Below the pieces are notes generated by a model. It had not been told where the DNA came from, did no database searches, and was given only the letters and a program-made list of their open reading frames with translations. Below are positions 1 through 64,000 of a DNA stretch of 64,000 nt, piece by piece. Location: assembly GCA_017883235.1 (NCBI GenBank), contig JADGNY010000009.1, positions 25,534 through 89,533 on the forward strand, given 5' to 3'. The position numbers were made by a program, and so were the translations under genes. This DNA is from Thermoanaerobaculia bacterium. Its GTDB lineage: Bacteria > Acidobacteriota > Thermoanaerobaculia > Gp7-AA8. Numbering within the stretch: position 1 is the stretch's first letter; every line of letters begins with the position of its first letter.

Positions 1-130
1 CAACGAGAACGAGCCGGTAGTGAACACCCCGGCGCAGGCGCTCGATTGCTTCCTGCGCACGAAGATGGATCTGCTGGTGATGGGCGATGTGATGATCCGG
101 CGTGCCTGATCCCAGCGCGTTCGCGGCGCG

Positions 131-1249
131 TTACTCGACTTTGAGTTTCGCGGGAGGAGCGAATGTGTTCTTCAGTGAAAGGAAAAAGTCCTCGTAGTAG
201 CGGCGTGACACAGTTGCGATCACGATTGCTGCGCCACCGGCAATCATGAAGCGGAACGCCACGAATGTGATGCCATACGGTGGATGCAGGATCCCCATCG
301 CGGCTGCGACCCGGTCGAACACCGCGAAGCAGACAACGTGGATGAGATAAAGGCCGTAGCTGATATAGCCAAGCCATTGAAGCGGTGCAATCCGTACGAA
401 TTTGCGGCCTGAACTGCCGCCGAGAAGCGTAAGCGCTACGAGCGAGCTGTAAATCAAATAAAGCAGCGTCGATTGAAATGCTGCGCCGGCAAGCGTCTGT
501 CGAGACGTTATTCCGGTACCGGCAAGCGTGGCCACAACCACGAGAATGAAACCCAGAACAACACATGCTACGGCTGTGCGCGTCAACGCGAGTCGGCCTT
601 TGCGTGCGACGATAGACAGAAGCGCGCCAATGGCGAGACCATCGATGTTGAACCAGGTGTAGTAGTAGATATGATCGCCTTGCCCGTGGAGGAACGCCCA
701 TATACGAAACGCGGGGCTGGCGAGAAAGATGAGAGTGACCGTGATCGTAATGAGCGGGATGGATAGCCTGTGTACGACCGCCGGCCAGATCGCGTAGTAC
801 TGCTCCTCGACAGCAAGCGACCATAGCGGGGAGTAACCCATCGGAACGCCAAAGAGCGGGGAGATGTTGGCGGCGAATGCGGTGCTAACGAGGGCGAACT
901 TCCAAGTGATCAATCGGGTCGCAAGAAGCGTCACGACGAGGAGCAGAAACGCCGGAAGGATTCGCAGTGCGCGCCGGATATAGAACGTCTGATAGTAGCG
1001 CTCACCGTCCTTCGCTCGAATGAGGATTCCGGTGATGAGGAATCCGGACAGCACGAAGAAAAGCTGTACGCCACTCCAGCCGTATCTGAAGGGCGCGGTG
1101 ATCGTCCGTGCGTTCGTGGTCATGATTTCCCGCGGGAGTGACCAGAACAGGCCATGGTATAGGAGAACAAACAGGATTGCCAGCCCTCGGAGGGTGTCCA
1201 GCTCGGGCATGTCGCGTCGGATTACTGGTTGTTGCCCTAAACCATTCAT
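131..1249 (-). CDS. Acyltransferase family 3 (OafA/YrhL-like) membrane protein
   Basis: MPELDTLRGLAILFVLLYHG N-terminus and polytopic membrane pattern; start placed at internal Met (MNGLGQQ) rather than the longer ORF start. Confidence 0.85.
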   Translation of the reverse strand: MNGLGQQPVIRRDMPELDTLRGLAILFVLLYHGLFWSLPREIMTTNARTITAPFRYGWSGVQLFFVLSGFLITGILIRAKDGERYYQTFYIRRALRILPAFLLLVVTLLATRLITWKFALVSTAFAANISPLFGVPMGYSPLWSLAVEEQYYAIWPAVVHRLSIPLITITVTLIFLASPAFRIWAFLHGQGDHIYYYTWFNIDGLAIGALLSIVARKGRLALTRTAVACVVLGFILVVVATLAGTGITSRQTLAGAAFQSTLLYLIYSSLVALTLLGGSSGRKFVRIAPLQWLGYISYGLYLIHVVCFAVFDRVAAAMGILHPPYGITFVAFRFMIAGGAAIVIATVSRRYYEDFFLSLKNTFAPPAKLKVE

Positions 1250-2070
1250 TCGTTTGACGGTCCCTTCGACCGTGTCCCTGTCGGGAATCCTCGCATCATC
1301 TCGCCCGTGAGGATCAGCTCGGCGAGGAAGCGCTCCAACGCGTAGCGCCATCCTGGCAAACCATCGAAGAGCGTCCCTTGAATGAGGAGCACATACGCGG
1401 GAACGACAAACGGCGCGGCCACGCGCAGCTTGCGGATGCGTCCAAGCGCCGGAAGCACACTCCACGGAGTTGTACGCAGCTTCACCGCCTCCTGACGCAT
1501 GTATTTTCGCTGTCGGTCGATGAAGCGGCGCAGATCCTTGCGGTCATCGTGGATCAAACGTATGCGCAGCCGTTCGACCCGGCCGTGGACGCGGACACGC
1601 TGCGTGTGGCCGTCTTGCCAGATTTCGAACGCGCCGCGGCGAAGAAGAATCGTGCGAGGCGGATAGAGCGCGGAACGGAGCGGTCGACCGTTGACAGCGT
1701 ATACGAACGCCGCTTCGTACCCTCCGATGTCGGACGTAGGAGCAAGCGAGGCGAGCTCTCGGACGAATTCGTCGGGGATGAAATAGTCGGCGTCCAGCGT
1801 CAGCACCCACTCCGTCGCTATCTGTTCCACGCCGAAACTCCACTGCGCCGCGTGCGAGTCAAAGGCCCTCCGTACCACACGTACGTTCGGGAACTGGCAC
1901 GCGATTTTTACCGTTTCGTCGGTGCTCATGCTGTCGACGACCACGACCTCTTGCGCCCATGTCAATCGAGCCAGCGTACGGCCAATGTTGGCCGCCTCAT
2001 CGCGCGTCAGAATCAGCGGAGTTACGCGATCGAGCATCGAGACCATCGTAGCAGCGCGCGTCAGATCCAA
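1246..2070 (-). CDS. Glycosyltransferase family 2
   Basis: VTPLILTRDEAANIGRTLARLTWAQEVVVVDSMSTDET ... LDADYF. Confidence 0.85.
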   Translation of the reverse strand: MDLTRAATMVSMLDRVTPLILTRDEAANIGRTLARLTWAQEVVVVDSMSTDETVKIACQFPNVRVVRRAFDSHAAQWSFGVEQIATEWVLTLDADYFIPDEFVRELASLAPTSDIGGYEAAFVYAVNGRPLRSALYPPRTILLRRGAFEIWQDGHTQRVRVHGRVERLRIRLIHDDRKDLRRFIDRQRKYMRQEAVKLRTTPWSVLPALGRIRKLRVAAPFVVPAYVLLIQGTLFDGLPGWRYALERFLAELILTGEMMRGFPTGTRSKGPSNE

Positions 2071-3002
2071 CGGCGGCGTTTCACGATGCGCTTGATTGCG
2101 CTGTGAAGCAGGATGGCATTGCGAAAGCCGAGGATGCGGGCCATGACACGCATCAGCCGCTGTTGTTCTTCATCCTGAGGTTGAAAGGTGGGATCCAGCG
2201 AACGGACGTGCTCCGCCGCGGCCTCGAAGGCGGCGCGGTCGTAAAGACTGAGTACCCGTAATTCCTTGTAAAAGTACTGCGCGAGGCGCCGTTGGCGCGG
2301 CTCGTTGAGCGTTCCCTCGGCAGACAGCCGCTCCTCCAGTTTCTGAAGAATTCGATGGTGCTCCCGCGCATTGGCGAGCATCGTCGTATTGGTCATGCGC
2401 GCGCCGCCGTGCTCCCGCATCGTGTAGGCGGGACCCTCGACAGTGACGATGAGAGACGCGCCCATCGCCGCCTGACAGAAATAGTCCCAGTCGTCGAGTT
2501 TCCGCAGAGCGGGATCCCAGCGCCAGTCCGGGCATCGTGTATAGAGCGCTGCAGACGTTGGTACCGCCATGCCCGCCAGAACGTCATCGACGATGGACCG
2601 GAAGACCGGCGCGTCATACGTCATTGTCGTTCCATTCGATTCCGAGCACCAGCCGGAGACGGCAATGGTGGCACCGGTGGTCTCGAGCGCCCGAACTTCT
2701 GCCGATAGATGCCCGGGGACGAGGGTGTCGTCAGAATCCAGAAACTTGACGTACGTTCCGCGCGCGAAGTCGAGTCCACGGTTCCGCGCGGCGGATTGCC
2801 CGCCGTTGGCTTCCATCCGAAAACATCGGATTCTCGGGTCGTCGTATGCGCACACGGAATCCCATGTTCCGTCGGTCGAGGCATCGTCGACCACGATGAT
2901 CTCGACTGGCACGTCCTTGCCGGCAGCCAGGGCTGACTCGATCGCTTCCCGCACCAGCGCCTGGCGGTTGTACACGGGGATGATGATGTCTACGCTCGCC
3001 AA
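2061..3002 (-). CDS. Glycosyltransferase family 2
   Basis: VDIIIPVYNRQALVREAIESALAAGKDVPVEIIVVDDASTDGTWD; long ORF upstream part is antisense/out-of-frame of the neighbouring GT4, so start is near 3002. Confidence 0.8.
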   Translation of the reverse strand: MASVDIIIPVYNRQALVREAIESALAAGKDVPVEIIVVDDASTDGTWDSVCAYDDPRIRCFRMEANGGQSAARNRGLDFARGTYVKFLDSDDTLVPGHLSAEVRALETTGATIAVSGWCSESNGTTMTYDAPVFRSIVDDVLAGMAVPTSAALYTRCPDWRWDPALRKLDDWDYFCQAAMGASLIVTVEGPAYTMREHGGARMTNTTMLANAREHHRILQKLEERLSAEGTLNEPRQRRLAQYFYKELRVLSLYDRAAFEAAAEHVRSLDPTFQPQDEEQQRLMRVMARILGFRNAILLHSAIKRIVKRRRWI

Positions 3003-4141
3003 TCGTGAGTCTCCTGTTCTGCCTTGACGCGCAGGTAGAGTTGTTCCATCTCGCTCGCCACGCGCTCCCATGTGAAACGCGCTTCCACCAATGCGCGGCC
3101 GCGCCTGCCCATCTCCGCGCGCGCGCCGCTGTCGCTGAGAAGGGTATGAATCGCCGCGGCCAGCGGTTCCGGCAGGTTGCTCGTGACGATTCCCGCGCCC
3201 GCGGAAGCAACGTCGGCTGCCAGACCGACTTCCGGCGTGACGACTACCGGCATCTCCACGGCCATCGCTTCCAGAACGACATTGCCGAAATTCTCGGATA
3301 GCGATGGCAGCACCAATGCCGTCGACGTCCGCATCAACTCCTCCTTCGCCGCGCCGCTCACCGGACCGCGAAAGTCGATTCGATCGCCGATGCCGTTGCG
3401 CTGCGCCTGGGCCAGAAGCACCGGCGTCAGCCCCTCCTCGTCGTTCCCCGCGATGATGATCTTCACCCCGGGGATGGCTTTGACCGCGTCCAGAAGGCGA
3501 TCCAGCCCTTTTTTCCAGTTGATGCGGCCGAGGAAGAGGAGCGTGTCGGGGAGTCGGGGAGTGACGACGGCCGGTGGAAGCTCGATGCCGTTGGGAATCA
3601 CGACAGGGGAGGGAAGCGGAATGAAGATCTGCGTTGCGGCCTCCCACTCCACGCGCGCCGTGAAATGCACGGAGGCCGCGTTCGCGAACGTTCGCCGTTC
3701 CACGGCGCGGATCCAGAGATTTTTTGCGAACCGGCTCTTGCGCGCGATCAAGTCGGGTACGAGCATTCCTCGCGGCGAAACGACGTAGGGAACGCCGCGC
3801 CTCCGTGCGGTTCGAGCGGCGGCATAGGCCGGCCACAGAAAAACCGAGTGGAGATGAACGGCGTCATAGCCGGCGACCAGTTCGTTGAGCGCATGGCGCA
3901 TCCGAGGAGAGTAATAAAGCCTGCGGTATGTCGAAGGGAAGTAGCGTATGGAAACGCCGTCGAGCGCGACGGGAACGCCGAGGGGCACGTCGGAATCGCG
4001 GGGGCCATCGACATTCGTCGTGAAGACATCAACCTCATGCCCGCGTGCGGCGAGCGCACGGCACAGTCCGTGGACGGCGTAGATCGGGCCCCCGTATCGG
4101 GTTGCCGGCAGGTAGGTCGGTACGACATGGAGCAGGCGCAC
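2990..4141 (-). CDS. Glycosyltransferase family 4 (GT-B)
   Basis: MRLLHVVPTYLPATRYGGPIYAVHGL; LFLGRINWKKGLDRLLDA; SLSENFGNVVLEAMA. Confidence 0.9.
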   Translation of the reverse strand: MRLLHVVPTYLPATRYGGPIYAVHGLCRALAARGHEVDVFTTNVDGPRDSDVPLGVPVALDGVSIRYFPSTYRRLYYSPRMRHALNELVAGYDAVHLHSVFLWPAYAAARTARRRGVPYVVSPRGMLVPDLIARKSRFAKNLWIRAVERRTFANAASVHFTARVEWEAATQIFIPLPSPVVIPNGIELPPAVVTPRLPDTLLFLGRINWKKGLDRLLDAVKAIPGVKIIIAGNDEEGLTPVLLAQAQRNGIGDRIDFRGPVSGAAKEELMRTSTALVLPSLSENFGNVVLEAMAVEMPVVVTPEVGLAADVASAGAGIVTSNLPEPLAAAIHTLLSDSGARAEMGRRGRALVEARFTWERVASEMEQLYLRVKAEQETHDWRA

Positions 4142-4155
4142 GCGTCGCTACGGTG

Positions 4156-5562
4156 CTACGCGGTGGCCGGTGACGTCAATGGCCGGCGCACGATTGCTGC
4201 GTCGGGCACCGCGGAGGCGGCCAGCCGTTCGTCGAGCGCGGCCGTCGCAAACGTACAGCCGACGAAGAACGCCGCCAGCAATGTGAGCACGGGATCCGAG
4301 TAAGCCTGCGCCGACGCCAGAAACTCGACGATATTGGCCACGACGATGCCGAATAAGGCCGCTCGGGTGAGCTGTGTTGAACCGGGGACGTCGGGATGCT
4401 TCGAGATCTTCAGCATCGTCATCAGGATTGCTACGGCGAGGATCGCCACGGCAACCAGGCCCGGAACGCCGAGCTCCATGGCCAGCTTGCCCAGGCCGCC
4501 TTCCTGCCAGCCAAGCTGCGCGATGCCGCTCTCGCCCAGGACGTGGTAAGCGCCTTGGGTGGCCGTACCGAGGCCTCCTCCCATGATCCCTGACTGTTCC
4601 ACCGTGCCCTGAAGACCACCCTCGAGCCGACCGAAGATCTCCTCCTGATTGGTCGCCGCGCCCTGCGTGTAGACGCTCGAGGCTTCATCGTGCGATACCT
4701 TGGTAACGACGAAGACCATCACCAGGCTGAGGAAGGCGATCGCGATGCCTTGTGGCATGGAGAGGCGGCGGACATATCGCCAGAGAAAGGCCACCACGAA
4801 CACCGCGATCATGTAGAGAGCTTTGCGCCGCCCGCTGATCAGGCAATTGAGAAACCCCCAGCCGCTGACCAGTATCCAGATCCACACTCTGCGGATGCTG
4901 CGCGAGCGCAGCGACATGGTCATGCCGATCATCGTCAGGATTGCCGCATGCAGACCCATGATGTCGGGACCCCGATAAAACCCTGAGAGCATCCGGATCG
5001 ACAGGCCGGTCATCAGGCGAAGGTTGTCCTCATGGAGGGCCACGGTGCCGAGCACGCTCCAGTCCAGTCTCATGTACTCCAGCGGTGTTCCAATCATCGC
5101 GATCGAGGTAACGAGAGCGTAGAAACGGAACAGGTCGTAGAGCTGCTCCTCGCGTTGCAGATAGGCATATCCGAGGATCACCGCCGGTATCGGCGTGAGA
5201 TAGATGAAGAGACTCAGCGCCGGCGCCTTCCAACCATCGAGGCCGAACGTGAAGATGCCGTTGACGGCGGCGAGACAGAGAAAGAAGAGGACGATCGTGA
5301 CTCCGCCGAACACGTTTCCGAAACGCCGCGAGAAATCGCGCGCATGCACCTGAAGCGTCTTCTGTGCGGCAAAAATCACGACGAAGTAAATCAGAACGAT
5401 GCTGAGCGACATCGCCACCGGGGTTCCCGGTGTCAGTTTGCGCGCCGGGTCCTGCAGCACGCCGACCAGGATGGCCAGAAGCCATCCCCGTCTCCAGTCG
5501 ACGAGCGCGATGGCCACCGAGAGAAACATCAACGCAAGGAAGAGGATGGTGAAGGTGATCAT
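4156..5562 (-). CDS. O-antigen ligase/polymerase-like polytopic membrane protein
   Basis: Multiple TM segments, locus context; large periplasmic-loop-like segment before C-terminal TMs. Confidence 0.6.
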   Translation of the reverse strand: MITFTILFLALMFLSVAIALVDWRRGWLLAILVGVLQDPARKLTPGTPVAMSLSIVLIYFVVIFAAQKTLQVHARDFSRRFGNVFGGVTIVLFFLCLAAVNGIFTFGLDGWKAPALSLFIYLTPIPAVILGYAYLQREEQLYDLFRFYALVTSIAMIGTPLEYMRLDWSVLGTVALHEDNLRLMTGLSIRMLSGFYRGPDIMGLHAAILTMIGMTMSLRSRSIRRVWIWILVSGWGFLNCLISGRRKALYMIAVFVVAFLWRYVRRLSMPQGIAIAFLSLVMVFVVTKVSHDEASSVYTQGAATNQEEIFGRLEGGLQGTVEQSGIMGGGLGTATQGAYHVLGESGIAQLGWQEGGLGKLAMELGVPGLVAVAILAVAILMTMLKISKHPDVPGSTQLTRAALFGIVVANIVEFLASAQAYSDPVLTLLAAFFVGCTFATAALDERLAASAVPDAAIVRRPLTSPATA

Positions 5563-5573
5563 GGGCGAATCGA

Positions 5574-6473
5574 TCAGTGGAACGCGGCCGGCTCATGAGC
5601 CATTTCTGGTAGTGGTTGAATCAACTTCCGTCCCCGGCGCGCCAGACGTCGCGCCAGCCGGAGTCCGCGCAGCTCGCCGATCACTTTCGTCGGTACGGTC
5701 CAGGGATGGCCGAGGTGATAGCGCGTGATCACGTTCCTGCGGATGCGGCGGAGGGCGTATCGCCAAAGCGGCCCGCGGTGATGGATGGCGAAGTAATAGT
5801 CACCGACCGAATGAGCCGGCGATGGGCTGCTCCGGTGATCGCCGAACGAGCGAAGCCCTCCCGTGCTCAGCTTGAGATGCCGCAGCGAGGCGTCGGGCGA
5901 AAACCAGATTCTGCCGCCGGCAGCGATGAGACGAAGTGCAAAGTCCGTCTCGAAACGATAGCCGGCGCCGACGAAGTTCTCGTCGAAGCCGCCCGCGGTG
6001 ATGGCGTGGCCGCGCTTCACCGAGAGATTCCCCGCCATGACGTTGCTCACAAAGCAGCCGCGGTCGTGGCTGAAGTGAAACTCGAGGTCGTCCTCCGGCT
6101 GCTCGAAGTGCCTCGGCTCTTCTCCCGGCTGAAGGATCTGTCCGACGACCGCCCACGTCTCCGCCGCGCCGTGCGCGTGTTCATGCGCGGCGATGAGTCC
6201 CGGCGACGGCTCGACGTCGTCGTCCAGATAGAGAACGACCGGCGTCGCCGCGGCCAGCAGGGCCTCATTCATGGCGCGCGGAATCGAAGGGGCATCGAGC
6301 CGGATGAGATGGATGCGCCCTTCCCGATGCCACCGCGCGAGGGGTTCATTCGGCTCGGCGCTCTGATCGACGACGATGATGGCCTCTGGTGGCGGGTCGA
6401 GCGCGAACAGACGCCGGATCGTCTCGACGACGATCGCGCCGCGGTTGTACGTAGGAATTGCGACCGTGATCAC
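5574..6473 (-). CDS. Glycosyltransferase family 2
   Basis: VITVAIPTYNRGAIVVETIRRLFALDPPPEAIIVVDQS; LYLDDDVEPSPG; GTG start inferred. Confidence 0.85.
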   Translation of the reverse strand: MITVAIPTYNRGAIVVETIRRLFALDPPPEAIIVVDQSAEPNEPLARWHREGRIHLIRLDAPSIPRAMNEALLAAATPVVLYLDDDVEPSPGLIAAHEHAHGAAETWAVVGQILQPGEEPRHFEQPEDDLEFHFSHDRGCFVSNVMAGNLSVKRGHAITAGGFDENFVGAGYRFETDFALRLIAAGGRIWFSPDASLRHLKLSTGGLRSFGDHRSSPSPAHSVGDYYFAIHHRGPLWRYALRRIRRNVITRYHLGHPWTVPTKVIGELRGLRLARRLARRGRKLIQPLPEMAHEPAAFH

Positions 6474-7663
6474 TCCAGTGCCCTTTTCCCGCCATACGCC
6501 AGCGCCGCCTTGACGCCGTCGACACCGCGTTGGAACGTCCACGTTCCGATGATCTCGGCCGAGCGCCGCGCCATCCTCTGACGGAGCGCCGTGTCATCGA
6601 TGAGCCGGGTCATCGCTGCAGCGAGGGCGGCCGCATCCCCCGAGGGATAGATGAAGGCGTTCTCACCCTCGATCACGATATCGCCGATCGAACCGCACCG
6701 GTCGGTCACGATCACCGCCAGGCCGCATGCCATCGCTTCATTGATCACCGCGCCGCGCGGCTCGTATGTCGACGGGAGCACGAAGACCTCGGACATCCCG
6801 TAATACCTCGGAAGCTCGCTCTGATTCACGAAGCCGGCGAAGTGCACATCGCCGAGGGCGTGATCGCGTGTGTACGTTTCGAGCGGCTGGCGAAGGATGC
6901 CATCCCCGAGAAAGAGAACCGCGGCGCGATCGCGGCCGGGTATCTGCTCAAAGGCGCGGAGCAGCGTCATGGGATCTTTTCGCTCCACGAGCTTCGCGGA
7001 GAAGACAAAAACGATCTGATCGGGCCGGATGCCATGTCGCGCCCGCATCTCTTCCCGCTCGCCTGGCGCGAAGCGGCTGGCCGCCGCGAAGCGCTCGTTA
7101 TCGACGGCCCAGGGAAGCAGAAAGAAGTGTCTGGGATCGGCACCATAGTGGCGGTAGTACTCCGCGTTGAGCACTCCCGACACCATGAAGCCGGTCGCGT
7201 TGCGAAAGAGAAAGTGCAGCAGCCGCGCGCGGATGCGTTGGCGCGCCGTCGTCTCCGCGGGCGGAAAACTGCTGTCGCCGTAGAGAAAGAATGGAATGCC
7301 GGCCAGCCGGCAGGTCAGGATGCCGAGCAGGGCGCTGATCGAGCCCCAGCCCAGCATGAAGATGACCATGTCGTAATGCCCATGCAGCAGCGCTGGCACG
7401 ATGCCCGGATTGACGTGCCGCGTCCAGCCGCGGTTGCTGTCGTGCACAACATTGCGGAGGAACACGTGGCGGTAGCCGGTCAGAAGTTCGACATCCCATT
7501 GAAGTGTCGTTCCCATATCCGCGTCACGGTACGTCCGGGCGCCGACGTTCGAAAGGTAGAGCACCGTCAGATCGATGTCGGGATCGGCGGCAAGCAGCCG
7601 GAAAAGCGGATCCTGATACTGAATGACGTGCGATGCGACGATGGCGACCCGGGTTCGTGTCAC
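6470..7663 (-). CDS. Glycosyltransferase family 4
   Basis: MTRTRVAIVASHVIQYQDPLFRLLA; FVFSAKLVERKDPMTLLRAFE; PSTYEPRGAVINEAMACGLAVIVTDRCGS. Confidence 0.85.
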   Translation of the reverse strand: MTRTRVAIVASHVIQYQDPLFRLLAADPDIDLTVLYLSNVGARTYRDADMGTTLQWDVELLTGYRHVFLRNVVHDSNRGWTRHVNPGIVPALLHGHYDMVIFMLGWGSISALLGILTCRLAGIPFFLYGDSSFPPAETTARQRIRARLLHFLFRNATGFMVSGVLNAEYYRHYGADPRHFFLLPWAVDNERFAAASRFAPGEREEMRARHGIRPDQIVFVFSAKLVERKDPMTLLRAFEQIPGRDRAAVLFLGDGILRQPLETYTRDHALGDVHFAGFVNQSELPRYYGMSEVFVLPSTYEPRGAVINEAMACGLAVIVTDRCGSIGDIVIEGENAFIYPSGDAAALAAAMTRLIDDTALRQRMARRSAEIIGTWTFQRGVDGVKAALAYGGKRALE

Positions 7664-7675
7664 TGTCGGCCATTT

Positions 7676-8836
7676 TCACACGGCAGTGCGCGCGTTCATA
7701 CAAACGCGATAGAAACCGGCCGTCTCGCGGCCGACGCGCTCCCACGTATATTCGCGCGCCGTGCGGGTTGCGGCCGCACTCATCGTGTACGCGCTTTCGA
7801 GATCGCGGATGATTGCGGTTGCGGCATCGGCGAGCGCGCCGGCATCGCCTGGCGGTACCAGAATGCCGTTACGCCCGTCGATGATGTCGTGCATCCCGCC
7901 GGTGTCACTGGCGATGACGCAGAGGCCGCGGCTCATGGCCTCGATAAAGGCTTTGCCGAAGCCTTCAAAGAACGACGGAAAGAGAAATGTTCCGTGCTGG
8001 TCGTAGATGTCGCGCAGTGCGTCCTGAGTGGTCCAGTGCCGCACCTCGGTCCGCTCGTTTGCTTCCCCGGTGAGGAGTGTGCGGATGGTGGTTTCGCTTG
8101 ATCGATCGCATACCCATGTAAATCGCAGGCCCCCTTCCGCCGCGGTGAGGCGATTGATCGCCGCCGCGGTGATCATGGGCGCCTTGAAGAATGCGGCCTG
8201 GGCGACGTGAAGCACGCGGCGGAGCCGTTGCGCGTCCATCGCCGGCACGTCGTTCCGCAGGTAGGAATCCGGCGCCGCCTGGGCGATGACGGCGATCCGC
8301 TCTCGCGGTACGCCGAGACGTTCGTGGAGAAACCGGGCGTCGAGCGAAGAGGACACGATGTGGCCGTCCGCTTCCCGCGCGATGGCGCGCGCGTGCCGCG
8401 CCAGGAGGGGCGCCAGCGCGAGCGAGGCGATACGGCGGCTTGCGCTTCGCTCATCGCTGCCGTATACCTCACGCCATGGCTGCAGCGTCTCTTCGGCGTT
8501 CAGCTCGAAGCCGTGCGAGCGATGGATGAACGCGGTGCGTGGCGAGAGTCGATGCACCGCCTTCGCCGCTCGGAATCCGTGAGGCTGATTGGCGTGGACG
8601 ACGTCGTATACGTTGCGTCGTAGCGCTTTGACGGCCTCTCGCTCATAGGCGCGGGGCAGTTCCAGAAGGAGATGCAGGTTGCCGTGCCCGATGCGGCGGC
8701 CGAGGTCCTCGGACCAGACGGAGTCGACCTCGTGTCCGAGGGCTCGGAGGGCGTTGAGAGTCTGTACTTCGGTGCCGGCCGCGCCTCGGTTCGGATCGGC
8801 GGGTGTATCGGACATCATCAGTACTTTGAGCGTCAC
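7676..8836 (-). CDS. Glycosyltransferase family 4
   Basis: VTLKVLMMSDTPADPNRGAAGTEVQTLNALRALGHEVD; FLFPSFFEGFGKAFIEAMSRGLCVIASDTGGM; start inferred as GTG at 8836. Confidence 0.85.
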   Translation of the reverse strand: MTLKVLMMSDTPADPNRGAAGTEVQTLNALRALGHEVDSVWSEDLGRRIGHGNLHLLLELPRAYEREAVKALRRNVYDVVHANQPHGFRAAKAVHRLSPRTAFIHRSHGFELNAEETLQPWREVYGSDERSASRRIASLALAPLLARHARAIAREADGHIVSSSLDARFLHERLGVPRERIAVIAQAAPDSYLRNDVPAMDAQRLRRVLHVAQAAFFKAPMITAAAINRLTAAEGGLRFTWVCDRSSETTIRTLLTGEANERTEVRHWTTQDALRDIYDQHGTFLFPSFFEGFGKAFIEAMSRGLCVIASDTGGMHDIIDGRNGILVPPGDAGALADAATAIIRDLESAYTMSAAATRTAREYTWERVGRETAGFYRVCMNARTAV

Positions 8837-8847
8837 GCAGCATTCAC

Positions 8848-9786
8848 TCAAAAAAACGACTGGCAATAACGGATCCACGCCCTCACAAACAGCGGGCAGC
8901 GCACGATCGACCGGCGGAGGTAGCCGCGCGCCCGGACATCGCCCCGACGGCGCAGTGCCTCTCCGATCGCGTAGAGCCCTCGCGCCTCTCCGCAGGGAGT
9001 TGTGTCGCGAACGACACGCAAGGCCTCGGCCCGGTGAAGGATCGCCTCGTCGCGCTCGCCGCGCTGCCGTGCCCGCATTGCCGAGAGCGAGAGCTTCGCT
9101 AACGCCTGCTGTGCCGCGCGCGCGCCGCCGCTGATGCTGCCTGGCGTGATCCGCGCGGTGTAGAGCGTCTCCTGCACGATCTGAAACTTCCCGAGAGCGG
9201 CTAGGCGATACCAGAGATCCCAATCCTGTCCGGCGGCGAAGGCGGCGCGGTAGCCGCCAGCGCGTTCGTAGGCGTCGCGGCGCATCATCACCGAGCCGTG
9301 ATGCGTCGGCCCGTCGACGACGCCCCATTCGCGCGATGGGTCGAGAATGGACGCCGGCTCCGATGACACGCCGCTGCCGCGCGTCTCATACAGCAGCTCC
9401 AGCTCTGGACCGACGTATGCGGTCCAGCAAGAGACGAAGACCAGATCCGGGTTGCCGTCGAGCAGAGCTTTCTGCGCGGCCAGGCGTTGCGGATGTGACG
9501 TATCCCCGGCGTCCCACCGCGCGAGGTACTTGCCATGCGCAGCGGCGCACCCAGTGATGAGGGCCCGGGTGAGGCCGCGGTTCTCCTGATGGATAACGCG
9601 CACCCGAGAGTCGAGGACTGCGAGCTGGTCAAGGATCCCTCCGGAAGAATCGGACGATCCATCATCGACGACGACGAGCTCGAAGTCGGCGTACCGTTGG
9701 GCCTGAATGCTGTCGAGCGTCGCCCGGAGGCTCTCCCCGGCGTTGTACGCGGCCATGATGACCGAAATCGCCGGCGTGGCTGTCAT
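8848..9786 (-). CDS. Glycosyltransferase family 2
   Basis: AISVIMAAYNAGESLRATLDSIQAQRYADFELVVVDDGSSDSS. Confidence 0.9.
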   Translation of the reverse strand: MTATPAISVIMAAYNAGESLRATLDSIQAQRYADFELVVVDDGSSDSSGGILDQLAVLDSRVRVIHQENRGLTRALITGCAAAHGKYLARWDAGDTSHPQRLAAQKALLDGNPDLVFVSCWTAYVGPELELLYETRGSGVSSEPASILDPSREWGVVDGPTHHGSVMMRRDAYERAGGYRAAFAAGQDWDLWYRLAALGKFQIVQETLYTARITPGSISGGARAAQQALAKLSLSAMRARQRGERDEAILHRAEALRVVRDTTPCGEARGLYAIGEALRRRGDVRARGYLRRSIVRCPLFVRAWIRYCQSFF

Positions 9787-9824
9787 GCTTCGACTGTAGG
9801 ATACACCGATGAACTGAATGCGCC

Positions 9825-10330
9825 AGTGAGCCGCCTGCCGTGAGCTTCGCTTCCTCCCGCCGTTCCTCGCCTACCGCGGGCACCAGTGCTGGCTCACGGA
9901 CCTCGTTGGCTGCGCTCGCTTCCGCGAGTGTGCCCTCTTCGGCGGCGGATGGCTCGAGTCGACTACGACGAGCGTCGAGGCCACGTACTTCGCGCTCTTC
10001 GGAACGATGAACTTCAAGGGCGTGGCCTTGGTGCGGCGATTCGCTTATCCCGGATCGATCGTCTTCGAGATCGGAGCGAACATCGGCATCGAGACGCTCG
10101 CGCTGCTGGAAGCCGCGGCATTCCGTCGCCTCCTCCTGTGCGCGCGTATGGCTGCCGCGCCTGCCACTCACCAACCCGCTGCGCTGGTCAGCGTCACCAG
10201 CAGGACGAAGGGAGGTTTGCCGATTCGTTCGATTCTCCGGGACGCCGAATCCTCTGCAGGATCAGCGGTCCGAATCCCCACGCGCTGTGTGTGTGGAACG
10301 GGCCGATCGAAAACGGTTTCCGGTTGAGGC
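9825..10330 (+). pseudogene. FkbM-family methyltransferase remnant
   Basis: Open frame: FLPPFLAYRGHQCWLTDLVGCARFRECALFGGGWLESTTTSVEATYFALFGTMNFKGVALVRRFAYPGSIVFEIGANIGIETLAL, then homology stops; no start codon in context. Confidence 0.6.
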
Positions 10331-11711
10331 GGTCGAGCACGACCCGGTATTCGTTGATGACGTGCGGTTCCTGATTGTAGAAGAGGTGTTGGCGTTCGCC
10401 GGGTGCGCCCGAGCCGTTGCCTGTCAGAACCAGGTAATCGATGCGATCCCAGCCTGGATAGGCATCGGAAGCGAAGACGTGATATTTCGCGCCGAGGGCT
10501 GGCCAGTAGTCGTAGACCATCACCGTGCTCGTCCGCGGGATTATCGATTCGACAAGCCGCAGGTTCGCCTCGAGCCGCTGGTCTTCAGGCAGCGTGGCCA
10601 TCACGGTCCAGGAGATCAGAACGCGCGAGATCGCGAGGAGATAGACCGGCAGCCCGAGAGCGGCTAGCAATCCCCGGTGGTTTGTGCGCTCATACAAAGT
10701 AAAGTCGATCGCGAGGAGCATCGGGCCCACAATCCAGACATAGTAGAACTCTCGAGGGAAGAGCACCGGAATCGCGAGCTGGACGATCAACGGAACGAGC
10801 CACAGATTTCGATTGCGCCTTCCAGCGACGGCGATCGGAATCAGCATGGCGATCGCGGCCGGAGTCGGTGTGCGTCCGTAGCGAAAGCCGTCCAGGATCA
10901 TCGACCAGGATCGTCCGGAAGCCTGCCCGGCCCCTGTTGTGATCGATGAGAGCGTATCCCCGACGGATACCGCGCTCGCGTATGCCAGGATGCTACCGAA
11001 CGTCACTGCGGCCGTAGCCAGCCACAGCATGACGTTCGCGGGCCGATTGCGGCGGAGAAGCACGAGCCAGCCGATGAAAAATGCCGCGGCGATACTGGTT
11101 GCTCCCGCGAGTCCTTCGAGGATCCCAGCAATGAACCAGGCGCTGCGTTTCTCGGAGCGAACGCAAAGAATCCAACCGACGAATGCCAGGATCATTGCCA
11201 GTCCTTCTGGACGTCCATGCAACGTCAACGGAAGAACGAACAGTGCCGCCAGCGCTCCAGGCCAGCGTGGTCCACTCCGATTCAGCGTTCGGGCCACCGC
11301 GTACGTCACCCACGATAAGAGGAGGGAGATCGCCACGTCGAACGCAACGCTCGTTCGCAAGGTGAACCCGAAGAGGCGTACCCAGATACCAAACGCCAGC
11401 GGAAAGAGCGGCAGGCCTATCCCTCGGCAGTGAACCTCTTTCGACCAGTACGGGACGCCCTCCTCCTCCGTGGCGACGAGGCGGCCGTGCAGACCCCATT
11501 CACGGCCCGCCGCTTTGTAGGCGATCTCGTCGTGGGCAATGAAACGGCCGTAGGTGACGAGGAGAGCAGCGTATGCCAGCTGTCCCGCGATCAGGAGTGC
11601 CAAGGCAATCCGATCCCAGCTCGTTCGTGTCGTTTTCGTCGTCATCGCCTTCGGTGCTGCCTGATAAGTGGCGGGGAACAAGATGCGCTCAGGATAGCCG
11701 AGTCGAGTCAT
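10194..11711 (-). CDS. Polytopic membrane glycosyltransferase-like protein (GT-C/ArnT-like)
   Basis: 505 aa, many TM segments; locus context. Confidence 0.55.
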   Translation of the reverse strand: MTRLGYPERILFPATYQAAPKAMTTKTTRTSWDRIALALLIAGQLAYAALLVTYGRFIAHDEIAYKAAGREWGLHGRLVATEEEGVPYWSKEVHCRGIGLPLFPLAFGIWVRLFGFTLRTSVAFDVAISLLLSWVTYAVARTLNRSGPRWPGALAALFVLPLTLHGRPEGLAMILAFVGWILCVRSEKRSAWFIAGILEGLAGATSIAAAFFIGWLVLLRRNRPANVMLWLATAAVTFGSILAYASAVSVGDTLSSITTGAGQASGRSWSMILDGFRYGRTPTPAAIAMLIPIAVAGRRNRNLWLVPLIVQLAIPVLFPREFYYVWIVGPMLLAIDFTLYERTNHRGLLAALGLPVYLLAISRVLISWTVMATLPEDQRLEANLRLVESIIPRTSTVMVYDYWPALGAKYHVFASDAYPGWDRIDYLVLTGNGSGAPGERQHLFYNQEPHVINEYRVVLDRLNRKPFSIGPFHTHSAWGFGPLILQRIRRPGESNESANLPSSCW

Positions 11712-11744
11712 GCGGGCGAGGAATCGCTGCCGGAGTCTCAGACA

Positions 11745-12092
11745 TCAGAGTGACCCCAGATTGAAGATGATGATCCCGGCGAGAATCATCAGCATTCCCC
11801 AGAGGTGGTGCCTCCGCATCTTCTCGCCAAGGACGGCCACGGAGAGGACCGTCACGACGACGAATCCGAGCGGCGCGAGCGATACGGTCACGTGGAGGGG
11901 AAGAGTCTTCAGCGCGATCGTGGAAGTCACTGTGGATAAAAGCATCAGAGTGTAGCCAGCGATCGAGAACGGATCGAAAAATGACGCCAGCAGCCAGCGT
12001 TCGCGCCCGCGGAGCGCACCTCTCTTCAGCAGAAGCTGGCCGCTCGACGCCATGACGATCCCGGCGAGGAAGATCAGAATTGCTTTGGTCAA
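11745..12092 (-). CDS. EamA/SMR-like small multidrug-resistance-type (DMT) protein
   Basis: AGIVMASSGQLLLKRGAL ... LPLHVTVSLAPLGFVVVTVLSVAVLGEKMRRHHLWGMLMILAGIIIFNLG. Confidence 0.7.
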   Translation of the reverse strand: MTKAILIFLAGIVMASSGQLLLKRGALRGRERWLLASFFDPFSIAGYTLMLLSTVTSTIALKTLPLHVTVSLAPLGFVVVTVLSVAVLGEKMRRHHLWGMLMILAGIIIFNLGSL

Positions 12093-12451
12093 GGGAGATC
12101 CTCCCGCACGACGAGGTAGACCCCGGCGACAATGACCGCCGCGCCAGCGACATTTGCGATGGTCACGCGTTCGAAAAAGAAGATCCTGCTTGCCACGAGT
12201 ACCAGGAAGTAGTTCAGGCTCGTGACCAGATATGCGACGAAGAGCCGGACTTCTCGCAGGACGAGTTGCCAGCAGAAGGCCTGGAGGACGAGAAGAGCCA
12301 AGCATCCGAGATACCAGGGGCTGGTGAGAAACGCGCCGAGGCTTGGTCTCCCCATGAGTAGGGCGGCAGTCTTGCCAAGAATAGCGACCACAGTTTGCAG
12401 AAGAAGAGACAAGCCCAGGAAGAGCCAAGACGCCGGGATTCGGCTTTTCAT
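12089..12451 (-). CDS. EamA/SMR-like small membrane protein, partner of downstream gene
   Basis: 120 aa, 4 TM pattern, ends FFFERVTIANVAGAAVIVAGVYLVVREDLP; 4-nt overlap with 11745..12092. Confidence 0.65.
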   Translation of the reverse strand: MKSRIPASWLFLGLSLLLQTVVAILGKTAALLMGRPSLGAFLTSPWYLGCLALLVLQAFCWQLVLREVRLFVAYLVTSLNYFLVLVASRIFFFERVTIANVAGAAVIVAGVYLVVREDLP

Positions 12452-12530
12452 CAGTGCACGACCGCAAGAACGCCGGCCAACGGATCAGAATAGCAACGCG
12501 GCGCGCCGCCGGGTAACGCGATCGCGCCGC

Positions 12531-13268
12531 TCATGCAGCGTAAACCTTGCGCAGAACGACGAATGTTTGAGCGACTCGGTATTTCAGCGCGCTCATCTCG
12601 AGATTGAGGATCGGATAGTTGCGCGCCGAGACGTGCGTGGTGATCCGGGTAGTTCCTTGTCGGATGAGCTCGTTGTATTCATGAAACGCCGTAAGCGGAG
12701 CAAGCCCGGCTCCCTTGTAGTCGGGGTGGACTCCTCCCAGCAGCATGAGGGCCTCGCCGTTGCCGATAAGACGGTGTGTCTTCATGGCCAGGGTCCTTCC
12801 GCTCTGCGTTTCGACTAGACGGTAAACTCGCTCGTCGGGCCGTTCGAACGATTGTCGTACATAGGCCTCATATCGCTTTCCGGAAAGAGTTCGTGCGTCT
12901 GTGAACCAGGGGTCGACAAGCCAACGGTCATCTGTGAAGGTCTCGCGGACGATTCCCAGCACATCTTCCAGTGCGGAAGCGTCCTCAACGTGCTCGAACC
13001 GATACAGCCCGTCAGCAATCTCGAACGGTTGTTTGAGCTTGAAGGTGAGGCGCAATTGAGTCTCGATGAAGCGGAATCCAGCCTCCTCGAATCGATGAAT
13101 CAGCGCAACATCCTCGATCTTCAGCTTGCAAAGCACGTACGCGGGACGAAACCGGGCAGAGTAGTCTCGTTCCGCTGCGACAACGTCGTCTCCTCCTACC
13201 GGGTCGATCAAATCCAGCACCGGCCGCCCAAGCACCCGCGAGTCGATCTCGTTTTGTCGGATTTCCAT
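12531..13268 (-). CDS. WecD-like GNAT N-acyltransferase
   Basis: GIVRETFTDDRWLVDPWF ... LMLLGGVHPDYKGAGLAPLTAFHEYNELIRQGTTRITTHVSARNYPILNLEMSALKYRVAQTFVVLRK. Confidence 0.65.
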   Translation of the reverse strand: MEIRQNEIDSRVLGRPVLDLIDPVGGDDVVAAERDYSARFRPAYVLCKLKIEDVALIHRFEEAGFRFIETQLRLTFKLKQPFEIADGLYRFEHVEDASALEDVLGIVRETFTDDRWLVDPWFTDARTLSGKRYEAYVRQSFERPDERVYRLVETQSGRTLAMKTHRLIGNGEALMLLGGVHPDYKGAGLAPLTAFHEYNELIRQGTTRITTHVSARNYPILNLEMSALKYRVAQTFVVLRKVYAA

Positions 13269-13273
13269 GACGG

Positions 13274-14122
13274 TTAAAGGGCGACCATGTTCTCTGCGTA
13301 GAAATGCGTGTCTTGGTGTTCGCGAGAGTACGGCGTAGCCAGAAAGTAGTCGATGTCGCCTAGAAGCCGGTTTTCGATGGCGCGATACCCTGCGGGCTCG
13401 GCGATCGAGCTGATGTAGCTGTCTCCGCACTGGACTTCGAGCATTACCCGCTCGCCTCGCATCGCGTCCACGAATCTCGTGCTACCGGTGGGCACGACCC
13501 CTTCGTAGCGTACAAACAGGGTCCAGGTCTCCTCGCGTGCTTTCCCTCCGTCGGTCACGGTCCCCTTAAACTCCCGGTCGTATCGGTAGGGAACTTCGAG
13601 ACGTTTCTCCACATAGTGCGTGTATGTGAAGCATTTCGCCGGGCTGACGCCAAGAAAGAGGAAGCGGACCTTGTCGCCGAGATCGTGGATCCGGTCGAAC
13701 GTACCTCCTCGTCCCAGCGACGTGTGCGGAAGGTCGCGAATGATGCCCTTGTAGCGGCCGGATACGGCCACTGACATCAAAGGGTCGGGTGATCGCTCGC
13801 TCTCCGGCAGACCGCGAAAAAACTCATTCAGCGCACCCATCTGTGATTTTGAGCGCTGCGCATCGAAAGCCGTACCGTTGCAGAAGCTGAACGTGAACGC
13901 AGGCATGACGATCGTGCCGACACCGGTTGCGTGGAGGACCTCGATCACGGCCTCCAGCAGTCCGCGCCGTCCGAGGTCAGGATTCGGAAGGCCGAATGAC
14001 ATCTCCGAGTGCATATAAAGAAGATCGCAGTCTGGCGCCTTGACGTCCTGCAAGCACTGGAGGATGTCTCGATTGGTGATCCAGCGGCCGTCCGCGGTCT
14101 GAAAGAGATTTAGAAGTTGCAT
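13274..14122 (-). CDS. AAC(3)-family (antibiotic_NAT fold) N-acyltransferase-like protein
   Basis: LLYMHSEMSFGLPN...GVGTIVMPAFTFSFCNG...SVAVSGRYKGIIRDLPHTSLGRGGTFDRI; in a polysaccharide locus. Confidence 0.75.
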   Translation of the reverse strand: MQLLNLFQTADGRWITNRDILQCLQDVKAPDCDLLYMHSEMSFGLPNPDLGRRGLLEAVIEVLHATGVGTIVMPAFTFSFCNGTAFDAQRSKSQMGALNEFFRGLPESERSPDPLMSVAVSGRYKGIIRDLPHTSLGRGGTFDRIHDLGDKVRFLFLGVSPAKCFTYTHYVEKRLEVPYRYDREFKGTVTDGGKAREETWTLFVRYEGVVPTGSTRFVDAMRGERVMLEVQCGDSYISSIAEPAGYRAIENRLLGDIDYFLATPYSREHQDTHFYAENMVAL

Positions 14123-14133
14123 CGACGTATCCG

Positions 14134-14862
14134 CTACCGAACGGTCAGCCCACCATCTACTACCATGCTACTGCCGGTGATCCATGACGCCTTTTCGGAG
14201 AGGAGAAATTCGACGGCATCAACGACGTCGGAGATCTTCCCCAGCCCCAGCAAGTACAGCTCCCTATTCCTTGCTGACAGCTCCGGATCGCGCAACACTG
14301 CCTGAGCCATGTTGGTCGGTACGCCGCCGGCGACGATCGAGTTCAGCCTCACGTCCGGTGCGAGCTCGACCGCAAGAGAGCGCATCATGGCGTCAATGGC
14401 GCCCTTGCTTGCCGAGTAGATCGCCTGGCCTTTGGTCCCTCGGATGCTGTACGAGCTCGACAGGAAGACGACGTTGGAAAGGTGGCGGCCATTTACCGGC
14501 CGGCGCAGAAGAGCGCGGATGATCTGAACGGCCGCCAGAAAGTTGACATCCATGATCTCCGCCACGGTCTCGCAATCCATGTCCCTCATCGGAAGGACTT
14601 TGACGATGCCGGCGCTATGAACGAACGCATCGACGGCCGCTTCGTGAGTTTTCAGAAAAGCACTGAGAGCGTCGGTCGCGGAAGTCACGTTGCGAAGGTC
14701 GAAAGGCCAGAGGAGATGCGGACCGCCGCCGATCGACGACTGCAGAGCAGCGAGGCGCTCCGACGACCGGCCGCAGAGAATGAGGGGCCGGAGAGGCGCA
14801 AGGCGGCGAGCGATCGCCTCGCCGATGCCGGACGAAGCGCCGGTGATCAGCGTGAAGCTCAC
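14134..14862 (-). CDS. Short-chain dehydrogenase/reductase (FabG-like)
   Basis: VSFTLITGASSGIGEAIARRL; YSASKGAIDAMMRSLAVELAP; GSSMVVDGGLTVR; GTG start inferred. Confidence 0.85.
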   Translation of the reverse strand: MSFTLITGASSGIGEAIARRLAPLRPLILCGRSSERLAALQSSIGGGPHLLWPFDLRNVTSATDALSAFLKTHEAAVDAFVHSAGIVKVLPMRDMDCETVAEIMDVNFLAAVQIIRALLRRPVNGRHLSNVVFLSSSYSIRGTKGQAIYSASKGAIDAMMRSLAVELAPDVRLNSIVAGGVPTNMAQAVLRDPELSARNRELYLLGLGKISDVVDAVEFLLSEKASWITGSSMVVDGGLTVR

Positions 14863-15083
14863 GGCCCCTTCCGCGCTTCCACGAGCCGCCGCAGATCTCC
14901 AACGGTAGCCGAGTTTTTCAGGTCGTCGGCCGAGATGGTTACCCGGTAGTGTCTGTCGATCATCGCCACAAGCGACAACGCAGTGAGCGAGTCCCACTCT
15001 TCGCAGTCACGAAGCACAGTTTCATCGTCAGCCACATCGAGCTCGAGAACCTCGGCTGCCTTTTCGAGAAATGGATCCGTCAT
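14859..15083 (-). CDS. Acyl carrier protein
   Basis: 74 aa; phosphopantetheine Ser in EEWDSLTALSLVAMID. Confidence 0.85.
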   Translation of the reverse strand: MTDPFLEKAAEVLELDVADDETVLRDCEEWDSLTALSLVAMIDRHYRVTISADDLKNSATVGDLRRLVEARKGP

Positions 15084-16165
15084 GCGGCAACTCCCTCAGA
15101 CGTGTAGTCGATCGTGTCACAAACGGCCAGCGGTCCGACGTTCATCACCATCGACGCCCAGGTGAGGCCAACCCCGAAGCCGGCAAAACAGAGGCGAAGG
15201 CTCTGGTCGCGGAGCTGCGCGCCCAGGTTGAACGTGACGTTCGTCGGAATCGTGGCACCGCTGCCGTTGCCAAAATGCTCGACGACATTGTTCGGCATGC
15301 GCTCGTGCGCGATGCCCATTCGGTCTGCCAGTTTCTCGAGCATGAATCGGTTCGGCTGATGGAACATGAAATAGTCTATGTCGCCGCTGCTCAACCCTGC
15401 ATCACGGAGAAGGGACTCGATCATCGGCGGGACTTCAGTCTGGACGAAGTTGAAGACCGCAGTACCATTCATCGTCAGATGGTCTAGCGCGCGCCAGTTG
15501 TTGTCGCCCACGTCGCGTAGTTCGGCAGTTTCGACCGTCGAAGGAAGCCGGAAGCCTCCGGCCGGAATCATGAGCGCTTCGTGCCGGGAGCCGTCCATCT
15601 TCAGGTTGGCGTGGATCATTTCTCCGTCCGCGGAACGCTCGACGATCGTGATGCATGCGGCATCGCCCGCGAGAGGGTAGCTGTTTTTGTCTTTCGGTGA
15701 GACCCGATGGCTCAGAACGTCGGCGTTGATGACGACGACCTGCCGGATACTCTCTTGCTCGAGGAGCAGAAACGCCTGCATGAGGCCGACGAGGAAGCCG
15801 GCGCAACCTTGATTGATATCGAGACAGAATACGTCGTTCTTCAACCCCAGACGGCCCTGGATGATGTTGCTGGTGGCTGGCATGAGGTAGTCAGGCGACT
15901 GCGTCACCAGAACCAGCGCATCGATGGATTCAGCCTGGAGAACCCCCCGATCGATGAGATACCGGATACCGAATACGGAAAGATCGGAGACGCACGTCTC
16001 GGGAGTGGCCAGGCGATGCCGGTCGAATCCCATTACGGTCTTCAACTTCATCGACTTCGCTTCTGGGAAATCGAATGCCTTCATGTCCTCGAGGAAGGTC
16101 CGCTCGTTCGACGGCAGAACCGTGAGCATGCCGGCGACACGTTTGCCGCGAAACGTGAACTTCAC
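15080..16165 (-). CDS. 3-oxoacyl-ACP synthase III (KASIII/FabH-like)
   Basis: Cys LDINQGCAGFLVG, His FHQPNRFMLEKL, Asn FGNGSGATIP, FAGFGVGLTWAS. Confidence 0.9.
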   Translation of the reverse strand: MKFTFRGKRVAGMLTVLPSNERTFLEDMKAFDFPEAKSMKLKTVMGFDRHRLATPETCVSDLSVFGIRYLIDRGVLQAESIDALVLVTQSPDYLMPATSNIIQGRLGLKNDVFCLDINQGCAGFLVGLMQAFLLLEQESIRQVVVINADVLSHRVSPKDKNSYPLAGDAACITIVERSADGEMIHANLKMDGSRHEALMIPAGGFRLPSTVETAELRDVGDNNWRALDHLTMNGTAVFNFVQTEVPPMIESLLRDAGLSSGDIDYFMFHQPNRFMLEKLADRMGIAHERMPNNVVEHFGNGSGATIPTNVTFNLGAQLRDQSLRLCFAGFGVGLTWASMVMNVGPLAVCDTIDYTSEGVAA

Positions 16166-16392
16166 GGCTCGGCACCATGTTTCCGGAGCAGCGCTCCAAT
16201 CACTTCGAGACTCTTGAAGTTTTCCGGCACGATGTCCGTGCCAGCAATCGAGATGCCGTACGCTTTGTCCAGGGCGGACACCAGCATCATGATGTCGAAC
16301 GAGTCGAGCAGGCCGTCGTCGATCCAGTTGATCGAAGCCGCGAAGTCTTGTTCAGGACGGATGTCGCGGAGCGCATCCAGGATTCGAGCCAT
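16162..16392 (-). CDS. Acyl carrier protein
   Basis: MARILDALRDI ... DGLLDSFDIMMLVSALDKAYGISI. Confidence 0.8.
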   Translation of the reverse strand: MARILDALRDIRPEQDFAASINWIDDGLLDSFDIMMLVSALDKAYGISIAGTDIVPENFKSLEVIGALLRKHGAEP

Positions 16393-16591
16393 TGCCACCT
16401 TTCTCCTGCGAGCGGATGTCGCTGCTGGACCCCGATGCTCACCGCGGTCGGGCACGAACATTGCGCCGCTCGCGTGGCGTAGAATACCGTACGAGCTCTG
16501 ACCGGACGAACACTATCTCCACAATCCAGGGTTCATTCGGACCAACTCCACAGCAACGCCCGTCGTCGGGTCGAGGAGTGAGACACAAGCC

Positions 16592-16900
16592 ATGACTGAA
16601 CCGCATTCACCCGGCGAAAACGAGCTTCTCGACCTCATACTCGCCGTCCTGAAGGAAGGGCCGAAGAGGGAAGGCGAGGATGTCCAGATTGGTCCCGCTA
16701 CGCCTTTGATCGGTGATAACGCACTGCTGGACTCGCTTGGTCTGGTCTCACTCATCACCGGACTGGAGCAGCGGCTTGATGATGAGTATGGAGTAGTAAT
16801 CGCCATCGCAATCGACGAAGCGATCGTCGAAGACGAAGGGCCGCTCCGTACACCAGCGACACTCGTCAAATACATTCGTTCTCTTATCAACGCACAATGA
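16592..16900 (+). CDS. Acyl carrier protein
   Basis: NALLDSLGLVSLITGLEQRLDDEYGVVI. Confidence 0.8.
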   Translation: MTEPHSPGENELLDLILAVLKEGPKREGEDVQIGPATPLIGDNALLDSLGLVSLITGLEQRLDDEYGVVIAIAIDEAIVEDEGPLRTPATLVKYIRSLINAQ

Positions 16901-16904
16901 GCGT

Positions 16905-17621
16905 ATGGTGTGGCCGATGAGGGGCGACGAGGTTCTGCTCATTACCGGAACAAGCCGCGGTCTCGGCCTTGGATTGGCCGAGCAGTTCGTACGGGAGGGT
17001 TTTCGTGTGATCGGCTGCAGCCGGACTCCTCCGGTACGAGTGGTTGAAGGCCTTGACGACTATCGCGTGGACGTTACAAGCGATGAGCAGGTCCGATCGA
17101 TGATGTCGAAGATTCGCCGCGCCTATGGCCGGGTCGATGTACTGCTCAATAGTGCGGGAATGTATGCCGCGCAGTATCTCGCAATGACCTCCGTCGAGAA
17201 AGCACAAGCGGTACTCGCCACAAACGTTATAGGCACGTTACTCTGCAGCCGGGAAGCTGTGAAAGTCATGAAGATGAATTACTATGGCCGGATCGTCAAC
17301 CTGTCAACGATCGCCGTACCGCTTGCGAGTCCGGGAACGGCAATCTATGGAGCGTCAAAAGCAGCCGTGGAACAGTTGGGGCGGGTGCTCGCCAGAGAAG
17401 CTGCTTCTGACGGAATCACGGTGAATACCCTTGGGCTCTCGATCGTCGAGGGAGACGGTATGGGGTCTCACATTGGAAACGAAGCAGCAGAGGAAGCGCT
17501 GCGCGGAACGATTCTCGGTGTTCGCCTTACGATGAAGGATGTCATCCACGCAGTTCGTTTTCTTTCGAGTCCGGAGAGCGGGGCGCTGACGGGCCAGACG
17601 ATTTATCTGGGGGGGATCTGA
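16905..17621 (+). CDS. Short-chain dehydrogenase/reductase
   Basis: VLLITGTSRGLGLGLAEQFVREGFRVIGCSR; YGASKAAVEQLGRVLARE. Confidence 0.85.
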   Translation: MVWPMRGDEVLLITGTSRGLGLGLAEQFVREGFRVIGCSRTPPVRVVEGLDDYRVDVTSDEQVRSMMSKIRRAYGRVDVLLNSAGMYAAQYLAMTSVEKAQAVLATNVIGTLLCSREAVKVMKMNYYGRIVNLSTIAVPLASPGTAIYGASKAAVEQLGRVLAREAASDGITVNTLGLSIVEGDGMGSHIGNEAAEEALRGTILGVRLTMKDVIHAVRFLSSPESGALTGQTIYLGGI

Positions 17622-17624
17622 GCG

Positions 17625-18635
17625 GTGAACGTGGAGATTCACGATATTGCAGGATACCTGCCCGCCCGCATCGAGACGAACGAAATGCTGGCGGCCGAGA
17701 ATCCGACCTGGGACATGGCGGCGATCGCCTCCCGAACGGGCGTGCTCAGCCGCCACATTGCAGCTGAGGGGGAGACTGCTTTCGACCTCGCCTGCCGGGC
17801 CTGCGATGTGCTGTTTTCGTCCAATCCCGGAGCGCGGGATTCAATCGACGCCGTGATCTTCTGCACGGAAAGCGGTGACTACATCATGCCGCCGAATTCC
17901 TGCCTTCTCCATAAGTATCTCGACCTTCCCGACAACGTTCTGGCGTTCGATTTCAACCTCGCCTGTTCAGGCTATGTCTACGGGCTGACTCTGGCAGGAT
18001 CGCTGATCTCGAGTGGCGTGTCCTCGAATGTTCTCCTGGTGAACGCGGACACCTATTCAAAGTACATTCACAAGAACGACCGCGCTTCGCGGGTACTCTT
18101 CGGCGACGCCGCTGCAGTCACGTTACTCAGGCCCTCAACGTCGCCGAGCCGTATCGTGGACGTTCTCTGTTCCACATCGGGTAAGAATTTTGCCAAATTC
18201 ATCATTCCGGCGGGAGGTTGCCGCACTCCGAAGTCGGACCAGACTTCGATTCCGGTCGAGGACAAGAGCGGCAACACCCGCACGCTCGAGCAGATCCAGA
18301 TGGACGGCCTTGGGATTCTGACGTTCGTCAACACGAAGGTGCCGGAACAGATCCGCGCGGTCCTCAAGAGGAACAGTCTCACTCTGGACGACATCGACCT
18401 GTTCGTCTTTCATCAGGCGAGCAAACCGGCGCTCGATTCACTGAACCGGTTATTGAGGATCCCAGCGGGGAAGAGCTACTCGAATCTCAGCGAGGTCGGT
18501 AACACGGTGTCAGCTTCGATACCGCTTGCCTTGAAAAACGCAATGTCTGAAGGACTCATCCAACGCGGCAGCCGCGTACTACTCTCCGGGTTTGGTGTCG
18601 GACTGTCCTGGGCGACGGCGATCGTCGACCTCTGA
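17625..18635 (+). CDS. 3-oxoacyl-ACP synthase III (KASIII/FabH-like)
   Basis: Cys FDFNLACSGYVYG, His FHQASKPALDSL, Asn SEVGNTVSASIP, SGFGVGLSWAT. Confidence 0.9.
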   Translation: MNVEIHDIAGYLPARIETNEMLAAENPTWDMAAIASRTGVLSRHIAAEGETAFDLACRACDVLFSSNPGARDSIDAVIFCTESGDYIMPPNSCLLHKYLDLPDNVLAFDFNLACSGYVYGLTLAGSLISSGVSSNVLLVNADTYSKYIHKNDRASRVLFGDAAAVTLLRPSTSPSRIVDVLCSTSGKNFAKFIIPAGGCRTPKSDQTSIPVEDKSGNTRTLEQIQMDGLGILTFVNTKVPEQIRAVLKRNSLTLDDIDLFVFHQASKPALDSLNRLLRIPAGKSYSNLSEVGNTVSASIPLALKNAMSEGLIQRGSRVLLSGFGVGLSWATAIVDL

Positions 18636-18649
18636 AAAACCGCAATTGT

Positions 18650-19447
18650 ATGAACCTGGAAGCCGCAACGCTCGGAGACATCCACCGGAAGATCGATGAG
18701 ATCAAGGCAGGCGCTGCCGGAAGCTTCGCCACGAACTACTTTCGGCAAGAGCTGTCCAGTACTGCTCTTCGCGCCGCGTCAACCTCGCAGTCGCTGGTTT
18801 TTGTGAGCGACGATCTCGACTTTCGACGGCTCTATTTTTTCACTACGGAGCCAGACGATCTCGCAGCCGTTCTTGCTGCTCTTGAGATTACCGGCAATCT
18901 GGTTGCCGAGTATCTCGCGAAAGAGCCCGATCCACGGATCGTGAGGGCACTGACTGGCGCCGGGTTCGGGGAATACGCGCTGTTTCACCGAATGACCAAT
19001 GATCGACTGCCGCGCGCAACGACCAATCGATCGCTGGAGCTCGCCACGGAAAACGATGTCGATGCGATTCACAGGGATTTGCTGCAGACATTCGACAGGT
19101 TCACGGATCACCTGCCGTCACAGGAACGGCTGGCCGGTTACATCACGCATCAGCAGGTACTCGTGAGTCGTATCGCGGGCGAGATTCGTGGGTGGGCTGT
19201 GTTTCCGCTTCACCTCGGGCGTGTTCACTTCAACTATCTCAAGAGTGCTGGCAGGCCGCTCGACGCCATTCGCCTTCTGATGAACTTTTACGGTTTGATG
19301 ACCGAGCGCAACATTCGTTCGGGGTTTCTCTGGGTCAACGACAGAAACAGTGGAGTCATCGAGATGCATCGACGATTCGGCTGGGCTTTCGACGGTCTGC
19401 GTGGCCATTTCTTTGTGAAAGGAGCGGCGGGCTCTCCAGCCGGATGA
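18650..19447 (+). CDS. GNAT-like N-acyltransferase (WecD-type)
   Basis: C-terminal VHFNYLKSAGRPLDAIRLLMNFYGLMTERNIRSGFLWVNDRNSGVIEMHRRFGWAFDGLRGHFFVKG. Confidence 0.55.
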   Translation: MNLEAATLGDIHRKIDEIKAGAAGSFATNYFRQELSSTALRAASTSQSLVFVSDDLDFRRLYFFTTEPDDLAAVLAALEITGNLVAEYLAKEPDPRIVRALTGAGFGEYALFHRMTNDRLPRATTNRSLELATENDVDAIHRDLLQTFDRFTDHLPSQERLAGYITHQQVLVSRIAGEIRGWAVFPLHLGRVHFNYLKSAGRPLDAIRLLMNFYGLMTERNIRSGFLWVNDRNSGVIEMHRRFGWAFDGLRGHFFVKGAAGSPAG

Positions 19448-19556
19448 CGTCTGAGATCGGACCTCGTTCGGGCACGCGGAAGCTGTGCGTCGCATGCCGG
19501 GCGAGCGCCGTGGGTAGCGCGCAGCTCCCACAACATGGCGCGTTCGCCTGCGCCGG

Positions 19557-21083
19557 TTACAACCCCTTCTGAAACGACTCCGCGAGTGCCTGGCGGTCGA
19601 TCTTGCCATTGGGGTTTCTTGGCAGCTCATCGACTCTTCGGTATACGGTCGGAATCATGTACTTGGGCAGTACTTTTGCGAGTTCTGCGCGGATGACTGC
19701 CGCAGTGATTTCCGGTGGCGCTTCATAGAAGAGGCCGATCTCCTTTCTATCCTTGTCGTAGAGGACGCAGACATTCCGGATGCTCTTGATGCTGGTGCAC
19801 GCCAGCTCGATCTCCGCAAGCTCGATTCGGTAGCCGAGATGTTTGATCTGGAAATCGCGCCGTCCCTTGAACATCAATTCGCCGCGATCGTTGCGGAAGA
19901 CGAGGTCGCCGGTCCTGTATATCAGTTCGGGATAATGCGGGTTGAGAGGATTCTGAACAAACGCGCGGGCCGTCTGCTCTGGATTGTTCCAGTAGCCAAG
20001 AGCCAGGGAGCTACCGCGGATACACAATTCACCCATCTCGTTGATTGCGCAAGGCCTGCTCTCGTCATTGAGAACAAGAACGTCGGTGTTGCGGCACGGA
20101 AAGCCGATGGGGAGAGGTTCATCGTCCCGCATTTCACGATCGACGACAAAATATGTGCAGTCGACGGTAATTTCGATCGGTCCGTAAAGGTTGACGAATT
20201 GACTTTCTGGCAACTGCCGCCGCCAATGGTTCAACTGCCGGGTGGGAAATACTTCGCCCGCGAAAAAGACCATGCGCAGGCTGCTCAGGTCGGCGGCATG
20301 TAGCACGTCCAGATTGGCCATGTTCACCATGATCGTCGGAACCCAGAAGAGGAAGGTCACGCGGTGTTCCGCCAGGAACTCGACCAACTTCACCGGAAAT
20401 GCAGCCAGCGGCTCCGGAATGATGACGATCACGCATCCCCGAGCCAAGGCGACGTACAACTCGAGGGTGAAGATGTCGAAGTAAAACGGAGAGAGGCTGC
20501 CGATAATCGTGTGGCCATCGAACGTAAACCGCCCAACGACCCAGTCGATGAAGTCGATGACGCTGCGATGGTGCATCACTACGCTCTTTGGCACCCCAGT
20601 CGATCCTGATGTGTTGATCAGGCACATCGGATCGGTATCGACACAAGAGTGATATGCATCGATGTGGTCCCGCGAGTCTGCGTCTGCGGAGGGGATCTCC
20701 TCGATGCAAAGGACCTGAGATGCCCCAATGCCGAGAGCAATGACTTCATCGCGACGCGACAGCTCAGTAATAACGAAGGTGGGCGTGACGTTGTCGAGAA
20801 TCTTCTTCTGTCGGGAGGTGGGAGTCTTGATGTCCAGATTGGCATAAATGTTTCCGCTGTAGAGAATTCCGAGATCGGCGATGATGGTCCACGCGGATTT
20901 CGGAAGGAAGACCGCAAAAGGCGTATTTCGAACAGCCGTCCGCCGGGCGATCAGAGAAGCACAACGCCGGCTGAGATCCGCGAGATCTGCAAATGAATAC
21001 GTCGCGGTGCCGTCCACGATTGCTGTGGAATCGGGCATCGTCTGAAGTGTCGTTTCAAGATATTCGAGTACGTTGATCTGCAT
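19557..21083 (-). CDS. AMP-forming ligase / adenylation-domain protein (DltA-like)
   Basis: LINTSGSTGVPKSVVMHH; FAGEVFPTRQLNHWRR; YRTGDLVFRNDRGELMFKGRRDFQIKHLGYRIELAEIE; LPRNPNGKIDRQAL. Confidence 0.9.
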   Translation of the reverse strand: MQINVLEYLETTLQTMPDSTAIVDGTATYSFADLADLSRRCASLIARRTAVRNTPFAVFLPKSAWTIIADLGILYSGNIYANLDIKTPTSRQKKILDNVTPTFVITELSRRDEVIALGIGASQVLCIEEIPSADADSRDHIDAYHSCVDTDPMCLINTSGSTGVPKSVVMHHRSVIDFIDWVVGRFTFDGHTIIGSLSPFYFDIFTLELYVALARGCVIVIIPEPLAAFPVKLVEFLAEHRVTFLFWVPTIMVNMANLDVLHAADLSSLRMVFFAGEVFPTRQLNHWRRQLPESQFVNLYGPIEITVDCTYFVVDREMRDDEPLPIGFPCRNTDVLVLNDESRPCAINEMGELCIRGSSLALGYWNNPEQTARAFVQNPLNPHYPELIYRTGDLVFRNDRGELMFKGRRDFQIKHLGYRIELAEIELACTSIKSIRNVCVLYDKDRKEIGLFYEAPPEITAAVIRAELAKVLPKYMIPTVYRRVDELPRNPNGKIDRQALAESFQKGL

Positions 21084-21094
21084 GTAGGTGTTTG

Positions 21095-22045
21095 TTAAGA
21101 GGCGGCCTCGGAAACTCTAGAAAGATTGCACAGTTCCCGGACCACGTAGAGTGGTCGTCTCTTGGTTTCCTCGAAGACTTTGCCGAGGTAGAGTCCGATG
21201 ATCCCGAGGTCGGCTAAGATTACACCTGCGAGAAAAAACAGCGACACTATGACGCTCGTCCATCCGGCTACGTTGACGCTATAAATATAGTATCTGATTC
21301 CCAGCCAGCATGCATACAGGGCCGAAAGCACTGAAGTCAGGAAGCCCAGCTTAATCGAAATACGCAAGGGTCGATCGGACTGCGAGACGAGCGAATCGAG
21401 GGCGAACCGTAAGGCTTTGAGAAAGGTGTAACTAGTCGTTCCGGCGTAGCGAGTGGAGTGAACGACCTCCACATACGCAGTTCGAAACCCCAGCCATAAC
21501 ATCAGAAGGCCAAACGATCGCGTGCGCTCGCGAAGCGCTCGAAAATGATCGGCTACCTGAAGTGTGAAGATCGAAAAATTCGACAGGCCTTCCTTGACGT
21601 GTACGCCCGATAACGCATTGATGAGGCGCGTGAATAGCCGCGAGTAGAGCTTCTTCAGGAACGGATCCCGGCGATTTCCGCGGGTGGCGAATACGACGTC
21701 GTAGCCTTCCTGCGCTTTTGCGTACAGCCGCAGAAGTTCTTCCGGTTGGTCCTGAAGGTCAGCGTCCATTACCACAACCCAGTCGCCGCGCGCGTAATCG
21801 ATCCCGGCCGCGATTGCAAAGTGCTGGCCGAAGTTGCGAGAGAGGTTGACGCCCTTGACTCGCGGGTCGGAGGCGGCCAGCTCGCTGATGATGCGCCAAT
21901 CATTCTCCGGGCTGGCATCGTTGACAAGGATGATTTCGAAGTCGGGATTCAGTTGCTCCAGCGTCAGGCAAAGGCGCCTGTACAACTCTTTCAGGCAGCC
22001 TGCGCAACGGTAGGCCGGCGCAACGACTGAGATCATCGGGCTCAT
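21095..22045 (-). CDS. Glycosyltransferase family 2, ArnC/DPM synthase-like with C-terminal TMs
   Basis: MISVVAPAYRCAGCLKELYRRL; WVVVMDADLQDQPEELLRLYAKAQEGYDVVFATRGNR; two C-terminal TM segments. Confidence 0.9.
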   Translation of the reverse strand: MSPMISVVAPAYRCAGCLKELYRRLCLTLEQLNPDFEIILVNDASPENDWRIISELAASDPRVKGVNLSRNFGQHFAIAAGIDYARGDWVVVMDADLQDQPEELLRLYAKAQEGYDVVFATRGNRRDPFLKKLYSRLFTRLINALSGVHVKEGLSNFSIFTLQVADHFRALRERTRSFGLLMLWLGFRTAYVEVVHSTRYAGTTSYTFLKALRFALDSLVSQSDRPLRISIKLGFLTSVLSALYACWLGIRYYIYSVNVAGWTSVIVSLFFLAGVILADLGIIGLYLGKVFEETKRRPLYVVRELCNLSRVSEAAS

Positions 22046-22331
22046 CCAGGAATCTTTGGTGGTCAATTGCTTTCCGGGAGCAGCGGGCAAGGTGACACGT
22101 CTCTGCGCCTCATCGGAGCCGGTCTGGCAATGCTTTGAGGAGAGGATCTGCGCGATCGCGTCCTGTCCATACTCGGGACCCGGAGCCGTGGCATCGAGAA
22201 CAGGACTGCTCATGGAGGCACTTTATGCGAACATTTCCGAGAGTGCCAGCCCCAATAGTGTTGGCGCGCCGTCTAGCTATCTTGCTTGATCCGTTTTAGC
22301 ATCTTCGAATGCCCACCTCGGGAGAGATCGC

Positions 22332-23465
22332 GTGACCCCGATTCCCTTCAACAAGCCTTCCGTCGAGGGGCGGGAGATCGAGCTGGTGCGTGAGTCGATT
22401 GCCAACGGGCACATCTCCGGCGATGGCGCCTTCACCAGACAGGCCAACGGCATGCTCGAGGCGATCCTCGGAGTACCGAAGGTGCTGCTCACGACGTCCT
22501 GCACGCACGCTCTGGAGATGGCGGCCATCCTTCTCGATCTCGAGCCCGGCGATGAGGTGATCGTCCCTTCCTTTACGTTCGTATCCGGCGTCAACGCTTT
22601 CGTCCTGCGAGGTGCGAAGCCTGTCTTCGCCGACATCCGTCCGGACACGCTCAACATCGACGAGAACCAGCTCGAAGGGCTCATCACACCGCGTACGCGA
22701 GCGATCGCTCCCGTGCACTACGCAGGCGTCGGCTGCGAGATGGATGCGATCATGGGAATCGCCGCGAAGCATCGCATCGACGTCATCGAAGACAACGCTC
22801 ACGGCCTCTTCGGGCGGTATCGTGGCAAGCTCCTCGGCACGTTCGGCCGCCTGGCTACGCAAAGCTTCCACGAGACGAAGAACATCAACTGCGGCGAGGG
22901 TGGAGCGCTCGTCATCAACGATCCGGCGCTCATCGAACGGGCGGAGGTCATCCGTGAGAAGGGGACGAACCGCAGCCGCTTCTTTCGCGGTCAGGTCGAC
23001 AAATACACATGGGTCGATATCGGATCGAGTTATCTCCCCTCGGACATGCTGGCCGCGTATCTGGTCGGCCAGATGGAGATGGCCGAGGTCATTCAGGCGA
23101 AGCGGAAACGCGTGTGGGAGCGGTATGACGCGGAGCTTGCGGGTTGGGTAGCTGCGCACGGCATCCGCGGGCCGTCGGTGCCGGCCGGCTGTGAACAGCC
23201 TTACCATATGTACTACCTGCTGTTTGACACTCTGGCCGCGCGTACGTCGATGATCGCTCACCTGCGCGCGCACGACATTGTCGCGGTGTTTCACTACCTT
23301 CCGCTGAATACTTCGGAGATGGGCGTGCGCTTCGGTGGGCGGCCCGGCCAATGCCCGGTCGCGGAGAGCGTGAGCGACCGGTTGCTTCGCCTTCCGTTCT
23401 ACAACAACCTCACGGACGATGATCAGAGCCGCGTGATCGACGCGATCCATTCATGGCATCGATGA
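22332..23465 (+). CDS. rffA: dTDP-4-amino-4,6-dideoxygalactose transaminase (WecE/RffA-like, DegT/DnrJ/EryC1/StrS)
   Basis: IPFNKPSVEGREIELV...GHISGDGAFT...PVHYAGVGCEMDAIM...SFHETKNINCGEGGALVIND...GTNRSRFFRGQVDKYTWVDIGSSYLPSDMLAAYL, strongly WecE-like along its length. Confidence 0.9.
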   Translation: MTPIPFNKPSVEGREIELVRESIANGHISGDGAFTRQANGMLEAILGVPKVLLTTSCTHALEMAAILLDLEPGDEVIVPSFTFVSGVNAFVLRGAKPVFADIRPDTLNIDENQLEGLITPRTRAIAPVHYAGVGCEMDAIMGIAAKHRIDVIEDNAHGLFGRYRGKLLGTFGRLATQSFHETKNINCGEGGALVINDPALIERAEVIREKGTNRSRFFRGQVDKYTWVDIGSSYLPSDMLAAYLVGQMEMAEVIQAKRKRVWERYDAELAGWVAAHGIRGPSVPAGCEQPYHMYYLLFDTLAARTSMIAHLRAHDIVAVFHYLPLNTSEMGVRFGGRPGQCPVAESVSDRLLRLPFYNNLTDDDQSRVIDAIHSWHR

Positions 23466-23479
23466 TCGGCTGCCCCACG

Positions 23480-24592
23480 ATGAAGAAGACGATCATCGCC
23501 GCTGCCGTCCTGCTGGATGCGGTAGTTCTGGTCCATCTTGCCGGCAGCGTCGTTGCGGCGCTCGTCTTCGTCGTCTTCGTCGCCGCATTTCTCCTTCCTG
23601 CGTGTGCGCTGGTTCTGCGCCTTCCACACTTGCGCGCGATGCCACCTGATCTGCGCCTCACGGCTGCGAGTGTGCTGGTCCTGGTGCTGGTCGTACCTTG
23701 GTTTTTCGTGCGCAAGCTCTTCCCGTTTGCTCCGGCGTTTGCGGACGTCGTGGCTTGCGTGATTCTCATCGGCGCCGCAGCGAAGTTCGGCGCCGTCTCA
23801 GCCACGATCGAGGAGCTCGGTCCGGCATTGAGTCGGTCGCGGTTCGTCGTGTCGATCGTACTTCCTCTCCTGTTCGCGCTGGCGTGGCTCGGATACGGTG
23901 TTCCCGCCGGCAAGGACGTGCTGTTCCATGGCCTTTTCGGCACCTATCGCGGCAAGCTCCTGGGCACGTTCGGATGCATGGCCACGCAGAGTTTCCACGA
24001 GACAAAGAACATCAACTGCGGCGAGGGGGGCGCGCTCGTGATCAACGATCCTTCCCTCGTCGAGCGTGCCGAGATCATCCGCGAAAAGGGGACGAACCGC
24101 AGCCGCTTCTTCCGCGGTCAGGTCGACAAGTACACATGGGTCGATATCGGCTCCAGCTACCTGCCATCCGACATGCTCGCGGCCTACCTGGCCGGACAAC
24201 TCGAGAAAGCGGAGGTCATCCAGGCCAAAAGGCGGCGCGTCTGGGAGCGATATGCCGCCGCGCTGCCGGAATGGGCGAAGTCGCACGGCGTGCGGATGCC
24301 TGTCGTGCCCGATCACTGCGAGCAGCCGTACCACATGTTCTATCTGCTCTTTCAATGTCTTGACGACCGGCAGGAGGCGATGGCCTGGCTCCGGCAGCAC
24401 GACATCCACGCCGTCTTTCACTATCTGCCTTTGAACGCCTCGATGATGGGGGCGCGCTTCGATGCGCGAGAGGGTGACTGTCCGGTAGCTGAGGAGGTCA
24501 GCGATCGGCTGTTGCGGCTGCCGTTTTACAACGGCCTCCAGGAGCATGATCAGGACCGCGTCATCGAGACGCTCCTCTCATGGCGCCGCTGA
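23480..24592 (+). pseudogene. Chimeric ORF: N-terminal polytopic membrane-protein segment fused to the C-terminal part of a second RffA/WecE-like aminotransferase
   Basis: MKKTIIAAAVLLDAVVLVHLAGS...YGVPAGKDVLFHGLFG (TM) joins TYRGKLLGTFGCMATQSFHETKNINCGEGG (aminotransferase); N-terminal third of the aminotransferase is missing. Confidence 0.75.
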
Positions 24593-25525
24593 GCGGAGGC
24601 GATCGAGCCACGCCGCGCCACGGCCCGCGTTTTTCCAGCCGATGGCTCGGGCCACGATCTCGTAGATACGCAGGTCGCGTGCGTCTGCGATTTCACGTGC
24701 CAGCTTCACGAGGAGGCGCGATTCATCGCTGAGCCCCGCCGCGCCGCATTGCCGGGCGATGTGAAAAAGCTCGCGGGCGAACTGGCGAAATTCGGGCGAG
24801 GCAGGATCGATCCCGGCGCGGCGCGCGTGCGAAGCGATCAGAGCATGCGCCCGCGCGCGGTCTCGCATCGCCGCAGTGTTCAACGGCACCGCCTCGTGCT
24901 CGCGTACCTCGCACACCCATTCTTCGCAAAACGCCAGACGAACACCGGCCGAGGCGATGCGGCAGTCGTATTCCCAATCCTCTTCGATGCGAAGATCTGT
25001 CCACGGACCGGCTTCCGCGATCAGTGACGCGCGATACAGCGGCGTCGGCGTGTCCCACCAGCGCATCGTGAGCATTGAGGGGAACATCGTCTCGATCCGC
25101 TCGCCGGAACGCTTCCATGGCAGCGGTTCGACTCGGCCGTGGTGACGCCGAAAGCGTGTCCATCCGTAGGCGGCGCCGCATTCCGGCGCCGCTTCGAGGG
25201 CTGAGACCTGCGTTGCGAATTTGCGCGGCAGAAGAATGTCGTCGCTGTCGAGATGTTGCATGTAGTCACCGCGCGCGGCCAGGCGTCCTGCCTCGCGCGC
25301 CTGTCCCGGACCGCCGTTCGCGATGTGGATGACGCGCACGATCCCGCGGTGCTGTTCGGCCAGCGTGTCGGCAATGGACGGAGTCTCGTCCGTCGATCCG
25401 TCGTCGACGATGATGATCTCGATCGGGCGATGCGTCTGGGCGAGGACGCTCTCGACTGCTTCGATCAGCAGGGCCGGTCTGTTGAAGACCGGGATGATCG
25501 TCGTCACTAACCGGGATTGAGACAC
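24578..25525 (-). CDS. Glycosyltransferase family 2
   Basis: VSQSRLVTTIIPVFNRPALLIEAVESVLAQTHRPIEIIIVDDGSTDET. Confidence 0.9.
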   Translation of the reverse strand: MSQSRLVTTIIPVFNRPALLIEAVESVLAQTHRPIEIIIVDDGSTDETPSIADTLAEQHRGIVRVIHIANGGPGQAREAGRLAARGDYMQHLDSDDILLPRKFATQVSALEAAPECGAAYGWTRFRRHHGRVEPLPWKRSGERIETMFPSMLTMRWWDTPTPLYRASLIAEAGPWTDLRIEEDWEYDCRIASAGVRLAFCEEWVCEVREHEAVPLNTAAMRDRARAHALIASHARRAGIDPASPEFRQFARELFHIARQCGAAGLSDESRLLVKLAREIADARDLRIYEIVARAIGWKNAGRGAAWLDRLRSAAP

Positions 25526-25650
25526 CGCGGCAAGGATAGCAACCGGAGAGCCTGGTGAGAATCTCGCGCGATCGAGCGGGTGGAATGATGGGCCACAGTG
25601 GATTGGGTGCCACGACCTTGAATCGCCGGGTCGGAGGAGATGTCCGAGCA

Positions 25651-26925
25651 ATGTACAATCGCCTGTGGATGAGAGCCGGCGAGCACAAGTTCTGGCTTGA
25701 CACTGCCATCATCGCTCTGATCGCCGCGGCCGCGCGCCTGATCTTCCTTCGATGGCTTCCGCCTGGAGCTGAATCGGTCGATCTGCATTCGTGGCAGAAG
25801 GTCGCCGCGGAACTGCACGCGGGGCGGAATCCCTATCAGACGACGCCCTTTCTGAACTGGCCACCGCTGTGGATGCAGATCATTGCGGTCGTCGCCAAAG
25901 CGTCGCGAGTGTTGCAGATTCCATTCGAAACACTGCTTCGACTCGTTCTGATTACGTCTGACGTGGCTGTGGTGATCGTCACCCATCGGGTCGCCGTTTT
26001 TATGGAGCTGCCAAAGGCGCGATCGATCGTGCTCATCGGTCTTGCCCTGAACCCGATCGCCATTCTGCTCGTTTGCCAGCATGCGAATTTCGACACCCTC
26101 GTGGCGCTGGCAATCGTGCTCTCCATCATCGCCCTCCTTCGATTTGGCGTCTCGCAGCAACCCGTCCACTGGCTATTTGCCGCGCTCGCGCTCGGAATCG
26201 GAATCCTGACGAAAACCATTCCGATGATTCTCGTTCCGTTGTTATCGGCCCACTGGAAGAAGCTTGACCATCCCACTCGCATTCTCGGCGCGTTCCTGCT
26301 CATTGGACCCGTCACCCTGGGTCTGAGCGTCCTGATCGCGCTTGCTCCGCACGCGATCTTCCAGCACGTCATTCAGTATCGATCACTCGGTGGAGTCTTC
26401 GGCGTGAGCGGCATCCTCGCCGCAACCGTGAAACCGCAGCCGGCCAGGCTGGTGAGGATCGCCCTTTTACTCACTCTCGCCGCAATTGTCCTGCTAACGT
26501 CCGTTAGGGCGGCAAGGTGTGAATCGAAGGATTCCTGCCGGCTCATACTCCTTGGCGCCTTCCTGCTGATCAGTATCATCGTTCTCGGCCCTGGTTATGG
26601 CCCGCAATACATCACCTGGTTCTTACCTCTCCTGGCATTGACGGCCAGCTCGTTCGACGGTACCTGGCGCCTTGTTCTGATGGTGTGGGCATCGATTGCC
26701 ACCCTCACATACCTTGTCGAGTATCTCCTCCTGCCGTCGCATGGTGCGCTCCTTTTCCACCTTCTCCCCAGTCAGAGTTTCGGCTGGACGAGCGCACTTG
26801 CCACTCCTTTAGGACTCACTCTTCTCCGCCTGCCGCTGTTTTTCAGCTATTGCATGTTGTGGGCAAAAGCGGGCGCGCTCTTAATGGAGCCCGAGCCGCA
26901 GCCTGTGAACGTGTCAGGCTGCTGA
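25651..26925 (+). CDS. Polytopic membrane GT-C-like mannosyltransferase/glucosyltransferase
   Basis: About 424 aa, many TM helices; ARNPYQTTPFLNWPPLWM and GLALNPIAILLVCQHANFDTLVAL resemble GT-C (ALG6/ALG8, DUF2029-type) proteins. Confidence 0.6.
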   Translation: MYNRLWMRAGEHKFWLDTAIIALIAAAARLIFLRWLPPGAESVDLHSWQKVAAELHAGRNPYQTTPFLNWPPLWMQIIAVVAKASRVLQIPFETLLRLVLITSDVAVVIVTHRVAVFMELPKARSIVLIGLALNPIAILLVCQHANFDTLVALAIVLSIIALLRFGVSQQPVHWLFAALALGIGILTKTIPMILVPLLSAHWKKLDHPTRILGAFLLIGPVTLGLSVLIALAPHAIFQHVIQYRSLGGVFGVSGILAATVKPQPARLVRIALLLTLAAIVLLTSVRAARCESKDSCRLILLGAFLLISIIVLGPGYGPQYITWFLPLLALTASSFDGTWRLVLMVWASIATLTYLVEYLLLPSHGALLFHLLPSQSFGWTSALATPLGLTLLRLPLFFSYCMLWAKAGALLMEPEPQPVNVSGC

Positions 26926-27003
26926 AAGGAACGGGCTGGCGCCCTTCTTCAGGTGATTCGCTGAACCAATTTCCGGTGATCTACCGGTCCACGCCAGAGC
27001 AGG

Positions 27004-27903
27004 TCACCTCACGCAGACTGAGCATTGCGTTCTGCCACGAAACAGATGCTCGCCGTCCGATAGAGCGCTTCGAGGTTCCTGTCGCGTTGCGACGGGCGGA
27101 AGAACGCCCGTGGTGCAAGAAACGGGGTCGCTCGAGCGAATCGATGCAGGATCTCGATCAACACTCGCGTTACGCGCGGATAGCGGCCCATCGTCGCAAG
27201 AGCATGGAGGGTGTCGTACGAGGGCCAGATGCGCCTGACCGTAAAACCGCTCGCCTGAAGCAGGGCCAGAACACCAAAGGGTGTGTGGTGAAAGTACGAG
27301 TCGTGGAAGGGCTCGCCTTGCGAAACCGCCCCAAAGAACAGACCCTGTGGCGCGAGGACGCGTGCCACCTCCGAGACTGCCATGTAGGGGTTGTGAAGGT
27401 GTTCGAGGACCGCGTAGGAGATGACAAATTCGAACGAGGCATCGCTGAAAGGAAGCGCGTGTGCATCGGCGAGGATGTTCGCTTTCGGCGAGGTGTAGTC
27501 CACGCCTGCGTAGCGGAGGCCATAGGGCGCTGCCACCGGCTCCTGGTCGCGCGAGCCACATCCCAGGTCCGAGCAGGCGGTCTCCGACGTGCAGCGATTC
27601 GGCGACCGCGGAGAAAAGCTCGGCGGAATTGCGAATGGCGCGCGGTCCTGTGTACGTCATCGCCGGGCGGGCCACCAAACAGTTCTTCATTTCTTTCACG
27701 GCCGTCGAGCCAATGGGCAGGCGAAGCGTTCGCAAGCGCGGACGCTGGGGACGAAGATCGAGCGGTTCGCTCAAAGGCGCAGCGAAGCCGCAGGCACATC
27801 GAGCTTGAGGCAATTCCAAAGGCTCGTTGCATCCGGGGCAGATCAGACGATCGACATACCAAGGCTCAGCCACGGGCGGAAAGTATGGCTCAATTCGTGC
27901 CAC
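27004..27903 (-). pseudogene. Class I SAM-dependent methyltransferase, frameshifted
   Basis: N-terminal WYVDRLICPGCNEPLELPQ...LRTLRLPIGSTAVKEMKNCLVARP in one frame and PYGLRYAGVDYTSPKANILADAHALPFSDASFEFVISYAVLEHLHNPY in another; intact paralogue at 33589..34596 locates a 1-nt insertion near 27569. Confidence 0.75.
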
Positions 27904-27999
27904 CTGAGGTGCGATCGCCTTTCTGGTCGCCTTTGAGCCACTTGGGCTCGTGGATGATCTATCGATCGGTGTTGCGATCCAGTCCGCCGGGCACCACCG

Positions 28000-28959
28000 T
28001 CAGTTCCGGATGAGCCGGGAAAGCTCTTGCGCGAAGAAAGGAGCGGCAGAATCGCTGAGATGCCCACCGTCAGGAAAATTTCGCCGGTCTCCTCGCAGCG
28101 CGTCATAAGTCGCGGTGTTGAAATCGATCACAAGCTCATCGCTGCGGAAGAATGGGAGGATTCTCCGCTGATACTGGCGGTACGCCTCGGCTGTGGTTAG
28201 CCACTCTTCGCGATTAACGGGCGGAATGACCGCGACCACACGTGCCCCGGCAGCTCTTGCCGACGCCACCAGTTGGGCGTACTCGGCCAGCGATCGCTGG
28301 TCAACCGCAAACGACTCTCCTCTGGCCATGGTTCGTGCATGCCAGGGGCGTTCGGGTCTCTGGAACAATCTTCGGCCGAACTCATTCCACTCCTGGCGGG
28401 CTACATGATTCTGCTCTCGCCGGCGCGCGTGGTAGGTCTTCAACAATTCAAGCGAACCGAGGGCACTCCAGTAGTCACTCCTGGTTATGTACGGAGTCTT
28501 TCGGCCGCTGGTCGCTGTCAGGTAAGGGTGAATACAGAAAAGGACGAGCTTCGGAGCCCGGCGTTTCAAGACGTTATCGAGAAGCAGCCGTTCCTCGGAT
28601 ATGTCGCCCCCTTCGAGTGAGAGGTTGTAGGTTTGCGGCTCCATCAAGCCAGTATCCCAATTGTCCGTGAGCGACGAACCCACGAGCACGGCGTCGAAGT
28701 GTTCGGGCACATATCGGAGGCTCAACAGGTACTTCGACCACCGCTCATTGGTGTAGACGAGTAGGCCGGACTTGGAATGGAACAGCCCCATCGGATCGGC
28801 CCAGTAGTTGATCGCGACGAACGCACCGCCCGCGACGGCGACCGTGATGATCACCAGGCAGGACCAGAACGCTGCAGTCATCCGCGAACCATCGGTGCGA
28901 GGATAGTCGCTACGCTCGGCCACCGAGTCAGAATCGGAAGTAGATGAAGTCAGTGGCAT
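28000..28959 (-). CDS. SGNH/AlgX-DltD-like secreted or membrane-anchored protein (putative acyl-transfer partner of MBOAT)
   Basis: N-terminal TM, VLVGSSLTDNWDTGLM, C-terminal DGGHLSDSAAPFFAQEL; adjacent to MBOAT. Confidence 0.6.
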   Translation of the reverse strand: MPLTSSTSDSDSVAERSDYPRTDGSRMTAAFWSCLVIITVAVAGGAFVAINYWADPMGLFHSKSGLLVYTNERWSKYLLSLRYVPEHFDAVLVGSSLTDNWDTGLMEPQTYNLSLEGGDISEERLLLDNVLKRRAPKLVLFCIHPYLTATSGRKTPYITRSDYWSALGSLELLKTYHARRREQNHVARQEWNEFGRRLFQRPERPWHARTMARGESFAVDQRSLAEYAQLVASARAAGARVVAVIPPVNREEWLTTAEAYRQYQRRILPFFRSDELVIDFNTATYDALRGDRRNFPDGGHLSDSAAPFFAQELSRLIRN

Positions 28960-30388
28960 TGGCTGAGTTCATGAAAAGAAAGGCGATCAGGAGCAACGCG
29001 GCGACTACCGCCGCTCTGGCGATGGTCGGACGAAAGTTGTCGAACCACCAGTGGGACGTTGGTCCCAGAACCGCCAGCGGTGCGGCAATCAGGGCCGGGA
29101 TACCAACCGTCCATAGCGCCGGCCGGCGTGTGATATCCACGATCTGCAGCATGCCGGTTTGGGCGGATGCTGAAAGGAAGACCCCTGCACCACGAAATGG
29201 ATTGGCGAACGGGATCAGCATGCGCGAGACATGCAGCGCGGAATGAAGGTCGGGCAGCCGGAAGAAGATGAACGCTATGTTGACCCAGGCAAGGGTCAAC
29301 GCCCACGCCGCGATCGCGGGCAACCGACGCTTCGACTTCTTCTTCCAGTACTGATTGGCAACCAGTCCGGCGCCGTGCAGACCGCCGAAGATCACGAAGT
29401 TCCATGACGAGCCGTGCCAGACGCCGGCAATGAGCATTGACGTCATCGTCGCTACCGCCGCGGTGCGGGTCGTAGCCCGCCGGAACAGGCGGATGATCGG
29501 GGTGTACAGATAGGTGGTGATGAACTGAGAGAGGCTGATGTGCCACCGTTGCCAGAACTCGATGATCGAGCGCGAGCGATAGGGGGCGTCGAAGTTGCGG
29601 GGAATGTCGAAACCGAGCATCAGTGCGGCCCCGAGCGCCATGTCGGAGTAGCCGCTGAAGTCGAAATAGATCTGCATCGAATACGCGAGTGAGCAGACCC
29701 ATGCCTCAACGGACGACAGCGCAAACGGATCAGCCATCCCCTTGTCTACGATGGTTCGAAAGCATTCCGCGAAGACCACTTTCTTGAAGAGTCCGGTGGC
29801 GAACATGGCCAGACCTTGAGCGACATCGAGTGCCCGGTCTCGCTCGAGTCCGCCGAGCTCCAATTGCGGAATCATCTGCTTGCCGCGGCTGATCGGGCCC
29901 GCCGTCACGTAAGGAAAGAACGAGACAAAAAGAGCGTGGATGGTCAGGCGCTGAGGCGTCAGCAGGTTCTCGTACACATCCACCAGATAAGCCACCTGCT
30001 GAAGCGTGAAGAAACTGATGCCGAGCGGAAATCCCCAGTCGGGAAGCGCGAGTGTGGATCCGCTCGCGCGTCCGAGGAGCCCGCCCAGAACGCCGGCGTA
30101 CTTGAATGTACTCAGGATCGCCAGGTTCACGAGGATGCCGGTCCATAGCCAGCGCAAGCGCGCACGCCCTTCCAATTTGGCGATTCGACGGGCGACGCCG
30201 AAATTCAGCAGGATGCTCCCGAGCAGAATCGGCAGGTGCGTCCAGCGATGGAAGCCGTAGAAGGTGAATGAAGCGACCAGAAGGACCCCGCGCGCCGTCC
30301 GTAAAGAGATCTTAAGGAGAACGAGCCGATAGCCAACGACCACCAGCGGGAGAAACAGGATGACGAACGGGAAGGAGTTGAACGACAT
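28928..30388 (-). CDS. MBOAT-family O-acyltransferase (AlgI-like)
   Basis: FNSFPFVILFLPLVVVGYRL; FPYVTAGPISRGKQMIPQL; YFDFSGYSDMALGAALMLGFDIPRNFDAPYRSRSIIEFWQRWHISLSQFITTYLYTPI; IAGVWHGSSWNFVIFGGLHG. Confidence 0.92.
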   Translation of the reverse strand: MSFNSFPFVILFLPLVVVGYRLVLLKISLRTARGVLLVASFTFYGFHRWTHLPILLGSILLNFGVARRIAKLEGRARLRWLWTGILVNLAILSTFKYAGVLGGLLGRASGSTLALPDWGFPLGISFFTLQQVAYLVDVYENLLTPQRLTIHALFVSFFPYVTAGPISRGKQMIPQLELGGLERDRALDVAQGLAMFATGLFKKVVFAECFRTIVDKGMADPFALSSVEAWVCSLAYSMQIYFDFSGYSDMALGAALMLGFDIPRNFDAPYRSRSIIEFWQRWHISLSQFITTYLYTPIIRLFRRATTRTAAVATMTSMLIAGVWHGSSWNFVIFGGLHGAGLVANQYWKKKSKRRLPAIAAWALTLAWVNIAFIFFRLPDLHSALHVSRMLIPFANPFRGAGVFLSASAQTGMLQIVDITRRPALWTVGIPALIAAPLAVLGPTSHWWFDNFRPTIARAAVVAALLLIAFLFMNSANATDFIYFRF

Positions 30389-31140
30389 CAGAGGACGCTG
30401 CCGCCGGTGACGGGAAGGTTAGCCCCGTTGATGAACCCGGCCTCCGGCGACAGAAGGAATTGGATCACTCCGGCAACGTCATCAGCGGTGGCATTGCGCC
30501 CCATTGGATTCTGCGACTGGCTGATCTCCACGATCTGCCGCGGCACTTCCGAAAGGAGCTGGGTCTCCACCATCGATGGCGAAACTGCATTGACAGACAC
30601 GCCGAGCTCGCCATATTCGGTGGCCAGCGCCCGCACGAGGCCGAGCTGCGCATACTTGATCATCGTGTACATCGATAGGTACTTCGGCGGTACGCCCAGC
30701 GTCACGCTGGAAAGGGCGATGACCACGCGGCGTCGCGAGCGCTCGTCAGCGGCGTGCTTCTGTCCGGCCAGGCAGTGCCGCAGGATGGCGATCAGCGACC
30801 CAAGTTGGATTTGCCATTCGGCTTCGAGCAGCGACAGGTCTGCCTTTCCGAATCGTTCGTAGCGCAGCTTGCTGGCCGGAAGGTGTACGACGGATCGTGG
30901 AACGAGGCTGGAGCGGCGCATTGCCTCGATGAATGCCTCTGCCCCGGGCGGTGAGGAGAGGTCGCCTTGAATCGGCATGATGGATGCGCCAAGGTCCCGG
31001 TGCAGCTGGTCGATCCGTGCTCGCCCCGTGTTGTAGTGGCAGATCAGGCGTCGCCGCGTGTCGTCCGCAGCCAGCCGCCTGGCCAGGGCCACTCCGATAT
31101 CGGAGGAGGCGCCGGTGATCAGAATCGTGTCATCGCTCAC
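30388..31140 (-). CDS. Short-chain dehydrogenase/reductase
   Basis: TILITGASSDIGVALARRLA; YTMIKYAQLGLVRALATEYG; INGANLPVTGGSVL. Confidence 0.85.
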   Translation of the reverse strand: MSDDTILITGASSDIGVALARRLAADDTRRRLICHYNTGRARIDQLHRDLGASIMPIQGDLSSPPGAEAFIEAMRRSSLVPRSVVHLPASKLRYERFGKADLSLLEAEWQIQLGSLIAILRHCLAGQKHAADERSRRRVVIALSSVTLGVPPKYLSMYTMIKYAQLGLVRALATEYGELGVSVNAVSPSMVETQLLSEVPRQIVEISQSQNPMGRNATADDVAGVIQFLLSPEAGFINGANLPVTGGSVL

Positions 31141-31549
31141 GGATACCTACCCGTATCTTCGCCTTCGAGACGCGAGCCCTCTCTCCGTTGCGGATCTCCG
31201 CGTCAATCTCCGCCATCTGGATCGCCTCGCTCAAGAATACGATCGCGCCGGAGACCGTCAGAGTATCGCCGGGGTAGACCGGAAGAGCAAACTCCACGTT
31301 GAGGCTGTGCAGCAGGGCGTAGCGACCCGGCAGGTGAATTCCGACGAGGGTCGAGTAATACGAGGCAGTGAGCATGCCGTGGACGAGACGTTCGCGAAAT
31401 CCGGCTGCGCGAGCGGATTCGGAATCGAGGTGAAGAGGATTGGTATCGCCAGTGAGAGCGGCGAATGCATCGACCGACGCGGGCGTCACCACCACAGCGA
31501 ACTCCCGCCGCATGCCAATGGCCAGATCCGCCCACCGGTATTCGTTCAC
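31130..31549 (-). CDS. MaoC-family (hotdog) dehydratase
   Basis: FAALTGDTNPLHLDSESARAAGFRERLVHGMLTASYYSTLVG. Confidence 0.9.
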   Translation of the reverse strand: MNEYRWADLAIGMRREFAVVVTPASVDAFAALTGDTNPLHLDSESARAAGFRERLVHGMLTASYYSTLVGIHLPGRYALLHSLNVEFALPVYPGDTLTVSGAIVFLSEAIQMAEIDAEIRNGERARVSKAKIRVGIRER

Positions 31550-31785
31550 CTCTGCTGCTTCCGCTCGATGAGATCGATCATGTCGCCGACGTTCTTAAGA
31601 TCCTGAAGTTCGCCGAGAGCGAAGCGAACGTGGAACTCCTGCTCGATGGAGGCGATCAGGTTGATGTGCGCCAGCGAATCCCACCCCTCCACGCTCCGGG
31701 CATTGGACTCCCGGTTGATGATCAGCCCTTGATCGTCCAGGACGTCCCGAAAGATGAGCTGAAGGTGCTCCAGAATGTCTATCAC
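31546..31785 (-). CDS. Acyl carrier protein
   Basis: 79 aa; EGWDSLAHINLIASIEQEFHVRF. Confidence 0.9.
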   Translation of the reverse strand: MIDILEHLQLIFRDVLDDQGLIINRESNARSVEGWDSLAHINLIASIEQEFHVRFALGELQDLKNVGDMIDLIERKQQR

Positions 31786-33573
31786 CTAGGCAATCCTCTG
31801 GATGTGGATGTTGCGTGGCACATAGTCTGGCGCCAGATCGAGTCTCCATTCGCTCCGGCTTCCATCCTCAGCGAGGAAGGTGCGCTCAAATCCGAGTTTT
31901 TCGTAATGATCGGCGACCATGTTGTTCTTCGATGTCCGCGAGTAGTACCCGGCCAGCGTCTTGATGCCTGCGTCGCGGGCGCGCTCGATGAGCACATCCA
32001 GCATCGCCAACTCCATGTTCCTCCGGATCACTCGGCAGCTCATCAACCACAGCTCGATGTGCAGGACCGCTTCATCCTTGCGACCGATGATCACGCTGAC
32101 CAGACCGTTGTCTCCGAATCGATCTTCCAACCTACCATACAGCGCGATGTACCGCGGGTCCGACGCGATCTGTGCGATCTCGCTCATCGTGTAGCGACGC
32201 GTGGTCAGGTTGAACTGATTGGTCTTGTTCGTGAGCTGGGTGATGCGCTCGAGATAGGCATCGCGGAAGGAAGCGATCTCGGCGCGCATTGCCAGGGCTG
32301 CGAGATACTCACCGTAGTTTGCGTATGTAGAGCTGAGTGCGGTCCGCTCCTCGTTGCCGGCATATTGCACGTTTCGATTGATGTCGTCGCTGGAGAGGGA
32401 GACCACATCGAAGTAGCCACCGCGGTCGAGAACGAGCGGAAAGCGGCTCACGTCAACGCCAACCTCGGGCACGGCCACAGCCGGCAATTGCGCGCGGACG
32501 ATGGCGCGCTCGGCCGGGTTGTCGTCGACGAACACCATGCTGTCCAGACCGATGTTCAGCGCGGCGGCAATGCGTGGGATGTTCTCAGACTTCGGTTCCC
32601 AGTTCGCCACGAAGGCGGAGAGGTCCTTGAGGCGGAGGACGGAATCGGGATGTGCAAATCCCTCTCTGGCGATGGCCTCGTCGTTTTTCGAGCAGACTGC
32701 CAGAAGAATCCCGCGCTGCCGCAGGTCCAGACAGTATTCCTGGAACGCCGTGAACGCCTCTCCCTCGGCGGTCTCTCTGCCAATGCGGATGTGATCTGCG
32801 CCTTCGTCGCCGATCGCGCCGCCCCATAGCGTGTTGTCGAGGTCGAGCACCAGGCACTTGCGACTCCGGCCGTAGATCGCTCGAATGGTATTGGCAAGGG
32901 AGTGAGCCCACATGGCGCTGCCCGCGGGCGTCGTGGGGATCTTGTAGCTGAACCATCGACCCGGGTCGCTCCATTGGTCAAGCCCGGTGATGCTGGCGAC
33001 GGAGGCAAGATCGTGCAGCACGATTCTGCGGTCGTTCAGTGCGCGTCGAGCCATCTCGAGATTGAGCTGGCTCACGAAATGGGTCCGTCCCGCCGGCGAC
33101 GCACAATCGAAACTACCCGTTCCCCGGGTTGCAGGCGGCTCGAAGTTGTTTTGGATCAACTGGCACCCAAGCCGGCTCGTCAGGGACTTCCAGATCGATT
33201 CGTAGCGCGCGAGCTCCGTCTCCAGACAGCGTTCGATCTCGTCTGCAGAAGCGGTGAGCCGCGGATAGCTTCGTACATTGACCGTGGAGGTATGGATGCA
33301 GACGAGATCGGGTCGAAACTCTTCGAGCCGGGCGGTGTCGAACAGAGCCTCTTCGTAGAAGCGGTTGTATTCCGATTGGTAGAAAACCGGTCGAATCCCG
33401 TCGTTCAGGAGAAAGAGCTCCAGGAGATCGAGAACCTCCTGCGCGGTGCTGCCGGCAAGCACGGCCAGCCGCACATCGATCCATGAGCTCCCTTCGAGCA
33501 GCTCACGGCGAAGACGCTTGCGATGACGCAACAGATAGGCCGCGTCGAACGGATAAAGGAGCTCTTGATTCAT
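31786..33573 (-). CDS. FkbH-like HAD-IIIC family protein
   Basis: CLVLDLDNTLWGGAIGDEGADHIRIG; LAVCSKNDEAIAREGF; MVFVDDNPAERAIV; C-terminal GNAT-like region. Confidence 0.9.
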   Translation of the reverse strand: MNQELLYPFDAAYLLRHRKRLRRELLEGSSWIDVRLAVLAGSTAQEVLDLLELFLLNDGIRPVFYQSEYNRFYEEALFDTARLEEFRPDLVCIHTSTVNVRSYPRLTASADEIERCLETELARYESIWKSLTSRLGCQLIQNNFEPPATRGTGSFDCASPAGRTHFVSQLNLEMARRALNDRRIVLHDLASVASITGLDQWSDPGRWFSYKIPTTPAGSAMWAHSLANTIRAIYGRSRKCLVLDLDNTLWGGAIGDEGADHIRIGRETAEGEAFTAFQEYCLDLRQRGILLAVCSKNDEAIAREGFAHPDSVLRLKDLSAFVANWEPKSENIPRIAAALNIGLDSMVFVDDNPAERAIVRAQLPAVAVPEVGVDVSRFPLVLDRGGYFDVVSLSSDDINRNVQYAGNEERTALSSTYANYGEYLAALAMRAEIASFRDAYLERITQLTNKTNQFNLTTRRYTMSEIAQIASDPRYIALYGRLEDRFGDNGLVSVIIGRKDEAVLHIELWLMSCRVIRRNMELAMLDVLIERARDAGIKTLAGYYSRTSKNNMVADHYEKLGFERTFLAEDGSRSEWRLDLAPDYVPRNIHIQRIA

Positions 33574-33588
33574 CGGCGGACGGCCTGA

Positions 33589-34596
33589 TTATGAACGAGA
33601 AGCCCCGAGGTCTGGGCAGCGCCACCGCCAGAATGCCCCGATGCCTTTGCGAAGTTCTTGCGCGCGATTGTCAACGTTGATCAGAAACGAAAAATCATGG
33701 ACGGGAGAGCCGGCTGCACTGACCCTCTCCGCGACAAAGCAGATGCCGGCTGTGCGGTACACCGCTTCGAGCTCCTTGTCCCGCTGCGATGCGCGAAAGA
33801 ACGCGCACGGTGCCAGGAACGGCGTCGCCTTTGCGAATCGATAGAGGATCTCGATCAAGGACCGCGTCAAACGGGGATAGCGGCCCATCGTGGCCAGCGC
33901 ATGGAGCGTGTCGTAAGACGGCCAGAGTCGCCGGACGCGGAAGCCCGTGGCGTGCAGGAGGGCCAGCACTCCGAGCGCCGTATGGTGGAAGTACGATTCG
34001 TGGAACGGTTCGCCTTGCGAGACCGCGCCAAAAAACAGTCCGCGCGGCCCAAGGACGCGCGCCACTTCCGTTGCCGCCATGTATGGATTGTGAACGTGTT
34101 CGAAGACGGCATAGGAAAGGACGAGATCGAACGATTCATCGTGGAAAGGGAGTGCGTGTGCGTCGGCCAGCATGCCGGCTTTCGGAGAGGAGTAGTCGAC
34201 CCCGGCATAGCGCAGGCCGTAGTGAGCAGCCACCGGAACCTGATCGCCCGAGCCGCATCCGAGGTCGAGAAGGCGGTCACCGGGGCGGAAGGACTCGGAC
34301 ACGGCGGAGAAAAGTTCCGCGGAGTCGCGGACGGCCCTCGGACCTGAGTACGTCAGAACCGGCCGTGCCAGCGAGCACTTCTTCAGATCCTGCGGAGCCG
34401 TTGCCCCGACGGGCAGACGAAGCGTGCGCCAGAGCGGTTTCTGTGGCCGCAGATCGAGCGGCGTTCCCGCGGGCACGGAGAATCCGCCGCCGCAGGCCTG
34501 CGACGGCGAAAGCGGCGTTTTGCAGTCCGGGCATGCCAAACGATCGAAATACCAGGGGTCGGGTTGACTGGCGTCGTCTCGTTTGTTCGTGATCAC
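33589..34596 (-). CDS. Class I SAM-dependent methyltransferase with N-terminal zinc-finger-like region
   Basis: WYFDRLACPDCKTPLSPSQA; GDRLLDLGCGSGDQVPVAAHYGLRYAGVDYS. Confidence 0.85.
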   Translation of the reverse strand: MITNKRDDASQPDPWYFDRLACPDCKTPLSPSQACGGGFSVPAGTPLDLRPQKPLWRTLRLPVGATAPQDLKKCSLARPVLTYSGPRAVRDSAELFSAVSESFRPGDRLLDLGCGSGDQVPVAAHYGLRYAGVDYSSPKAGMLADAHALPFHDESFDLVLSYAVFEHVHNPYMAATEVARVLGPRGLFFGAVSQGEPFHESYFHHTALGVLALLHATGFRVRRLWPSYDTLHALATMGRYPRLTRSLIEILYRFAKATPFLAPCAFFRASQRDKELEAVYRTAGICFVAERVSAAGSPVHDFSFLINVDNRAQELRKGIGAFWRWRCPDLGASRS

Positions 34597-34704
34597 GGCT
34601 GGGGTCAGCGATTATGAATGAGAAACCCGTGCGAGACGCCTGGCAATCACTGCCGCCCGCCTCGGGAAGCAGCGGTCACCGTGACTGCACGTTAGAATGG
34701 AGCC

Positions 34705-35754
34705 GTGAAGGTCAGCCTCCGGAACCTGATCGGAGCCATGGTCTACGACTGGGTGCCGTTCGAGTTGCGCATACGCGGCATCGGAGCCCGGAATGGCCGG
34801 CCAGAGCCGTGGCTGCAGATCCGCAACCGCCGCGAGACCATCTCGATGAACGAGCGCGGAGTGCAATGCCACTGGCGTTTCGCCTCCGATCTTCACATCG
34901 GCAGGGTCATTCCGTCGACCGCTGCGCGTTTGATGCGGAGATCGCTGAGCCGCTGGCCGATCGCCATGCGTGACGTGCCGGCGCCGATGAGCGGCCCTCC
35001 GCGCGTCTCCTTTCTCATCGGCCACCGCGGCACCGGCCGTCTGCCGCATCTTCTGGCCGCGCTACGCAGCATCGCCGGACAGACCGGCGTTGCCTTCGAA
35101 TGCATCGTCATCGAGCAGTCGGTGGCGCCCGAGGTCGGGAGGTACCTGCCACCGTGGGTTCGCTACCTTCACACGCCGCTTCCCCGCCCTGATCTGCCGT
35201 ACTGCCGCTCATGGGCGTTCAACATCGCGGCCGGTTACGCGCAAAGCGGCATCCTGGTGTTGCACGACAACGACGTGCTCATCCCCGAGCGTTACGCGTA
35301 CGAGGCGGTGCAACGGGTGGAGGAGGGGTATTCGTTCGTCGATCTGAAACGCTTCATCCACTACCTCGACGCGGATGCCACGGCGCGCGTTTTCGTGACG
35401 GGCGCACCGCCCCGGGGCGTGCCCGCGCTGATCGTGCAGCACCTCGATGGCGGAAGCACCGTGGCACGGCGTGATGCCTATGACGCCATCGGAGGGTTCG
35501 ACGAGTCCTACGTCGGCTGGGGTGGCGAAGACAACGACTTCATGGATCGAGCCGGGTTTGCCGGCGGCGTGTATCGATTCGGATACATGCCGATACTGCA
35601 CCTCGAGCATCCGCCTCAGCCGGAGAAGTCGTCGCTGAGCTCGGGCGCGATCCTGCGATATCGGGCCATGGAGATCGTCGACCCCGGCGAGCGCATCGCC
35701 CGGCTTCGCGCAATCGAACAGGGACGGATGTCGGGTCCGGCCGTCGTCGATTGA
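34705..35754 (+). CDS. Glycosyltransferase family 2 with galactosyltransferase-like C-terminal region
   Basis: VSFLIGHRGTGRLPHLLAALRSIAGQTGVAFECIVIEQS; DNDVLIP; GFDESYVGWGGEDNDFMDRA. Confidence 0.8.
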   Translation: MKVSLRNLIGAMVYDWVPFELRIRGIGARNGRPEPWLQIRNRRETISMNERGVQCHWRFASDLHIGRVIPSTAARLMRRSLSRWPIAMRDVPAPMSGPPRVSFLIGHRGTGRLPHLLAALRSIAGQTGVAFECIVIEQSVAPEVGRYLPPWVRYLHTPLPRPDLPYCRSWAFNIAAGYAQSGILVLHDNDVLIPERYAYEAVQRVEEGYSFVDLKRFIHYLDADATARVFVTGAPPRGVPALIVQHLDGGSTVARRDAYDAIGGFDESYVGWGGEDNDFMDRAGFAGGVYRFGYMPILHLEHPPQPEKSSLSSGAILRYRAMEIVDPGERIARLRAIEQGRMSGPAVVD

Positions 35755-35762
35755 CCTTCCCG

Positions 35763-36524
35763 TCATGCACGTGCGGCGCGGGCGCGAACGCTATCCCGGA
35801 CGAACGACTTGACGCGGGTTGCGGCTCCGGCGACGTTGTCCCGCAGGTAGCGCCACCGGCGCCATGCCGGAAGGTGAAGGAGCCAGACGATCCGCTGTTC
35901 CTGAGGCACATTCCGAAACAGCTCAACGGTTTCCGGGTCGAACTGCGATCGATGAGAGGCCATATCGCGCGCCAGATCGTCCCATGTGTCTCGGCAATCG
36001 ACCGGCTCAGCCTCTCGAACGCCGGGCTGAATGTGCAGTGGCGATGAAAACGTGATTCTCGATTCGGCGAGCGTGACCGGGATTGATAGCGCCAGCGACT
36101 GCACAAGCGCCCCGAGGGCTCGGTGATCCGCATGCCAGGTGCATCCATGACGGCGATCAAACGTCACGATCCAATCCGGCGAGAGTCCTTCCACCGCATC
36201 CCGAAGCTGTTTGCGGAGAGCCTTCCTGCCGCCGGCGTCGCTGGCCCAGCCGCGAAGTACATCCTCAGGCTGCCGCGCGATGCCGTCCCGCCATCCCAGG
36301 AACTGAAGTTCCGCGTCGAATGAAGCGGCGGCATCCTTCATCTCCGCCTCGCGGACCGAGCCAAGATCCAGCTCACTCCGCAGCGTCGGGGAGCAAACTC
36401 CAAGCTCGCCGCGGGTGGCGATCAGAAACGCGATTTTTGCGCCGGCGGTTGTTCTCAGACGAGCAAGCCACGGCGCGACGAACAACTCGTCATCGGGATG
36501 TGCCCCGATCCAGAGGATTCTCAT
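35763..36524 (-). CDS. PIG-L/LmbE-family deacetylase
   Basis: MRILWIGAHPDDELFVAP; FDRRHGCTWHADHRALGALV. Confidence 0.9.
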   Translation of the reverse strand: MRILWIGAHPDDELFVAPWLARLRTTAGAKIAFLIATRGELGVCSPTLRSELDLGSVREAEMKDAAASFDAELQFLGWRDGIARQPEDVLRGWASDAGGRKALRKQLRDAVEGLSPDWIVTFDRRHGCTWHADHRALGALVQSLALSIPVTLAESRITFSSPLHIQPGVREAEPVDCRDTWDDLARDMASHRSQFDPETVELFRNVPQEQRIVWLLHLPAWRRWRYLRDNVAGAATRVKSFVRDSVRARAARA

Positions 36525-36606
36525 TCGTGATTACTCCGAGTTGTCTTGGATTGTGGCCTTCGATGATAACGCGGCGGCAAGCCTCCTCTACACTTATCAT
36601 TCCCGC

Positions 36607-37356
36607 ATGCTCGAACAAGACCTCACTGACGGCATCCTCACGATCCGCATGGCTCATGGAAAAGTGAGCGCTCTCGATCTGGAGCTCTGTCTGGCCATGC
36701 AGCGCGCGTTCGAGGAAGCGGCCACGGACGATCGCGTCGGCGCGGTGATCCTTACCGGCACCGGCTCGACGTTCTCCGCCGGAGTCGATCTGCCGCGCAT
36801 GATCAACACGGGCGGCCAGTACATTCAGGACTTCGTCGAGGCACTCGATGCGGCGTTGCGCGGCCTCTTTGTCTTCCCGAAGCCGGTGGTGGCGGCGGTG
36901 AACGGTCACGCCATCGCCGGCGGGGCCATTCTCGCCTTCGCCTGCGATCACCGGCTCATGAGCGGGGGGCGTATCGGTGTCCCGGAGGCGCTTGTCGGAG
37001 TTCCGTTTCCGCCCATGGCGCTGGCCATCGTCCGCTTTGCCATGCCCAGCCAGCATTTGCAGCCGATGATCTATTTCGGACGGATCATCGAGGCAGAGGC
37101 CGCGCGAGGCATCGGGATCATCGACGAGACTCCGGCCGCGGGCGACCTCCTCGCCCGCGCGCACGCGGCCGCGCAAACGCTGGCTTCGATTCCGCGCGAT
37201 GCCTTCCGGCTGACCAAGCGGCAGTTCCGCGAGCCGTACCTCCGCGATGCCTCCCACATCGCCGTGGCCTCGGCCGACGAGATCGACGCGGTGTGGGCCG
37301 CGGCTGCAACGCACGACCATATTCGTGCATACTTAGCGAAAACGATCAAGAAGTAG
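36607..37356 (+). CDS. Enoyl-CoA hydratase/isomerase (crotonase) family
   Basis: VGAVILTGTGSTFSAGVDLPRM; KPVVAAVNGHAIAGGAILAFACDHRLMS; start set at MLEQDLTDG. Confidence 0.9.
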   Translation: MLEQDLTDGILTIRMAHGKVSALDLELCLAMQRAFEEAATDDRVGAVILTGTGSTFSAGVDLPRMINTGGQYIQDFVEALDAALRGLFVFPKPVVAAVNGHAIAGGAILAFACDHRLMSGGRIGVPEALVGVPFPPMALAIVRFAMPSQHLQPMIYFGRIIEAEAARGIGIIDETPAAGDLLARAHAAAQTLASIPRDAFRLTKRQFREPYLRDASHIAVASADEIDAVWAAAATHDHIRAYLAKTIKK

Positions 37357-37438
37357 GCGAGGCGGTAACCCGGTCACTCCCGCACGAGCCTGCGGAGAGG
37401 ACACGCCCCAAACAGCACTACAAGAAAAAAGAGGAGAA

Positions 37439-39292
37439 ATGATGAGACTCTTCCGGTCCCTGATCCCGGTGTTCCTGATCCTCGTTGTCATCCCAATGGC
37501 CGCCGCGAACCTCGAGATTCACTACATCGACGTCGGATGGGGTGGCTCGGTCTTCATCAAAGGCCCCACCGGTATCACCGTGCTCCTGGAAGCCGGGAAC
37601 ACCGGCATGGGGACGGCGTACGTCGTCCCGTATCTGAAATCGATCGGCGTACAGCCGGCCAACGGGATCGACTACGTTATCGGCGGCCACCAGCACTGCG
37701 ATCACATCGGCGGCCTCGATGAGGTCATCCAGGCCGGCTACAACGTCCACACCAAGCAGTACTACAACGGCTCCACGTATAGCTCGTCGTGCGCCGACGG
37801 CTGGAACGCCGCGGCAGCGACGACGACCGCGGGTGTGCCGGTGGTCATGCCGGTCGGCACCGTGATCGCGCTCGGCAACGGCGCTACGCTCACCTGCATC
37901 GCCAACAACGGCTCGATCATCGGCGGCGGCTCGGTACCCGTGACCGACGAGAACGATCGATCCATCGCTCTGCTCATCAAGTACGGCGGCTTCGACTATC
38001 TCTGGGCTAGCGACCTGGGTGGCGGACCTGACTCGTGTACCGGCCGCGGCACGCTTCAGCTCGATGTCGAAACCTCCGTCATCAACGCCATCTCCCCGGG
38101 CGGTGCGCATCCGCTGATCAGCGCCGGCGGTATCGACCTGATGCACGTGAACCATCACGGCAGCGAGAGCAGCACGAATCCGACGTACTTCAACATGGCC
38201 AAGCCCGCCGTGGCCATCATCGGTGTCGGCGCCGGCGAAACGACCGGCTGGGATCTGCCGCGCATCAAGGTCGTCGACAGCGTTCTCCTCGGAACCAGCG
38301 GCTGTACGACGGCCCCGCCGGCGTTCGTGCTGCAGACCGAGGAAGGAAACCCGGCCGGCACGAACACCAGCCACTCCGGCTACTGCGTCGGCAACATCAA
38401 AGTCACCACCGACGGCGTGAGCATCTTCACCGTCTCCGCCGACGGCCTGGTCCATCAGGGTCCGAACGAATTGGCCGCGTCAGGCCTGCCGCGCAGCTTC
38501 ACGATCGACGATTCCGGTGGCGGCGGCGGAGACACCACCCCGCCGACGACGTCGATCACCGCGCCGCTCGCCGGCGCAACCGTCAGCGGCACGACTTCCG
38601 TGACCGCCTCGGCATCCGACAACGTCGGCGTGACCAAGGTCGAGTTCTATCTCGACGGCGTCCTGCAATCGACCGACACGACCTCGCCATACTCCTGGAG
38701 CTGGAACACGACCACGGCCACCAACGGCTCGCATTCGCTGACATCGAAGGCATACGACGCCGCGCTCAACGTCGGTACGTCGACCGCCGTGGGCGTCACG
38801 GTGAGCAACGGCGCGCCGGTCAACATCGGCGGCTGGACGCTGATCCAGGCCAATGCAACACTGAACTACACCATCCCGGCCGGGACGACGATCGCGTCGA
38901 AGGGCTACGTCATCGTGGCCCGCAACGCCACGAAGACCGCCTTCCAGACGTTCTGGGGCGTGACCCTCGGCGCCAATGTCGTCTACATCAATTCCGGCGA
39001 CACGATGCCGCAGATCAACGGCAGCGAGACATACACGCTGAAGAACGGCACGACCACGATCGACGGTCCGACGGTGGCCATGGACACCTCCGCCGGCTTC
39101 GACTTCGAGCGCGCCACCTGCGGCTCGGTAGGAACGCTGAGCAGTTGGTTCCATCGCGCGTCGACGTCCGGCACGCCGGGAACAGGGGGACTGACCACCT
39201 GCAACCGCGGCGTCTTCATCAACGAGTTCTCCGACGCCCTCGGCACCGGGAACTACGTTTACGAGTTCATCGAGCTGTTTAATGACAGGTAG
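37439..39292 (+). CDS. Secreted MBL-fold metallohydrolase (ComEC-type) with bacterial Ig-like and lamin-tail domains
   Basis: Signal peptide; VIGGHQHCDHIGGLDEV and MHVNHHGSESSTNPTYF; TSITAPLAGATVSGTTSVTASASDNVGVTKVEFYLDG (Ig-like); ASKGYVIVARN...VFINEFSDALGTGNYVYEFIELFN (lamin-tail-like). Confidence 0.85.
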   Translation: MMRLFRSLIPVFLILVVIPMAAANLEIHYIDVGWGGSVFIKGPTGITVLLEAGNTGMGTAYVVPYLKSIGVQPANGIDYVIGGHQHCDHIGGLDEVIQAGYNVHTKQYYNGSTYSSSCADGWNAAAATTTAGVPVVMPVGTVIALGNGATLTCIANNGSIIGGGSVPVTDENDRSIALLIKYGGFDYLWASDLGGGPDSCTGRGTLQLDVETSVINAISPGGAHPLISAGGIDLMHVNHHGSESSTNPTYFNMAKPAVAIIGVGAGETTGWDLPRIKVVDSVLLGTSGCTTAPPAFVLQTEEGNPAGTNTSHSGYCVGNIKVTTDGVSIFTVSADGLVHQGPNELAASGLPRSFTIDDSGGGGGDTTPPTTSITAPLAGATVSGTTSVTASASDNVGVTKVEFYLDGVLQSTDTTSPYSWSWNTTTATNGSHSLTSKAYDAALNVGTSTAVGVTVSNGAPVNIGGWTLIQANATLNYTIPAGTTIASKGYVIVARNATKTAFQTFWGVTLGANVVYINSGDTMPQINGSETYTLKNGTTTIDGPTVAMDTSAGFDFERATCGSVGTLSSWFHRASTSGTPGTGGLTTCNRGVFINEFSDALGTGNYVYEFIELFNDR

Positions 39293-39299
39293 TTAGTGG

Positions 39300-39410
39300 A
39301 TGGGTGGGTTGCTGGGTTGGTTGCGCGGTCTCGCGGTCGCGAAGTGAAGCCAACCAGCCCAGCAACCCCACCGCGCGACCCCGCAACCGCGAGACCGCGC
39401 AACCCCATTT
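39300..39410. repeat. Complex inverted-repeat element with interleaved arms
   Basis: GGGTTGCTGGGTTGG / CCAACCAGCCCAGCAACCC and GGTTGCGCGGTCTCGCGGT / ACCGCGAGACCGCGCAACC arranged L1-L2-R1-R2. Confidence 0.75.
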
Positions 39411-39479
39411 GTGATACCCTTCCGGTTCCCTACACGGGCGCATCCTCCGCGCTCTCACTCCCGTTGCACCAATCAAGCG

Positions 39480-39806
39480 ATGATTACGATTCTTCTGTTG
39501 CTGGCGCTGCATGCGCCCGAGGCCACTGCCATGCATGATGACGTACTGCTGAAAGCCCGCTACACCGCCGTCGAAGGAACCGATATCGAATACGGCCAGG
39601 GGGCGATCGAGCGCAATGACCTGCGCCACCGCCCGCTGCCACACCTCGAATGGCTGATCCTCGTCGAAGGGCCGGCCGATCCCGCTGTATGGCAGGCCAG
39701 GCTCAACGACACCGTCGATCCGAAGCACGGCTCATTCACCGTCGAATGCGCGAGCGTCGATGAGGAGAAGGCCGTGCGGGAGGGGAAGGTCACGATGCAG
39801 AAGTGA
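39480..39806 (+). CDS. Small hypothetical secreted protein
   Basis: MITILLLLALHAPEATA signal-like N-terminus; HLEWLILVEGPADPAVWQARL. Confidence 0.5.
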   Translation: MITILLLLALHAPEATAMHDDVLLKARYTAVEGTDIEYGQGAIERNDLRHRPLPHLEWLILVEGPADPAVWQARLNDTVDPKHGSFTVECASVDEEKAVREGKVTMQK

Positions 39807-39810
39807 AAAA

Positions 39811-39937
39811 GGAGCGCTGGCGTCCCGCCGGCTGGCTCGGCGGCGTCTCGCCGCCGAGGGTTACGAGCAAATGTATCGAGTCTTGCCAGACCGGGGGCGA
39901 GACGCCCCCGGGCCAGCCGGCGAGACGCCAGCGCTCC
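39811..39937. repeat. Cloverleaf-like palindromic element (outer stem plus two internal hairpins)
   Basis: GGAGCGCTGGCGTCCCGCCGGCTGGC ... GCCAGCCGGCGAGACGCCAGCGCTCC enclosing CTCGGCGGCGTCTCGCCGCCGAG and CCGGGGGCGAGACGCCCCCGG. Confidence 0.85.
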
Positions 39938-39949
39938 GTGCAACCTACA

Positions 39950-40795
39950 ATGCGCGCCATGCGCCGCATCATCGTCAGCATCGCGTTCGTTCTCATCGCC
40001 GCCATCGCTGCCATCGCCGCCGCCCAGACGCCGCAGTACGACGTCTACGCGATCCGGTACGCGACCATCGCGGGGTTTCCGGTCGCCAGTCTGATCAAGG
40101 GGGCCGACGAGTCGCGCAAGATCGACATCGCCATGATGGTGTGGCTCGTCCGCGGCGGAGGACGCAACATCGTCGTCGACACCGGCTTCTATCGGCCACA
40201 GTTCTTCAAGAGCTTCAAGGTGACGGACTTCATTCGTCCGGACGAGGCGGTGGCCCGCGCGGGGGTGAAGCCGGAGGAGGTCACCGACGTGATCCTCACG
40301 CACGCGCACTGGGACCATGCCGGCGGCGCCGATCTCTTTCCGAAAGCGCAGATTTGGATCCAGAAAGAGGAGTACCGCTACTACACCGGCGATGCGTGGC
40401 AGCCCGACGGGAAACACGGCGGCATCGAGCTCGAAGACATGGCCTTCCTGCTCCGTGCCAACACGGAAGGGCGCCTCCACCTCGTCGACGGCGACCGCGA
40501 GATTCTTCCCGGCATCCGCGTCTACACCGGCGGACGGCACACGTGGGCATCGCAGTATGTCGCGGTCACCGGGAAGCCCGGCCCGATCGTTCTGGCCTCG
40601 GACAACATGTACCTCTACGAGAATCTCGAAAAGCACGTGCCGATCGCGCAGACGTTCGATGCCGCATCGAACCTTGCCGCGCAGGACAAGATGAAGACGC
40701 TGGTCAAGGATCCGCGCTTCATCATCCCCGGCCACGATCCGGCGGTCCTGACGCGCTTCCCGAAAGTCGTTGACGCGGTCGTGCGCATCGAATGA
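39950..40795 (+). CDS. Secreted MBL-fold hydrolase (N-acyl homoserine lactonase-like family)
   Basis: Signal peptide MRRIIVSIAFVLIAAIAAIAAAQ; VILTHAHWDHAGGADLFP; HTWASQYVAV; FIIPGHDPAVL. Confidence 0.8.
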   Translation: MRAMRRIIVSIAFVLIAAIAAIAAAQTPQYDVYAIRYATIAGFPVASLIKGADESRKIDIAMMVWLVRGGGRNIVVDTGFYRPQFFKSFKVTDFIRPDEAVARAGVKPEEVTDVILTHAHWDHAGGADLFPKAQIWIQKEEYRYYTGDAWQPDGKHGGIELEDMAFLLRANTEGRLHLVDGDREILPGIRVYTGGRHTWASQYVAVTGKPGPIVLASDNMYLYENLEKHVPIAQTFDAASNLAAQDKMKTLVKDPRFIIPGHDPAVLTRFPKVVDAVVRIE

Positions 40796-41321
40796 AGCCG
40801 ACCAAAGCCGATCTTGCCGCCGCTGCCGGCACGAGACGTCATCGCCCGACGTTCTCTTCTGCGGCATCAACCCCGGCCTCTACACCGCCGCGGTCCAGCA
40901 GCACTTCGGGCGCCCAGGCAACCGTTTCTGGCCGGCGACTCACAGAGCCGGCTTCACTCCACGACTGTTTCATCCATCGGAGCAGCGCCAGTTGCTGCAG
41001 CACGGCTGCGGGATCACGAACGTCGTGGCCCGGGCAACCGCCGCTGCCGCGGAGCTGACGCCGGCGGAGCTGGTCGAGGGCGCCCGAATTCTCGAGGCGA
41101 AAGTTCGCCGCGATCGCCCGCGCGTCCTCGCCATCGTCGGCATCGGCGCCTACCGAACGGGCTTCGGACGGCCGAAGGCGAAGATGGGATTGCAGGAGGA
41201 GTGCATCGGCGACGCCCGCATCTGGATCCTCCCGAATCCAAGTGGGTTGAACGCGAACTATCAGGCCGAGGAGCTGGCTGCGTTGTATCGGGAGTTGCGC
41301 GAGTGGATCGCGAAAGGTTAG
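40792..41321 (+). pseudogene. mug: Mug/TDG-type G:T/U mismatch-specific DNA glycosylase with frameshifted N-terminus
   Basis: Body PDVLFCGINPGLYTAAVQQHFGRPGNRFWPATHRAGFTP...ILPNPSGLNANY in one frame; N-terminal MKPTKADLAAAAG and RDVIA lie in two other frames within 40792-40855. Confidence 0.7.
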
Positions 41322-41327
41322 GTCGGA

Positions 41328-41625
41328 TGCGTATGCGCTGGCGGCGAGGCCGGCGACGCTGGATGAGATCGTTGCCGCATATGAGGCGAATGCCGAACGT
41401 CTTCGTTCTCTCGTCGGTTCGATGGACGACGCCAGGTGGGATGGCGAGGCACGCTTCCTCTTCGGTGGACAGGAAGCATGGAAGTCCACTGTCGGCGATA
41501 TCTGCTGGAGCTTCTTCCTCGACTCCATCCATCACCGCGGCCAGCTCAGCGCGTACATCCGTCCGATGGGTGGCAAGGTGCCGTCGATCTACGGACCGTC
41601 CGCGGACGATTCTGGCGGGATGTAG
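41328..41625 (+). pseudogene. DinB-family protein, 5'-truncated remnant
   Basis: LDEIVAAYEANAERLRSLVGSMDDARWDGEARFLFGGQEAWKSTVGDICWSFFLDSIHHRGQLSAYIRPMGGKVPSIYGPSADD, no N-terminal region. Confidence 0.65.
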
Positions 41626-41639
41626 GCCCCAAAAGGCAA

Positions 41640-42735
<1,096 letters not shown>

Positions 42736-42738
42736 AAG

Positions 42739-42823
42739 CGGGGGTCGGGAGCCGGGGGTCGGGTGTCGGAGAGTGCTTGCGCGTTGCTGTCTCCGACCCT
42801 CGACCCCCGACCCCCGACCCCCG
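42739..42823. repeat. GGGGGTCGGG-type inverted repeat
   Basis: CGGGGGTCGGGAGCCGGGGGTCGGGTGTCGGAG ... CTCCGACCCTCGACCCCCGACCCCCGACCCCCG. Confidence 0.8.
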
Positions 42824-42830
42824 CGTAACG

Positions 42831-43223
42831 CTACCTGTCTTCATTCAGCAGCAGCGCCAGTTCCTGCGTCCGCATGTCGGCGCCGGCGGCGACGCGGTAC
42901 TCCCCGTCATGTTCTTCGATTAGTTTGAGGCGATCTAGATCCCCCCGGCTGATGCCGCAGGCCTTGGCGAAGGCCAGCCACTCGGGAGGGGTGCTCGCCT
43001 CGATGTCGTCCTCGCCGAGGATCGGCTCGCCGGCGCAGTTGAAATGCTCGCAGCCGAACTGTTCCGCGCACTGCGGACAGGGCGGCGGATCGTTGAAATC
43101 GGCCAGCTCGCTCTCGGTCAGCACCCGCATCGTCCCGCCGCGTTTCTCGCGGACGTAGCTCAAACCGCTCTCGCTGCTCGAGAGGAGGTCGAAGCGCTGC
43201 GCTTTGGTGCCGTCGTCGGACAT
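42831..43223 (-). CDS. Hypothetical protein
   Basis: MSDDGTKAQRFDLLSSSESGLSYV...CPQCAEQFGCEHFNCAGEPILGEDD; ORF extends in frame upstream through the tandem repeat. Confidence 0.5.
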   Translation of the reverse strand: MSDDGTKAQRFDLLSSSESGLSYVREKRGGTMRVLTESELADFNDPPPCPQCAEQFGCEHFNCAGEPILGEDDIEASTPPEWLAFAKACGISRGDLDRLKLIEEHDGEYRVAAGADMRTQELALLLNEDR

Positions 43224-43295
43224 GGATACGAGGATCGTATCGCACCCGGAGTCCTTTGCTGGAGACTCTGATTCCCTTGGGCAGAAGCCCGAGCC

Positions 43296-43415
43296 CTTGT
43301 GCGAGCCCCGTTCCCCTCTCGTTAGGGACTTCGTTCCCCTCGGTAGGGACCTCGGGTCCCTCGGTAGGGACCTCGGGTCCCTCGGTAGGGACTTCGAGTC
43401 CCCCGTTAGGGCAAT
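43296..43415. repeat. Tandem about 21-bp hairpin repeat array 1 (4-5 units)
   Basis: TCGGTAGGGACCTCGGGTCCC x2, TCGGTAGGGACTTCGAGTCCC; each unit is a stem-loop with TCG loop. Confidence 0.85.
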
Positions 43416-43487
43416 AACATACATACTGACACAGCGTTCTTTGCGGGTCATCGCGGGTCATGGCGGGTCGGGGAGTAGAATTGCTCC

Positions 43488-43721
43488 ATGACCGATAGCC
43501 CGATCATGACGTTTCGGTGCCCTGCATGCTGCGCGACCGCTGATGTCTACGTGCCCAAAGGCGGCACGCTCGATGATGCGCAAATGACGAGTCGTTCGGC
43601 TGGTCTTGTCCTCGGTGCGGATTTCAAGAATCCACGCGAGACAACCGTCCACCACGGATGTACGCATGACGAGACGGGGAAAGCCACGCTGATGAAGAAG
43701 GTTAGCGAGCGCGACACCTAG
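43488..43721 (+). CDS. Small hypothetical protein
   Basis: 77 aa MTDSPIMTFRCPACCATADVYVPKGG. Confidence 0.4.
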   Translation: MTDSPIMTFRCPACCATADVYVPKGGTLDDAQMTSRSAGLVLGADFKNPRETTVHHGCTHDETGKATLMKKVSERDT

Positions 43722-43946
43722 GAACAGGCTGGGAAGATCCCAACCGGCGCGGACCCAAGCGAAAGGTGTGAGTTAGTAGTGCGGGCTGTCGTTCGAAGAT
43801 TCAGTTAAAGCTCTTCTAGGTACACCGCCCCGAGTAAATGCGGAGCAAAGAAGTAACCAATCTCGCCCAGAATAGCGGATCGAGTGCGGTCACGCTATCA
43901 TTCCGCCTCTCTCATCTAAAACTAGGTGACCCCGGAGGGAGGCGCA

Positions 43947-44918
43947 ATGCTCGTCGAAAAACTTGTCGACAGGATCATCGAGTCGCATGCTAAAAATCGG
44001 CTCGAAAACTTCCTGAAGGCTGCGAAAGAGAAGAGCGCGGCACCAGTTCGCGCGTTCGCTACTGCCGGATCACGCGATCAACTCGTGAAGGCACTCGGCT
44101 CCGCTATTCAGGGTCGGTTTGTCACGCTCCAGGAAGTGGTATCGCTGATGGACCGTATCGAAGAGAACGGAGCCCATCACATCTTCATGTTCGATTTGAC
44201 CGAGGCGGGCCGCGCCGCTCTGACTGAAAAGGCGCTCCAGAATGTGTTCAAGCTACTCCCAGATCCACCACCAGAAGACATGTACAGCGAGGTACCGGCG
44301 CGTCCGTATACGTTTCTGCGCATACGCGATCCAATCATCGCGCTGAAGCAGGTTCGCCTGACCACGTACATGATGCTCGATCCGAAAAAGACGGTCACTC
44401 TACCGTCTGGAGAACAGACCATCACGCGAGTCCCCGTCGAGCGACGCGCCGTTAACATGCTCGTCATCAACGTAAAGACTGGCGCAGTCGAGATCCGCAT
44501 CGATCGCAGCGACAGCACAACAGACGCGACGGCAATCGAAGATTTTGACCGCTTCGTCACTGATATGAAAGACTCGCTGAAATGGCGGGAGCACCTAGCG
44601 CCGTTCCCGGTCAGGTCGTCGTTTCCGAAGATGGTGGATTCTCGGGACATCTTCATGAAAGCTGCCCAAATCGTTGGGTCGGATATCGCTGGCACGGTCT
44701 CATCAGTTCGGCAGTGGACAGACGTTCGCGACACACCGAGGTATAATTTCAGCCCGGTGAACGATCGGTGGGATATCGTCAGAGCGTCAGAGCCTACTTC
44801 AGTCCGCCAAAAGAAGAGAGCGATCCAGAACTTTATGCTGTCGTCAACCCTGTTGACATTCATGGTATTGAGTGCGCAAAGGTCTACATCAGCGCGCGCG
44901 TCGAGCCTGAGGAACTGA
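43947..44918 (+). CDS. Hypothetical protein, first gene of three-gene cassette (possible frameshift near 44770, reading on to 44956)
   Basis: GGAGGGAGG RBS before ATG at 43947; MLVEKLVDRIIESHAKNRLENFLKAAKEK; alternate-frame continuation SVRAYFSPPKEESDPELYAVVNPVDIHGIECAKVYISARVEPEELNGVIARIRNFAA looks more protein-like than the in-frame tail. Confidence 0.65.
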   Translation: MLVEKLVDRIIESHAKNRLENFLKAAKEKSAAPVRAFATAGSRDQLVKALGSAIQGRFVTLQEVVSLMDRIEENGAHHIFMFDLTEAGRAALTEKALQNVFKLLPDPPPEDMYSEVPARPYTFLRIRDPIIALKQVRLTTYMMLDPKKTVTLPSGEQTITRVPVERRAVNMLVINVKTGAVEIRIDRSDSTTDATAIEDFDRFVTDMKDSLKWREHLAPFPVRSSFPKMVDSRDIFMKAAQIVGSDIAGTVSSVRQWTDVRDTPRYNFSPVNDRWDIVRASEPTSVRQKKRAIQNFMLSSTLLTFMVLSAQRSTSARASSLRN

Positions 44919-44921
44919 ACG

Positions 44922-45350
44922 GTGTCATTGCCCGGATTCGAAACTTTGCTGCATAGGCACCCCGACGATACGGGTGCGATATCGCGGCTTCAGCACGCGA
45001 TCTGCGAGACGCTTGCCATGTCATCGACCGCGAGGCTGGACGAGGTCATTTTGTCGCAGCAGACGCAGGTAGATCGCGCGCATGTGAGAGACTTGTTACT
45101 CGAACTTGCCTCGATACGCGCGCTTAAAGTCACGCTCTTTTGGATCTGTCCAGTTTTGCAGGGAACCGCGCTTGAGAGGTCACAGATCGTTGATTTCCCG
45201 GCGGTAATCGATTGCGACGTTTGCGGGCAAGTTCACAGGTTCGAAGAGGGGCGAGTTGAAGCCTACTTTCTACCTGACGAAGCTGACCCGCCCCGTATCA
45301 AAAGTATTGAGATTCGGCCGGTTTATTCCCTGGACCGGCCGCAGCGGTGA
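44922..45350 (+). CDS. Hypothetical protein, possible winged-helix plus Cys-containing domain; second gene of cassette
   Basis: STARLDEVILSQQTQVDRAHVRDLLLELASIRALKVTLFWICPVLQG...VIDCDVCGQVHRFEEG; tight spacing to neighbours. Confidence 0.6.
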   Translation: MSLPGFETLLHRHPDDTGAISRLQHAICETLAMSSTARLDEVILSQQTQVDRAHVRDLLLELASIRALKVTLFWICPVLQGTALERSQIVDFPAVIDCDVCGQVHRFEEGRVEAYFLPDEADPPRIKSIEIRPVYSLDRPQR

Positions 45351-45359
45351 TTCTGAACC

Positions 45360-46076
45360 GTGCCGTCCGGGACTGGCATCGCTGACTTCAACGCTTCCGC
45401 TGAGCGGGTAGCTCCTGAACTAGCGCAGTACCGGCACGCCGTCGTGACGGTCCCGGGCATGGCAACAACCGGAGCATGGCAAAAAGCGATAAACACAGCG
45501 CTTTCTGACGCCGTCGTGCGACACGAGCCAGTAGACTACACGTTCGCGACTCTCGGGGTAGTCTGGCCGATGACAGCGCGGACTATCGCGGAAGTGATCG
45601 ACAAGATTGTCGCTGCCGTGGAGAGCCATCGCGGCCATTGCCCTGGTCCTCCTTCGGTCATCGCACACAGCTTCGGCAGCCTTTCGTTCGGCAGAGCACT
45701 CCAAAAGCGCCCAGCCCTCTCGGTGGGACGATCCATCGTTTTCGGGAGCATCCTTCCGACTAACTACCCTTGGAGTTCTGTCGTGAAGAATGGCCAGGTC
45801 GCTGGATTGCTTAACGAAATCGGCGGAGCAGATCCGTGGCCAGTTATGCCGTTCCGTTGGTTGATTGCTGGATCGGGTTCAGCCGGACGGAATGGGTTCA
45901 AGGACCTAGCGACTGGTGCCGTCATTCAGCGAAACAACCCATGGACGGACCATAGCGACTTAGGTACGAGGATGCTTGTGCGCGAGCAATGGTTACCCTA
46001 CATGATGCATGGCACCCCTCCTCCTGGATGCAAAATCATCGGGCCAACGCCGCACCCTACGATCCCGCCCCCATGA
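45360..46076 (+). CDS. Alpha/beta-hydrolase (serine hydrolase) third gene of cassette
   Basis: AVVTVPGMATTGAWQKAI; nucleophile SVIAHSFGSLSFGRAL; NEIGGADPWPVMPF; NPWTDHSDLGTRMLV. Confidence 0.7.
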   Translation: MPSGTGIADFNASAERVAPELAQYRHAVVTVPGMATTGAWQKAINTALSDAVVRHEPVDYTFATLGVVWPMTARTIAEVIDKIVAAVESHRGHCPGPPSVIAHSFGSLSFGRALQKRPALSVGRSIVFGSILPTNYPWSSVVKNGQVAGLLNEIGGADPWPVMPFRWLIAGSGSAGRNGFKDLATGAVIQRNNPWTDHSDLGTRMLVREQWLPYMMHGTPPPGCKIIGPTPHPTIPPP

Positions 46077-46279
46077 CCGTAACCGCCGCCCTCCTCGCCA
46101 GCCTGGACACGATCACCGCCGAGACGACAACGATGGCTCTCCGCGCTCGAGGATGCCGAAATGAAAACACCAGACCGCCGCGAAAGCGGCGCGGCGCATG
46201 TTGGATACGCGGACGCGCGCAGGAGCTACCGCTACTTCTTCCTTCGCCCGCGTCCCTGCCGCTGCCGCCGCTTTCACCT

Positions 46280-46925
46280 TCAGAACGGCTCCCAGCGCGG
46301 CTCTTGCTGCGGGGGTAGCTCTGACTCCGACGCCCGATCGATCGTCTTCCCGGTCAGTTCTTTATACGTCAGGCGCTTGCCGGTAACCTGCCCCATCGCG
46401 GTTACGAACCGGTCGCCGTCGTTCATGTCGCGGCCGTTGTTGTATCTGAAAGCCTCTTCGTCGATGTAGCGGAACAGATGGAACCGGCTCGACCGCGATG
46501 TAGGTGCCGTCCAGCGCACGCGTGAGCAGGCTCCAGAAGTTCTCCATGGTGTTGGTGTGGACGTTGCCGTTTACGTACTCAACGGCGTGATTGATGACCG
46601 CGTGCTGGTAGTCGGCATCGAGGCCGGTGTAGGAGTGAAGTTCATCGCTGAAGATTGCCGCGCCAGCTTCGACATGCTCGCGGATCTTGCTCTGAAGTTC
46701 CTTCCGTCCGCGACTCTCGACATGCGCCGCGCGAACCTTCCTGCCGCGCTCCACCATGCCGAAAACGATCTCTTTGTCGGTGCCGCCGGTACCGTGAATC
46801 TTCGCGCGACGCTTCGCCGCATGCATGTTGCGAGACTTGCCGCCGATGAACGTCTCGTCTACTTCGATGGTGCCGCCGAGCTTCTCACCGTTCTCCTGCA
46901 ACGCGAGACGAAGACTCTGCAACAT
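46280..46925 (-). mobile_element. IS1595/ISXO2-type transposase remnant (N-terminally truncated, frameshifted)
   Basis: GGTIEVDETFIGGKSRNMHAAKR...IFSDELHSYTGLDADYQHAVINHAVEYVNGNVHTNTMENFWSLLTRALDGTYIAVEP | FHLFRYIDEEAFRYNNGRDMNDGDRFVTAMGQVTGKRLTYKELTGK; extra nt near 46484. Confidence 0.85.
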
Positions 46926-46969
46926 GAACCACCCCGTTTTTTGCGTGAACCCCTAGCGCCGGGGTCTAC

Positions 46970-47490
46970 TCGATCCCCTCGTTAGGGACTTTGATTCCCT
47001 CGGTAGAGACCCCTGTCCCTCTCGGTAGAGACCCCTGTCCCTCTCGGTAGAGACCCCTGTCCCTCTCGGTAGAGACCCCTGTCCCTCTCGGTAGAGACCC
47101 CGGTCCTCTCGGTAGAGACCCCCGTCCCTGTCGGTAGAGACCCCTGCTCCTCTACGTAGAGACCCTCGCCCCTCTCGGTAGAGACCCTCGCCCCTCTCGG
47201 TAGAGACCCTCGCCCCTCTACGTAGAGACCCCTGCCCCTCTCGGTAGAGACCCTCGCCCCTCTACGTAGAGACCCCTGCCCTCTCGGTAGAGACCCTCGC
47301 CCCTCTACGTAGAGACCCCCGTCCCTCTCGTTAGAGACTTCGAGTCTCTCGTTAGAGACCCCTGCCCCTCTCGTTAGAGACTTCGAGTCTCTCGTTAGAG
47401 ACCCCTGCCCTTCTCGTTAGAGACTTCGAGTCTCTCGATAGAGCCCCCGCCCTTCTCGATAGAGACTTCGAGTCTCTCGTTAGGGCTTTG
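46970..47490. repeat. Tandem 21-22-bp hairpin repeat array 2 (about 24 units)
   Basis: CTCTCGGTAGAGACCCCTGTCC / CTCTACGTAGAGACCCCTGCC / CTCGTTAGAGACTTCGAGTCT variants, contiguous, no unique spacers. Confidence 0.95.
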
Positions 47491-47638
47491 ACTCCCTTGC
47501 CAGAGACCTGGATTTGTTTGCGAGAGACTCAGATCTTGCCGGTGCGCCGTCCTTTGCGGAGGACAGTCCACGCGCGCCGCAGCGCGCAATCAACCGACAA
47601 CGCGGCGAAGCCGCAGACAACGCGCGCAGCGCCCAGCC

Positions 47639-50600
47639 TCACATCCAGAAATCCCGCGGATACAACTTCACCAGCGTCCCGCCGAACGTCTGCAGGTACC
47701 GGTCGTAGGCGTCGAGCTGCTTGTCCGGTCCGATGACGAAGTAGACACCGTCCGCCGCCGGCTTCCACGATGCGCCGTCGTACCCAGGCAGCACGGCGGA
47801 GTAGACGCGGTCCTTGCGGTCGAAAAGGATGTTGCCGAGGTTCGGGTCCTTGCGGAGTGTGAGGATCGACTGGCGGAACTTGCGCACCTCCTCTGGGGTC
47901 TGGCCGTCCGCGAGATCGGCGGCCATCGCCTCGGCGCGCGACTCGTACGTCTGCGCGCCGCGAAGATCGGCGAAGACCTGGGCGATGGTGTAGTCGGCCA
48001 GCGAGGCATCGCGCGCCCCTCCGTGCAGCTCGCCGACGACGAAGCGGATCGTCTGCGGCAGCTCCGGCGTCCGCTCCGCGTAGTAGCCGACGCGTCCCGC
48101 GCCGATCGAGCCGCGCAGGCCATTGCTGTAGGCCAGGCCCGCGCCGATGGTCTTCAGGAAGATGCCGTGCGCGCCGTAGCCGGCGAAGAGGCGCGAGGCG
48201 AGGAAATCGAGCTGCTTCTCGCGGTCGCCGAAATCGGCGTACGACGGACCGGTCACCGAGGTGATGACCACGCCGCCATTCATGTTCGGCGCGAGCAGAC
48301 CGACGAACGGCGGCGGATCGGTGATCGCGCCGCGCTGGCGCAGCCGCGCCTCGACCAGGTTCTGGCCCTTGATCATCACGCGCGATACCGGCGCCGGATC
48401 GAGTCCGCCGATCAGGCCCGCGATCGGCGGGGCGAGCGAAGCCTGCGTCGCAGACGAGCCGGCGATGAACATCCGGGCGTTGCCGGCATGCAGGATGTGT
48501 TTCCGCACGAGATCGAGGCGCGCCAGCACCTCGGCCGGCGGCGTGGCCAGGTCGTCGCGCATGTCGGTGACGAGCTGCGCCCAGTCGGCGGCGAGGCTCG
48601 CGTCGGGGATCTCGACCAGCGTCAGATCGAGATCGCGCAGCGCGTCGGACGCGATCGGTTTCGCACCCGGTGAGAGCTGGGCGAAGGCAGCCGCGTAGGT
48701 TTGCAGGCTCTCGGGCGCCGTCCCTTTGCCGTTCACCGTCGCCGCGATGAAGGCCTTGAGATCGGCGCGCGACGCCGATTTCGCCGCGGGGATGATCGAC
48801 GAAAGATACGTGGCGATGGCGTCGTGGTCCGCGGCAGGTGCCTCCTTCAGCATCCAGCGCAGCCGCAGAGCGTTGTGCGAGCGGGTGAGGGACGAGTTGG
48901 TGGCCATCAGCAGCGCGCTGTCCTGCCTCCGCCACGCCTCCGCCGGATTGTTTACCCACTGCTCCTCGGCACCTTGCATGGTGTTGCGCAACTGGCTGAG
49001 CGACTGATCGACGGCGTCGCGGATGCGCGCGAGATTTTCCACGCGCCAGTCGGGATGCTCGAGCACGAGCCGCATCCACTCGATGGCCCGTTTCGATTCC
49101 GCCAGATCGTTGCCCGCTCCTCGGATCACCAGTTCCGCGCGGCCGGTGCGCGTGTTCGTGCTGTAGCTGGCGTTGAGCGAAAGGATCTCGTTGCGCAGCC
49201 GTTCCGTCATCTCGTCAAACGACACCGGCTTGCCGTTGTCGATCACACCGACGCGGGTCAGGAGGTTCGGCAGGAGTGCCAGATAGCGATAGTCGTCCGG
49301 CGGCAACGTGTCGAGGCGCAGGGCGATGCCGGTGGTGGCGCTGGTCATGTTTTCGAACGTCGAGGCCACCATCGGCACGTCGTGGGCGAGCTTCGTGATT
49401 GCGAACGTCAGCCCGTCGTCGATCGTCATCGGCGGCGCGTCGACAAACTTCGGCGGAGCGACCGCTTTCGCCGCGGTGTCGATGCGCGCCGTCTCGGCGT
49501 CGTAGTCGGCGCGGTAACGTTTGATCGCTTCCTGCGGATCCGTCACACCGTACTGATTGGCCAGCCGCAGTGCCTCGGCGTTGGCGCGCGCGGCGCGCTC
49601 GGAGTCATTGCGCGCGATCAGCTCCGGGCTCGGCTTCGCCGCGACGGCATAGGGTTCGACGCCGGTGATCTGCCACTTTGCCAACGCATCGCGCCAGAAG
49701 TTCTTCTTCGAGGCGATCAGCTCGTTCACATGCGCGAGCTGCGGTTTCATCGTCAGCGACTTCCGGAACGTGCCGGTTTTCTCCAGCGCCAGCAACTGAT
49801 CCAGCCAGGCGGAGCCGGTGTTGCGGAAGCCGAAGAGCGGCGGCGAGTTGACGAACTTGGAGAGATCGCGATGCTGCTCCACGACGCGGCCTGCGATCCG
49901 TTTGTTGAATTCGTCGAGCTCCGGCGAGCCGTCCGGCAGCGCGGCGATGCGCGCGATCTCCGCGGTGACGACGCCGCGCACCTCGGCCAGCCGTTCCCCG
50001 GTCAGATTCGTGGCGGTGACGTCGCCGAAGAAGATCGACACCGGATGCCCTTCATCCGCGCTCACGCGGTTGCTGACCGACTTCGCGCCGATGTCGATCG
50101 TCCGCGTCTTGCTGTCGACGAACTTCTTGTAGAGGTTCGAGGTGGCGTCGCTGGCGATGTTGTCGAAGAAGAGATTCAGCAGCAGCTCGTTGCCGGCGTC
50201 GAGATCCATCCGCGTGGCCGGCCACGTCAGAATGACGGGACTCGGCTGCTGCGGATTGCGGTTCGGATAGTCGGCGAAGGCGATCGTGCCGGCCGGCGAA
50301 GCCGCCGGCTTTGGCTGATCCTCCATGCGCTTCGCCCGCCGCACTGCTCCGCTTTCCTGCAGGCGATTGAGGATGGCATCGATGCGCGTGAGCGCCTCGG
50401 CGACAGGAACGTCCGGCGGCAGGGCCACGATCGCTCCCATGTTGCCGAGGAAGTAGTTCGCGTCGTGGAAGCCGCGGATGTCCGACGGCTGCATCGTGCG
50501 GATCCCGGATGGCTCGCCTCCGGCGTTGTATGACAACGGATGATTCTTCCCGTAGACGAGCTGGCCGGACGTTCGGAAGAGCTGGCGGAACGGACTCGAT

Positions 50601-51172
50601 GAGGAGCTCGTCATCTCGTTGTAGACGGAGCCTTTCTCTTCGAGCCGGAGCGTGTGGTCGGCGTTCTCGGTCACCCCGAAGTTGCGCACCTCGCGGCGGA
50701 TCTCTTCGTCGGTGTAGTCCGGATTCAGCAGCGCGTTGAGCTGCGCGTCGAGCAGCTTGAAGAAGACCTCCGGACCCGCCGAGGTGTTGAAAACGTAGTT
50801 CGTCCGCCACTGGCCGGTGTATGCGCTCGACTGCGAGAGCCACATCGTGTCCAGTCCCGCGAACGCCCGCCCCGTCGTCCCCTTCCCGACGAGGAGATGT
50901 TCCTGCGTGTGCGGCTCGCCCTGATCGGAAACGGGAAACGAATTCACCCACGTATGCGCCTGCGGCACCGATTCGATCCGCAGCAGATCGAGCGTGAACC
51001 CGCTCCGTCGATGCATGAAGCGCGCGCCGACAGGCTTGTCGGCATCGTTGAGGTAGACGGAAGTGACGGTGAAGCCGTCGACGTCCTGCTCCTTGGTGAG
51101 TTTGGCGAGATCGATGGCGGCGAAGGCGGATATGGGTAGGAGCAGAGCGAAGATCGCAATCAGGACGCGCAT
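47639..51172 (-). CDS. M16-family (insulinase-like/PreP-type) zinc metallopeptidase, secreted
   Basis: Signal peptide MRVLIAIFALLLPISAFA; HxxEH motif GEPHTQEHLLVGKG; 1177 aa. Confidence 0.9.
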   Translation of the reverse strand: MRVLIAIFALLLPISAFAAIDLAKLTKEQDVDGFTVTSVYLNDADKPVGARFMHRRSGFTLDLLRIESVPQAHTWVNSFPVSDQGEPHTQEHLLVGKGTTGRAFAGLDTMWLSQSSAYTGQWRTNYVFNTSAGPEVFFKLLDAQLNALLNPDYTDEEIRREVRNFGVTENADHTLRLEEKGSVYNEMTSSSSSPFRQLFRTSGQLVYGKNHPLSYNAGGEPSGIRTMQPSDIRGFHDANYFLGNMGAIVALPPDVPVAEALTRIDAILNRLQESGAVRRAKRMEDQPKPAASPAGTIAFADYPNRNPQQPSPVILTWPATRMDLDAGNELLLNLFFDNIASDATSNLYKKFVDSKTRTIDIGAKSVSNRVSADEGHPVSIFFGDVTATNLTGERLAEVRGVVTAEIARIAALPDGSPELDEFNKRIAGRVVEQHRDLSKFVNSPPLFGFRNTGSAWLDQLLALEKTGTFRKSLTMKPQLAHVNELIASKKNFWRDALAKWQITGVEPYAVAAKPSPELIARNDSERAARANAEALRLANQYGVTDPQEAIKRYRADYDAETARIDTAAKAVAPPKFVDAPPMTIDDGLTFAITKLAHDVPMVASTFENMTSATTGIALRLDTLPPDDYRYLALLPNLLTRVGVIDNGKPVSFDEMTERLRNEILSLNASYSTNTRTGRAELVIRGAGNDLAESKRAIEWMRLVLEHPDWRVENLARIRDAVDQSLSQLRNTMQGAEEQWVNNPAEAWRRQDSALLMATNSSLTRSHNALRLRWMLKEAPAADHDAIATYLSSIIPAAKSASRADLKAFIAATVNGKGTAPESLQTYAAAFAQLSPGAKPIASDALRDLDLTLVEIPDASLAADWAQLVTDMRDDLATPPAEVLARLDLVRKHILHAGNARMFIAGSSATQASLAPPIAGLIGGLDPAPVSRVMIKGQNLVEARLRQRGAITDPPPFVGLLAPNMNGGVVITSVTGPSYADFGDREKQLDFLASRLFAGYGAHGIFLKTIGAGLAYSNGLRGSIGAGRVGYYAERTPELPQTIRFVVGELHGGARDASLADYTIAQVFADLRGAQTYESRAEAMAADLADGQTPEEVRKFRQSILTLRKDPNLGNILFDRKDRVYSAVLPGYDGASWKPAADGVYFVIGPDKQLDAYDRYLQTFGGTLVKLYPRDFWM

Positions 51173-51259
51173 GGCGGGGCATTGTATTCACCACGGAGGC
51201 GCAGCGCGGTGAAGCCGCAACCAAACGTGGATGCCGGCGAGGGCGCCGCAAGTACCGCC

Positions 51260-51286
51260 CCCTCATCCGGCTTCGCCACCTTCTGT
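51260..51286. repeat. 5' part of REP-like hairpin element interrupted by group II intron
   Basis: CCCCCTCATCCGGCTTCGCCACCTTCT; continues at 53345-53382; intact second copy (reverse orientation) at 53494-53555. Confidence 0.85.
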
Positions 51287-53344
51287 GCGCCAGGGCAAGT
51301 CTGGGAAAGGAGAAAACGACGATGAAGTAGATCGAAGAGGAAACCTTTCGAAGAAGACCCGACGGGTGAGAGACCCGTACGGCAAAGGCTAGCCAACCAG
51401 CCGGAAGCGAGTCTTGCGCTGTGGATCCGGGAAAGCCGGGACGGCGAAGCGTAGACAGCGAATGAGCAGGCCGTGTGATTGAGCCCCGAAATCGGAAATG
51501 GCAGGAGCCGACGCTGTAGAAGGAGCGGAAGGCAGAACGGAAGTGCCGTCAGAGGCGAGGCACGGAAGTCCGCCGGGGTCGAGTGAGCAGGGCATGCGAA
51601 TAGGGGTCTTCCCAGAAACCTGGGAAGCCTGCTGATCCCCCACCGAAAGAAGCGGAAGAAGGGCAGAACCGCAACAAGAAAAGAGCCCAGGCCTGGACGC
51701 GGAACGCACGAGCCGCCAGAGGAGGCCGCGAAAGAGCCGGCGAACACGAACAACAGGCGTGCGAACGGTGGTACGAGCCAAACGAAGGAAACGAAGTGCG
51801 GCCGGACAGACAGCAGGTGACAGAGCATCTCGGGAGTACCGGTGAGAGCGGGGAACCGAACCCGGATGGGACCCGAAGGAGGGAAACGAGATGCCGGGAA
51901 AAGACGGAACCGAGGAGGGGAAAGATGACGGAGACACGGGACTCCAGAGCCATCTACACGAGACTGACTCGGATAGCAGAACTGGCAAGAAAGCATCGGG
52001 GAGAAGCACTCAAAACCTTGTCGCATCACATCGACGTGGAGTTCCTGAAGGAAGCGTTTCACAAGACGCGGAAAGACGGAGCCACGGGGATCGACCATCA
52101 AACGGCAGAGGAGTACGGGAAGGATCTGGAGAAGAATCTGGAGTCGCTGAAAGAACGGTTCAAGAGCCGGACGTACTGGGCACCGCCTGTGCGGCGGACC
52201 TACATCCCGAAGGCTGATGGAACCGAGAGACCACTGGGCATCCCGACGTTCGAGGACAAAGTCCTGCAAGTAGGGGTGGCAATGGTGCTGGAAGCGATTT
52301 ACGAAGAGGACTTTCTGGACTGCTCGCACGCCTACCGGCCGAAGCGGTCGGCACACGGGGCCCTCCAGCAACTGCGGGATGGACTCATGGAGATGGGAGG
52401 GGGCTGGGTGTACGAGGTGGACATCAAAGCGTTCTTCGACACGCTCGATCACAAGCACCTTCGGAGCTTTCTTGACCAGCGGGTGAAAGACGGGCCAATC
52501 CGCTGGACCATCGACAAGTGGCTGGCAGCAGGGGTCATGGAGGAAGGAACGGTCCGACGCACGGACAAAGGTACACCGCAAGGAGGGGTGATCTCGCCGC
52601 TGCTGGCGAACCTCTATCTGCATGAAGTGCTGGACACGTGGTTCGAGCGTGACGTGAAGCCGCGGATGAAAGGCCGTGTGCTGCTGGTCCGATACGCGGA
52701 CGACTTCGTGATGGGCTTTGAGCGGGAAGAGGACGCACGCAGGGTGGCCGAGGTCACACCGAAGCGGTTCGCCAAGTACGGGCTGACCGTTCATCCCACC
52801 AAAACACGGCTTCTCTATTTTGGGCGACCAGCAAAGTTCGCGACCACCGAAACTCGGAAAATGCCGGAGCCAGAGACGTTCGATTTTCTGGCGTTCACGC
52901 ACTACTGGGGTCGATCGGAGAAGCAGAACTGGGTCATCAAGCAGAAGACGGCACGGAGTCGTCTTCGGCGAGCGATTGAATCGGTCCGGCAATGGTGCAA
53001 GGAGCACCGTCACTGGGAGCTCAAGGAGCAGTGGAGACGACTGAGTGCCAAGCTCAAGGGCTACTACAACTACTTTGGGCTGAGCGGGAACATCCGCGCG
53101 GTAAGCGCGTACGCCCGCGAAGTCCGAAAGGCGTGGTACGCCGCCTTGTCCCGACGGAGTCAGCGCGGCATGACATGGGAGGACTTCAACCGAATGCTAA
53201 AGAGCTATCCGCTTCCGGCACCGGTTCTGGCTCGCTCGGTCAACCGTCGATCAGCAAATCCGTACCCGAAGAGCCGGATGCGGTAGTCCCGCACGTCCGG
53301 ATCTGTGGGGGGCCGAGGAGGGCAACCTCCTCGGTCTACCCGAT
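51287..53344 (+). mobile_element. Group II intron (complete, with ORF)
   Basis: 5' end GTGCGCCAGGGCAAGTCTGGG; domain V-like GAGCCGGATGCGGTAGTCCCGCACGTCCGGATC; 3' end CTACCCGAT; boundaries confirmed by the uninterrupted sister copy of the target. Confidence 0.92.
51925..53286 (+). CDS. ltrA: Group II intron reverse transcriptase/maturase
   Basis: DGATGIDHQTAEEYGKDL; RTYIPKADGTERPLGIPTFEDKVLQ; HAYRPKRSAHGAL; GTPQGGVISPLLANLYLHEVLD; VRYADDFVMG. Confidence 0.93.
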   Translation: MTETRDSRAIYTRLTRIAELARKHRGEALKTLSHHIDVEFLKEAFHKTRKDGATGIDHQTAEEYGKDLEKNLESLKERFKSRTYWAPPVRRTYIPKADGTERPLGIPTFEDKVLQVGVAMVLEAIYEEDFLDCSHAYRPKRSAHGALQQLRDGLMEMGGGWVYEVDIKAFFDTLDHKHLRSFLDQRVKDGPIRWTIDKWLAAGVMEEGTVRRTDKGTPQGGVISPLLANLYLHEVLDTWFERDVKPRMKGRVLLVRYADDFVMGFEREEDARRVAEVTPKRFAKYGLTVHPTKTRLLYFGRPAKFATTETRKMPEPETFDFLAFTHYWGRSEKQNWVIKQKTARSRLRRAIESVRQWCKEHRHWELKEQWRRLSAKLKGYYNYFGLSGNIRAVSAYAREVRKAWYAALSRRSQRGMTWEDFNRMLKSYPLPAPVLARSVNRRSANPYPKSRMR

Positions 53345-53382
53345 CCCCCAGCTGAAAAGCGCTGGGGGAGAAGGGCTCTCGA
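53345..53382. repeat. 3' part of interrupted REP-like hairpin
   Basis: CCCCCAGCTGAAAAGCGCTGGGGGAGAAGGGCTCTCGA. Confidence 0.85.
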
Positions 53383-53493
53383 GGGAAGGGCATGCCGAGA
53401 ATGAGAGCGGGAAGACCTCGACGCGAGTTTCCGGAGGCACGTGCGCAGAAACCAAGCAGGGCTACATGGTAAGAGCTCGCGCTTCTTTAACAT

Positions 53494-53555
53494 CGAGAGC
53501 CTTCTCCCCCGCGCTTTTCAGCGGGGGAGAAGGTGGCGAAGCCGGATGAGGGGGC
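53494..53555. repeat. REP-like hairpin element, intact copy in reverse orientation
   Basis: CGAGAGCCTTCTCCCCCGCGCTTTTCAGCGGGGGAGAAGGTGGCGAAGCCGGATGAGGGGG. Confidence 0.9.
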
Positions 53556-53634
53556 CGTGCTTGCCATGCCCTTGCTTGCATCCACGTAGGCTTGCGCGCG
53601 AAATGACTTTGAGACCCATCTACAATGTCGCGCC

Positions 53635-56600
53635 ATGAAGAAGCTTGCCTTTCTGCTCCTCCTCACGCTCGCCCTTCCGCTCGCCGCCCAGATCGATCCC
53701 GGGATGTACGGCGAGATGCGATGGCGGATGATCGGTCCCTTCCGCGGCGGACGCACCGTTGCCGGCGTCGGCGTCGCGAAGCAGCCGAGCGTTTTCTACA
53801 TCGGCGTCAACAACGGCGGGGTGTGGCGCACCAACGACTACGGCCGCATCTGGACGCCGATCTTCGACGACCAGCCCTCCGGGTCGATCGGTGCCATCGG
53901 CATCTCGCAGTCCGATCCGAACGTCATCTATGTTGGGAGCGGGGAGGGCCTTCAGCGTCCTGACCTCGCCACCGGCGACGGGATGTACAAGTCAACCGAC
54001 GCCGGCAAAACCTGGACGCACCTCGGACTGCGCAATGCGCAGCAGATCCCGCAGATCGTCGTCGATCCGGGCGATCCGAACCGCCTATTCGTCGCGGTGC
54101 TCGGCCATCCCTACGGCCCGAACGAGGAGCGCGGCATCTTCCGCTCCACCGACGGCGGACGTTCGTTCCAGAAAGTGCTCTACAAGAACGAATTCACCGG
54201 CGGCATCGACGTCATCCTCGATCCCTCGAACGCGCAGACCGTCTACGCCGCGCTGTGGCAGGCGCAGCAGGGCCCGTGGGAGAACGCCTACTTCGCCGGT
54301 CCGGCCAGCGGGCTTTTCAAATCGACGGACGGCGGAACGACGTGGCAGGAGCTGAAAGGCGGCCTGCCGTCGTCGGACGCGATCGGGCGCATCGGCATCG
54401 AGGTCTCGCAGGCCGATCCGAAGCGGCTCTACGCCATCTGCGGCGAAAACGCCAAGATGGGCGGGCTCTATCGATCCGACGACGGCGGCGTGACCTGGAC
54501 GCGCGCGAACAAGGACGAAAGGATCTGGGGCCGGCCGGGCGATTTCAACGAGGTGCGCAGCGATCCGAAGAACGCGGACGTCGTCTACGTCGCGAACGTC
54601 GTGACCTGGAAGTCGACCGACGGCGGCAAGACCTTCGCGTCATTCCGCGGAGCGCCGGGCGGCGACGACTACCACCGTGTCTGGATCAATCCCAATGACT
54701 CGAAAACGATTCTCATCGCCTCCGACCAGGGGGCCATCGTCTCGGTCAACGGAGGGGAGTCGTGGAGCTCCTGGTACAACCAGCCGACCGCGCAGATGTT
54801 TCACGTCAACGCCGACAACGGTTTCCCCTACCGCGTCTGCGGCGGACAGCAGGAGAGCGGCTCGGCGTGTGTGGCCAGCCGCGGAGATGACGGCGCCATC
54901 ACCTTCCGGGAGTGGCATCCGGTCGGCGTGGAGGAGTATGGCTACGCGGTCCCCGATCCGCTCGATCCCGACATCATTTTCGGCGGGAAAGTCAGCCGCA
55001 CCGACCGGCGTACCGGTCAGGTCAAAGACGTCACTCCGAAGCCACTCCGCAAGGGTGGCTACCGGACGGTGCGCACCGCGCCGGTGGTCTTCTCGCAGGC
55101 CGATCCGCATGCGCTCTTCTTCGCTTCGAACACGGTCTGGAAAACGACGAACGGCGGCGAGAGCTGGACGGAGATCAGCCCCGATCTGACGCGAAAGAGC
55201 TGGACCGTGCCGGAGAGTGCGCGCGGATACCTGAATACGCCGGTGACGAAGGTGACCCAGCGCGGCGTCGTCTACGCGCTGGCGCCGTCGCCGCTCGACA
55301 TCAATACGCTGTGGGCCGGAACCGACGACGGGCTGATTCAGGTCACGCGTGACGGCGGCAAGTCGTGGAACGACGTCACGCCGCCGGAGATGAAGCCGTG
55401 GGCGAAGGTGTCCGTGCTCGAGGCGTCGCACGCCGATGCCAACGAGGCCTATGCGGCCATCAACACCATCCGTCTCGATGAACTGCATCCGCACATCTAC
55501 CGCACCCGCGACGGCGGCAAGAGCTGGCAGCACATCACCAGCGGGATCGCCGACGGCGCCACGATCAACGCCGTCCGCGAAGATCCGAAGCGTCACGGAC
55601 TCCTTTTCGCCGGCAGCGAGACGCAGGTGTGGTTCTCCATCGACGACGGCGATTCGTGGCAGTCGCTGCGCCAGAACATGCCGGCGTCATCGATCCGCGA
55701 TCTGGCCGTTCACGAGGACGATGTCATCGTAGCCACGCACGGCCGCGGATTCTGGATTCTCGACGACATCGAGCCGCTGCGGCAGATGCACCCTCGGATA
55801 TCGGAGACGACGATCTTCAAGCCACAACACGCGCTGCGGATCCGCTGGAACAAGAACACCGACACGCCGATCCCACCCGATGAACCAATGGGGCAGAACC
55901 CGCCGGACGGTGCCGTCATCGATTACTACCTGCCGGCTGCCGCGTCAGGGCCGGTGACGCTGGACATCCTCGACGGCTCCGGCGCCGTGGTCCGGCACTA
56001 CGCGAGCACCGACCCGACTCCCGCGCCGAAGGACGAGGGGAACATCCCGTGGTGGTGGATCCGTCCGGTGAAGGCGCTGTCTGCCACCGCCGGCATGCAC
56101 CGATTCACGTGGGACCTTCGCTATCCGCCGGCGCCCGGCTCGCGCAATGCCTATCCCATCGCCGCCACGCCGCATGACACCGCGCCGTCGCCAAGCTCGC
56201 CGTGGGTGGTACCGAGCGTCTACGAGCTTCGCTTGTCCGTCGATGGAAAGACGTACAAGCAGTGGCTGACCGTGGACATCGATCCGCGCGTGAAGACGCC
56301 GGCGATCGATCTTCAACGGCAGTTCGCGTTGTCGAAAGAGATGTATGACGACATCGGTCAGCTCGAGTCGGTCAGCGGCCGCATCCGCGCTACGCGCGCG
56401 AATCTCCGCGCCGCCGCGCAGAGCGATTCGGTCAAAGCCCTCCGCAAGCAGGCCGCCGAGCTCTCGGGCGCCGCGGGCGAGGAGGACGACGAGGCGCCGC
56501 CGTCCGCCGCGCCGGACCACGAAACGCTGAGCAGCCTCACGCAGTCGCTCCGTGCGCTCTTGCGCGTCCTGCAGGAAGACGACGCCGCTCCGACCACGCA

Positions 56601-56715
56601 GCTTGCCTCCGCCGTCGAAGACCGCCGCCACGCCGTCGCCGAGATCCTCGGCAGAGCGCAAGCCTTCGAGACCGCGGTCAAAGCCGCCAAGGTGCCGGAG
56701 GCGCCGAAACGCTGA
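53635..56715 (+). CDS. VPS10/sortilin-like BNR-repeat (glycosyl-hydrolase-like) secreted protein
   Basis: Signal peptide; repeated YKSTDAGKTW, YRSDDGGVTW, WKSTDGGKTF, VTRDGGKSW motifs; MYGEMRWRMIGPFRGGRT N-terminus. Confidence 0.92.
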   Translation: MKKLAFLLLLTLALPLAAQIDPGMYGEMRWRMIGPFRGGRTVAGVGVAKQPSVFYIGVNNGGVWRTNDYGRIWTPIFDDQPSGSIGAIGISQSDPNVIYVGSGEGLQRPDLATGDGMYKSTDAGKTWTHLGLRNAQQIPQIVVDPGDPNRLFVAVLGHPYGPNEERGIFRSTDGGRSFQKVLYKNEFTGGIDVILDPSNAQTVYAALWQAQQGPWENAYFAGPASGLFKSTDGGTTWQELKGGLPSSDAIGRIGIEVSQADPKRLYAICGENAKMGGLYRSDDGGVTWTRANKDERIWGRPGDFNEVRSDPKNADVVYVANVVTWKSTDGGKTFASFRGAPGGDDYHRVWINPNDSKTILIASDQGAIVSVNGGESWSSWYNQPTAQMFHVNADNGFPYRVCGGQQESGSACVASRGDDGAITFREWHPVGVEEYGYAVPDPLDPDIIFGGKVSRTDRRTGQVKDVTPKPLRKGGYRTVRTAPVVFSQADPHALFFASNTVWKTTNGGESWTEISPDLTRKSWTVPESARGYLNTPVTKVTQRGVVYALAPSPLDINTLWAGTDDGLIQVTRDGGKSWNDVTPPEMKPWAKVSVLEASHADANEAYAAINTIRLDELHPHIYRTRDGGKSWQHITSGIADGATINAVREDPKRHGLLFAGSETQVWFSIDDGDSWQSLRQNMPASSIRDLAVHEDDVIVATHGRGFWILDDIEPLRQMHPRISETTIFKPQHALRIRWNKNTDTPIPPDEPMGQNPPDGAVIDYYLPAAASGPVTLDILDGSGAVVRHYASTDPTPAPKDEGNIPWWWIRPVKALSATAGMHRFTWDLRYPPAPGSRNAYPIAATPHDTAPSPSSPWVVPSVYELRLSVDGKTYKQWLTVDIDPRVKTPAIDLQRQFALSKEMYDDIGQLESVSGRIRATRANLRAAAQSDSVKALRKQAAELSGAAGEEDDEAPPSAAPDHETLSSLTQSLRALLRVLQEDDAAPTTQLASAVEDRRHAVAEILGRAQAFETAVKAAKVPEAPKR

Positions 56716-56723
56716 GGGTTTGA

Positions 56724-56812
56724 AAGGCCATCCGCAGATGGCGCAGATGGACGCAGATGTGAGTTGGGTTTGATCTGTGTCACATCTGCGACATCTGCGG
56801 ATATCGACCCAC
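56724..56812. repeat. CCGCAGATG-type inverted repeat
   Basis: ATCCGCAGATGGCGCAGATGGACGCAGATGTGA ... TCACATCTGCGACATCTGCGGAT; second copy at about 57560-57645. Confidence 0.8.
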
Positions 56813-56831
56813 GGAGTTGCCACCGCCGGCC

Positions 56832-57055
56832 GCCGCGGAGCGGCGCAATCTACTTAGCCCACAGCGTGAGCTGTGGGATCGAGATCGGGCCAATTTCCAG
56901 CCGCGGAGCGGCGACATTTCGAACGTCGGCAATGACGCAAACAAGCGGTGTATGTGATCACTCCGAGATGTCGCCGCTCCGCGGCTGGAGATTGGCCCGT
57001 ATCCGAGTCCCACAGCTCACGCTGTGGGCTACGTAGATTGCGCCGCTCCGCGGCT
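56832..57055. repeat. Composite inverted repeat (about 90-bp imperfect arms, about 45-bp centre) built from nested palindromes
   Basis: GCCGCGGAGCGGCGCAATCTACTTAGCCCACAGCGTGAGCTGTGGGATCGAGATCGGGCCAATTTCCAGCCGCGGAGCGGCGACAT and its reverse complement at 56966-57055. Confidence 0.92.
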
Positions 57056-57120
57056 GAGAGCCGCCCCCGGCGGCGGGTGTGGCTAACGCTGCGAATTTCA
57101 TTTATCCTCGGCTCTGCGCC

Positions 57121-57306
57121 ATGACGACGAATGAAACGAAACCTGCTGACGTCAAACAACTGACGATCGCGGACCGAATCGAGGCGGCGAGAGAGCTCTT
57201 TCGCGAGGCGCGGTACCACCTTCCTCGAACGCGTCGCCGTACACGCCCGAATCCGTTCGCCCAGATATTGAAGGACATGCATGACAGGCGCGAGCCCTCT
57301 GAGTGA
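57121..57306 (+). CDS. Small hypothetical protein (61 aa)
   Basis: MTTNETKPADVKQLTIADRIEAARELFREARYHLPRTRRRTRPNPFAQILKDMHDRREPSE followed by terminator hairpin. Confidence 0.45.
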   Translation: MTTNETKPADVKQLTIADRIEAARELFREARYHLPRTRRRTRPNPFAQILKDMHDRREPSE

Positions 57307-57327
57307 TCGACGTCCCAGCCCAAGCAA

Positions 57328-57358
57328 AACGCCCCGCGGTGTGCCACCGCGGGGCGTT
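57328..57358. terminator. Perfect 14-bp stem hairpin, likely bidirectional terminator
   Basis: AACGCCCCGCGGTG-TGC-CACCGCGGGGCGTT. Confidence 0.75.
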
Positions 57359-57416
57359 CCTGTAATGCCTACTTCACGTTCAACGCGAAATCGTCGACGA
57401 CGAATGACGTCTGGCT

Positions 57417-57660
57417 TCGCTCCGACCACGCAACTCTCCGCCGCCGTCGACGACCGCCGCCACGCCGTCGCCGAGATCCTCGGCAGGGTGCAGTCCTTCG
57501 AGAGTGCGGTGAAAGACGCCAAGGTGCCGGAGGCGTCGAAGCGCTGAGGGTTCCGAAAAGGCCATCCGCAGATGACGCAGATGGACGCAGATGAGAGATA
57601 GGTTTGATCTGCGTCACATCGCGACATCTGCGGATATCGCCCCATGGAGTAGCCTCCTGC
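57417..57660 (+). pseudogene. Partial duplication of the 3' end and downstream repeat of the VPS10-like gene
   Basis: APTTQLSAAVDDRRHAVAEILGRVQSFESAVKDAKVPEASKR* versus APTTQLASAVEDRRHAVAEILGRAQAFETAVKAAKVPEAPKR* at 56715, plus downstream CCGCAGATG repeat. Confidence 0.92.
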
Positions 57661-57737
57661 TTGCGCCGCGGTCCAATCTCCCGTCCATGGCATCGCATGG
57701 AGGACGGTTGCGCGCGGAGGCGCGCACGCACAGTGCA

Positions 57738-57932
57738 GCCCCGCGCTCGGCGTAGCGCGAGCGCGGGGCATCAGTGGTGATAGGGAAGTGCGGCCGCGGA
57801 GGCGGCCGCCACAGGAGCTGTGCGTATCGCCCTTCTGTTGCGAATTGGGTGGCGTTGTCCCGGCCGCCTCCGCGGCCGGCAAATTGGCGACACGCTCTTC
57901 CCCCCGCGCTCGCGCTACGGCGAGCGCGGGGC
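57738..57932. repeat. Nested A-B-B'-A' palindromic element
   Basis: A GCCCCGCGCTCGGCGTAGCGCGAGCGCGGGGC (57738), B CGGCCGCGGAGGCGGCCG (57791), B' CGGCCGCCTCCGCGGCCGG (57861), A' CCCCGCGCTCGCGCTACGGCGAGCGCGGGG (57902). Confidence 0.88.
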
Positions 57933-58080
57933 TGGATTCTGGAGCGCGCCTTCGCGCGCATCCGGGGAGACCTTGGACGCCAATCGCGTTGGGTTGCGGC
58001 GAAGCCGGCGCTGTGCGAAGGCGCTCGTCCAAGCCAGGGCAGCCACCAATTTCGGAAATGCGGCGACGACCCGGAGTCTG

Positions 58081-58352
58081 TTAACGGCCTCCGGAAGCCG
58101 TTAACGGCCTCTGGGAAGCTGTTAACGGCCTCTGGGAAGCTGTTAACGGCCTCTGGGAAGCTGTTAACGGCCTCTGGGAAGCTGTTAACGGCCTCTGGGA
58201 AGCTGTTAACGGCCTCCGGGAAGCTGTTAACGGCCTCTGGGAAGCTGTTAACGGCCTCCGGGAGGCTGTTAACGGCCTCCGCGAAGCTGTTAACGGCCTC
58301 CGGGAAGCTGTTAACGGCCTCCGGGAAGCCGTTAACGGCCTCCGGGAGTGTA
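58081..58352. repeat. 21-bp tandem repeat array (about 13 units)
   Basis: TTAACGGCCTCTGGGAAGCTG units, centred on GTTAAC; open on minus strand as (FPEAVNS)n and on plus as (KLLTASG)n. Confidence 0.95.
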
Positions 58353-58459
58353 TTCACGGACTCCCGGAGTCCGCCGACTTACCACTTTTGGCCGTTCAAG
58401 ATCATCTCGCCGCTGGATGCCGCAGCCGGTTGGCGAGTTTGAAGTGCGTCCCGTCCCGG

Positions 58460-58942
58460 CTACCCCTGCGGCCTCTCTTCCGGAAACGGCCAGTTCACGG
58501 CCTCGGCGAACCCGGCGATCGACGCGCCGAGGCGCTCGCGGTGCGCGTAGGCCAGCCCGTGCAGCTCGCGCATCAGCAGCGCGCCGGCGCTCTCGCCGTT
58601 CTCCTCGGCCAGGCACTTGAGCGCCGCCACGACATAGCGCGGCAGCAGCGCCGTGAACCTGCGCGTCCGCACCCCCGCCGGCAGGACGAGCGCCGCATCC
58701 CTCCCCAGCGCCTCCTCGATGGCATCGATCGGCCAGACATGCACGGCCTGCTCCGCCAGCTCATGAATGTCGATCATCGCCCCGGCGCACCCCGACGCCG
58801 CCTCGATCTCGCCCTCCTCGATCGCCGCCGCGATCTCCCCGCCCGACCTCCCCAGCAGCCGCGCCGCGTCGTCGATAGTGACGCGCGCCTCGTCATGTAG
58901 GAAGATGGAGCGAATGCGTTCGGTGACGGTTGGGTCGAGCAT
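58460..58942 (-). CDS. Hypothetical protein (possible HTH/DNA-binding), member of a locally duplicated family
   Basis: MLDPTVTERIRSIFLHDEARVTIDDAARLLGRSGGEIAAAIEEGEIEAAS...FAEAVNWPFPEERPQG; near-identical 3' part begins again near 63885. Confidence 0.6.
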   Translation of the reverse strand: MLDPTVTERIRSIFLHDEARVTIDDAARLLGRSGGEIAAAIEEGEIEAASGCAGAMIDIHELAEQAVHVWPIDAIEEALGRDAALVLPAGVRTRRFTALLPRYVVAALKCLAEENGESAGALLMRELHGLAYAHRERLGASIAGFAEAVNWPFPEERPQG

Positions 58943-59018
58943 GTTCAAGCACCCCGCGAATATCAAGATGAATATATATTTTCTCAGGAATCCTCACCGC
59001 TGAGATGCGCCGACGACT

Positions 59019-59165
59019 CTAGCTGGTGCGCACGAGTTCGACTTCAATCTCCGCAATCTGCCGCAGAGCCAATCCGAGCTGCCGTTCGGCAACATCCAGC
59101 GCTTCGTCCCAGACGATCCCATCGTAGGAGCAGAGGCTGACGGTGTAGGAAGTCTTGTACGACAT
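59019..59165 (-). CDS. Small protein (48 aa)
   Basis: MSYKTSYTVSLCSYDGIVWDEALDVAERQLGLALRQIAEIEVELVRTS; related fragment at 63545-63625. Confidence 0.45.
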   Translation of the reverse strand: MSYKTSYTVSLCSYDGIVWDEALDVAERQLGLALRQIAEIEVELVRTS

Positions 59166-59228
59166 CGCGAGCAGGGCCGCGCAGCAACTCGCACCTCGCG
59201 ACCACCTTGTCGGCGTTCGTCCAAATCA

Positions 59229-59592
59229 GTGGGTTCGCCCATCATCACGCCGGACACGTGGCAAGTGGTCCAGGCGAGGCTTGACCACTCCTTGTGGGAG
59301 CGCACGCCACCGGGCCTTGCCGCACAGCTCAAGCAGGCCTTCGAACGCTCCGGCGCCATCAACCGCAAGGCACTCGACCTCCCGACGTGGGGCGACGTAC
59401 CTGCGACACTTCAAGGACGGTACGCAAGACGCACTCTCGCTGGCCTACCAATCCACGATCGCGCATGCCGAACGACCCATCATTCGTGCGCTACGTGACC
59501 GCTTCACCCTGACAAGAGAAGACGACATCTTTGTCCTCAAATGCCCTCTGGGTTTGGTTGTTATTTCCGGACCGGCGGCGGTGATACCATGA
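59229..59592 (+). pseudogene. Degraded hypothetical ORF (frame change near 59398)
   Basis: MGSPIITPDTWQVVQARLDHSLWERTPPGLAAQLKQAFERSGAINRKALDLPTWGDV | YLRHFKDGTQDALSLAYQSTIAHAERPIIRALRDRFTLTREDDIFVLKC in two frames. Confidence 0.4.
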
Positions 59593-59736
59593 CGTAAACG
59601 CAAGCTTAACTGAAAAGTGGGGGGATGGATTTGGGCCATTCGCGACCCTCTCGAAGTGCTCGTTCCTCGATGCCGATGGCAGCGATTCGCGAGAAACTTG
59701 CGCGACCTCGACGAGCGGTGCTAGGGTTCGGCGGCC

Positions 59737-62700
59737 ATGATGAGTAATTATGTAATGCGGCCCCAGGCCGGGCGATACCCGTTCGCCGCATTTGCCGTTC
59801 TTGCATGCTTCAATTTGCTTCCGTTGTGCGCGGCTACCAACACCGCTCCGGTGAGGGTACACGTCAGAGCCGCGGGCGGTGCATTGATTCGTGACGCGTA
59901 TGTCGCGCTCGTTCCCGTATGGCGGCCGCTGAGCCGTCCATTGCTGGAAACCGTGGCAGAAAACGGGATCTGGAGCGCTCTCGCCCCGGCGGGAAACTAT
60001 CGCCTCATCGCCGGTGCGAATCGATTCCGCGAAGAGTCCCGTGCTGTCTCGGTTACCGCGGATAACGGTGCGGACCTGACCATCGAATTACAGCCGCTGC
60101 AACAGGCTTCCGGAAATGTGAGCGACGAACGCGGCAATCCGATCGCCGGCGTGCGCATCGCTACCGTCTCCGCGGCGATCGCGCCACCGCTGGGGACGAT
60201 GAGCAGACTGGCCGCCGATTATCTCGGCTCGGATTGGTTCACGACGACCGCCAAGAATGGCGACTGGACGCTCGCGCTCCCGGCCGGGACGACGCCGTTG
60301 CTCTACGAGAAAACGGGCTACGCGGCGGAGTGGCGGCTTCATAAGCAGGATGATCCCGCCGCACTCGATGTCACCTTGAAGAAAGGAGCCGCCCTGCATC
60401 TAATCGCCGACCGCTCAGATTCTGATCTCGTAGTGACAATAGTTCGAGAGGATTCCAACGCTGGTTCGGGAGTTCCGTCCGACTGGCAGCGCCAGATCTG
60501 GGCGCGATGGGCGTCCACGACGACGTTGTCGTGGGATTCTTTGCAGCCTGGTACCTACAGCATTTACGCGAAGTACCCCAATCCGAAGTTCTTTATGCAG
60601 CGAGCCGTGAAAATCGGAACGGTGACACTGGCGCCATTGGAATCACGCAAGCTCCCCGTAACGCTCCCCTCCGCACTCGTTGCGGCGAAGAGCGTCGCTA
60701 CGCTATTTGTGGAGGGGGCCACTCGGAAAGATGTTGGCGATGATGTCCAGGCATTCGGCGTTAGCGCCACGGGGGCACCGCAGCGTATCGATTTGGCGGA
60801 GGAGGAGGCCAGCGGCGGCCTCGTTTTTCATTTGAAGGAGGCCGAGGTGCGTCCACCGTTCTCGGTGGTCACGCCGAACCTGTATGTAGCGACGTTTCCT
60901 GACATGGCCGGAGCCGGTAACGACCCGGAGGGACAACCGCTACGCGGAATCGTGCATCCGCGCGCCGACGCTCACCTGGAGCTTCATTCCGCGGAGAAGG
61001 ATGTGAACTTTCCTCTCGCAGGAAAGGGCGTCCTGCGCAACTGCGGCAAAGTGAATCGCGTAACGGTGGCCGCAGAAATTCGTCAAGGGAAACTGGCGCG
61101 GTTCACCGCTCCCGCCGGCTGCGCCAATCTCACTCTTTTCTTCGATCCGTTCGAGCCGGTCATCATCGAGACGCGGCTCAAGCCTGGCGATCAATCGCTC
61201 GGCAGATCCGTATTGCACGCGGCGGCGGCCGCGGACGTACACGTGGTGCGCGACCCAGGCGGCGAGGCTGTTCCTGGCGCCACCGTGCGGGTGGCCGCTC
61301 GCAGCGAAGCCTTCCCGCTCGCGACCGTGCTGATTGACGAGGCGGTGACCGGAGACGACGGCTGGACTCACTTCTCCAGGCTTCCGCTCTATCGTGACCT
61401 GCGTGTAACCGCGCAAAGCAAGAATGACGAAAAGTCGCTAGTCGCCGATCTCCGGCTGGAGCCGCACGGGCATGCGGTAGTCGATCCGCTGGCGATTCCG
61501 AAACCGGCGGAGCTTACTGTCGATCTGAAACTCGATCCTGAATTCCGCGCGCGATTTCCGGCAGCACAGATCTTGAAAGTGTCACTTCATCCCAGCAGTC
61601 CCTCGATCGACCGAACAGAGGCCCATGAGCAGGTTCTCAAGGACGAGACATCGGTCCGTTTTGCCGGGCTGACCCCCGGTACCTGGCGCATCAGGACCGC
61701 GATCAGAGCTGCCGGCACGCATGCCAGTGTAGAAAGCGAAGATATTGAGTTGAAGACCGGGGAAACGCGCCGTTACCTCGACATGGTGAAGCCGCTCGTA
61801 TTCGAGGGTCATGTCAGCGCCAAAGGCACGCGGGTGCCCTCTCGAGTGACCATCCTTGATGCTCCCCGTACAGGCACCCCAAGCCTTTACGTCAACAGCG
61901 ATGACAACGGAGTGTTCTACGCGATGCTGGCGGTTCCGGGGATCTACAGCGTCGAAGTGGCTCGGCTCTTGAGGTCGCGAACCGCGCAGGGTGTTGAATT
62001 CCCCGTCGGCGAGGTCGATTTTTCCGATCCCAGGCGGCCGGTCGAGATCGAAATACCGCAAACACACGTGGTCGCGCACGTGCGCGAATCAGAGCGGCCG
62101 GTGGAACAGGTCGTGGTCAGCGCCGTCCTTCGGCGCGATGGCAATGGCGATGTCCAGTTGATGGAGCATCCCCGTATGGTGACCGATTCCAGTGGTCAGG
62201 CGATATTCGACAATCTCACGCCGGGTACCTGGACCTTTGCAGTCCGCGACAAAGACACCGGCCGCGGCGCTGAGAAGACGATGACGATCAAGGACGGCGA
62301 CGACGCCTCGGTGTTCCTCGATCTACAATGGACCACCGCAATCAAGGGGACCGTTCGCGATCCTGGAGGAACGCCACTTCCCTACGCACACATCGACTGT
62401 GCGTACACAGGAGTTGCCGGAGCAACTGTGACCGCCGCAGGTGATTCCGACGGCGAAGGGAAGTTCAGCGTTGACGTCAGCACGCCGGCGCCCGCGGCCG
62501 CATTCTGCAGTGTCATTGGCCCGATGGGAGGAGTGGATGCCTTTGTGGCCTCCCCCAACCAGACACTCGATGTGACCACGCCGGCTTCCACTGGCACGCT
62601 GCAAATACCTGACTGGTATCAGCAGCAACATCCGGGCATGTTCTGGCTCGGGGCGGCAGACGGCCGCATTATCAATTTGTCGGCTGTGGCGGCAAAACTC

Positions 62701-62904
62701 GGCCGGTTTGGCGGGCCTCTGGTCATCGCCGGTCTCGCCTCTGGCCGCTGGAAACTACTACGCATCGAGTCAATGTCCCAGTGGGCGGCACTCGGCGCCG
62801 GCATGAGTGGATCGCTCAGAGGAATGGCGGATCTTGTGATCGACACCGGCGCTACACAAACAGTGAAACTTTATGGGAGCTCGGCTAATTCGGCCGGAAA
62901 ATGA
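59737..62904 (+). CDS. Large secreted protein with carboxypeptidase-regulatory-like/Ig-fold repeats
   Basis: Signal-like N-terminus; repeated VSDERGNPIAGVRIATVSA, VRDPGGEAVPGATVRVAAR, VRDPGGTPLPYAHIDCAYTG motifs. Confidence 0.8.
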   Translation: MMSNYVMRPQAGRYPFAAFAVLACFNLLPLCAATNTAPVRVHVRAAGGALIRDAYVALVPVWRPLSRPLLETVAENGIWSALAPAGNYRLIAGANRFREESRAVSVTADNGADLTIELQPLQQASGNVSDERGNPIAGVRIATVSAAIAPPLGTMSRLAADYLGSDWFTTTAKNGDWTLALPAGTTPLLYEKTGYAAEWRLHKQDDPAALDVTLKKGAALHLIADRSDSDLVVTIVREDSNAGSGVPSDWQRQIWARWASTTTLSWDSLQPGTYSIYAKYPNPKFFMQRAVKIGTVTLAPLESRKLPVTLPSALVAAKSVATLFVEGATRKDVGDDVQAFGVSATGAPQRIDLAEEEASGGLVFHLKEAEVRPPFSVVTPNLYVATFPDMAGAGNDPEGQPLRGIVHPRADAHLELHSAEKDVNFPLAGKGVLRNCGKVNRVTVAAEIRQGKLARFTAPAGCANLTLFFDPFEPVIIETRLKPGDQSLGRSVLHAAAAADVHVVRDPGGEAVPGATVRVAARSEAFPLATVLIDEAVTGDDGWTHFSRLPLYRDLRVTAQSKNDEKSLVADLRLEPHGHAVVDPLAIPKPAELTVDLKLDPEFRARFPAAQILKVSLHPSSPSIDRTEAHEQVLKDETSVRFAGLTPGTWRIRTAIRAAGTHASVESEDIELKTGETRRYLDMVKPLVFEGHVSAKGTRVPSRVTILDAPRTGTPSLYVNSDDNGVFYAMLAVPGIYSVEVARLLRSRTAQGVEFPVGEVDFSDPRRPVEIEIPQTHVVAHVRESERPVEQVVVSAVLRRDGNGDVQLMEHPRMVTDSSGQAIFDNLTPGTWTFAVRDKDTGRGAEKTMTIKDGDDASVFLDLQWTTAIKGTVRDPGGTPLPYAHIDCAYTGVAGATVTAAGDSDGEGKFSVDVSTPAPAAAFCSVIGPMGGVDAFVASPNQTLDVTTPASTGTLQIPDWYQQQHPGMFWLGAADGRIINLSAVAAKLGRFGGPLVIAGLASGRWKLLRIESMSQWAALGAGMSGSLRGMADLVIDTGATQTVKLYGSSANSAGK

Positions 62905-62918
62905 AAAAGGAGAGAGCT

Positions 62919-63296
62919 ATGATTAAGCGTATTTTGTTTACTGTAGGGGCTGTCGTAATGCTGTTAGGCGCCGTGCCGTTGTTCGCGTGCCAGTACTGCG
63001 CTGCCGGGGGCAAGACCGACCCTAAGACGGATTCCATCGCGTCAAAAGCGCGATGCCTGTTCGACCCCTCAGGCACGATGGTCTCATGCACGCTGAACGC
63101 CGACTCCAGCGATTGTGTGGATGATACGCAGGCATATCAAACCGATACTTGCCCCAACTCCACCGACACCAGCGGCGGCGGTACCGGCGGAACCGGCGGC
63201 GGAACCGGCGGGAGCACATGCTCGACAAGCGGAGGAAGGTGGTGCCCGCCGGATTGCATGAGCTGTGGCAGTGGCGGCGGCGGTGTTCTTTTTTGA
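62919..63296 (+). CDS. Small secreted Cys- and Gly-rich protein
   Basis: RBS AAAGGAG; MIKRILFTVGAVVMLLGAVPLFA signal; 10 Cys; GGGTGGTGGGTGGSTCSTSGGRWCPPDCMSCGSGGGG. Confidence 0.7.
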   Translation: MIKRILFTVGAVVMLLGAVPLFACQYCAAGGKTDPKTDSIASKARCLFDPSGTMVSCTLNADSSDCVDDTQAYQTDTCPNSTDTSGGGTGGTGGGTGGSTCSTSGGRWCPPDCMSCGSGGGGVLF

Positions 63297-63381
63297 TGTT
63301 GCAGGAGTCACGCTAGCGCAGCTGGCCCGGCTGCGCTGGCGTGCGCGATTCCACGTTCGCGACGCTCAAGTCACGTAGCGA

Positions 63382-63540
63382 TCCACCTGGCGGCGACAAA
63401 GCGTGATCTCGAGCAGACCAACGAGCATCTCGCCCGCGCCATCGAGACCCTCCACCAGATCTCCACGACCGACCCGCTAACGGGCGCCGCCAACCGGCGG
63501 AACTTCGATACCGTCCTCGATTTCGAATGGCCCCACGAAC
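63382..63540 (+). pseudogene. GGDEF-domain (diguanylate cyclase) fragment
   Basis: HLAATKRDLEQTNEHLARAIETLHQISTTDPLTGAANRRNFDTVLDFEW, truncated both sides. Confidence 0.75.
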
Positions 63541-63692
63541 TTCTAGCTGGTGCACGAGTTCGCCTTCAATCTCTGTAATCTGCCTCAGAGTCAATCCGAG
63601 CTGCCGTTCGGCAACATCGAGAGGGATCAGACCAGGGTCATGGGATCAGACCAGGGTCAGACCTTTGGTTGTCGTTTCCCCAGGGGGGTGGA

Positions 63693-63788
63693 GGGTCAGG
63701 TCTAAAGTCTAAAGCGAGATGTCTCCGAGCCCCTGAGACGGGAGCCCCATGAGATGGTACCCTCGACTTTAGACTTTAGACCTGACCC
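63693..63788. repeat. 22-bp perfect inverted repeat around about 52-bp centre
   Basis: GGGTCAGGTCTAAAGTCTAAAG (63693-63714) / CTTTAGACTTTAGACCTGACCC (63767-63788). Confidence 0.92.
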
Positions 63789-63884
63789 CCGACCTGGTCG
63801 ACCCCCGACCTGGTCGACCCCTTTGATGGAGGCCGTTCTCGTTCCCTCCCGCCGCCTGTTGGCCGTTCGGGAAGCGCACCCCGT

Positions 63885-64000
63885 CCGGCTACCCCTGCTG
63901 GGTCTCTTCCGGAAACGGCCAGTTCACGGCCTCGGCGAACCCGGCGATCGACGCGCCGAGGCGCTCGCGGTGCGCGTAGGCCAGCCCGTGCAGCTCGCGC
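63885..64000 (-). pseudogene. 3' part of a second copy of the 58460..58942 gene (runs off window end)
   Basis: TCTTCCGGAAACGGCCAGTTCACGGCCTCGGCGAACCCGGCGATCGACGCGCCGAGGCGCTCGCGGTGCGCGTAGGCCAGCCCGTGCAGCTCGCGC identical in both places; intactness unknown. Confidence 0.8.

Follow-up and report, generated by a model that had tools for sequence, protein, structure and literature searches.

Three genes lie side by side on the forward strand of the window, i.e. the whole 64,000-nucleotide stretch of soil-bacterial DNA that was analysed, and together with a transposase remnant and minisatellites they make up an inserted island (Table 1). The sequence-only reading had described them as tightly packed and co-directional, the first coding for an unfamiliar protein of about 324-343 aa, the second for a 142-aa protein with a CDVCGQ motif and the third for a hydrolase with the motifs AHSFGS, GGADPWP and DHSD. 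The three ORFs are present, all of these motifs are found as stated, and gene 1 belongs to no known family, but its ORF is frameshifted and its C terminus lies in another frame.

Table 1. Features of the cassette and of the island that carries it (positions in the window).
Feature	Position	Strand	Remark
Inserted island, ~4.4 kb: cassette, transposase remnant and minisatellites	43197..47638	.	empty site in G001
Gene 1 (putative sensor), main ORF	43947..44918	+	family homology only to ~44744-44770
Gene 1 C-terminal segment, different frame, overlaps gene 2 start	44768..44956	+	tblastn to L026 orthologue
Gene 2 (putative adaptor), winged-helix-like plus small Cys/His domain (CDVCGQVH)	44922..45350	+	142 aa
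Gene 3 (putative effector), lipase-like serine alpha/beta hydrolase without C-terminal anchor	45360..46076	+	238 aa
Nucleophile Ser104 (AHSFGS)	45669..45671	+	invariant in 41/41 aligned homologues
Predicted catalytic Asp158 (GGADPWP)	45831..45833	+	invariant in 41/41
Predicted catalytic His198 (DHSD)	45951..45953	+	invariant in 41/41
ISXO2/IS1595 transposase DDE domain, remnant	46362..46925	-	PF12762, E=6.6e-34
22-nt minisatellite, GTTAGGGACTT...GAGTCCCTC type	46955..47485	.	repeat families D1, D2

The frame of gene 1 is broken near 44745-44790. In tblastn the intact orthologue is tracked in one frame as far as about 44744, from where the match goes on in a second frame up to 44953, and the frameshift was seen in two analyses. 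About 60 C-terminal residues (...VYISARVEPEELNGVIARIRNFAA) are found in the other frame; this segment is 37.5% identical over 80 aa to the C terminus of the L026 orthologue (E=2.6e-11, tblastn) and corresponds to positions 315-342 of the gene 1 HMM. The 330-aa ORF that ends at 44918 and the gap of about 4 nt before gene 2 are thus results of the frameshift, and the natural C terminus (end at 44956) reaches 35 nt into gene 2. An overlap of 47 nt is seen in the intact L026 orthologue, where gene 1 ends at 8649 and gene 2 starts at 8603. We note that the frameshift may be genuine or may be an assembly error, in other words the window copy may be decaying or mis-assembled.

A contig from another genus of the same family (L003, genome G003; the same record as L026) has the three genes in the same order, and the window proteins are 37%, 43% and 41% identical to their counterparts for genes 1, 2 and 3, respectively, the gene 1 orthologue being an intact protein of 363 aa. 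This ordered conservation of all three genes rules out chance ORFs. The three genes also follow each other in this order on another Acidobacteriota contig (L025), the third one, where gene 1 is truncated by the contig end.

The borders of the island were defined by an empty site: in the same-genus genome G001 the window flanks (to 43196 and from 47639) are found 66 bp apart (contig C165, L097). The GC content is 0.56-0.61 within the island and 0.64-0.69 outside, and a two-gene form of the cassette is present at another place in G001 (L004/L042). The transposase remnant suspected next to the genes was identified by its PF12762 domain (Table 1). The cassette is flanked by minisatellites of 21-22 nt (GTTAGGGACTTCGAGTCCCTC type), as an array at 43275-43411, on the opposite side of the genes, is related to the one at 46955-47485; such a pair is a possible recombination route for the island. 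Short dispersed, REP-like repeats were also observed in the window at 41630-41707 and 42732-42827; they match both strands and recur by the dozen in the two same-genus genomes, an 11-kb query giving about 80 matches in each. The window copy itself is located among ordinary chromosomal genes, outside any defence island, and the same is true for several other copies.

Gene 2 (family alignment A10) and gene 3 are fused in most loci, and the fused protein combines a winged helix, a Cys-rich zinc-ribbon-like region, an alpha/beta hydrolase and usually a C-terminal hydrophobic anchor. In the structural model of a fused homologue, the N-terminal region that is equivalent to gene 2 is predicted to have the order H-E-H-H-E plus strands. 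The fusion to an effector is the basis for considering gene 2 a putative adaptor. Comparison of the fused proteins with PHD, IBR and NNH7 models gave weak matches that we judged to be due to chance or to generic helix/zinc similarity.

The predicted catalytic residues of gene 3 are invariant in the family and follow each other in the triad order Ser-Asp-His, with the Ser in a nucleophile elbow. The fold was assigned on the fused homologue L042, with the window gene 3 entering as a row of the alignment. The AlphaFold2 (AF2) model of L042 (pLDDT 86.9) matches minimal lipases of the B. subtilis type and of A. fulgidus (Foldseek probability 1.00, target TM about 0.6). According to this model, gene 3 is a lipase-like member of the alpha/beta hydrolase superfamily; a lipid substrate is putative, as a lipase fold is no proof of it. 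A hydropathy scan finds a C-terminal hydrophobic segment in most gene 3 homologues, and it is absent from the window copy. The two Acidobacteriota relatives are also without the anchor, so the loss is shared by the clade. Since the anchor is absent and gene 1 is frameshifted, the activity of the window copy itself is doubtful. It is also conspicuous that an HG motif near the oxyanion region reads PG in the window gene 3 (Pro32-Gly33, 45453-45458). Among the rows of alignment A7 the near-invariant His of this motif is replaced by Pro only in the window copy, possibly a further sign of decay.

The gene 1 family alignment (A6) has 24 members. The window-type group and a larger gene 1 alignment constitute one family, as shown by an hhalign probability of 100%; two members are common to both alignments. 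The AF2 model of the L026 orthologue (pLDDT 80.6) predicts an N-terminal part of four helices together with two modules that each combine a sheet with helix. A fold search with this model gave no trustworthy structural match: the best TM value was about 0.3, to RdgC, and helix-grip proteins and TBP were among the further weak matches. As the fold gave no confident match, the label 'sensor' rests on gene order and elimination. Weak sequence matches of gene 1 to ENY2, and of its frameshifted tail to a bromodomain model, were judged to reflect chance or generic helix/zinc similarity, and a gene 1 match at L024, beside a patatin-like gene, was considered a chance one. In an acidobacteriotal genome (G358, L104 7867-8885) a gene 1 homologue extends over two ORFs and adjoins a gene resembling a type I restriction subunit; it has the appearance of a relative in decay.

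Pfam, NCBIfam, PADLOC and PHROGs contain no family that covers gene 1 or gene 2, direct look-ups with gene 3 in these libraries were not informative either, and no earlier description was met in the open-licence literature searched. The family look-ups gave no metabolic family match for these two genes, and no known metabolic operon that would account for them was found. No PADLOC-DB 2.0.0 model matched the three window genes or the tested gene 1, gene 2, gene 3 and fused homologues at E<=1, except for two weak matches with E values of 0.005-0.007. The effector is of an already known type, an alpha/beta hydrolase, and the gene 1 and gene 2 families are without a match in the libraries searched. 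A search of the genome contigs with the window gene 1 alone found nothing because this gene is too divergent. Viral scans with alignments A2 and A3 and with the L103 gene 1 gave no match, and the viral copies were recovered with a subfamily profile (A9). E. coli genomes and INPHARED phages gave no match to the queries used.

The distribution of the family was investigated with a gene 3 profile in 85,462 species genomes, which gave 50 loci. In 30 of them, from about six phyla, a gene 1 homologue stands immediately upstream of the hydrolase, i.e. gene 3 does not occur mostly apart from its partners; a 31st locus (L047) has only a C-terminal remnant of gene 1. The hosts include Pseudomonas, Kluyvera, Marinicella, Erythrobacter, Aurantiacibacter, Bradyrhizobium and Massilia, as well as a member of the Flavobacteriales, KSB1, Acidimicrobiia and Aegiribacteria/Sabulitectum MAGs, and plasmid copies are found in Rhizobium and Aminobacter. 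The family is rare and patchy, with 1/369, 2/375, 6/380, 4/395 and 3/347 genomes in the sampled groups. The loci without gene 1 mostly have other hydrolase architectures, with a protein kinase (Nocardia), a PLD domain (L027), DUF6932 (Klebsiella and Pantoea plasmids) or long extensions, and the hydrolases of Novosphingobium, Singulisphaera, Nocardia and Nostoc were excluded for this reason. Within these architectures, the hydrolase domain of a Nocardia protein (L028 7165-9696) is C-terminal to a protein kinase domain; L029, L030 and L032 code for proteins of the same kind (790-870 aa), the kinase domain being established for L028. In a gammaproteobacterial MAG (L027 8965-10989) the hydrolase domain is fused to SH3 and PLD-like domains, a possible two-enzyme effector.

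The cassettes fall into three groups. Group I comprises the split three-gene cassettes of Acidobacteriota without an anchor (the window and L026), group II the split three-gene cassettes of proteobacteria and prophages, in most of which the hydrolase is anchored, and group III the fused two-gene cassettes. The gene 1 and gene 3 trees disagree solely on the attachment of group I. The correlation between the gene 1 and gene 3 distance matrices is r=0.974 over 41 loci, a value reached in none of 999 permutations. Part of it is due to shared descent, and it still shows that genes 1 and 3 travel together. The components thus co-occur and co-diverge, as those of a sensor-adaptor-effector system do.

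At three loci (L103, L131 and L132) the hydrolase is missing: what comes after gene 1 and a gene 2 homologue is a protein of 166-179 aa for which two or three membrane segments are predicted. Gene 2 of L132 retains the Cys/His motif (CDACDEDH versus CDVCGQVH in the window). The first two genes are kept and the last one is changed, which fits the prediction of a sensor-adaptor-effector design; the sample of loci in which the effector is exchanged and the putative sensor kept is a small one.

In ten viral contigs gene 2 and the hydrolase come after gene 1, although at L122 gene 2 lies in an unlisted gap between the other two. Examples of intact prophage cassettes are L120 1705-4028 and L117 1707-3952. 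At L120 the cassette abuts P2-like portal and terminase genes (phrog_68, phrog_3746), and by reading the same arrangement is present at L119, L126 and L129. Rousset et al. (2022, PMC9122126) showed for P2-like phages of E. coli that the cos-proximal site between gpQ and gpA serves as a reservoir for anti-phage systems, and the L120 cassette occupies the gpQ side of this hotspot. Defence genes were also found around other copies. HamA and HamB (Hachiman) stand beside the cassette twice according to PADLOC (L033 and L034 by position); at L055 type I restriction-modification (RM) restriction and specificity subunits lie directly upstream and a HEC-05 match downstream; and L013 has a BilD match beside JAB/ThiF genes. 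The 247 neighbour proteins matched 80 and 335 PADLOC models (two batches). For 122 control proteins of these genomes the number was 54, and kinase-like and mads models made up most of the matches. The comparison is coarse, as models, many of them redundant, were counted rather than systems. The excess is suggestive and falls short of a proper enrichment test. Mobile DNA, a prophage hotspot and defence loci are among the settings in which copies of the family are found. At another locus (L136 6538-11976, G1739) an effector-swapped cassette has vWA, PP2C-like and kinase-like genes immediately behind it. This combination of genes is known from conflict systems.

Taken together, we believe that the cassette moves horizontally and is a defence-type unit of sensor, adaptor and effector, the effector being a membrane-acting lipase, and we give this reading, antiviral benefit included, a probability of about two in three. 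An undescribed immune or conflict-type cassette with a lipase-fold effector had been suggested from the window, and the prophage and defence contexts, the patchy horizontal distribution and the replacement of the hydrolase support it. The suggestion holds well for the family and less so for the window copy with its interrupted gene 1. In such a system gene 1 (about 340 aa) would most likely detect an intruder or a sign of infection, and gene 2 would hold the effector off and relay the signal. Once released, gene 3 would cleave an ester or thioester linkage, with membrane lipids as the most plausible target, and would harm or arrest the infected cell, i.e. it would cause abortive infection. In its broadest form the proposal would be that gene 1 founds a family of immune sensors which act inside the cell, have a fold not recognised so far and have not been described before, and that it controls, through the winged-helix adaptor gene 2, interchangeable membrane-acting effectors (a lipase or a small membrane protein) in six or more phyla as well as in P2-like prophages; we regard this version as tentative, with slightly less than an even chance of being correct.

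Some of the same observations could be read in terms of a toxin-antitoxin, superinfection-exclusion or addiction module, in which the anchored hydrolase is a toxin restrained by gene 2 (and gene 1) and stabilises the mobile element rather than senses phage. The tight overlap of the genes, the plasmid and prophage copies, the fusion of gene 2 to the effector and the small membrane protein that stands in for the hydrolase at some loci would all be in line with this. Yet simple modules of this kind do not usually include a large conserved extra protein (about 340 aa) whose divergence goes along with that of the effector, and a fused gene 2-3 protein is unable to act as a degradable free antitoxin, so we consider this explanation unlikely. 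The boundary with defence is blurred, as many defence systems behave as toxin-antitoxins. Less probable still is a mobile metabolic or envelope operon, i.e. a membrane esterase or lipase whose accessory proteins help it to remodel lipids or degrade an ester substrate: ordinary lipases are indeed nearest to the gene 3 fold, and the window copy and some others stand among housekeeping genes, but no metabolic operon family matches genes 1 and 2, and the patchy distribution, the prophage location and the effector replacement do not fit.

A different question is whether the window copy is a decaying, inactive remnant, which is compatible with the defence reading since the family may be a defence system all the same. 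The gene 1 frameshift found in two analyses, the gene 3 product without an anchor and with PG for HG, and the transposase fragment alongside point in this direction. On the other side, neither gene 2 nor gene 3 is interrupted and the triad is complete, the anchor loss is common to the clade, and an error of one base in a draft assembly would give the same picture. We consider the odds of decay to be close to even, though somewhat below.

If the defence reading is true, the cassette represents a defence system without a name that occurs across phyla, its sensor and adaptor families being absent from the searched libraries, and a membrane-anchored alpha/beta hydrolase would be an effector of phage defence. 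The compact three-gene prophage versions from Pseudomonas are open to direct testing, and the natural exchange between the hydrolase and the membrane protein is a built-in test of genes 1 and 2 as the sensing part.

The cassette can be compared with several known systems. The lipase and phospholipase effectors of CBASS, such as the patatin-like CapV, act on lipids and are released on infection. The likeness to CapV concerns only the proposed mode of action; CapV has a patatin fold and belongs to that family, whereas the cassette has an alpha/beta hydrolase and no cyclase. A homologous hydrolase domain (E=3e-6, tblastn) is present in the DUF6932-alpha/beta hydrolase fusions of enterobacterial plasmids, which match the PADLOC candidate PDC-M63A and carry an N-terminal DUF6932 (PF22014) where the cassette has gene 1 and gene 2. 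Such fusions were seen on a Klebsiella plasmid (L015 7479-8657) and a Pantoea plasmid (L016 1-1200), the one of Klebsiella adjoining genes for an ATP-binding protein and a UvrD-like helicase that are GajA/GajB-like.

The P2 hotspot also contains a three-gene system that protects against P1 and whose genes have no clear predicted domain (PMC9122126). Like the cassette at L120, it consists of three small, otherwise unassigned genes beside gpQ; unlike it as described, the cassette ends in a recognisable alpha/beta hydrolase, and the two may still be related or even the same. Finally, alpha/beta hydrolases are effector components of the MoxR-vWA (VMAP) and GAP1-N1 conflict systems (PMC7159879). 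The cassette itself is without the MoxR, vWA, caspase or GTPase core of these systems, genes 1 and 2 having no Pfam match, but the general design is similar: in both cases an exchangeable alpha/beta hydrolase effector stands beside regulatory proteins, and in the MoxR-vWA and GAP1-N1 systems SLATT membrane proteins are among the alternatives (PMC7159879).
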